DNA from: Candidatus Nitrosocosmicus sp.
Lineage (GTDB): Archaea; Thermoproteota; Nitrososphaeria; Nitrososphaerales; Nitrososphaeraceae
Direction: 5' to 3'
Length of the DNA stretch: 34,394 bases
Assembly: GCA_025934495.1 (NCBI GenBank)
Contig: JAICXY010000029.1
Coordinates: 1-34,394, forward strand
A program made the translations under genes and the position numbers. This document shows positions 1 through 34,394 of the stretch, piece by piece (position 1 is the first letter of the stretch; the number at the start of each line of letters is the position of its first letter). The notes beneath the pieces were generated by a model. It worked only from the letters and a program-made list of their open reading frames with translations, had not been told where the DNA came from and made no database searches.

Positions 1-420
1 GCATTTTGTGCATTAGCCTGTGATTGGCTTATAGCCTGGTTTGCAGAGTTGACGCCGCCGCTAGCAAATTTACCTGTTCCTCCACCAGCTGTTTGACCAG
101 CGGTGTTGCTTCCAGTGTTAGATTGGCCTTGAACGCTTGTATTGTTGCATGCTGGACCTGTAAGAGTTCCAGCAGTGCATGCTGCATTTTGTGCATTGGC
201 CTGTGATTGGTTTATAGCCTGGTTTGCAGAGTTGACACCGCCACTACCTGGGCCAGTTCCTCCACCAGCTGTTTGACCAGCGGTGTTGCTTCCAGTGTTA
301 GATTGGCCTTGAACATTTGTATTGCTGCATGCTGGACCAGTAAGAGCTCCAGAAAGGCACAGAGCATTTTGTACATTAGCCTGTGATTGGCCGATTCCCT
401 GGTTTGCAGAGTTGACGCCG
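1..420 (-). repeat. 180/183-bp coding tandem repeat (two full units and part of a third)
   Basis: The units are about 241-420, 61-240 and 1-60 (partial). The codon for the Val of VNSAN begins at 416, 236 and 53, giving periods of 180 and 183 bases. The one-codon difference lies in the Gly-rich linker: GTGPGSGG in one unit and GTGKFASGG in the next. The units are very similar at DNA level, which suggests recent duplication or gene conversion. The array continues beyond the window. Confidence 0.85.
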
Positions 421-536
421 CCTTGAGCAAATACATTATCACTAGCCAAGAGAGGGGCTAAAATTAATGCACTTGTCACAAAAATTGACAATAATGCATT
501 AACTTTTTTATTATTAATAGTAGTACTATAATTCAT
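1..536 (-). CDS. Secreted tandem-repeat protein, C-terminus cut by window edge
   Basis: The reading frame starts at ATG 536-534 and stays open for 178 codons to the window edge, so the 3' part is missing. Residues 1-38 look like a signal peptide: a polar start with NNKK, a hydrophobic stretch around LLSIFVTSALILAPLLA, and an end at DNVFAQ. The mature part consists of repeats of about 60 residues rich in Gly, Asn, Gln, Ser, Thr and Ala. Each unit has a VNSANQAI-type segment, a QSQANAQNA segment, two Cys about ten residues apart (the second in TGPAC), and a SNTGSNTAGQTAGGGTG segment. The regular Cys pair suggests an intramolecular disulfide per unit on an extracellular fibre or surface protein, which is inference. 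I do not recognise a named family. The gene faces away from the methyltransferase gene and is separated from it by about 670 bases. Confidence 0.8.
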   Translation of the reverse strand, partial: MNYSTTINNKKVNALLSIFVTSALILAPLLASDNVFAQGGVNSANQGIGQSQANVQNALCLSGALTGPACSNTNVQGQSNTGSNTAGQTAGGGTGPGSGGVNSANQAINQSQANAQNAACTAGTLTGPACNNTSVQGQSNTGSNTAGQTAGGGTGKFASGGVNSANQAISQSQANAQN

Positions 537-1208
537 TGTTAATTTAGAAAAGTAATAACACGTATATTTATTTTATGTATCTATCTTAGTGAAATTTACT
601 ATACTATATAGTTATATTTTGTATACATAGAAATATGTTATCCATAAATCTTTAAAAAACATTAGCAGTATAAAAAATATTTTAATATTTTTAAAATATT
701 ATAATATATTTTAAATAATTATATATAAAGTGCATAAATAGAATTATTCAAGAAAATGATATCAATATATGAATAATATAGTGAAGAATTTTTGCTTAGG
801 AAGTAGCGAAAAAAAGCTAAAAAGCAATATTAATGCTAAGTCTGAATATATTCTATAATCCACTGAATTCAAGCTTAAAATATTATATCGATTGCTTTTA
901 AATGTTTTAATAAATAGATATCCTGTATAATTAGCATCATAGAAAAAATACTAAAAGTCGGTATATCTTGATTGTTTTGCAAAGTAAAATAAGAAATTAT
1001 TAAATGCCATCAAGAATCTGTAAAATTTTGGTATACATATAATATGCGAACGGTAAAGATTATTATTTATTAATAAAGAAAAATAAAAATTGTTTGATTG
1101 ATAGATAAATTAAAATAAAAACTTTTTGTGGATTTTTAACATAATAATATAATAGATAAAATATTCCAACCATTTAATCACAATTTAACAAATATAATAA
1201 ATTATCAA
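537..1208. other. Intergenic, AT-rich, no gene seen
   Basis: About 670 bases lie between the divergent repeat-protein and methyltransferase genes. All frames are broken by stops and I see no tRNA-like or other structured RNA. The region must hold both promoters. TATA-like stretches occur near 600-625 (for the minus-strand gene) and near 1190-1200 (for the plus-strand gene), but none is distinctive in such AT-rich sequence. Confidence 0.6.
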
Positions 1209-2141
1209 TTGCATAAGATTATCAAATCATCCTTTTTAAAGTGGGCAGGAGGAAAAAAAAGATTACTAAGTATTCTTGATAAATTTATGCCAGAAAACAT
1301 AGAGAGATATTTTGAACCATTTTTAGGAAGCGGTGCTTTTTTCTTTTATCTAGTACAGACACAGAAAAAATTTCAGGCTATTTTATCCGATTCAAATTTT
1401 GAGTTGATAAATACTTTCAAAGAGTTGAGAGATAGCACTAATGAACTAATAGATATATTGTATGAACATCAAGTAAATTATTATAAAAATAGAGAAAAAT
1501 ATTACTATTTCATCAGGGATGAATACATTACAAAAAACAATACAGAGTTAGCCGGCAGATTTATTTTTTTAAATAAAGCTTGTTATAATGGACTGTACCG
1601 AGTCAATAGATCGGGTAACTTTAATGTTCCCCACGGGCGATATATAAATCCAAAAATTTGTAATAAAGAAAAACTATTAGATTGTTCGGAACTTTTACGG
1701 ATTTCCGATGTAAAAATATCATGCGATGTTTATAAAAATATTACATCAAAATGCGAGAATAATGATTTCATTTATTTAGATCCACCCTATTTTCCTATTT
1801 CAAAAACCTCAAATTTTACAGATTATACTAAAGAAAGTTTTGGACTTTTGGAGCATAATGAATTAGCTAAAGAATATGAGAGATTAAACAGCATAGGCTC
1901 CAAAGTGATTTTATCAAACTCCAATTCCGAATACATAAAAACATTATATAAAAAACATGATATAATAAAGATAAAATCCAGTAGAAATATCAGTTGTAAC
2001 CCAAACAAAAGACAAAACCATTATGATTTGATAATTCTTAATTTTGATAAAAAAACTAAAGATAAAAAAATCCTTCCAGAAATCAACAGCAACAGCAACA
2101 GCAACAGCAACAGTCCAAATACAAATAGTATCAAACAATAA
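1209..2141 (+). CDS. dam: DNA adenine N6-methyltransferase, Dam/D12 class
   Basis: This protein of 310 residues has the alpha-class (Dam-like, D12 family) motif order. FLKWAGGKK at residues 9-17 is motif X. FEPFLGSGAFFF near 35-46 is the AdoMet-binding motif I. DPPY at 191-194 is the catalytic motif IV, followed by the usual FTDYTKESF-like segment. It transfers methyl from S-adenosylmethionine to the N6 of adenine in a short DNA target that cannot be read from the sequence. The likely start is TTG 1209, because the conserved FLKWAGG motif follows it at the family's usual distance. The last 20 residues are a Ser-Asn repeat encoded by an AACAGC hexamer array and are probably disordered. No restriction endonuclease gene is adjacent, so it looks like an orphan methyltransferase, though the flanking 670 bases upstream are non-coding and a distant partner is possible. 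Confidence 0.9.
   Translation: MHKIIKSSFLKWAGGKKRLLSILDKFMPENIERYFEPFLGSGAFFFYLVQTQKKFQAILSDSNFELINTFKELRDSTNELIDILYEHQVNYYKNREKYYYFIRDEYITKNNTELAGRFIFLNKACYNGLYRVNRSGNFNVPHGRYINPKICNKEKLLDCSELLRISDVKISCDVYKNITSKCENNDFIYLDPPYFPISKTSNFTDYTKESFGLLEHNELAKEYERLNSIGSKVILSNSNSEYIKTLYKKHDIIKIKSSRNISCNPNKRQNHYDLIILNFDKKTKDKKILPEINSNSNSNSNSPNTNSIKQ
2085..2113 (+). repeat. AACAGC hexanucleotide array in the methyltransferase tail
   Basis: Nearly five perfect AACAGC units encode alternating Asn and Ser at the C-terminus of the Dam-like enzyme. A change of one hexamer would keep the frame and only lengthen or shorten the tail. Confidence 0.85.
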
Positions 2142-2171
2142 TAAACATCATATTCACACTCATGTTTGATG

Positions 2172-3272
2172 CTATATTATTCCTACTTGCCTAAGCTTTC
2201 GTGGCAAATAAGTTTCCGCTAAATATTTAAATCCATGTTTAAAAAATGCATCCAATTCACATTTTTCCTTTTTGTTTAAAAATAGATTGAGTTCTTTTTG
2301 CCATTTTTTATTTTGTAACCAAGGCTTTTTTTTCATATCATTGGCCCTGTTGATATCCTCATCGGTAGCTGTCAGTCTGGCTACTTCAGGAATATTATAT
2401 TCATAGATATCAGAAAACATCATTCCAAGGACTTGTGCATCAGGAGTTACAAGCCTATCGCTATCATAACTTAGTGATTCACTACCAATTTTATATCTTA
2501 AAGCAATACCTAATCCCCATGGATCTGCATCTGCAAAGACAACCACAGGTTTTTTCCAGCTCTCGTTCAACGTTTTTACCATTATTCTAGTTGCTCGATC
2601 AGGCTCTCCTGAGCCAGTCATCAGAATAGCATTATATTTTTGAATAAATCCAGATTTTCGAATGTTATTTAAAACGGTATCTTTTTCTACAACCATGACA
2701 AAATCGGCTTTTACATCATCTATTTGTACATCTCCGATATTTGTAGGAATAAGTTGAGAAGTAGACCTGCTACCCAAATTGCAATCAATTATATCACCTC
2801 CAACCCTCAATTTTATCGGTCCTGATATCATGCCTTTTGGTTTAGAGGTTACAGAAAATTCCTCTCTAGGTATACCAGTCAATAATTCAACAGCTTTGAT
2901 GGCATCATCTGAATTATCTTGATTATTCCAGAACTTTTGCTTATTTTTCTCATCACCAACATTGCTAAGAGTGGCGTAATACATCCCTCTTATAGTACTT
3001 TCCATATCCTCGTCGAGCAGTTTCTTTATTGCATTAGCCATAACAAGGTATTGCGCAAATGTAGGAATTTTTTTTACACTATCGGGACTAACTTCAATTT
3101 TTTTATCACCTATAGTAAGCATTCTTTTTTCATCAGACCAAACAGTATTATCGTATCCCACTTTTGGTAAATCCAAAATAGGCATTTGCTTTTGGATAAT
3201 TACATCTTCAGAAATTTTTTTCATTATTTTTTTAATTGTAACTATAGCTTCATTTTTTTTTTCAGATGACAA
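2172..3272 (-). CDS. top6A: DNA topoisomerase VI subunit A (Spo11-like)
   Basis: This 366-residue protein is the DNA-cleaving subunit of the type IIB topoisomerase, which relaxes and decatenates DNA as an A2B2 complex. The winged-helix catalytic region contains the pair Tyr98-Tyr99 in RGMYYATLS. One of these, by family comparison the second, forms the 5'-phosphotyrosyl link. The metal-binding Toprim domain shows Glu196 in FVMVVEKD, a GSGEPD loop near 220-225 and the acidic pair Asp248/Asp250 in FADADPWG. The length is normal for the family. The start is TTG at 3272, 11 bases after the stop of the subunit B gene, so both genes are probably on one transcript with B first. Nothing essential appears missing. 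Confidence 0.95.
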   Translation of the reverse strand: MSSEKKNEAIVTIKKIMKKISEDVIIQKQMPILDLPKVGYDNTVWSDEKRMLTIGDKKIEVSPDSVKKIPTFAQYLVMANAIKKLLDEDMESTIRGMYYATLSNVGDEKNKQKFWNNQDNSDDAIKAVELLTGIPREEFSVTSKPKGMISGPIKLRVGGDIIDCNLGSRSTSQLIPTNIGDVQIDDVKADFVMVVEKDTVLNNIRKSGFIQKYNAILMTGSGEPDRATRIMVKTLNESWKKPVVVFADADPWGLGIALRYKIGSESLSYDSDRLVTPDAQVLGMMFSDIYEYNIPEVARLTATDEDINRANDMKKKPWLQNKKWQKELNLFLNKKEKCELDAFFKHGFKYLAETYLPRKLRQVGII

Positions 3273-3283
3273 TTATAATATAA

Positions 3284-5650
3284 CTATTTTATTTTTCCCT
3301 TATTTACTCTTCTCTGTTGAAAAGAATCTAATGTGGAATGAAAATCAGCAGATTTAATTTTTTTTTTAGAATATTCATCAGACATGGTTTTCTTTGTAGT
3401 TTTTATATTCTTAAATTTATTATTATTTGGGATGGGTTTGCTGCCCTTTGAATTCTTATTTTTATTACGATTATTATTGCTTTTTTTATGCATCAGATTG
3501 GAATTTCCTTTGATATTTGAATCATTAGTAACATTAAAAGATGCATCAAAAGTGAAGTCTCCTTCTGCCCCTTGATCATGATTAGTTAGATTATTTTTTT
3601 TTGATTCGGTTTTTTTTCTATTCTCTAGATCAATTTTAAAGGATTTTGAATTGGATGGTTGTTGGATAGAGTGAGTATTTGAAGAAGGGTCACCATTAAC
3701 AATAGTATTATTAGTGGTAATGTTATTGGTATTATTGGCAGGGATATTATCATAATCGTCATCATTATCAACACTATCTACATTTGATTTTTTTGTTAAA
3801 TGCTTTTCTATCAACATAGAAAAAGATTCATTTAATTTAGAGTTTTTAACGCCTAAAGATTCGGTTATTGCATCCACTATAAATGGCAAATAATGTTTAT
3901 ATAATTTCAATTTATTTTCAGCTTCCTTCATTTTAAGTTCCTTTCTTATTTGGGTACTTAATTTTCGATAAAGTTCAGAAAGGCAAGATTTCATATAGGA
4001 TTTTAATTCGCCTTCAGATGCAATACTTTCTTTTCCAGCAGTTTTGTAAGGTATTTTTGTAGAACAAATATGAAAGAAAATATGAATTGGTAAAACTTCG
4101 ATTACGCGATCCCTTTTTGATTCTTTATTTGTAGTAGAAAACTGCTCTTTGGCTTGTTTTTTAGTAATGCCCATTTTATTTATTTCTACTTCTGATACCA
4201 CTTCCCTTGCTACATCGGATCCTTCATCATAAAGAAGAGGAATTTTATTTGCAAATCTATATAATTTAAAAGAACTTATATCTCCACCGTATGCTAATCC
4301 GGTTTCTATTATTGTAGGCCTGTTATTTATTATTCCAGTCCTAGATGTATATGCAGAGAGAACAGGCTGCAAGACTTTAACAGAAAAATTAGACTTGGAT
4401 ATATTAGTATTATTGTTTATTTGGTTTTTTGATATATTTTTATCATTATTTTCATCACCATCAACATATTCATCATTCTCATTATTTGATTTTTTTATCT
4501 GTGGAACCATTACAATATTGCTGTTATTTTCAGAGGCTCCACCTTCGTTATTTTTATTAGAAACAATAGTATATTCTGACATCATTCCAATTGTAAGGAT
4601 TTCTTGACCAATCGGGCTTAAATGATCGGTATTAGGATTCTGAAACTTTGTTTTTTTGCACATATTTACAATTTTTATAAGATCATGTTCATTGAAATCA
4701 ACAGTAGGATTTTTTACATCTAAATCAAGATGAGCAGAGGATACAATTTCCTTTGCTTTATCATATGAAAACTTTTGAAAAGACGAACACAATATTTTTG
4801 GTAACGTTATTTTTTGCCCAGCGAATTTTGAAATAGCTTTTTTCAATGTTTGAAGATCCATATCAGATGGATGAGGTAAAATTTCCTTTGCAGGTGCTGG
4901 CATTATAGATGTTCTTCTATCAAAAGTAAAAATACCATCATCTGTTTCAAACGTTATAAACGCATAAGGATTTACAATACTTGTTTGTGTAACATAATCA
5001 TAAATCTTACTTTTAGTAATTGGTACAAGTCTTGCTCTCAAAATAACCTGTATTTTAAATCCAGAATCGCCCTCGATTTGAGATTCAGATTTATTTATGG
5101 ATTTTTTTAAAACTATTGGTTTATTTGTTCCTATATCTGTTCTCAGCTCAAAATAATATTCATCAGATTCTTCTGTAGATTTATTCCAAACTTTAATTGG
5201 AAAATCAGTATCTTTAGTGGTAAATGCTGCAACCATTTTCAATCCTACTCCAAAAAGCCCTCGTTGTTGTTTTTCCATATATTTTGCAGAGGTTAAAAAA
5301 GAACAAACAGCAACAGGTAGCTTATCTGAAGATATACCCGTTCCATTATCCTCGCACGATAATATCCATAAATCATTAGTTTGATCAAATGTTTTTAATG
5401 ATATTTTGATTGACGGCAATATTGAAAAGGTTTCACAAGAATCTAAAGCATTTTCTATTAACTCTCTTACTGCCATATACAATATACGCTCTCCAGTAAA
5501 ACCAGCTAAAGCTGAATTATCAACAAAGAATTCAGACTCTGCCTTTTTATTGTAAATAATTTTATATTTTTCCACTTTCTGTATTTGTGATTGTGATTGT
5601 GATTGTTGATCTGGTTTAAGAATGGATGTGGCAGGTTTAAGAGGTTTCAA
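3284..5650 (-). CDS. top6B: DNA topoisomerase VI subunit B (GHKL ATPase), enlarged
   Basis: This is the ATPase and DNA-gate-controlling subunit. The GHKL fold is shown by the N box (ELIENALD at 63-70, with Asn67 for Mg2+), the G1 box DNGTG at 101-105, and the G2 box GLFGVGLKM starting near 131. The transducer domain follows. At 788 residues it is much longer than typical archaeal Top6B, which is about 500-570. The extra length has three sources. The first is a short Gln/Ser-rich N-terminus containing a SQSQSQ run. The second is an Asn/Glu/Asp-rich insertion at about 350-425, just after the conserved LSPIG segment. The third is a low-complexity Asn/Lys/Ser-rich tail from about 635 to the end. 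TTG 5650 is the likely start. It is the first gene of the top6B-top6A operon. The core motifs are intact, so it should be active; the role of the additions is unknown. Confidence 0.95.
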   Translation of the reverse strand: MKPLKPATSILKPDQQSQSQSQIQKVEKYKIIYNKKAESEFFVDNSALAGFTGERILYMAVRELIENALDSCETFSILPSIKISLKTFDQTNDLWILSCEDNGTGISSDKLPVAVCSFLTSAKYMEKQQRGLFGVGLKMVAAFTTKDTDFPIKVWNKSTEESDEYYFELRTDIGTNKPIVLKKSINKSESQIEGDSGFKIQVILRARLVPITKSKIYDYVTQTSIVNPYAFITFETDDGIFTFDRRTSIMPAPAKEILPHPSDMDLQTLKKAISKFAGQKITLPKILCSSFQKFSYDKAKEIVSSAHLDLDVKNPTVDFNEHDLIKIVNMCKKTKFQNPNTDHLSPIGQEILTIGMMSEYTIVSNKNNEGGASENNSNIVMVPQIKKSNNENDEYVDGDENNDKNISKNQINNNTNISKSNFSVKVLQPVLSAYTSRTGIINNRPTIIETGLAYGGDISSFKLYRFANKIPLLYDEGSDVAREVVSEVEINKMGITKKQAKEQFSTTNKESKRDRVIEVLPIHIFFHICSTKIPYKTAGKESIASEGELKSYMKSCLSELYRKLSTQIRKELKMKEAENKLKLYKHYLPFIVDAITESLGVKNSKLNESFSMLIEKHLTKKSNVDSVDNDDDYDNIPANNTNNITTNNTIVNGDPSSNTHSIQQPSNSKSFKIDLENRKKTESKKNNLTNHDQGAEGDFTFDASFNVTNDSNIKGNSNLMHKKSNNNRNKNKNSKGSKPIPNNNKFKNIKTTKKTMSDEYSKKKIKSADFHSTLDSFQQRRVNKGKIK

Positions 5651-5731
5651 TTATTATATATATATATACATATCTTATTTGATTTAATCGTTTTTTATCT
5701 ATTAAGCATAAAGAAGTTATAGACAGTAAAA

Positions 5732-5890
5732 TCAATCAATCTGTGAGCCATATGGCGTCGAAGAGTTTTTTAATTCTTTGATAGTACCAGGCAATATCTC
5801 TATCAAATAACGTTTATTTTCTTTTTGTACCACAACATAATCAGAACCAGTACCCACCACACACCCTTCCATTAAATCTTTTATTTTCAA
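5732..5890 (-). CDS. Small protein of 52 residues, unknown function
   Basis: A short open frame runs from TTG 5890 to TGA 5734-5732. The product begins MKIKDLMEGCVVGTGSDYVV, continues with VQKENKRYLIEILPGTIKEL, and ends STPYGSQID. The alternation of hydrophobic and polar residues and turn-forming Gly/Pro suggests a compact beta-rich fold. Its composition is richer in Gly and Val than the surrounding non-coding sequence. It lies upstream of top6B on the same strand with an 81-base gap and could be the first gene of that operon. I do not recognise a family. The call rests on protein-like composition and context, so it is moderately sure. A second in-frame start is ATG at codon 7. Confidence 0.6.
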   Translation of the reverse strand: MKIKDLMEGCVVGTGSDYVVVQKENKRYLIEILPGTIKELKNSSTPYGSQID

Positions 5891-6069
5891 TAATTAAAAA
5901 AAATAAAACACATATTTTTGGTTTTCTTTGTCTAATCTTTATCTTTCACAATATAACTCAAATTCCCTTTTGCTAATAAAAAATAAATAAAATAATTTGT
6001 AAAAAAAATTAAACAATCATATCAAATAAAAAATTTTAAAAAGCAAAAGATCTCATCTATCATATACAT

Positions 6070-6249
6070 ATGGATGCAAAATGTCTCTCTTGTAATAATA
6101 AAGCAAATTATGATATAGAAATAGATAAAATAATTTGTAAAAAGTGTAAAACAGAAATAGATTATGATAAATATATAGAAACTATGAAAGATAGAGCATT
6201 AACATTGGCAGATGATTTTCAAAATAATTGTGATAGGCCAGGATATTGA
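6070..6249 (+). CDS. Small zinc-ribbon protein (59 residues)
   Basis: An ATG at 6070 opens a 59-codon frame ending at TGA 6247-6249. The protein has two CxxC knuckles, CLSC at 5-8 and CKKC at 23-26, separated by 14 residues. This is the pattern of a small zinc ribbon like those in archaeal transcription and translation proteins. It is followed by an acidic helical part and the ending CDRPGY. The partner is unknown; such small ribbon proteins often bind nucleic acid or polymerase. It stands alone, divergent from the small gene at 5732-5890, with 179 AT-rich bases between them that must carry both promoters. Confidence 0.7.
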   Translation: MDAKCLSCNNKANYDIEIDKIICKKCKTEIDYDKYIETMKDRALTLADDFQNNCDRPGY

Positions 6250-6492
6250 TCTATTATTCAGTTTGATAAAGGCAAGAATAGCAATAGCAACAGCAATAGC
6301 AAACAATCATAAACCATAAACCCAATTCCAATTGAACAAAGACAAGAAGAGCGATAAACAATTAATAACCACATAAGTGAATAAAAAAAAGCAAAAGTAA
6401 AAATATTTTTAGCAATGCTTTTTTTCTGTTTTAAATCCATACTAAAACTTTAGCAAGATTAATTAAGGCTCAAAAATTATCTGTACAGGACT

Positions 6493-6882
6493 TTGGTAGA
6501 GTTTAAAGTAGTTATTTCAGATTCTAAAGGTAACAGTGCCAGCCGAGAAATTAAAGATAAAAGTGCACAGCCCATATTGGGTTCTAAAATTGGCGATGTT
6601 ATGGACTCCTCGGTTTTTGGATTCCAAGATGGAAAGATAAAGATTACAGGAGGCAGCGATAAGTCAGGAACACCTATGCGTTCAGACCTTCATGGAGGAG
6701 TAAAAAAATATATCCTCATGACAAGTAGTGTCGGAGCAAGGAACCTAGATCCAGGTGAAAGAAAAAGAAAGTTGGTAAGAGGAAATTTAATTACAGAAGA
6801 AATATATCAATTAAATTGCCAATTAATAGACACAAACCTACCTGAAAAAGAGATAGCCGAGCCGGCTAAAACAACCCAATAG
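6493..6882 (+). CDS. rps6e: 30S ribosomal protein S6e
   Basis: The 129-residue product matches the archaeal S6e family. It starts VEFKVVISDSKGNSASREIK. It then has the hallmark GSKIGDVMDSSVFGF and KITGGSDKSGTPMRSDLHGG segments at about 30-67, and a basic stretch near RKRKLVRGN. S6e is a protein of the small ribosomal subunit. The length is normal for archaea, which lack the long C-terminal helix of the eukaryotic protein. The start is TTG 6493. The next gene, aIF2 gamma, follows after 85 bases, an arrangement that is common in archaea and suggests a translation cluster. A short inverted repeat lies in the gap. Confidence 0.95.
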   Translation: MVEFKVVISDSKGNSASREIKDKSAQPILGSKIGDVMDSSVFGFQDGKIKITGGSDKSGTPMRSDLHGGVKKYILMTSSVGARNLDPGERKRKLVRGNLITEEIYQLNCQLIDTNLPEKEIAEPAKTTQ

Positions 6883-6921
6883 TTTAGAGATATATAAATA
6901 AATAAAAGATTTTAATTTAAG

Positions 6922-6939
6922 TTCGATTTGATTATCGAA
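6922..6939 (+). other. Small inverted repeat between rps6e and aIF2 gamma gene
   Basis: TTCGAT and ATCGAA form a 6-bp stem around a 6-base loop. There is no T-run directly after it and the stem is weak, so a terminator role is doubtful. It could equally be chance. Confidence 0.25.
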
Positions 6940-6967
6940 TAGAAAATAATTTTAAGTAAATTAATAT

Positions 6968-8254
6968 TTGAATGAAAAAATACAATTGATATTGCACTGG
7001 AAGGATACTTTACCTGAATGGTATATTCAAAAATATGGATATCAACCATGTATAAACATTGGTACATCAGGACATGTCGATCACGGTAAAACTACTTTAA
7101 TTGAGGCTATTACAGGAGTATGGACAAGCGGTCATAGCGAAGAGCTGAGAAGGGGAATTACCATTAAAGTTGGATATGCAGATGCAGCCTTTTACAAATG
7201 TCCAAATTGCGAACCACCTTCCAATTATTCAGTTCAACCAAAATGTAGTTTGTGTAATTCCGATGCGCAATTAACAAGGGTGGTTAGCTTTGTAGATTCT
7301 CCCGGTCACGAAAGTTTGATGGCAAATATGCTTTCAGGTGGTGCTCTAATGGACGGAGCAATACTAGTTATTGCAGCAAATGAAAAAGTTCCCCAGCCTC
7401 AAACTAGAGAACACCTGTTAGCATTACAAGTACTTGGAATAAAAAATATCGTTATAGTTCAGAATAAAGTAGATTTAACAGAAAAAGAAAACGCCCTTGA
7501 GAATTACAATCAAATTAAAGAATTTGTAAATGGAAGTGTAGCTGAAAATGCTCCAATAATACCCATTTCTGCCCAGCACAAAATAAATATTGATGTACTA
7601 ATTGAAAATATTGAAAAATATATTCCTACGCCTGAAAGAATCAATAACGAAACAGGAATAATGCACATATTACGATCATTTGATATCAATAAACCTGGCA
7701 CCCCCATAAAAAACATCAAAGGGGGAGCCTTAGGAGGAGCCCTAATCCAGGGAGAATTTGAAACAGGTAATGAAATAGAAATTCTTCCAGGCATTTATAA
7801 TGAAAAAAAGAATAAATACGAACCAATACTTTCTAAAATTGCATCATTAGCTACGGGCGCGGGCATTGTAGATAAAGTTAAACCCGGCGGACTAGTTGCA
7901 ATAGGTTCAAAATTAGATCCATCATTCATTAAAAGTGATTCTTTAATAGGGTCTGTAATAGGAAAACCTGACACATTGCCAAGCACAGTAGATGAAATAG
8001 CCATAGATATCAATTTATTTGATACTGCAGTAGGAACACAAGACTTGGTAAAAGTTGATCCAATAAAAACTAAAGAAAATCTTAGATTAAATATAGGAAC
8101 AGCGGTAACCACAGGAACTGTTACAAATTCTAAAAACCAGAGAATCGAAATAAAGGTAAAAAAGCCCGTTTGTTTAATGCCTAAAAGCAAAGTAGCTATA
8201 AGCAGAAGAATAGCAGATAGATGGAGATTGATTGGTGCTGGAACAACAGTATAA
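6968..8254 (+). CDS. eif2g: Translation initiation factor aIF2 subunit gamma
   Basis: This GTPase of 428 residues carries initiator Met-tRNA to the small ribosomal subunit as part of the aIF2 complex. The G-domain motifs are all visible: GHVDHGKT at 35-42 (P-loop), DSPGH at 110-114, NKVD at 166-169 and an ISAQ segment near 199. Switch I is followed by a zinc knuckle with Cys78, Cys81, Cys93 and Cys96, the feature that separates eIF2 gamma from EF-Tu. Domains II and III follow and end in RRIADRWRLIGAG, typical for the family. The start at TTG 6968 adds about 28 residues before the P-loop region. It is 13 bases upstream of the PIN-domain gene, probably co-transcribed. Confidence 0.96.
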   Translation: MNEKIQLILHWKDTLPEWYIQKYGYQPCINIGTSGHVDHGKTTLIEAITGVWTSGHSEELRRGITIKVGYADAAFYKCPNCEPPSNYSVQPKCSLCNSDAQLTRVVSFVDSPGHESLMANMLSGGALMDGAILVIAANEKVPQPQTREHLLALQVLGIKNIVIVQNKVDLTEKENALENYNQIKEFVNGSVAENAPIIPISAQHKINIDVLIENIEKYIPTPERINNETGIMHILRSFDINKPGTPIKNIKGGALGGALIQGEFETGNEIEILPGIYNEKKNKYEPILSKIASLATGAGIVDKVKPGGLVAIGSKLDPSFIKSDSLIGSVIGKPDTLPSTVDEIAIDINLFDTAVGTQDLVKVDPIKTKENLRLNIGTAVTTGTVTNSKNQRIEIKVKKPVCLMPKSKVAISRRIADRWRLIGAGTTV

Positions 8255-8267
8255 ATAAATAAATAAA

Positions 8268-8699
8268 ATGGATGTAATTTGTGATACAAGTTTTTTAATG
8301 GTTTTATGCTACGAACCGATTAAGAATATGGATTTTCTAGAATCCAAATTTGGAAAAACAACTTTTTTAATCCACACAGCAATTATCAAAGAATTAACAC
8401 AAATAAAACGCACAGGTAAAATAAAAAGATCAAAGATAGCAAATTTAGCTTTAGAAATCATAAAAAAAGAAACAGAGAATAAAAATTTTCAGTATATAAA
8501 AGATAATGATAGCCAAAATTTACTTCGTCCAGTGGACTCACAACTACTAGCACACGCATTACAGAAAAAATGCCCGCTAGCAACAATAGATAAAATTTTG
8601 ATAAAAAGGGCATTAAGAAAAGGATCAGACATAATTACGTTAAAAAACAATAAAATAATTTATTTACATTCTAATAATAACAGAGCTGAGCAAATTTAA
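8268..8699 (+). CDS. PIN-domain ribonuclease, Fcf1/Utp24-like
   Basis: This protein of 143 residues has the PIN nuclease acidic tetrad: Asp6 in ICDTSFL, Glu42 in IIKELTQI, Asp90 in RPVDSQLLA and Asp108 in ATIDK. PIN domains cut single-stranded RNA using Mg2+ or Mn2+. The position directly after the aIF2 gamma gene (13-base gap) is typical of the archaeal Fcf1/Utp24-like PIN proteins linked to rRNA processing, rather than of VapC toxins. There is no antitoxin-like gene next to it. The role in ribosome maturation is inferred from this context. Confidence 0.8.
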   Translation: MDVICDTSFLMVLCYEPIKNMDFLESKFGKTTFLIHTAIIKELTQIKRTGKIKRSKIANLALEIIKKETENKNFQYIKDNDSQNLLRPVDSQLLAHALQKKCPLATIDKILIKRALRKGSDIITLKNNKIIYLHSNNNRAEQI

Positions 8700-8723
8700 A
8701 TTATACTCTAGCTCATTTTCTAT

Positions 8724-9386
8724 ATGTTAGAAATTGATGGTGTAAACATACAATGGAATGGACATGATGGTTACAGGTTAAATGCAAACGATAAAACAAT
8801 AATATACATCGATCCTTTCAAATTAATTCAAAAGTATAACGATAAAAAGGATGCAGATTTGATTTTGATTTCTCATAATCATTTTGACCATTTAAGTTTA
8901 GAGGACCTCAATAACATAATAAACAGCAATACAAAAGTAATCTGCGCACCCGAATGTGTACAAACACTAAGGGAAAACTATAGTAAAAACGAGATTATAC
9001 CACTAAATCCTAACGAGAACACAGAGATAAAAAATATAAAAATAGAAGGAGTAAGAGCATACAATACAAATAAAAACTTTCATCCAAAAGAAGATAACAA
9101 AATAGGTTTTATTATAAACATTAATGGTTTAAAGATATACCATACTGGTGATACAGATTTAATTCCAGAAATGGGAACCATCGATACAGATATAGCATTT
9201 GTTCCCGTGTCAGGTACATACGTAATGACTGCTGAAGAAGCCGCTAGAGCAACAAACGAATTAATAAAACCCAAAAAGATTGCAATACCAATGCATTATA
9301 ATTCAATTGTAGGCTCTATAAAAGATGCAGAAACATTTTGTAACATGGTAAATGTTTGTAAAACAGCAATTTTAGAGATAGAATAA
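8724..9386 (+). CDS. Metallo-beta-lactamase-fold hydrolase, UlaG/UPF0173-like
   Basis: The product has 220 residues. Metal ligands are clear: the HxHxDH motif at 51-56 (HNHFDH), His140 and Asp143 in YHTGDTD, and His191 in IPMHYN. The short single-domain form resembles the UlaG-like group of zinc-dependent hydrolases, whose substrates vary and are mostly unknown in archaea. It lies 24 bases after the PIN gene on the same strand and may share the transcript. The substrate cannot be predicted. Confidence 0.85.
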   Translation: MLEIDGVNIQWNGHDGYRLNANDKTIIYIDPFKLIQKYNDKKDADLILISHNHFDHLSLEDLNNIINSNTKVICAPECVQTLRENYSKNEIIPLNPNENTEIKNIKIEGVRAYNTNKNFHPKEDNKIGFIININGLKIYHTGDTDLIPEMGTIDTDIAFVPVSGTYVMTAEEAARATNELIKPKKIAIPMHYNSIVGSIKDAETFCNMVNVCKTAILEIE

Positions 9387-9470
9387 AAATACACATTACA
9401 AAAGAAAATAATGATAAAGAAATATTAAATAAGAAAACTCAAAGAATATAGTGGAAAAGTGTAACAGTCA

Positions 9471-12341
9471 ATGTCAGTAAAAGAATTTTTGAACTTTAAA
9501 AAGTTTGGAGAAAATCAAGGTGTTAAACTAAAATATTTGCTAATAATTGTAATATTATGTTCATCATTCTCAGTTGCATTTATTTTAAGAGCATATCCTA
9601 TGAAATATGGCGCCTCTTTAAATGAATTTGATCCTTTTTTTGATTTCAGAGCTACCCAATACATTGTTGATCACGGAATAAACGCATATCTTAAATGGCA
9701 CGATACAATGTCATGGTATCCTGAGGGCAGAGATGTGGCAACAACTTCTCAGTCAGGTTTGCACATAACAGCAGCAGTTCTTTACAAAATTTTTGGCTAT
9801 AATATGTCGCTTATGGATTTTGTTATATGGTTTCCGGTAGTAATAGGATCTTTATCCACAGCATTGATGTACTTATTAGTTAGGTCCATAACAGGTAAAA
9901 ACGTCCCAGGATTAATAGCATCGATTTTTTTTGCAGTAAGCCCTGCAATAATCCAAAGAGGAAACTTGGGTTGGTTTAAATCAGAACCATTAGGGATTTT
10001 TTATGGTCTAGGGGGAGCATATTTATTTATCTCGGCGTTAAGAGAGAAAAAATACAAATATTTAATTCCAAAAGCAATCTTTAGTGGAATTATAGCAGGA
10101 TTGGCGTTAGCATCATGGGGAGGTGGCGAATACTTTGTCATTCCAATAGCCATATTTATATTCATTCTTGCATTTGTTTCAAATGACCTTAAAAATCCCC
10201 TCTTGGTATCAGTTTTATTTACAATCTCGATTTTTGTAGTTGCATTAGCTTTTCCAAGGCCAGGGACATCTTTTGTCTTGGGATTGCCAGGGATTTTATT
10301 GATGGTCAGTACTGGGTTTTTAGCTGTAGCAACTCTAGTAAGAAGAAAAAGTTCTGAAAAAAATGCAATCAGAAATATAGCCATAGTGTTTGGAATTTTT
10401 GTTATTATAGGAATTGTGATAGTTTCACATGGTCTATATAAAACACCTTCATTCAGATATCTTAATGCCATAAATCCATTCTTATCTTCACAAAATAGCT
10501 TGGTACAATCAGTTGCAGAACATTCTACTCCTACAATAGTAGATTATTTCAGAGAGTTTTCCATTTTGATAATTTTTTCAGGATTAGGTGCATGGGTTGC
10601 TTTTAGAAATAAAGATAATCGTATGATGATTTTTGCATTAATAATGGGTTTGACTGGAATTTACATTAGTGCAACTTTTGCAAGACTGCTAGTATTTGCA
10701 TCTATAAGTATAGTAATCCTATCAAGTATAGGAATTTATGAAGTAATAAGAAGCATAACATCAGTTAAAAGACACACTGAAAAACAAAATATTGGACCCA
10801 ATCAAAGCAAGGCAAAATCCTTAGCATTAAATAAAATAAAAACCGAAAAATATATTTTTGTTTATATGGCATTTTCTTCTATTTTAATTGTCATATTAAC
10901 TATTCCAATGATGTACGATAGTAATTCAAACTGGATAAGTTCTGCGGATGTGCCTACTTCTATTGCCAACGGTGCCACAAATTTCAGAATAACAACACCT
11001 GACTGGATAGACGCCCTACACTGGATGTCAAAAAATACACCCAAAGATTCAGTAATAGCATCATGGTGGGATTATGGATATTGGATTACATCCCTTGGAA
11101 ATAGAACAACATTGGCAGACAATGCAACAATTAATTCAACAAGAATCGCAACAATTGCAAAAATGCTAATGAGTCCAGAACAAGAAGGTTGGAAAATAGC
11201 CAACAATTTAAAAGCGGATTATATTTTGATATATGTAGTAGGACAAAAATTACCTGCAATTGATCCCGTCAATAAAAGCCCCATTTTTACTCTAGGAGGA
11301 GGAGGAGACGAAAGCAAAAAACACTGGTTTATAACAATAGGCGGATTCGATGAATCAAAATATTCAGAATCTGATTTATCCACACCCAAACAAAAATTTT
11401 GGGATTCGCTTTTAGGTCACATGATGCCGTTTAAGACCATAGGATATTATGATCCAACTAAAGGAACACTATCTCCAACATATTCACCCGAATCAACTCC
11501 TTTCTATGTAAAAGATATAAAATATCCTCCTGGAAATTCGTCTGAACCACTTACATTGGCATATGCTTCACCGAGTTTGGTGAGCAACAATCCAGGGCTA
11601 TTTTTTGGAGTATTGATATACAAAGTAAACCACAATTTCACTTTTGACAATAATCAACACAACATTAGTTCAAAAAATGCTACAGAAGGTAACCATAAAA
11701 AAGCAGCAGCAGCAGCAGCAGCAGCAACATCAAAAGTCATACACACTCAAAATAATGCCACATCATCATCATCATCATCATCAACTGCAAATAACAAATC
11801 TAATATTATAAGCAATAACAACATATCATCACATAGTATGACCACAAATAATACTAGCAATACAGCAGATATTGAAACCACACAAGGTCAAATCAAAATA
11901 CAATTTTTCCCCGATAAAGCTCCAAATACTGTAAAGAACTTCATAAATCTAGCTAAAAAGGGATTTTATGATGGTACCATTTTTCACAGAATAGTCAAAG
12001 GTTTTGTCATCCAAGGAGGCGATCCTAACACCAAGAACGACAGCAATAAAGAAGCATGGGGAACAGGAGGGCCAGGATATACAATTAATGCAGAGTTTAA
12101 TAATATTTCTCACGATAGAGGAATAGTTTCTATGGCCCGAACAGCAGACCCCAATAGTGCAGGTTCGCAATTTTTTATAGTATTAAATGATTCAAAATTC
12201 TTAGATAATCAGTATACAGTATTTGGAAAAGTGATAGAAGGTATGAATGTAGTAGACAAAATAGCCAATGTATCAACTAATGCAATGGATCAGCCCAAAG
12301 ATCCAAATTCAGCAAGAATAAATAAAATAATTATTAAATAA
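9471..12341 (+). CDS. aglB: Oligosaccharyltransferase AglB/STT3 fused to a cyclophilin-type PPIase
   Basis: A single uninterrupted frame of 956 codons. Residues 1-480 are a multi-spanning membrane domain. It begins with a TM helix near 21-41 and the external-loop catalytic motif FDPFFDFRAT, with Asp54 and Asp58. The STT3 signature WWDYG is at 532-536 in the extracytoplasmic domain. The protein thus transfers lipid-linked glycans to Asn sequons outside the cell. After about residue 730 comes a low-complexity linker with an Ala run (eight GCA codons from residue 745) and a Ser run (seven TCA codons). Residues 800-956 form a complete cyclophilin domain: FHRIVKGFVIQGGD with catalytic Arg840, GSQFFIV, and FLDNQYTVFGKV. 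The Trp and His of human CypA are Phe and Tyr here, as in some cyclosporin-insensitive cyclophilins. The predicted topology places the isomerase outside the membrane beside the glycosylation site. ATG 9471 is the start. Confidence 0.93.
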   Translation: MSVKEFLNFKKFGENQGVKLKYLLIIVILCSSFSVAFILRAYPMKYGASLNEFDPFFDFRATQYIVDHGINAYLKWHDTMSWYPEGRDVATTSQSGLHITAAVLYKIFGYNMSLMDFVIWFPVVIGSLSTALMYLLVRSITGKNVPGLIASIFFAVSPAIIQRGNLGWFKSEPLGIFYGLGGAYLFISALREKKYKYLIPKAIFSGIIAGLALASWGGGEYFVIPIAIFIFILAFVSNDLKNPLLVSVLFTISIFVVALAFPRPGTSFVLGLPGILLMVSTGFLAVATLVRRKSSEKNAIRNIAIVFGIFVIIGIVIVSHGLYKTPSFRYLNAINPFLSSQNSLVQSVAEHSTPTIVDYFREFSILIIFSGLGAWVAFRNKDNRMMIFALIMGLTGIYISATFARLLVFASISIVILSSIGIYEVIRSITSVKRHTEKQNIGPNQSKAKSLALNKIKTEKYIFVYMAFSSILIVILTIPMMYDSNSNWISSADVPTSIANGATNFRITTPDWIDALHWMSKNTPKDSVIASWWDYGYWITSLGNRTTLADNATINSTRIATIAKMLMSPEQEGWKIANNLKADYILIYVVGQKLPAIDPVNKSPIFTLGGGGDESKKHWFITIGGFDESKYSESDLSTPKQKFWDSLLGHMMPFKTIGYYDPTKGTLSPTYSPESTPFYVKDIKYPPGNSSEPLTLAYASPSLVSNNPGLFFGVLIYKVNHNFTFDNNQHNISSKNATEGNHKKAAAAAAAATSKVIHTQNNATSSSSSSSTANNKSNIISNNNISSHSMTTNNTSNTADIETTQGQIKIQFFPDKAPNTVKNFINLAKKGFYDGTIFHRIVKGFVIQGGDPNTKNDSNKEAWGTGGPGYTINAEFNNISHDRGIVSMARTADPNSAGSQFFIVLNDSKFLDNQYTVFGKVIEGMNVVDKIANVSTNAMDQPKDPNSARINKIIIK
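11703..11783 (+). repeat. (GCA)8 and (TCA)7 trinucleotide runs in the AglB linker
   Basis: Eight GCA codons at 11703-11726 and seven TCA codons at 11763-11783 encode the Ala and Ser runs of the linker between the transferase and cyclophilin domains. Slippage by whole codons would change linker length without breaking the frame. Confidence 0.9.
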
Positions 12342-12443
12342 TTAAATATTTAATACATTCATAAATCAACAACAAGAACAGCCACCATAATATCCATCCT
12401 TTTATCCATTCATAATAAAAGAACAAAAAAAATAATAATATTT

Positions 12444-13424
12444 TTATTTTGAAATTAAACCATAATAGATAAAAGGTAAAATCGTACTAATATCTGCATG
12501 AATAGTAATTTGTTTTGCTTCAGTAGTAACCTTTCCCCATGAAATAGCTTCTGTAACAAGAGCACCACTCAAACTTCCATCCCACTCAGAAGCAGTGGTA
12601 ACATAAACAGCATAGTCCAAGCCTCCTCTATATTGATTCCACCATAGTGTATGGTGCTTGGAAATTCCACCACCCATCATAAATGCACCTGTCATTTTAG
12701 AATCAAAAATTAATTCAGATAATTGAGTTTGATCTTTTAATATGTCAATTTTAAAATCTTTATGATTTTGATTAAATAACCATATTTGATTTCCAACTGC
12801 GCCATCAACAATCCCCGGAACAAACACAGGAATATCATTCTTAGATGCCCAATATAGAAACGAAGTTTCATTCAATTTACTGCCAATATATTTGATAATT
12901 TCAGATGGAGAAAATTCCTTGGAAGATTTTGTTTTATCATATAAATCCTGTAATATAGATTGGAGTTTATTTTCTATTAATGGACCATAGTTTTTAGTTG
13001 GAACAAGAATATTTCCCAATCTATGGATATTTTCGCTTAATAGAGATTTATCGTCCAGACGGAAATCACCTTCGTAATAAGAAGAAAATGACCTAGCAAT
13101 ATCATGATCCAAAGATCCGCAAGTGGTAATAACACAATCAAACATCTTGTTTTTAATCATATCTCGAACGATACCCCGATTTCCAGTTGAAATTAAAGAT
13201 CCCACAAATGATAAAAACTTTGTACAATTTTTTTCATTAATCATATTTAGGAGAATAGTTATACCATTTGCCAAATTCCGCCCTTCAAATCCACCTGAGT
13301 CAAGCATATTTGTAAGAACATGGTTAAAATCCGAAGAGACATCAATATCATAATCCTTTACAATCTTTGATAAGAAATTTTTTGAATCGATGTCGTTATT
13401 TGATTTTTTTTTATCTTGCTTCAA
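12444..13424 (-). CDS. dys: Deoxyhypusine synthase
   Basis: The 326-residue enzyme should use NAD and spermidine to put a 4-aminobutyl group on a lysine of aIF5A, the first step to hypusine. The catalytic lysine is Lys298 in EAISWGKV. The SKHHTLW segment supplies the histidine equivalent to human His288, and EWDGSLSGA precedes the active site. The Asp that binds spermidine in human DHS within this segment is Leu here, which I believe is common in archaeal forms. The start is TTG 13424, preceded by a 104-base divergent gap to the second DHS-like gene. A hydrophilic stretch of about 25 residues comes before the fold. It converges with aglB, with 102 bases between the two stops. Confidence 0.9.
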   Translation of the reverse strand: MKQDKKKSNNDIDSKNFLSKIVKDYDIDVSSDFNHVLTNMLDSGGFEGRNLANGITILLNMINEKNCTKFLSFVGSLISTGNRGIVRDMIKNKMFDCVITTCGSLDHDIARSFSSYYEGDFRLDDKSLLSENIHRLGNILVPTKNYGPLIENKLQSILQDLYDKTKSSKEFSPSEIIKYIGSKLNETSFLYWASKNDIPVFVPGIVDGAVGNQIWLFNQNHKDFKIDILKDQTQLSELIFDSKMTGAFMMGGGISKHHTLWWNQYRGGLDYAVYVTTASEWDGSLSGALVTEAISWGKVTTEAKQITIHADISTILPFIYYGLISK

Positions 13425-13528
13425 TGAAAATATGTAAAATTTTCATTATTAAATACATTACTTTCTTTTGGTTAGTGATAATAAAAAATATCAAATTAGA
13501 TATACAATCAATTACTATATAAATTGGA

Positions 13529-14617
13529 TTGAGTAATAACCGACATAGTTTTTCAGGAAATAAAATAAATCCTCCAGAAATATTTGCGGGTATGACGGTA
13601 TCAGAATTGATAGATTTATTTGGCAAAACAGGATATAATGCAAGAAGGCTAGCAGAAGCAGCTGAAATTATGATTAGAATGGTGGAATCAGATGCTACCA
13701 TTTGCTTAACAATTGCAGGAGCAATGACCCCCATAGGTTTTGGAAAAATAATATCACAAATGATAGAAAATGGTTTTATTGACTGGATAGTTACAACAGG
13801 TGCCAATGTATATCATGACCTACATTTTGCGTATGATTTGCCAGTAAGACAAGGGCATTTTGATGTGGATGATGACATTTTATATTCAAAACAAATTGTT
13901 AGAATTTATGATGTATATATTAAAGAAAATGGAACTCTTCAAGCTCAAGACACAATAATGCAGAAAGATATCCAAGAGATTTATCAGAAAAATAAAAATA
14001 TAGAAATGGGATCTACTGCAGATTTATCATATTTCTTTGGAAAAGCTGCTTTAGAAAAATCTAAATATTCAGAAAAATCATTTTTGGTTTCTGCTTTTAA
14101 ATCAGATGTACCTATTTACATTCCAGCCCTTAGTGATTCATCCGTTGGTTTGAATATGCTACCATTAATGTTAAATGAAAAAATATCGATAAATGTCATT
14201 CAAGATATTGCAGAATCTGCTGCAATTTTATGGAAAAGCGATAAATCAGGAGGAATTGAATTGGGTGGAGGGGTTCCAAAAAATTTTTTCCAACAAACAG
14301 GGCCTGCGCTCTATCAAATATTGAAAATAAAAGAAGGCGGTCATGATTTTATTGTTCAGCTAACTGACGCAAGACCTGATACTGGAGGACTATCAGGAGC
14401 AACCTTACAAGAGGGTAAAAGTTGGGGAAAAATCAAAACTTCCCATAAAGGAAATGTTGTAGTTTATGGAGATTCTTCAGTATATTTTCCAATCCTCTGT
14501 ACACATATACTAACTAAATGCAAACCAAGGAATAAAAAACGAATTTACAAAAATAAGAATAAATGGGTTGAAGAAATGAAGCAAAATTTTATTAATCAAG
14601 GAAACAATCAACAATAA
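13529..14617 (+). CDS. Deoxyhypusine-synthase-like protein (second paralogue)
   Basis: This protein of 362 residues has the DHS fold with the active-site lysine Lys301 in EGKSWGKI. It differs from the neighbouring dys: the KHH motif is replaced by GGGVPKNFFQQTGPAL, and the pre-active segment is GGLSGATLQEG. This PKNFFQQT pattern is what I associate with the bacterial-type DHS-like branch, whose members may make homospermidine or act on other amine acceptors. The reaction here is therefore open. Its own Asp-to-Leu change is shared with dys. The conserved family N-terminus (PPEIFAGMTVSELIDLF) begins close to the TTG 13529 start; Met22 is an alternative start. A basic C-terminal tail of about 35 residues is extra. 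It is followed by pyrI after 57 bases. Confidence 0.82.
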   Translation: MSNNRHSFSGNKINPPEIFAGMTVSELIDLFGKTGYNARRLAEAAEIMIRMVESDATICLTIAGAMTPIGFGKIISQMIENGFIDWIVTTGANVYHDLHFAYDLPVRQGHFDVDDDILYSKQIVRIYDVYIKENGTLQAQDTIMQKDIQEIYQKNKNIEMGSTADLSYFFGKAALEKSKYSEKSFLVSAFKSDVPIYIPALSDSSVGLNMLPLMLNEKISINVIQDIAESAAILWKSDKSGGIELGGGVPKNFFQQTGPALYQILKIKEGGHDFIVQLTDARPDTGGLSGATLQEGKSWGKIKTSHKGNVVVYGDSSVYFPILCTHILTKCKPRNKKRIYKNKNKWVEEMKQNFINQGNNQQ

Positions 14618-14674
14618 AAAAGACATTCAAAGAGATCAAAAAGGTATTTAGATAATTTGGTAAAATATAATTAG

Positions 14675-15142
14675 ATGTCTGATTCTAGTCAACTGTTAGT
14701 ACGAAGAATAAAAAACGGTACTGTAATAGATCATATTGAATCACCAAGAGCATTACTAGTACTTAATATATTAAATATAACCGGACAAGAAGGAAATGTA
14801 ATTACAGTAGCATTAAACGTTCCTAGCATAAAGCATGAAAAAAAGGATATTATCAAAGTTGAGAATAAATTTTTGGAAAAAAAAGAAACAGACAAGCTCG
14901 CATTAATAGCTCCCAAGGCCACTATAAACATTATCAAAAATTATAATTTGATTGAAAAAAGAAGGATACAATTACCCGATAGGATAATTGGTTTTTTTAA
15001 ATGTCCAAATTTAAAATGTATTACAAATACAGAGGAAGGCTTGAAATCTAAAATAGAAATAATGGATAAAATAACTTTAAGATTAAAATGTCAATATTGT
15101 GCAAGGTCAATTACAACCAACGAATTAATAAATTATCAATGA
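14675..15142 (+). CDS. pyrI: Aspartate carbamoyltransferase regulatory subunit
   Basis: The 155-residue product matches PyrI along its length. The allosteric domain shows LLVRRIKNGTVIDHI at 7-21, the ALNVPS segment and the DIIKVENKFL segment. Next come LALIAPKATINIIKNY and RIQLPDRI. The C-terminal zinc domain has Cys110, Cys115, Cys139 and Cys142. PyrI binds CTP/ATP and holds catalytic PyrB trimers in the dodecameric enzyme of pyrimidine synthesis. No pyrB gene is adjacent, although pyrB and pyrI often sit side by side in archaea, so here the catalytic gene must be elsewhere. The ATG 14675 start fits the family. Confidence 0.95.
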   Translation: MSDSSQLLVRRIKNGTVIDHIESPRALLVLNILNITGQEGNVITVALNVPSIKHEKKDIIKVENKFLEKKETDKLALIAPKATINIIKNYNLIEKRRIQLPDRIIGFFKCPNLKCITNTEEGLKSKIEIMDKITLRLKCQYCARSITTNELINYQ

Positions 15143-15285
15143 AATCACCAAAAACATATAATATCATCTTGATTCAAATTAGGATAATATAATACAGACC
15201 TGTAAAAACTCAAAAGGATTTAATCTTTTTAATAATGGTACAACAATTGAAAAGAGAAAAAAGCAAAAGTCATAAACCTATTTTA

Positions 15286-15855
15286 TTATTCTCCTCTGCA
15301 GGCTTCACAAGTAAATGATCCATCTGCATATAGCAGAAAATCAGACCATTCACCACATTCATCACAATATCCAGATACATTTCTGGGAGAGCGCCCTATT
15401 TCTCCCCTGATTAACAATGCTTTTTCAGAAACGACATCAAATAATTCAGGTGTAACTGCTAAAACGTCAGATACTGAAATTATTCCTACTATATTGTTTT
15501 TATGGGTTACACCTAAGCGTTTTATATTGTGTTGCCTAAGCAGCCTTGCTGCAGAGGTAATACTCTCTTCGCCACTAATAGTTACCAGCTTTTGCATAAC
15601 ATCAGATGCCTTTATTCCAGAAGGAATTGAACCTTTTGCGACTGCCTTTGTAACAATATCCCAATCAGTCACTATTCCCAATGGTGAATCATTATCCAAA
15701 ATAACAATACTTCCGATTTGAGCTTCAGCCATAAGTTTTGATATTGTAATAATATCATCATCAGGTTTTGCATGAATAATTGGACTGTTCATAACATCAC
15801 TAACCAGTATTCTAGTGGTCATTCCTGTATCTTCATCTCGAATATCTTTAGCCAT
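15286..15855 (-). CDS. CBS-pair protein with C-terminal zinc ribbon
   Basis: A 189-residue protein. Two CBS motifs are visible at about 18-75 (VSDVMNSPIIHAKPDDDI and VILDNDSPLGIVTDWDIV) and about 82-140 (KASDVMQKLVTISGEESI and KNNIVGIISVSDVL). The last 30 residues carry a zinc ribbon with Cys164, Cys167, Cys183 and Cys186 (YCDECGEW and CEACRGE). CBS pairs usually bind adenosine nucleotides and act as energy sensors. A ribbon suggests contact with protein or nucleic acid. It follows rqcH with 26 bases between and may be in the same operon. The target is unknown. Confidence 0.88.
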   Translation of the reverse strand: MAKDIRDEDTGMTTRILVSDVMNSPIIHAKPDDDIITISKLMAEAQIGSIVILDNDSPLGIVTDWDIVTKAVAKGSIPSGIKASDVMQKLVTISGEESITSAARLLRQHNIKRLGVTHKNNIVGIISVSDVLAVTPELFDVVSEKALLIRGEIGRSPRNVSGYCDECGEWSDFLLYADGSFTCEACRGE

Positions 15856-15881
15856 ACCAAATCATCATAACCTGAATTTAA

Positions 15882-17891
15882 TTACTTTTCTGTCACCAAT
15901 TCGAAATTATATTTCAATTCAGCTTTTTCTACAGGCAATAATTTACATTGACCAACGGGTAAAATTCTAACTATATCATCAATTGATAAACTTTTAAGAT
16001 ATTCGATCAAAGTTTTTGGAAAATCATTTTTTATTGAATAATCTACAAAGTCAGCTTTAATTTTTTTTGAGGCTTTAACGACATCTAAACCTGAAGGCAA
16101 CAAGATCCTCATACAGATCGATCTTTTTTTTATTGCGTTATATGGTCCTATAATTAACAAAGGTTTATCATCAATAAAAGATATTCCAATAGCAAGTTTG
16201 ATCTCCAAGTTCTTTACAAAATTCCTTTTACCCTCAATCACAAATGATCCTTTAGGAAGGAATTGTCCGGTTGGAGCTCCCTTTTTTATTTGGGAAGAAA
16301 ATACCCAATAGGCATCAGAGCTTGACAAAGAATCCCTCCATGATCTACTAAAAGATACGGTAGCTTGGGACACTTCTAAAATACTTTGAGATATATCAGC
16401 TTTAGAATTATTAGCGTTTTGTAATACAAAAAAGGGGGACCCATTAACTTCGGCATGGAAAACATAATCATTTTCTGTAAGATGTCGTCGTATAATTACA
16501 GAATTAGAGGAAGCATCCTTTCCACCAATTGCCAATAGATCATCACTTGTGAAAAACCATCGATATTTCTCATACCATTCTTTATTAGTTAAAACTTTAA
16601 CACTAGACAAGGGTTTTTTATTTTTTTGATGTTTTAGTTTGTTTATTTGTTCTTGTAACTTTAATTGAGAACTTTCTATAGTTATTAACCCTCTTTCCAT
16701 CTCTTTTGCAAGATTAAATAAAGATGACGAAAGTTTAGGAGTATTGAAATTATGAGATTCCAATGGCATTTTTTCGTCAACAATTTCCAAAAAATATTTT
16801 CCCTTGATGTTTAATATTTTTGCATTAAAATCAAAAAGGATTTTTTTAAGGAAACTGTTTTCTATATCCAACACAATGTCTGTATGCTGCATTAACAAAA
16901 TGGCAAAATCTCGTAATTTATTGGATTTTGAAATAACAAAGCTTTTAGCCTTTTCTTGTTCTTGTAAATCATGTTCTAATAATTCAATTCTTTTTTCTAA
17001 TTCAGTATTTTTTGAAGCATCACTATTAATAATAAGATAATTTAAATATTCATCGACTGCCTCAGAATATGAATTAAATTTTTTAATTCTATCTGAATTT
17101 ATAGAGTAGTAGGGAATAAAAGGGCTGATATCTTCAGGATTATTATTTTCATCAAGTAGTATACATGCTTCAAAAGTACCAGAACCATTAGAAACATCCC
17201 TGATTAATAAACTCAATCCATCAAATAAATTTTTGAAGTCATCTGTAGATAATTCATTTATATTCTTATTTTTAATCTCCGAACTATTAATAATATATTC
17301 AATAAATTTCTTTGAAATAGAAAGATTTCGTCCAAGCCATCTTTTTATATCAATTTTTTCCTTTTTATTGGCCTCAACGAGGGATAAAAAGTCATTGAAA
17401 TTAATTGAAAATAAATCAGCTCCCCTCGGTGGAGGAGGAAAATAATTTAACCCGGGTTTCAAAATTCGATGTCTTACATTTATTGAATTGACTATTGCTA
17501 AAATTTTTAGATTTTCATTGCACAATATAATATTTCCATTTCCAAATAATTCAACAATTAAAAAATATTTTATACCTACAATATTTTGAAAAATAAATTG
17601 TACTATCCTTTCTCCTGCAAAAACAGAGACATCAATTAATTTAGAACGCTCCAATTCTGTTTTAATTTTTTTTATTGCTTCATTTTCTTCAATTATTGGA
17701 TATTGATATTTTGTAATACATACCCCCAAAGTAGAAACAAGTAATGAAACATCACTTTTTTGAGAATGGTGAAATTTTATGATTAAGGAATTCTTTGTAA
17801 TAGGATAAACAGTACTGACATAATACACATCATCAATATTTTTCTTAATATTATTTACAAGAAATTTTAGTTCTATCTCTGAAATAGACAT
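15882..17891 (-). CDS. rqcH: NFACT protein, Rqc2/NEMF/RqcH homologue
   Basis: The protein has 669 residues. It shows the NFACT layout: an NFACT-N domain over about the first 200 residues, a central helical coiled-coil part near 285-420, and NFACT-R from about 435. NFACT-R starts at WYEKYRWF with the GGKDASSN motif and the FHAEVNGSPF segment. Proteins of this family bind stalled 60S/50S-peptidyl-tRNA complexes and in bacteria and eukaryotes recruit tRNA to extend the stalled chain. In the N domain, the usual Asp-Arg pair needed for tailing appears as Glu-Arg (AGERIVQF, near residue 94), a conservative change. ATG 17891 is the start. The CBS/zinc-ribbon gene lies downstream. Confidence 0.9.
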   Translation of the reverse strand: MSISEIELKFLVNNIKKNIDDVYYVSTVYPITKNSLIIKFHHSQKSDVSLLVSTLGVCITKYQYPIIEENEAIKKIKTELERSKLIDVSVFAGERIVQFIFQNIVGIKYFLIVELFGNGNIILCNENLKILAIVNSINVRHRILKPGLNYFPPPPRGADLFSINFNDFLSLVEANKKEKIDIKRWLGRNLSISKKFIEYIINSSEIKNKNINELSTDDFKNLFDGLSLLIRDVSNGSGTFEACILLDENNNPEDISPFIPYYSINSDRIKKFNSYSEAVDEYLNYLIINSDASKNTELEKRIELLEHDLQEQEKAKSFVISKSNKLRDFAILLMQHTDIVLDIENSFLKKILFDFNAKILNIKGKYFLEIVDEKMPLESHNFNTPKLSSSLFNLAKEMERGLITIESSQLKLQEQINKLKHQKNKKPLSSVKVLTNKEWYEKYRWFFTSDDLLAIGGKDASSNSVIIRRHLTENDYVFHAEVNGSPFFVLQNANNSKADISQSILEVSQATVSFSRSWRDSLSSSDAYWVFSSQIKKGAPTGQFLPKGSFVIEGKRNFVKNLEIKLAIGISFIDDKPLLIIGPYNAIKKRSICMRILLPSGLDVVKASKKIKADFVDYSIKNDFPKTLIEYLKSLSIDDIVRILPVGQCKLLPVEKAELKYNFELVTEK

Positions 17892-18009
17892 CTAATATCA
17901 TAAACACAATAATGAATATAATAACGTAAAAAATTAAGTTCTATTCAAATACAGTAGAAAGTAGTAGGGATTAAATGTGAGATTGTTAAAAAAAATATAG
18001 CGCATATAC

Positions 18010-18303
18010 TTGGACATTCATGATAAAATATATTACTTGAGAGCAATTTTGGCGGCTATTGCAGGATCGATATTAGGAATAATATTGAAACCACATGCAG
18101 AACAATCTAACACAATAGGAATTACAATAGTTGTTGGAATTATTTTTTATATTATATCATATATAATTGCCAAAAAAATAGCTGGACAAATCCCCAAAAA
18201 TAAAAAGAACAAACTGATAACAAATGGAATATTTGCTTTTATTTTTATGTTATTGATGTTCATGGTATTAATATTCACAGTAATAAATCAGCATAGCATA
18301 TAA
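18010..18303 (+). CDS. Small membrane protein with three predicted TM helices
   Basis: The 97-residue product has three hydrophobic helices at about 10-28, 35-54 and 71-92, with a Lys-rich loop (IPKNKKNKLI) between helices 2 and 3. By the positive-inside rule that loop is cytoplasmic. I cannot name the family. The stop is 2 bases before the cbiT start, so it is the first gene of the corrin transcript, though a metabolic link is only suggested by position. The start TTG 18010 is the best available codon before the first helix. Confidence 0.7.
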   Translation: MDIHDKIYYLRAILAAIAGSILGIILKPHAEQSNTIGITIVVGIIFYIISYIIAKKIAGQIPKNKKNKLITNGIFAFIFMLLMFMVLIFTVINQHSI

Positions 18304-18305
18304 AT

Positions 18306-18905
18306 ATGGATACGAAATTTTTATGGGAATATAAAACCCCCGGCATTCCAGATGAGCTTTTTAGTAGAACAGAGAATGTTCCTATAACAAAGGAGGAAGT
18401 AAGATCCATAATAATAAGCAAATTACGCTTAAAAGAAGGATATCCATCTATAGATATTGGTTGTGGCAGTGGTAGCATTTCAATTGAGCTAGCTATTCAA
18501 ACAAAAACCACAGTATTTGCAATAGATGTAGACAAAAATGCAATTGATCTAACAGAGTATAACAAAATAAAATTTGGATTAGATGATAAAATAAAAATTA
18601 TAGAAGGATTGGCACAGAACGTTTTACCAAATCTACCAAATGTAGATGCGGTTGTTATAGGAGGAACTACGGGTGATACAGAGAAAATAATAAAGCTAGC
18701 AATAGATCGGTTAAATAAAGGAGGAAGATTGGTTGTTACATCCATATTAATTGAAACAATTTATAAAACTCTTAGAGCAATTGAAGATTCAGAATTAGTA
18801 GAAATTGATATAACCCAGGTAACTGTTGCAAAATCCAAAAAAACTCGATCAGGAACAATGATGATTTCAAGAAATCCTGTGATTATTTTTTCTGCGACAA
18901 AATAA
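18306..18905 (+). CDS. cbiT: Cobalt-precorrin C15-methyltransferase (decarboxylating) CbiT
   Basis: A class I AdoMet methyltransferase of 199 residues. The N-terminal GIPDELFSR and ITKEEVRSIIISKLRL segments and the AdoMet loop DIGCGSGSISIE (about residues 50-61) match CbiT. CbiT methylates C15 of the corrin ring and removes the acetate carboxyl at C12. The later IGGTTGDTEKII and RLNKGGRLVVT segments also agree. It overlaps no neighbour: 2 bases after the membrane-protein gene and 40 bases before cbiL. Confidence 0.93.
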   Translation: MDTKFLWEYKTPGIPDELFSRTENVPITKEEVRSIIISKLRLKEGYPSIDIGCGSGSISIELAIQTKTTVFAIDVDKNAIDLTEYNKIKFGLDDKIKIIEGLAQNVLPNLPNVDAVVIGGTTGDTEKIIKLAIDRLNKGGRLVVTSILIETIYKTLRAIEDSELVEIDITQVTVAKSKKTRSGTMMISRNPVIIFSATK

Positions 18906-18945
18906 AAATACAAAAACTTTAATTAATATTTTTTAAAGTGGTTTT

Positions 18946-19677
18946 ATGACAAATCCAAAACTGTATTGTATAGGATGTGGTCCTGGTGATCCGGATTTAC
19001 TTACTTTAAAAGCAATAAATATTATTAAAAATGCAGACATTATTTATACTCCAACAGCTAGAGAAGGGAAACCTAGTGTTGCACTATCAATAGTTGAAAA
19101 ATTTCTTAATAAGGATACAGTAATTCATCAATTGATTTTTCCAATGATTAAAGACTTTAATAATTTAAAGGAAAACTGGAAAAATAACACCATAGAAATA
19201 ACAAACTCTATACGAGAAGGAAAAAAAACAGTTTATTTAACTGTAGGCGATCCTTCTTTATATAGCACTTGGATTTATATTTACAAAGAGATAATCAAAG
19301 AGCATAAAGACATAGAAGTTGAAATTGTCCCTGGCATAACATCTATTTTCTCATTTTCTGCTGAAATAAAAACGCCTATAGGAGAAGGAGAGGAAATAAT
19401 AGGAATAATACCTGCATGCTATAACCTAGATAGGTTAAAAATTGCTGCACAATGTTGCGATACACTAGTATTCTTAAAAGATGGTAGACATTTTAATAAT
19501 GTAATAGAAATATTAATGAACTCGGGTTTTCCAGAAGATTCAGATATTTTTATAGCTCAAGATGTATCTACAAATAGTGAAGCGTTACAAAAAAGAAAAT
19601 TATCAGAGATATCAAGAAATCCCAATGAAAACAATGATAAATACTTTTCAATAATGATAGCCAAAAAGAAAAAATGA
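18946..19677 (+). CDS. cbiL: Precorrin-2 C20-methyltransferase CbiL
   Basis: A tetrapyrrole methylase of 243 residues. The N-terminal CIGCGPGDPDLLTLKAI motif and the central LTVGDPSLYSTW and VEIVPGITSIFSFSA segments are diagnostic. The NADIIYTPT stretch and the two-Cys AAQCCDTLVFLK region match the C20 enzyme CbiL/CobI better than other paralogues. It adds a methyl from AdoMet at C20 of (cobalt-)precorrin-2, early in corrin synthesis. Its TGA stop overlaps the ATG of cbiF (ATGA), showing translational coupling. Confidence 0.92.
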   Translation: MTNPKLYCIGCGPGDPDLLTLKAINIIKNADIIYTPTAREGKPSVALSIVEKFLNKDTVIHQLIFPMIKDFNNLKENWKNNTIEITNSIREGKKTVYLTVGDPSLYSTWIYIYKEIIKEHKDIEVEIVPGITSIFSFSAEIKTPIGEGEEIIGIIPACYNLDRLKIAAQCCDTLVFLKDGRHFNNVIEILMNSGFPEDSDIFIAQDVSTNSEALQKRKLSEISRNPNENNDKYFSIMIAKKKK

Positions 19678-20462
19678 TTCAAAAAAATACAGTTTATTTT
19701 GTAGGTTCAGGCCCTGGTGACCCAGAGCTAATAACAATAAAGGCAAAAAAACTATTGGAAATTGCAGATGTTATAATATCTTCAGGATCTTTATTGAATC
19801 CCGAAATACTAGGTTGGGCTAAAGATGAAGCCAGTTTATACGATGCAGCAAAATTAGATAGGGATGAAATATATGAAATTCTCAGAGATTCCACAAAAAA
19901 TGGCAAGTTGGCAATAAGATTTCATGACGGGGATCCTGGAATTTTTAGTACAATAAGAGAACAAATAGATAAATTAGAAAAAGACGAAATCAAATGTGAA
20001 GTAATTCCGGGCATTACATCGTTACTCGGAGCAGCAGCATCAATGAATTTAGAATTAACATTACCAGGTATAACACAAACAATAATAATTACACGCGCAG
20101 AGTTTAGAACACCTGTTCCAGATAGAGAAAAAATTTCGGAATTATCAAAACATGGATCAACCATGGCTTTTTATCTTAGCGTTCATCTACTTGATAGAGT
20201 CATAGAAGAACTATTAAGAGGTGGGGTATACAACGATGAAACCCCTATCGCAATAGTATACAAAGCTACATGGAAAGAGGAAAGAATAGTAAAAGGCACA
20301 ATAGGGACAATATCAAAAAAAGTTAAAGAAGAAAGAATAGTAAAGACTGCACTGATAATAGTAGGAGATGTTATATCGCCAAAAAAATATGAATTTTCAA
20401 AAGTTTATGATTCACAATTTACACATGGTTTTAGAAAAAGTAAAGGAAAAGGAGTGGTCTAA
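19674..20462 (+). CDS. cbiF: Precorrin-4 C11-methyltransferase CbiF
   Basis: A tetrapyrrole methylase of 262 residues. It has FVGSGPGDPELITIKA at the N-terminus, RFHDGDPGIFSTI, PGITSLLGAAASMNLELTLP and IITRAEFRTPVP, which is the CbiF/CobM pattern. It methylates C11 of (cobalt-)precorrin-4. It is the last gene of this small corrin cluster; the remaining ring-contraction and amidation enzymes are not in the window. The stop overlaps by 4 bases the stop of the convergent gene at 20459-20782. Confidence 0.94.
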   Translation: MIQKNTVYFVGSGPGDPELITIKAKKLLEIADVIISSGSLLNPEILGWAKDEASLYDAAKLDRDEIYEILRDSTKNGKLAIRFHDGDPGIFSTIREQIDKLEKDEIKCEVIPGITSLLGAAASMNLELTLPGITQTIIITRAEFRTPVPDREKISELSKHGSTMAFYLSVHLLDRVIEELLRGGVYNDETPIAIVYKATWKEERIVKGTIGTISKKVKEERIVKTALIIVGDVISPKKYEFSKVYDSQFTHGFRKSKGKGVV

Positions 20463-20782
20463 TTTAAGGGAATTCGCTCGAGTTCTTTTTTAGTAAGCGA
20501 TGCCCAAGCACCCATTCCCTGGCCATCTTTATCATTAAAATCCAAAATTTCACTAAAAATTATTTCTTTAGGAGCCATCGGCGGCCAAACCATAGCAACA
20601 AAATCACCACGATTTCCAGGTTTATTCATATCAGCTGGGATTAATTTATCGTTTTTAAATCCAAAGGTTGAAAGCTTTGATTTTACAGTTTCAAATAATT
20701 GTTTTTGACCATGGACAATTACATAAACGTTTTTCTCGGTATCGTAATCAGTCATTAATAAAATCATATTATTTAATGTCAT
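20459..20782 (-). CDS. Unknown small protein, 107 residues
   Basis: I do not recognise this gene. The product is soluble, with an alpha-beta-like pattern (KNVYVIVHGQKQLFETVKSK), a FVAMVWPPMAPKEIIF segment and the ending KKELERIPLN. The composition is clearly protein-like and the frame fills the space up to cbiF, with which it converges and overlaps by 4 bases. The start may be ATG 20782 or one of two later in-frame ATG codons (residues 6 and 10); residue 10, MTDYDTEKN, gives a cleaner N-terminus. Function is open. Confidence 0.7.
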   Translation of the reverse strand: MTLNNMILLMTDYDTEKNVYVIVHGQKQLFETVKSKLSTFGFKNDKLIPADMNKPGNRGDFVAMVWPPMAPKEIIFSEILDFNDKDGQGMGAWASLTKKELERIPLN

Positions 20783-21212
20783 AAAGATATTACTATTCTT
20801 TTAATTAAATTGAAAGACAGCAATAGCAAGCAGAGAGATTGTTGCACAATATTAAATATTAAATATTAAATAAATGAAAGACAGCTATATTAAGGATATT
20901 AACAAAATAGCTGGTAATTTTGTAGGCTTTTAGGATTATAATATATTTAGATTCATTTGATACGCATATTTTAACTATTTCTGAATCACAAAATAGTAAG
21001 GGAAAGAAAAATATAATTGATATTAGCGCCGCAGCAGCAGCGCAGCAGCATATAATGAACTTATTGTAATAGCAATATCATAGTCTAAAACATGAAAGTC
21101 TAATCAGGTGTATTCCATCACATCTTTTACGATAGATAAACAACCACTTGGAGAAATAAAAAAAGAATATTAAAAAACATTTAATACCATCATCAATTAA
21201 TTTAGTAGCAAT
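20783..21212. other. Intergenic with short simple repeats
   Basis: No gene is visible over these 430 bases. It contains the 11-mer TGAAAGACAGC twice (near 20811 and 20876), an ATTAAAT-type run near 20850-20870, and a GC-richer CAG-type run at about 21028-21050. The promoters of both flanking genes must lie here. Confidence 0.55.
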
Positions 21213-21476
21213 ATGACATTACCCAAAGGATTCGGTCAACAAGCTAACACTCAAAAAAAGAGGACATTTGACGAATGGTGGAAAACTGTTCCTGAAGATT
21301 TAAAAACAAGGACCCGTAAAGGCGACGAAGCCAATAAGGTTTTATTAAATCAAGTAAATTATGTTTTGCTTCATCTACACCTTCAAGGAAAACATGATAC
21401 AAAACCATCGCATGAAGAATTAAAAGACTGGCTTCATAGTGGTCAAGTAGATACAATGCGTACTACAAAAAAATAG
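21213..21476 (+). CDS. Unknown small basic protein, 87 residues
   Basis: The 87-residue product is hydrophilic and basic at the N-terminus, with motifs FDEWWKTVPEDLKTRTRKGD and a helical middle NQVNYVLLHLHLQGKHDT. The two adjacent Trp and the Glu/Lys-rich ends suggest a small helical bundle. I do not know the family. It starts at ATG 21213 and has its own upstream gap. No operon partner is closer than 110 bases. Confidence 0.7.
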   Translation: MTLPKGFGQQANTQKKRTFDEWWKTVPEDLKTRTRKGDEANKVLLNQVNYVLLHLHLQGKHDTKPSHEELKDWLHSGQVDTMRTTKK

Positions 21477-21548
21477 GAATAATTAAAGATTACACCATTT
21501 TTTTATTAAATCTATTTTCTTATCTAATCTATTAACGATAAATAAAGT

Positions 21549-21560
21549 ACATATAAGTAT
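21549..21560 (+). promoter_or_regulatory. TATA-like element upstream of the gene at 21587
   Basis: The element ACATATAAGTAT is centred about 33 bases before the TTG at 21587. This predicts a transcript start a few bases before the codon. That supports TTG 21587 as a nearly leaderless start. Confidence 0.45.
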
Positions 21561-21586
21561 ACCAATATAGAAAACGGATAGGAATT

Positions 21587-22291
21587 TTGAAGAGAGGCAA
21601 CCATATTGCAATTTTTGATACGTTTAAGACTCATCAAACAAAATCAACAAGAGAGGCAAAGAGGCAAAGAGGAATAATTGCCCATATTGCAATAGAAAAA
21701 GATCCCAAGTATAAAACCAGAACTTCAATAGCCCACATATTGGCAAAAAAATACGAAGTAGCTTGGCAAAATATCTATTCAGCTATTTTCAAAGACCTTG
21801 ATGAGGTGCTATTACCAGCTCAAGTTGTCAAAGAGGGAGGAAGATTACCAATAAAAAGGGGTCCAAAAGCTCTTCAGATAGAAGGAATTCCATATTATGA
21901 GCTTACCAATATTGGTCTAATTATTGCATCAACCATTGAAGAAACAGGAGATATAAGATTGAGAATGAAACTACTAGAATCATTTATTTCAAATTCAAAT
22001 TTCAATGTAAAGGAAGTGGACGAGGATGAGAATAATAACAATACTACCATTAATGAGGGGATATTGCTTTTATCTAGATATGCTCCATCATTTATTTTAA
22101 AAATAATAAACGAATATATCATTGCATATAATCATGGAGAAATAGAAAAATTAGACAGATTAGATGGTGAAAAATTAAAAAAAATAATCTCAAAGCAAAT
22201 AACTATAGAAAGAGAGCTTGTTGAAGCATGTATGATTTTATCAAATGATAAAAAAGAACTGATAAGAAATTTTATAAAAATAATTAGTTAA
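21587..22291 (+). CDS. Unknown protein, 234 residues, possibly DNA- or RNA-binding
   Basis: I do not recognise the family. The first 115 residues are basic and conserved-looking (KSTREAKRQRGIIAHIAIEK, YKTRTSIAHILAKKYEVAWQ, then GGRLPIKRGPKALQIEGIPY). This might hold a helix-turn-helix (RTSIAHILAKKYEV resembles one), which is a suggestion only. An Asn-rich acidic linker near 145-155 separates a second helical half (about 160-234) rich in Glu, Lys and Ile. The likely start is TTG 21587. It converges with rnz, with 33 bases between the stops. Confidence 0.7.
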   Translation: MKRGNHIAIFDTFKTHQTKSTREAKRQRGIIAHIAIEKDPKYKTRTSIAHILAKKYEVAWQNIYSAIFKDLDEVLLPAQVVKEGGRLPIKRGPKALQIEGIPYYELTNIGLIIASTIEETGDIRLRMKLLESFISNSNFNVKEVDEDENNNNTTINEGILLLSRYAPSFILKIINEYIIAYNHGEIEKLDRLDGEKLKKIISKQITIERELVEACMILSNDKKELIRNFIKIIS

Positions 22292-22324
22292 TCTTGCAGT
22301 AGTAGATATTAATAAAAAATAGTT

Positions 22325-23254
22325 CTAATTCCGGTATGGGATAGATATAGATTTCAAATCAAAAGCCATATCTACATTTGAGAAAACCGATTTGGCCTCA
22401 TTTAACAGAACAACCAAATCTTTATACCGAGTGCTAAAATGAGTAAGGCATAATCTATAGACCCCTGATGATTTTGCCAAACTAGCTGCTTCAAAAGCAG
22501 TAGAATGAAAGCTTTCTTTTGCTTTATCAAGTTCAGTCGATCCAAAGGTAGATTCAAAAATCAAAAGATCGCAATTTTTAAAAAAATTACATAATTCATT
22601 TGAAGGTCTAGTATCTCCTGAAATACCAATTTTTCTTCCAGAACGTAATGGACCTACTACAGTATTAGAAGGTATCAATTTATTGTTAAATTGAATACTT
22701 TCACCTTTTTGTAACATGTGATATAAAATGCCTTCTGGAATTCCCAATTCTTTAGCCTTTTTGATATCGAATTTACCGGGGCGACTATTTTCAATCAAGC
22801 AGTATGCATAAGAGCAAATACCATAACCATGGTTTGATCTACAATACGTGATCTTGTATTCTTTAGTGGTTACAAGAATTCCTTCATTATCAGAAATAAC
22901 ATGAATATTAACAGGGAAAGATAAATTAATATTAAGAATTCTAAAATTTTCAGTTAAAAAATCATAAATTAATTTGGGACCATAGATATCTATAGGCATA
23001 TATCTACCTTGTAACGAAAGAGTTTGGAAGAAACCTAAAAGACCTAAAATATGATCAGAATGCATATGTGTAATAAATAGCAAAATTTTTTTATTAAAAC
23101 CAAATCGTGCACGAATAAAATTATATTGCATACCTTCTCCTGCATCAAAAATAAACAAAGTTCCATTTCGATTAATAACAATAGAAGAGAGAAACCTATT
23201 TGCTGAAGGCATGGCTGCAGATGTTCCCAAAAAAGTTATATCAAGACTAGACAT
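22325..23254 (-). CDS. rnz: Ribonuclease Z (tRNase Z)
   Basis: The 309-residue enzyme cuts the 3' trailer from precursor tRNAs. Family marks in order are FLGTSAAMPS near the N-terminus, the zinc motif THMHSDHILGLLG with His63, His65, Asp67 and His68, and the exosite-like FQTLSLQGRYMP region. These are followed by GISGDTRPS and the C-terminal LTHFSTRY. The length is that of the short tRNase Z form found in archaea and bacteria. It starts 6 bases after the prs stop, so the two form an operon with prs first. Confidence 0.95.
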   Translation of the reverse strand: MSSLDITFLGTSAAMPSANRFLSSIVINRNGTLFIFDAGEGMQYNFIRARFGFNKKILLFITHMHSDHILGLLGFFQTLSLQGRYMPIDIYGPKLIYDFLTENFRILNINLSFPVNIHVISDNEGILVTTKEYKITYCRSNHGYGICSYAYCLIENSRPGKFDIKKAKELGIPEGILYHMLQKGESIQFNNKLIPSNTVVGPLRSGRKIGISGDTRPSNELCNFFKNCDLLIFESTFGSTELDKAKESFHSTAFEAASLAKSSGVYRLCLTHFSTRYKDLVVLLNEAKSVFSNVDMAFDLKSISIPYRN

Positions 23255-23260
23255 TATGTA

Positions 23261-24154
23261 CTATAAAATAGAAGATAAAGCATTTGTTATATCCGCACTG
23301 AGATCGACTTTAGAACAAGGGCGAGGAACACTATTAGTAGAAACAAGATCGGTTAATCCAGCAGCCTTCAACCTATTTAAAGAATTTTCATCAGATAATG
23401 CATGCACACACATAGCGTAGATTTTCCTACTTTGATTTTTTTTCAATACATCGAGTGCTTTTAAAATGGTTTCGCCACTAGATATCATATCATCTATAAT
23501 AATTATATCATGGTCTTTGATATCAATTTCCAAATTTTCATCCATCACGACACTTCCACTAATCCGGTCTCTAATTTTATTTAGTGCAAAGAAATTTGAA
23601 TTCATTATTTCAGAAAATTCTTTGGCTCGCGAAATACCACCAGCATCAGGAGAAACAACAATAGGGTCAACCAAATCAAATTGGGTTTTAGCATAATTAG
23701 CAAGAGACCGGATAGAAGAAATATTAAAAATTTTCAAGTTAAAATATGAAAGCGCTTTAATACTATGAATATTAACTGTGATTAAATTACGGACATTAAT
23801 ACATTCTAGCAACCTAGCAATTAATGAAATTGTAACAAATTCCCCATCTAAAAACTTTCTATCTTGTCGAGCATACCCCATATAAGGTAAAACAGTTATA
23901 ACTTCTGAAGCCCCCGCCTCATAGCAACCAGAAACAATCATCAAAGCTTGTAATAGATGAGAATCGACTGGTGGATAGGTAGATTGAACTACTATACATT
24001 TTTTATTTGACAAATTTGAATCAATTCTTATTTTACTCTCGCCATCTGAAAAAATTTTTAGATCGATAGGAACAGACACAGATTTCAAACGAGCGGCAAT
24101 AAAATTTCCCAAATCTAACGAAGAAGGACCAGGTAAAACTACTACATCTTTCAA
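23261..24154 (-). CDS. prs: Ribose-phosphate pyrophosphokinase (PRPP synthase)
   Basis: The protein of 297 residues makes PRPP from ribose 5-phosphate and ATP, feeding purine, pyrimidine and NAD synthesis. Visible marks are PYMGYARQDRKFLDGE (the ATP-loop signature), the VVSPDAGGISRAKEF segment, and the PRPP loop IIDDMISSGETI near 210-221. The length fits the short archaeal type. The start is TTG 24154, since the frame opens with MKDVVVLPGPSS as in relatives. It is immediately upstream of rnz. Confidence 0.95.
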   Translation of the reverse strand: MKDVVVLPGPSSLDLGNFIAARLKSVSVPIDLKIFSDGESKIRIDSNLSNKKCIVVQSTYPPVDSHLLQALMIVSGCYEAGASEVITVLPYMGYARQDRKFLDGEFVTISLIARLLECINVRNLITVNIHSIKALSYFNLKIFNISSIRSLANYAKTQFDLVDPIVVSPDAGGISRAKEFSEIMNSNFFALNKIRDRISGSVVMDENLEIDIKDHDIIIIDDMISSGETILKALDVLKKNQSRKIYAMCVHALSDENSLNRLKAAGLTDLVSTNSVPRPCSKVDLSADITNALSSIL

Positions 24155-24684
24155 GATATTTTTGAAATAATTTTAGAATCTTAAAAACGTTAATCAAACA
24201 ATGTTTTTGTTGAATGTTTATATATCCATATATGCTGTCTACAAGCCAATTATCATGTAATTGTACTAATGCATAATTCAGCATTTGAAATCCATCAATC
24301 AAATAAATAAAACAATTATCAAAGTTAAATGAAAATTATAATATTTAAAAATACAATACAATATTTTATTTTATTCTCTATTTTCTAACGATGATAATAT
24401 AGATCTTGCCTGATTAAACACATTTCATAATTATATAGATATTAATGAAGTTTTGTAATATTTACATAGTATTTGCAAGGTATAATTAAGATGTACAGCT
24501 TTTGGTAATTTTTCTAATTATGCTAATTATGCGAGAGATCTAATCAATAACAATCCCCTTGGATTATATTATACACCAGAATGGATTTGTAACTGACTTA
24601 CAAAACATATAATATCATAAGCCACACATAACCTAATAGCCATTACCCATAAAATAATAATTTAAATTTAAATTTCAATAAATT
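24155..24684. other. Intergenic, AT-rich, no gene seen
   Basis: About 530 bases between the prs start and the racemase-like gene stop. All frames are stop-rich, and the minus-strand frame reaching 24302 overlaps prs and looks like a shadow. The right end has a palindromic ATTTAA-type tract (24659-24675). Confidence 0.5.
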
Positions 24685-25482
24685 TTAAAACTGTAAAGAT
24701 ACATCATATATTATTTCTTTTGTACCCATATACCGAAGTATATTCTGAAAATCCTTTTTGTTTGAGGAGGCAAGTATTTCAAGTTTTCCAGTTCCATTTT
24801 TAATCAAATCATTATTGAACTGCAAATAATTTTTTGTGTCTTTTGCAACCTGTGAAGAAGAATCTATAAATTTTATCGAAGGCAAAAGATCAACCAAATA
24901 ATTTTTGACAAAAGGTAAATGTGTACTTGATAAAACAACAACATCAATAGAATCTTTAAAATTAGATTTTACTATATTTTGAATAGTTTTGAATGTACGA
25001 ACTTTATCAAACAAAAAGGACCCATCTTCGACAAGATCAATAATATCCGATGAATCGATTTTGGTAATAAAGACTTCCTGAGGAACCTCCTTATTTATCA
25101 GATAATTAAATTCTTTGCTATTTAATATTCCACTTGAAGCCATTATAGCGATATGATTTTTTTGACTCAATTTAACCGATCTTTTAAGGGGTGGTTTTGT
25201 AGATATAATATCAATCGAAAAGTCATTTTTTATTTCTTCAAAGATTTGGACCGACGGAGTATTTGATGCCATAACTATGAGTTTAGGCCCATATTTTTCC
25301 AAAAATTTAATAGATTTTATTATTATGGATTTTAATTGGCCTTTAGATTTTCTACCATAAGGAAAATTCAACCTATCAGCAAAATATAATATATTTTCTG
25401 CAGGAATAATTTTTCTTAATTCTCGGACAACGGATAAAGATCCTAAACCAGAATCAAAAACTGCGATTGGCCGATATAACAT
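24685..25482 (-). CDS. Glutamate/aspartate racemase-fold protein lacking both catalytic cysteines
   Basis: This protein of 265 residues follows the MurI family from start to end. It has AVFDSGLGSLSVVRELR with Asp10 and Ser11, then FADRLNFPYGRKS, then a glutamate-binding-like ASNTPS at 72-77. The second half-site is SSTHLPFV at 185-192. In MurI enzymes these two sites read ACNT and GCTH, and the two Cys do the deprotonation and reprotonation. Here both are Ser (Ser73 by TCA and Ser186 by AGT). His188 remains. Normal racemisation is therefore unlikely. Options are a binding or regulatory protein, or a changed reaction. Nitrososphaerota have no peptidoglycan, so a cell-wall role is not expected. 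The gene starts at ATG 25482. Confidence 0.85.
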   Translation of the reverse strand: MLYRPIAVFDSGLGSLSVVRELRKIIPAENILYFADRLNFPYGRKSKGQLKSIIIKSIKFLEKYGPKLIVMASNTPSVQIFEEIKNDFSIDIISTKPPLKRSVKLSQKNHIAIMASSGILNSKEFNYLINKEVPQEVFITKIDSSDIIDLVEDGSFLFDKVRTFKTIQNIVKSNFKDSIDVVVLSSTHLPFVKNYLVDLLPSIKFIDSSSQVAKDTKNYLQFNNDLIKNGTGKLEILASSNKKDFQNILRYMGTKEIIYDVSLQF

Positions 25483-25583
25483 AAATATATACCTTGATTT
25501 GACTAAATTTAAATTTAAATTTAATTATTATATGGATATAATTGTTGATGATATTTGATTAAAAATTTTATTTGACCTTTATA

Positions 25584-26048
25584 CTACATACAACAACTTC
25601 CGGCAGGAATACGATATCCGTGTGGACATATTTTGGGATGTTTTAATAAAGTACATAATGCTTCAGTAAATATTTCCTTCATATGATGTTCAATTCCACA
25701 AACCATTTCCTCATCAATGTCTATTTTTAAAGCATCTTTCATTAATACCTCCAACAATCGAGTATTGCGAATCATTTGTTTACCTATTTTCTCACCATCA
25801 GTGGTAAGAACAACTATTGAACCTTTCTTGTAATCAATTAAATGAGAATCATTCAATTTATGAAGCATTTGGACTACTGAAGGTTGTGTTACATTCAATA
25901 CTTTTGCTATAGAACTTACTTTCAACTCTTGACCGCTTTCCATAATTGACCACATTGCTTTCAAGTACATTTCGATATGCTCAGCCTCTGCTGTACCTAT
26001 ATACAATTGCTCTGGTAATTCTGAGTTTTTTGAATAAACAGTCAACAA
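25584..26048 (-). CDS. DtxR/MntR-family metal-dependent transcription regulator
   Basis: A regulator of 154 residues. It has an N-terminal winged helix with YLKAMWSIMESGQELKVSSI and the recognition region LNVTQPSVVQMLHKLNDSHL. The dimerisation helices with the metal-ligand pattern VCGIEHHMKE follow. The end CPHGYRIPAGSCCM contains the CPHG segment that is typical of the family. Such regulators bind Fe2+ or Mn2+ and repress uptake genes. No SH3-like third domain is present. The start is TTG at 26048 (a second TTG follows). The target genes are not evident. Confidence 0.9.
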   Translation of the reverse strand: MLTVYSKNSELPEQLYIGTAEAEHIEMYLKAMWSIMESGQELKVSSIAKVLNVTQPSVVQMLHKLNDSHLIDYKKGSIVVLTTDGEKIGKQMIRNTRLLEVLMKDALKIDIDEEMVCGIEHHMKEIFTEALCTLLKHPKICPHGYRIPAGSCCM

Positions 26049-26240
26049 TCAATATTATACAATATTAGTTTTTAACTTTATCAAACAAATTAAAATATTG
26101 GCATAGTAATGAAAGTATATAATGTATTTCTGAATTTTTTTCAGCAGTTGTTTATATACTATATAATATTGCTAAATTGCAAAGTATATTGTTTAATTAC
26201 AAATAATTCGATAGGTCAATTTTAAATTTTATAAACATTC

Positions 26241-26250
26241 CTATATAAAA
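26241..26250 (+). promoter_or_regulatory. TATA-like element before the cyclase gene
   Basis: The element CTATATAAAA is centred about 31 bases before TTG 26276. This would put the transcript start at or next to that TTG. It thus favours TTG 26276, not ATG 26307, as the original start of the cyclase frame. Confidence 0.5.
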
Positions 26251-26306
26251 CATAGAGAAAAGATATAAAGAGTATTTGGAAATAATAGATCTTACACAAG
26301 AGATAG

Positions 26307-26915
26307 ATGAAAATTACACAGGTTTTTCCTGGTTCTTCTAATTTAAAGATTTTAAAATGGTCAAACTATATAATTGACGGATATGATTCTGAAATGATTT
26401 TTACCAGTACCCATATCGGTACACATATGGATGCACCAATACATTTTAATCCATCAGGAGAATCAATAGAAAAAATTTCTTTAAAAAAAACAGTAATTTT
26501 AGATAATGCCAAAGTATTAAAAATTATAAAAGATGACGATGAAAATATTGATGTAAATGAAATTAAAGAGTATAATATAAAAAAGAATGACACAATACTA
26601 ATATACACAGGTTGGTCTTCCAATAGATTCAAAGATAAATATTTTAAAAAAAATCCCGGGTTATCAAAGCTCGCAGCAGAATACTTGATAGATATGGAGA
26701 TAAATTTGGTGGGAATAGATAGTCCCAATATTGATCCAGCAATTGATACAAAATTTAATTCGCATAAAATTTTTTCTGCTAAAAACATCCCAATAATAGA
26801 AAATTTAATTAACTTGGATAAAATTAATAAAGACGATTTCATATTTATTGCATTACCTCTAAAATTAAATAACTGCTCCGGTTCGCCTGTTAGAGCAATA
26901 GCTTTAATAAATTAA
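26307..26915 (+). CDS. Cyclase-family metal hydrolase (kynurenine-formamidase-like), 5' end frameshifted
   Basis: The 202-residue frame has the family metal motif HIGTHMDAPIHF at about 36-47, the TGWS segment, the NLVGIDSPNIDP region and the C-terminal ALPLKLNNCSGSPVRAIAL, all usual for the cyclase/formamidase group. The ATG at 26307 gives an odd N-terminus, MKITQVFPG. In the neighbouring frame, TTG 26276 begins MEIIDLTQEIDENYT, the normal family start. Removing one G of the pair at 26321-26322 joins this directly to VFPGSSN and gives about 212 residues. So the gene is either broken by a one-base insertion or the sequence has an error there. If ATG 26307 is really used, the conserved first 15 residues are lost. 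The substrate is not known. Confidence 0.75.
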   Translation: MKITQVFPGSSNLKILKWSNYIIDGYDSEMIFTSTHIGTHMDAPIHFNPSGESIEKISLKKTVILDNAKVLKIIKDDDENIDVNEIKEYNIKKNDTILIYTGWSSNRFKDKYFKKNPGLSKLAAEYLIDMEINLVGIDSPNIDPAIDTKFNSHKIFSAKNIPIIENLINLDKINKDDFIFIALPLKLNNCSGSPVRAIALIN

Positions 26916-28276
26916 AGATATCTAAATTAATTAAATACTATTATTTATTAAAATATGAGCCTGTCCCAAAAATAGATAGAAATAAGATTATTCCTAAATT
27001 ATTCAAATATAACCAACCAACCAATATACATTCAGCAAAAACAAAAGCAGAAACTAATAAAACACAATCTCAAAGAGTAATGATAAATTATTGAAATATA
27101 ATAAGTAAGTACGATTTACCTCAAAAAAAAACAGATAAAATAATAGGATATCCAATTATTGCATTTATAAAATAACTTTATAATAACATCATTGACATAT
27201 TTTATAATCAGATGATAGTGAAAACGTTATCTTGGGAATATTGTCTCGAATCTCCATTACTTAGTTATTTCAAAAAAAAGATTCGATTAGTACTTTCACA
27301 AATATGAAAAATGGAACAGTTTACCAAATCTACCGATAACAAAAAAAGATAAAGTAAATATGAAAATCATTGCTTGATAATATATCATCTATATGTTCAC
27401 CTTTAGTGAGGCGACGTCTAGTCATAAATCTACCTGTAGAATCAAACTATGTAACAAAAACACATATAAACAGTATAATAAAAAAAGAAATTCCATTTTC
27501 GTTTGTTATAACTCCAACAAATAATCGTGATTTAAAATAGTAACAAATGGAACAGATAGCATGGTTTTGCGGTGATATTTTTTGCTATTTACAAAAGAAA
27601 TGTAAAAAAATAACTACTGCATTTATAGATTCTAATGAGTATACAATTCTGTATTTTCAAAATAATAAATACCCATACGAAGATATGTACCTAATATATA
27701 TACATATAAAGGATAGAAAAAAAGAAAGTAAATCGCAAAATATACTCATTAAGAAATCGAAGGTTGTAAAAAGAACAAATTCATAAATATACAACAGATT
27801 TAGCAAATTGTTTACAACATATAAAAAGAAAGTAGAGAATTGTTCTGCATCATCATGATTATAAAAAAAATCGATTTTTATAATTAGTTTATTATATTTT
27901 AAAAGATATATAGATTCATAATTTTTCCTACAGCTAGCAATACCATTAATGTATAAAGAATAAAACCACACTTATAATATCAATATAAATAATATTAAAT
28001 TTGTGATATGATATACAATTAATAATGTTTATGAATAAGAAATATTCTTTGGATGGATAATAATAATTATAAATGATATCAAATAAAGAAATAGAAACCA
28101 TAATTTTAAATATAAAAATATCTGCAGGAATAAATTTAAAATATTTTATTAATAAAAATATAGAACCTACAATAATATAAAATCTATACCTTCAAGTAAA
28201 CATATTATATAAATAGAATTTGAGAAATAATATACAAAGTTAACACAAACAAATGTTGTTTCTTATATCTATTTAT
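26916..28276. other. Gene-poor region with only fragmentary open frames
   Basis: No convincing gene lies in about 1.36 kb. Short plus-strand frames follow one another: 27370-27540 (56 residues, TTG start, containing LVRRRLVINLPVESNYVT and HINSIIKKEIPFSFVITPT) and 27547-27786 (79 residues, ATG start, MEQIAWFCGDIFCY and later low complexity). The first has a protein-like composition. They may be remains of a decayed gene or small orphan genes. The long minus-strand frame at 27657-27971 is low-complexity and looks like a shadow. Confidence 0.4.
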
Positions 28277-29380
28277 CTATTTTTTAGTGTCAGATTTGGA
28301 GTTTTTTAATAATCCTGCTAGTCTATAACCATATTCAAAATTGTGTTTGACATGATTGATTCCGTGAGTCAAATGCGGCTCAAATTTGTTATCCAACAGG
28401 TTTTCCATGTAAAATTGTATCTTTTTTATAGATATTTGTGAATGTCTTACTTGTTTATCTGATAAGGAACGTTTCAATTCCTGCTCGATCTCTAATTTAA
28501 AGTCTTTAATATTATCAAATTTACTGTATTTAATAATTTTATTATAATTATTGCAAATATCATATAATTTTTTAATTTCCTTTTTGTTCAAAGTAGATAA
28601 AGATCTTTTAACAGAACTATAATCTCTTTTGGTAATTTGAGTTATTCTAAATATCATATTACTATCAAGGAATTGCACATCATTTAAAACACACATGGAA
28701 TCAAGATTGGATTTGGAAGTGAATTCTCCTATTTCTTCAGAAAGAACACTTTCTTCTTTAATATAAAAATTTTTTGGATTGGCATCTTTTACCAATGGTA
28801 AATTTTCAGAGGTTACTAAAATATTTGAAGGATAAGAATAGTTTTTATTTAAAAGAGCTTCTTTTTTTGCTATATAATACGACTTTGTTTGAAAAATGGA
28901 TACTTTTTTACCATAAGGATCTGTTTTAAAAAATACAATAGCAACAACGTCGACAATTAAATTAGGTATTTGGATTTTTATAAAATCATCATAAATATTA
29001 TAATTGTTCAAGACATCATCACAAATCTCAAATATAATATTATCAAATCTACTTGATTTTGATTCTAATTGATTACTCTCTGTTTTTCCTAGGGATGAAA
29101 TTAGATATTTATACGATGTTACAAAAAAATCATAGATTTTGTTTTTGGTCATTAAAATATGATTAGATTGAAAATGATATGCAATAGTTTTTAATACAAT
29201 AATATAGGGATTTGATGTTTTAATATCTTTAAAATAGAGTGAAAATTTATTCGCTATTGTAATTAGGTGCGCATGGTGCAGGGAATTATCAATGTTATGT
29301 ATTCCAAGTTCTTTGTAACTTTTTTTTAGTAAATTATCAAAATTTACAATACAATTATTAGACATTTTTAACGATATCAT
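28277..29380 (-). CDS. Unknown protein, 367 residues, His-rich ends
   Basis: I do not recognise the family with confidence. The protein is soluble and mostly helical, with no signal peptide or TM helix. It has His-containing segments near both ends: DNSLHHAHLITIANKF at about 31-46, and EPHLTHGINHVKHNFEYGYR near 334-353. Such His clusters can bind metal, and an HD-hydrolase-like arrangement is possible but the order of residues does not settle it. A middle region IPNLIVDVVAIVFF is hydrophobic. The ATG at 29380 or Met6 (29365) may be the start. No operon partner is close: 91 bases separate it from the DedA-type gene behind. Confidence 0.75.
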   Translation of the reverse strand: MISLKMSNNCIVNFDNLLKKSYKELGIHNIDNSLHHAHLITIANKFSLYFKDIKTSNPYIIVLKTIAYHFQSNHILMTKNKIYDFFVTSYKYLISSLGKTESNQLESKSSRFDNIIFEICDDVLNNYNIYDDFIKIQIPNLIVDVVAIVFFKTDPYGKKVSIFQTKSYYIAKKEALLNKNYSYPSNILVTSENLPLVKDANPKNFYIKEESVLSEEIGEFTSKSNLDSMCVLNDVQFLDSNMIFRITQITKRDYSSVKRSLSTLNKKEIKKLYDICNNYNKIIKYSKFDNIKDFKLEIEQELKRSLSDKQVRHSQISIKKIQFYMENLLDNKFEPHLTHGINHVKHNFEYGYRLAGLLKNSKSDTKK

Positions 29381-29471
29381 AATTGATACTATTTGTTATT
29401 AAACATTAAAATAAAAAATAATTAAAGAAAGATATATAATATTTTATTAAAATAGATAAATATATTTGATA

Positions 29472-30128
29472 TTATTTTTTATTTTTATGTTTTTCATCAA
29501 AATCATTATCCAATGCCCATGGAAACCATTTACCAATTATTTTGGTCCAATCCACTTTAAAAGTAAAAAATAATATCAAAATTAACAATCCGATAGTTAA
29601 TCCAGCAATCAGAATGACAGTAAATTGGTTATTAGCATTAGAAAATAAAAGGATCTGTTCCATTACAGGTCTACCCAAAATAACAGCACCCCACACAATT
29701 ATTAATCCATACAAGAGTTTTCCAAAGAAGGTAAATAGAACAAATTTTTTTATGCTATATTTAGCAATCCCTAAAGGTATATATACCAAATCATCAGGTA
29801 CCGGAAGTAATGCTGCGATAAATGCTGCCAAACCACCATATTTAGCTAAAAAATTTTGAAGTGGTAGTATTTTCGATTTGGTTTTTTTACTTAAAAGATT
29901 TCTTCCATAATAACTAGCTATAAATATACTACTTTTGGCCAATACTGCTCCAATAGTAGCTGATAAGGCAATCATATTTGGATCCAATTCTTTATTCAAT
30001 GCTGAAGTAATTAAAATTGGGAAATAAGGTACAGGAATAAATATAAGAATACTTCCTAAAAAACTAATTATGAATATACCAATATATCCTACATTACCAA
30101 AATAAGTTAAAATACCTTGGATATCCAT
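29472..30128 (-). CDS. DedA/VTT-domain membrane protein
   Basis: This 218-residue integral membrane protein has the VTT (SNARE-associated) domain features: GSILIFIPVPYFPILITSA in the first re-entrant part, an ASYYGRNLLSKK segment, and the FIAALLPVPDDLVYIPLG motif around 103-120. Members move lipids such as polyprenyl phosphates across the membrane or support envelope homeostasis. The C-terminal TM helix (LIAGLTIGLLILILFF) is followed by a charged tail. By family knowledge a role in recycling glycan carriers would fit with AglB, but that is only a suggestion. Confidence 0.88.
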   Translation of the reverse strand: MDIQGILTYFGNVGYIGIFIISFLGSILIFIPVPYFPILITSALNKELDPNMIALSATIGAVLAKSSIFIASYYGRNLLSKKTKSKILPLQNFLAKYGGLAAFIAALLPVPDDLVYIPLGIAKYSIKKFVLFTFFGKLLYGLIIVWGAVILGRPVMEQILLFSNANNQFTVILIAGLTIGLLILILFFTFKVDWTKIIGKWFPWALDNDFDEKHKNKK

Positions 30129-30943
30129 TAAACAAAGGAATGATGAATTAACAAATATAATTACTTTATTAATTTGTAATGTAAATATAAAATAAAAGAA
30201 AAGTATGATACTTTAATGTAGAACCTTTGTAGGATAAGAATTTTTTGATTTTTCATTGTCAGGATTTAATATATCAAATATTACTACTATTTGTTTCCTT
30301 GGTTGGATATACAAAATTTTTAATAAAAATACTTCAAAATAACCAACAAATAAAATATAAAATATTATTTCCGTCAATAGAAACAACTAGATCAGTATTT
30401 ATCTAACCCTCGCATTGTCCTGATAGAGATAGTTCGATAGCAAATTTCCATTTATCAGACTAACATTTACACAGATATTATCATTCTTCTTTTAATTTGG
30501 CCATAAACATGAAGATGATTTACAGATACGGGATTTTTTGTCTTTGTCCTACTATTTTTTATGGATGAATAAAAGATACGTTTTAACTTTCTTGATAAAA
30601 TATTTGAATATACCAGTATAAATAAAATTTCACGATAAAATATGATAAAAACCAAATATGGTTTTTATCATCCATCTAGATGGATAAAATTCTACCGCAA
30701 TAGGAAAATATCAAATAATATTTCCAACAATATTATAAAAAGATTTTATATTGGTATTAATATTTATTGCATTTTGTATACTCTTTTTTTCGTAATTGCG
30801 TGCACATTCAGTTCAAGTCTACGAAGTATTGAGTTGGAATTCGCAATATTATAACAAATTGTAATCATTAAAAAACGAATAAGTTATGCAACAAAGCAAT
30901 ATTTATATAAAAAAATATTATTTAAATAAAATAAAATAAAAAA
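30129..30943. other. Intergenic with a hairpin and palindrome, no gene seen
   Basis: About 815 AT-rich bases. The frames at 30467-30655 (minus) and 30642-30854 (plus) are short and of low or mixed quality, and neither is well supported. The minus-strand one ends in a protein-like stretch (NPVSVNHLHVYGQIKRRMI) that may be a decayed fragment. A strong inverted repeat sits at 30642-30685. Confidence 0.5.
30642..30685. repeat. 12-bp stem-loop followed by a 16-bp palindrome
   Basis: ATGATAAAAACC (30642-30653) and GGTTTTTATCAT (30660-30671) form a perfect 12-bp stem with a 6-base loop. Directly after, ATCCATCTAGATGGAT (30670-30685) is a perfect palindrome. Together they could be a protein-binding site, a transcript terminator on either strand, or the remains of a small mobile element. 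Confidence 0.7.
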
Positions 30944-31468
30944 TTAATGAGTAGTTTTTGCAGGATTAAATGGTGTACTTAAAGGAGATTTTTTAACAGC
31001 AACAGGGGTATTTTCAAAATTAACAGTTGATGTAATTACATTAGACAATGGATTAATCTTGCTTAGATCGGTTAACACGATATCGAATTTTACATTTGGC
31101 ATAGTTTTTCCAGCAAAAGAGGTTGCAAATGGAATTACACCCGATTGGTTAACAACATAGCCATTTGGAAAAGAAGACCTTTTTAATAAAGTTCCATTTA
31201 ATGTAGATACTTTCATTATCCCATTAATTTTAGTACTTACCAATGAGGGGTCTTTGGTTACATAACCAACAAGAACTTTTAATTGAACATGAGTATCGTT
31301 TGTTAATGGTGCAAGTTTTGCCGAATTGAGTGTAATAGTAATTTTCTGGACAGGTTGTGCATATATATTACTAATTATGCCAACACCAAAAAAAATGATA
31401 GAACTAGCAATTATTGTAGCAGAAATCAGCATTAGGTTCTTATAAGTTATTGATAAATTTCTGAACAT
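30944..31468 (-). CDS. Exported or membrane-anchored protein of unknown function
   Basis: The 174-residue product has one hydrophobic segment at about 12-34 preceded by a Lys/Arg-containing start, then NIYAQPVQK, which looks like a signal-peptide end. The rest is rich in Thr, Ser, Val and Asn with alternating hydrophobic residues, consistent with a beta-sandwich domain outside the cell. It carries possible N-glycosylation sequons (NDTH, NGT, NQS). I do not recognise the family. It is 130 bases downstream of amt on the same strand, and a role next to ammonium uptake is only positional. Confidence 0.72.
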   Translation of the reverse strand: MFRNLSITYKNLMLISATIIASSIIFFGVGIISNIYAQPVQKITITLNSAKLAPLTNDTHVQLKVLVGYVTKDPSLVSTKINGIMKVSTLNGTLLKRSSFPNGYVVNQSGVIPFATSFAGKTMPNVKFDIVLTDLSKINPLSNVITSTVNFENTPVAVKKSPLSTPFNPAKTTH

Positions 31469-31598
31469 TAAATAAAAATTAATATAATAATATAAAAACG
31501 ATATGATAAAATACCAGTAGATAATTACATTATATTTTTACAAAGAGAAAAAAAATAAGGCTTTTTATGTAAGAAATTAAGTGGTAAAAAATAATAGA

Positions 31599-32828
31599 TT
31601 ATTGTTCTCCATAAGCAGCTTCTGCATGTTGTGATATATCCAGTCCCAAAGCTTCTTCTTCTTCATTCACTTTTAATCCAACAACATAATCAATTATTTT
31701 TAATATTATTAAAGTCCCAACAAAACCCATAATAGCAGCAACACCTACACCTATACCTTGTATTACTAACTGCATGGGATTCCCATTTAGCCATCCATTT
31801 GGACCAGCGGGATTGATAACTTGGCTAGCGAAAATACCTATGGATAAGGCGCCAACTATACCCGTAATACCGTGTACAGAACTTACATCCAAAGCATCAT
31901 CGATCCTTAATCTTTCTTTCAATAAAACAATTCCACCATAAGATGCAAATCCTAAAACAATACCCAATATGAACGAGTCTTGCCCGCTAATAAATCCAGC
32001 AGCAGGGGTAACACCAGCTAAACCCGCAACCGCACCGTTTATAACAGATGTTACTGTGGGTTTTCCAGATCTTTTCCAGCTAAGACCCACCCAAACAATG
32101 GCACAAGTGGAAGCACCAATTTGAGTAGTAAGTAAAGCATTAGCAGCAAGTGCACCAGATGCTAAAGCACTACCCGCATTAAATCCAAACCATCCGACCC
32201 ACAATAAAGTTGCACCCATTGCAGCGAGAGGAAGATTATGAGGAACCATTATCTGAGGACCATAATTTCTGCGCCGACCTAGCACTAATGCTGATGCTAG
32301 TGACGCCATACCCGCACTGGTATGTATTACTATACCTCCTGCGAAATCGACAACTCCTATTTTGGATAACCAACCACCGCCCCATACCCAATGGGCTAGC
32401 GGATAGTAAATTACCAGGCTCCATACAATTACAAATATAAAAAAAGCGCTCCACTTCATACGTTCCGCAAAGGCTCCTGTAATTAATAATGGAGTAATAA
32501 CCGCGAACATCATCTGATATGTTGCATAGGTAATTCCAGGTATTGTGGGTGCATAAGAAATCGAATTATTAAATGGAACGTTGTTATAGAATAGCCAAGA
32601 GAGATTCCCTATAAAACCATGAATATCAGGTGCAAAAGTTAAAGTAAATCCAACTATAAACCACAAGACCGATAACAATGCAAGACCCGCAAATGTTTGC
32701 ATTATCACAGATAATGAATTTTTTAGCCTGAGCAATCCTGCTTCAAAAAAACCTAAAGCAGGTGTCATCAGCATGACAAGCCCAGTGGAGACAAGCATCC
32801 ATGTTGTATCACCAGTATTAATTACCAA
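31599..32828 (-). CDS. amt: Ammonium transporter Amt
   Basis: The 409-residue membrane protein has the Amt family signature. GFFEAGLLRLKNSLSVIMQ at about 26-44 is in the first half, and the pore region AHWVWGGGWLSKIGVVDF and GIVIHTSAGMASLA follows. The twin histidines are in VIHTSAG and SSVHGITGIVGA. Phe and Trp of the gate are in place as far as can be judged. It imports NH4+/NH3, the energy and nitrogen source of ammonia oxidisers. The start is TTG 32828, with a good TATA-like element about 40 bases upstream. Confidence 0.96.
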   Translation of the reverse strand: MVINTGDTTWMLVSTGLVMLMTPALGFFEAGLLRLKNSLSVIMQTFAGLALLSVLWFIVGFTLTFAPDIHGFIGNLSWLFYNNVPFNNSISYAPTIPGITYATYQMMFAVITPLLITGAFAERMKWSAFFIFVIVWSLVIYYPLAHWVWGGGWLSKIGVVDFAGGIVIHTSAGMASLASALVLGRRRNYGPQIMVPHNLPLAAMGATLLWVGWFGFNAGSALASGALAANALLTTQIGASTCAIVWVGLSWKRSGKPTVTSVINGAVAGLAGVTPAAGFISGQDSFILGIVLGFASYGGIVLLKERLRIDDALDVSSVHGITGIVGALSIGIFASQVINPAGPNGWLNGNPMQLVIQGIGVGVAAIMGFVGTLIILKIIDYVVGLKVNEEEEALGLDISQHAEAAYGEQ

Positions 32829-33508
32829 CGCTCACAGAAGGTTTTTGGTAGATTATAAAGTTATTCCTTTTATACTTAAAAATTGTAATTAAAATACTTA
32901 AAAAAAAAATAATATCATAAAAAATGTTTTTTTTGATGATATTTATATTTTTTAATAGTACTTTATTCAATTATAAATAAAGAAATACATATACATATAG
33001 AGCTGTTTATAACAAGTCTCTACTCTTGATTACAATAGTCTATGAAAAGATTTACGCGCTTTGATTTTCATTTCTTTTTTCTTTATGAGATATCAATAAA
33101 ACTTTTGATTTTCTTTAATATACTCCATTGCTTATCTTTGGGCTCTGTTAACAATCATATAAATACTTACAATCATTAATGTAAATAGAATGCGCTTGTT
33201 TAGATTTGCTAGTTTTTAAAATCTTGAGAATATATTAGAAAAATACAACAATAATTTTGCTGATGAAAACAAGCAGTATTATTGGTTTACATAAGAACAT
33301 CCAGTATTCTTTACAACTATTAATAGTTCTGTAAACATATGCCATGTTTTCCTGTAAAATAATGTGGTGTTTGTTCAGATATCGTAACATCTTTAGCTTA
33401 CTACTCTTAACTATGACGATTAATCAGCAGGTGGACGAATATATCTAATAAAAATCATGACAAAGCGATCACAAATATTTTACAATAGAACATACCTTTG
33501 TGTTTTTA
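32829..33508. other. Intergenic with a lone IS6-like terminal sequence
   Basis: No intact gene lies in about 680 bases between the amt start and the IS remnant. GGCTCTGTTAAC at 33141-33152 resembles the start of IS6-type terminal repeats. On the plus strand, 33200-33350 translates to fragments such as NLENILEKYNNNFADENKQY interrupted by stops, perhaps decayed coding sequence. Confidence 0.4.
32867..32876 (-). promoter_or_regulatory. Promoter TATA element of amt
   Basis: On the minus strand the sequence reads AAGTATAAAAGG, a good archaeal BRE-like and TATA match. It lies roughly 40-48 bases before TTG 32828, so transcription should begin about 15 bases before the codon. Confidence 0.55.
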
Positions 33509-34225
33509 CACAGCTATTAACTTAAGACATTATTTCTTTATTATATTGATCAATGAATAATCTCATCTATTGTTTTATATGATTTAATTTACATTTGTTC
33601 TTTTTACAAGGAAAGTAATCATTATCAAAGCTTTCCGTCCTATCTTTTATATACTGAATTATTCTTTCTATCAGTCTTTTTCATAATAAGAATGATGATG
33701 ATGTTCCAGTTTCAAGAATCCGCTGGCTTGAGGGTACCAAGTATAACTAGCATCATCTGATGAAACTTGATGTTCTCCATACTTATCTAAACATCTGATA
33801 GAAATCATTCGGCTATCACAGACATATTCCACTCTTCTGATAAATGAAAAGAAAGAATTTGTTTAGATATTATTGGTTCTATAACTATCCATCAAAGCCA
33901 TATTAATTCAGAAGAACCCGATTTTATGGCAGTTTCATCTTTTTTTATAAAACAAAGATATTCTTCAATTTTCTTATTCTTGCAGTATTTCTTTTTTGGT
34001 TTGTACTTTTGAATCCATTTTCAGATGGATACACAAGATGACTTATTTAGTATATGTAAAAAAGAAAGGTAGTATTGCTTTAGTCGTGTTTATAAAAGAT
34101 AAACCCATATAAAAAATACAAGTACAATCCATAACCTATAATTTGTGAAGGTGTTCTACTGTTTCTGATCCCATAAATAAAATGGTCATTCTAAAGCTAT
34201 AGGTTTTCCTTAAGTTAACAGGGCC
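33509..34225 (-). mobile_element. Degenerate IS6-like insertion sequence
   Basis: The element is about 717 bp, normal for IS6-type elements. The right end (minus strand, from 34225) reads GGCCCTGTTAACTTAAGG, close to the GGNNCTGTT start of IS6 ends. The left end near 33509-33526 keeps only CT.TTAACTTAAG of this. A decayed transposase fills the space. The 8 bases next to each end do not match, so no target duplication is seen. Confidence 0.6.
33514..34189 (-). pseudogene. Broken DDE transposase, IS6-like
   Basis: Reading from ATG 34189 downwards with frame changes gives an IS6-type transposase. Segments in order are KWIQKYKPKKKY, KKDETAIKSGSSELIWL, WIVIEPIISKQILSFHLSEE, then DKYGEHQVSSDDASYTWYPQ, FLKLEHHHH and LIERIIQYIKDRTESFDND, ending near YFPCKKNKCKLNHIK. 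The three catalytic acids of the DDE triad are still recognisable: the Asp of DET, the Asp of SSDD and the Glu of LIER. At least two frameshifts and several in-frame stops, including TGA at 34023-34021 and 33894-33892, make it inactive. The boundaries are approximate. Confidence 0.75.
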
Positions 34226-34394
34226 TCCAAGGAAATAGAATGATTAAATATAAAAATTAAAAGGTAAATTAACAGAACCTGATTTAAAATATACTTTTAT
34301 TTACATAATCAACTTGTTTATTATGGGAAAAGATCCGCAAGTAAATGGCTGACAACAGCAGTGGAAGTTTTATTATTAGAGCTAGTATTAGAGC

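Follow-up and report, generated by a model that had tools for sequence, protein, structure and literature searches.

A MurI-like protein with serine at both catalytic cysteine positions is conserved in the Nitrososphaerales

Introduction

What does a glutamate racemase homologue do once both of its catalytic cysteines have become serine? The question is raised by a gene in a 34,394-nucleotide stretch of Candidatus Nitrosocosmicus sp. (GCA_025934495.1, contig JAICXY010000029.1, positions 1 to 34,394, forward strand; hereafter the window). In cofactor-independent racemases of this type, a Cys thiolate abstracts the alpha-proton of the amino acid (pKa ~29) and a Cys thiol gives a proton back on the other face (PMC8142540), and for glutamate racemase (EC 5.1.1.3) we took one catalytic Cys per substrate face as the criterion. 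The only paper that we found on the archaeal protein (PMC12363236, 2025) states that glutamate racemase is ubiquitous among these ammonia oxidizers, describes the Nitrosopumilus maritimus protein as having the "necessary catalytic active sites" and infers D-glutamate use.

Results

Sequence profile and predicted fold of the window protein

The initial annotation had placed this open reading frame in the glutamate racemase fold, with the ACNT and GCTH sites of MurI reading ASNT and SSTH and with Asp10, Ser11 and His188 kept. Both the coordinates and the two sites were borne out (residues 72-75 and 185-188; Table 1), and alignments confirmed the three retained residues. The protein scored 150.9 bits against the NCBIfam glutamate racemase profile TIGR00067, a small margin above the curated cut-off of 146.65, and its matches among PDB sequences were glutamate racemases together with weak aspartate racemases. 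An AlphaFold2 model from an alignment of 44 homologues had a pLDDT of 95.5 and a pTM of 0.91, and the best Foldseek matches to it were all MurI structures (TM-score 0.82-0.89), in agreement with the fold first assigned and pointing to the two-domain MurI architecture. By sequence profile and predicted fold, the ORF is thus confirmed as a full-length MurI homologue.

Table 1. Features of the MurI-like gene and its neighbours in the window
Feature	Position	Strand	Remarks	Basis
Ser/Ser MurI-like protein	24685..25482	-	265 aa	ORF, TIGR00067 profile, AF2, Foldseek
DSGLGS, residues 10-15	25438..25455	-	Asp10 and Ser11 kept; Ser15 for the Gly invariant in MurI	
PYG, residues 41-43	25354..25362	-	Substrate-pocket loop; invariant in Ser/Ser set, near-invariant in MurI	
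ASNTP, residues 72-76	25255..25269	-	Ser73 (TCA, 25264-25266) for first catalytic Cys; Pro76 for Ala	
Glu152	25027..25029	-	Acidic active-site residue as in MurI; E in 109/111, D in 2/111	
SSTHL, residues 185-189	24916..24930	-	Ser186 (AGT, 24925-24927) for second catalytic Cys; Leu189 for Tyr/Phe; Thr187 and His188 kept	
DtxR/MntR-type regulator	25584..26048	-	Just upstream, same strand; linkage kept in window's genus	
Ribose-phosphate diphosphokinase (PRPP synthetase)	23261..24154	-	Downstream	
CbiT - CbiL - CobM cobalamin genes	18306..20462	+		

Conservation of the two serines

Searching 400 genomes of the class revealed a MurI-like protein in 229 and, among the matches listed, all were in the same order (families f1, f2, f3 and f5). 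Residues were read in 111 distinct sequences, a subset of what the 229 matched genomes hold. Ser73 aligned unambiguously with the first catalytic Cys (VACNTA) and Ser186 with the second (LGCTHYP), in profile alignments to solved MurI structures, and Ser stood at both sites in 111/111 Nitrososphaerales homologues from four families, with no Cys homologue in the set. The order-wide conservation that the initial annotation had left to be checked therefore holds, and a strain-specific or sequencing change is ruled out. An independent named genome collection, scanned with the pattern VFDSGxGS (which would miss the Fusobacterium type described below), gave 80/80 Ser/Ser loci, including Nitrosotalea devanaterra and several Nitrosocosmicus and Nitrosopumilus. 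The other MurI sequences compared were 21/21 Cys/Cys; bacteria were sampled mainly through plasmid and phage records.

Five positions were invariant in the archaeal Ser/Ser group and different in the 21 Cys/Cys MurI used for comparison: S15 (Gly in MurI), S73 (Cys), P76 (Ala), S186 (Cys) and L189 (Tyr/Phe). All five fall within three active-site motifs, suggesting that the active site was remodelled as one unit and is more than just broken. The initial annotation had proposed a selective loss of both Cys; both are indeed gone with fold and pocket kept, but three further motif positions (G15S, A76P and Y/F189L) have changed as well. The surrounding frame was retained: Asp10, Gly12, Asp36, Tyr42, Glu152, Thr187 and His188 were identical between the archaeal set and the 21 MurI, and among the 111 sequences D10 and H188 were invariant, E152 near-invariant, and S11, Y42, G43 and T75 invariant or nearly so. 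The auxiliary (Asp10, Glu152, His188) and pocket (Ser11, Tyr42, Gly43, Thr75) residues expected for EC 5.1.1.3 are thus present in the archaeal set, unlike what would be expected of a decaying pseudoenzyme. The exception was residue 119, Thr in 20/21 MurI but Thr, Val or Ala in the Ser/Ser group and Met in Fusobacterium, so the Thr119 expected for EC 5.1.1.3 is not a feature of the group. Residue 74, beside Ser73, varied (N, I, M, V or S); this variation, set against invariant S73 and S186 at sequence identities dropping to ~30%, suggests that the two hydroxyls are specifically selected.

Codon usage told a similar story across the 111 sequences. Ser73 was encoded by each of the four TCN codons but by no AGY codon, whereas Ser186 used AGT and AGC and no TCN codon. 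A single codon class per site despite shuffled synonymous sites suggests that each Cys-to-Ser change probably arose once and has been strongly constrained since; repeated independent changes are unsupported, since each site has a single codon class and the proteins form one clade. Values of dN/dS between relatives (0.03-0.19) indicate strong purifying selection.

No separate Cys-type MurI was found elsewhere in the archaea tested. The window-protein query does detect this type, having matched, within the fetched loci, an archaeon of another Thermoproteota lineage (G536) at E 4e-23. That archaeon lacks MurD, and its MurI, of the normal Cys/Cys type, groups with bacterial sequences and apart from the Ser/Ser proteins. 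The viral contigs searched contained no relatives, and the matches read in plasmid and phage records were solely Cys/Cys MurI, with the exception of Fusobacterium vincentii.

A Ser/Ser paralogue in Fusobacterium vincentii

The one Ser/Ser protein found outside archaea is the product of a second MurI-like gene of F. vincentii (NZ_CP084075.1, 733171-733926), which additionally has a Cys/Cys MurI at another locus. At 37% identity, it has all five switched residues, Ser15, Ser73 (TCA), Pro76, Ser186 (AGT) and Leu189, while Ser11 and Thr75 are both Ala. Maximum-likelihood analysis separated the archaeal sequences, together with the F. vincentii protein, from the 21 other MurI on a branch with support of 100/98.9; an AU test of whether the F. 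vincentii protein nests inside the archaeal group gave p 0.30, favouring neither placement. The trait is therefore not purely archaeal: the archaeal setting stressed at first stands insofar as the host lineage has no MurD, but the trait reaches beyond it. The retention of a Cys/Cys MurI beside the Ser/Ser protein suggests that the two are probably not interchangeable there, and a walled bacterium able to keep both types argues that the Ser/Ser type has a different job. We lean towards viewing "Ser/Ser MurI-like" as a distinct subfamily within the glutamate racemase family, probably of bacterial origin, which ammonia-oxidizing archaea have held since early on and which at least one Fusobacterium carries as an additional paralogue.

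The F. vincentii record was submitted as a plasmid but, at 2.1 Mb and with murI and genes for pyrimidine biosynthesis on it, is probably a mislabelled chromosome. A PF02626 carboxyltransferase-domain gene (oxoprolinase subunit C type; L205:15768-16775) lies ~7 kb from the Ser/Ser gene, probably by coincidence.

Gene neighbourhood

In Nitrosopumilaceae, the CbiT-CbiL-CobM cluster and the MurI-like gene adjoin tail to tail, a case of shared synteny and not of an operon, and a CdvB-like (ESCRT-III) gene stands head to head with the MurI-like gene (e.g. L145:6238-6885). The CdvB-like and MurI-like starts are ~100 bp apart in two loci (genomes G073 and G081), and a CdvB-like gene also adjoins in family f3. 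In the window's genus the order is MurI-like gene, HyuA-like gene, PRPP synthetase and RNase Z, the 704-aa HyuA-like oxoprolinase/hydantoinase gene of same-genus relatives lying between the MurI-like and PRPP synthetase genes (L068:5683-7794). No HyuA-like gene was found at the corresponding window positions (24155-24684) or in the rest of the window's assembly; a 32-aa stretch at 24335-24243 (E 0.03) is a possible remnant. HyuB (PF02538) was found in none of 11 genomes tested, making HyuA-like an orphan hydantoinase A subunit in L068 and other Nitrososphaerales. Reading a pathway from an operon was dropped: flanks differ by family, the cobalamin genes converge on the MurI-like gene, and linkage to HyuA is patchy. 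With no neighbour constant across carriers, no pathway was assigned.

Elsewhere in the window, two adjacent divergent ORFs (12444-13424 and 13529-14617), putative deoxyhypusine synthase genes, cluster together as paralogues.

Ammonia oxidation, gene loss and peptidoglycan

Across the 400 genomes, which are related and not phylogenetically independent, AmoA and the MurI-like gene occurred together in 202, AmoA alone in 47, the MurI-like gene alone in 27 and neither in 124. Within the 129 best-ranked genomes, all carriers have AmoA, and eight AmoA genomes lack a MurI-like match. The window's assembly (G000, 95.7% complete) has no archaeal AmoA, probably an assembly gap, as it is present in 14/14 same-genus genomes searched. 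In two single-contig genomes (G073 and G081; L216, L217), the MurI-like copy is broken by stops and frameshifts, whereas the CobM and CdvB-like genes on either side of it are intact; another genome (G189; L090) has a broken copy, and a fourth (G108; L213) has an intact copy plus a frameshifted second one. The gene is therefore dispensable, being absent or a clear pseudogene in some ammonia oxidizers.

MurD (TIGR01087) had no match in 11 archaeal genomes, using a profile that detects 12/14 controls, suggesting that D-Glu would have no peptidoglycan sink in this lineage and making a role in standard peptidoglycan synthesis very unlikely in the 11 genomes tested.

Discussion

The conserved Ser73 and Ser186, purifying selection, retained pocket and missing MurD together support a conserved function distinct from thiol-based racemization. 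With these residues the canonical two-thiol reaction is unlikely, and the protein is probably not the glutamate racemase of its annotation. As for the conserved non-racemase role proposed initially, selection, pocket and MurD absence favour it; its "non-racemase" half is deduced, and low Ser-based activity is possible.

On balance, we slightly favour a repurposed enzyme with changed chemistry acting on an amino-acid-like ligand. Thiolate two-base glutamate racemization would be unlikely at a useful rate with Ser at both sites, while an amino-acid or dicarboxylate-like ligand may still be bound between the two domains. The Ser73 and Ser186 hydroxyls, with Asp10, Glu152 and His188, could position this ligand or relay protons, in a reaction that presumably does not racemize the alpha-carbon of an unactivated amino acid. 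Thr119 is not kept and F. vincentii lacks Ser11 and Thr75, so the ligand may not be glutamate. Counting for this reading are the fixed Ser pair and codon classes, the five co-switched positions, the dN/dS values, the F. vincentii paralogue, the predicted MurI structure and the absence of both MurD and Cys-type MurI in the archaea tested; counting against it are a profile score still above the "equivalog" glutamate racemase cut-off, the lack of a conserved operon partner, and the absence or pseudogenization of the gene in some ammonia oxidizers.

The main rival is a binding-only role, in which a pseudoenzyme binds glutamate or a related dicarboxylate and serves as a sensor or regulator without catalysis, and the Ser hydroxyls only hydrogen-bond the ligand. 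Loss of both thiols with the pocket frame retained, dispensability in some lineages and the want of a metabolic operon would all fit, but D10, H188 and E152, catalytic in MurI, vary hardly or not at all, and the former base positions are always Ser, never Ala, Gly or Thr. We regard this role as possible though rather unlikely; it is the persistence of D10, H188, E152 and both hydroxyls that inclines us to an enzyme.

Less probable still is a slow or one-way Ser-based racemase or epimerase, perhaps with a non-glutamate substrate, that enables archaeal D-amino acid uptake, a reading near that of PMC12363236. The family profile exceeds the glutamate racemase cut-off, the pocket frame is retained, and one-way aspartate/glutamate racemases with a Cys-to-Thr change are known (PMC8142540). 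Here, however, two bases are changed and not one; the alpha-proton has a pKa of ~29 and racemases of the family use a thiolate base (PMC8142540; PMC12039745); Cys-to-Ser substitution greatly lowers HisR activity (PMC11602996); and F. vincentii retains a separate Cys/Cys MurI. In related enzymes, natural single Cys-to-Thr changes lead to a one-way reaction or convert an epimerase to a dehydratase (PMC8142540). Taken together, Ser at both sites, the loss in HisR and these natural Cys-to-Thr effects favour an enzyme of changed chemistry over both a pseudoenzyme and a weak Ser-based racemase.

Ammonia oxidizers produce hydroxylamine, and it would be a long shot that the Ser/Ser subfamily is a novel class of MurI-fold enzyme tied to ammonia oxidation, disposing for instance of hydroxylamine adducts like N-hydroxyglutamate. 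Ordinary MurI does catalyse the loss of water from N-hydroxyglutamate in a side reaction (PMC8142540), but the Fusobacterium copy fits such a role poorly and the elimination still requires an alpha-proton base.

The neighbourhood suggests two further roles, both remote. A step in cobalamin biosynthesis is very improbable: the CbiT-CbiL-CobM genes adjoin in nearly all Nitrosopumilaceae loci read and are near in some other families, and CbiJ was not found in Thaumarchaeota (PMC4303638), but convergent, tail-to-tail genes form no operon, CbiJ is missing from other cobalamin-making archaea too (PMC4303638), two complete genomes keep CobM intact with the MurI-like gene only as a pseudogene, and the pocket is of the amino-acid enzyme type. 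Least credible is partnership with the HyuA-like protein in handling 5-oxoproline, hydantoin or a related cyclic amide with a more acidic alpha-hydrogen, since, even with HyuA-like directly downstream in the window's genus and some other Nitrososphaeraceae and hydantoin racemases in the same Asp/Glu racemase superfamily (PF01177), HyuA is missing from the window's genome and many carriers (G015, G040, G059, G067 and others), one genome (G083) has HyuA without the MurI-like gene, and HyuB occurred in 0/11 genomes tested.

As a double Cys-to-Ser experiment of nature maintained by purifying selection, the protein can show what use a two-thiol racemase fold has once racemization is given up.

Comparison with known systems

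The closest known proteins are MurI/RacE (TIGR00067; Bacillus anthracis 2GZM, B. subtilis 1ZUW), similar in length and predicted two-domain fold with TM-scores up to 0.89. Common to both are Asp10, Ser11, Tyr42, Gly43, Thr75, Glu152, Thr187 and His188, whereas in the Ser/Ser protein both Cys have become Ser, Gly15 Ser, Ala76 Pro and Tyr/Phe189 Leu, and Thr119 is not kept. EcL-DER and MMP0739, of the same superfamily, also have a hydroxyl residue (Thr) in place of a catalytic Cys (PMC8142540), but only one of two Cys is changed, as opposed to both in the Ser/Ser protein, which belongs to the MurI branch. HisR, a cofactor-independent histidine racemase whose Cys-to-Ser mutants lose most activity (PMC11602996), has a different fold and the same two-Cys chemistry. 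The F. vincentii protein resembles the archaeal ones in Ser15, Ser73, Pro76, Ser186, Leu189 and clade, and differs in having Ala at 11 and 75 and a normal MurI alongside.

Finally, the "GLUR" of ammonia-oxidizing archaea (N. maritimus A9A551; PMC12363236) belongs to the same orthologous group by distribution, being found in ammonia oxidizers and not in other Nitrososphaeria. That paper describes it as a glutamate racemase equipped with the catalytic sites it needs, whereas the homologues examined here, among which N. maritimus was not identified by name, all lack both thiols. The published distribution thus agrees with our search, but the active-site statement disagrees with every homologue read, and the D-glutamate-use claim rests on an active site without both catalytic thiols. 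The Ser/Ser gene is carried by most ammonia-oxidizing archaea, which rank with the most abundant organisms of soils and seas; metagenomic counts of glutamate racemase that include such genes would err likewise.
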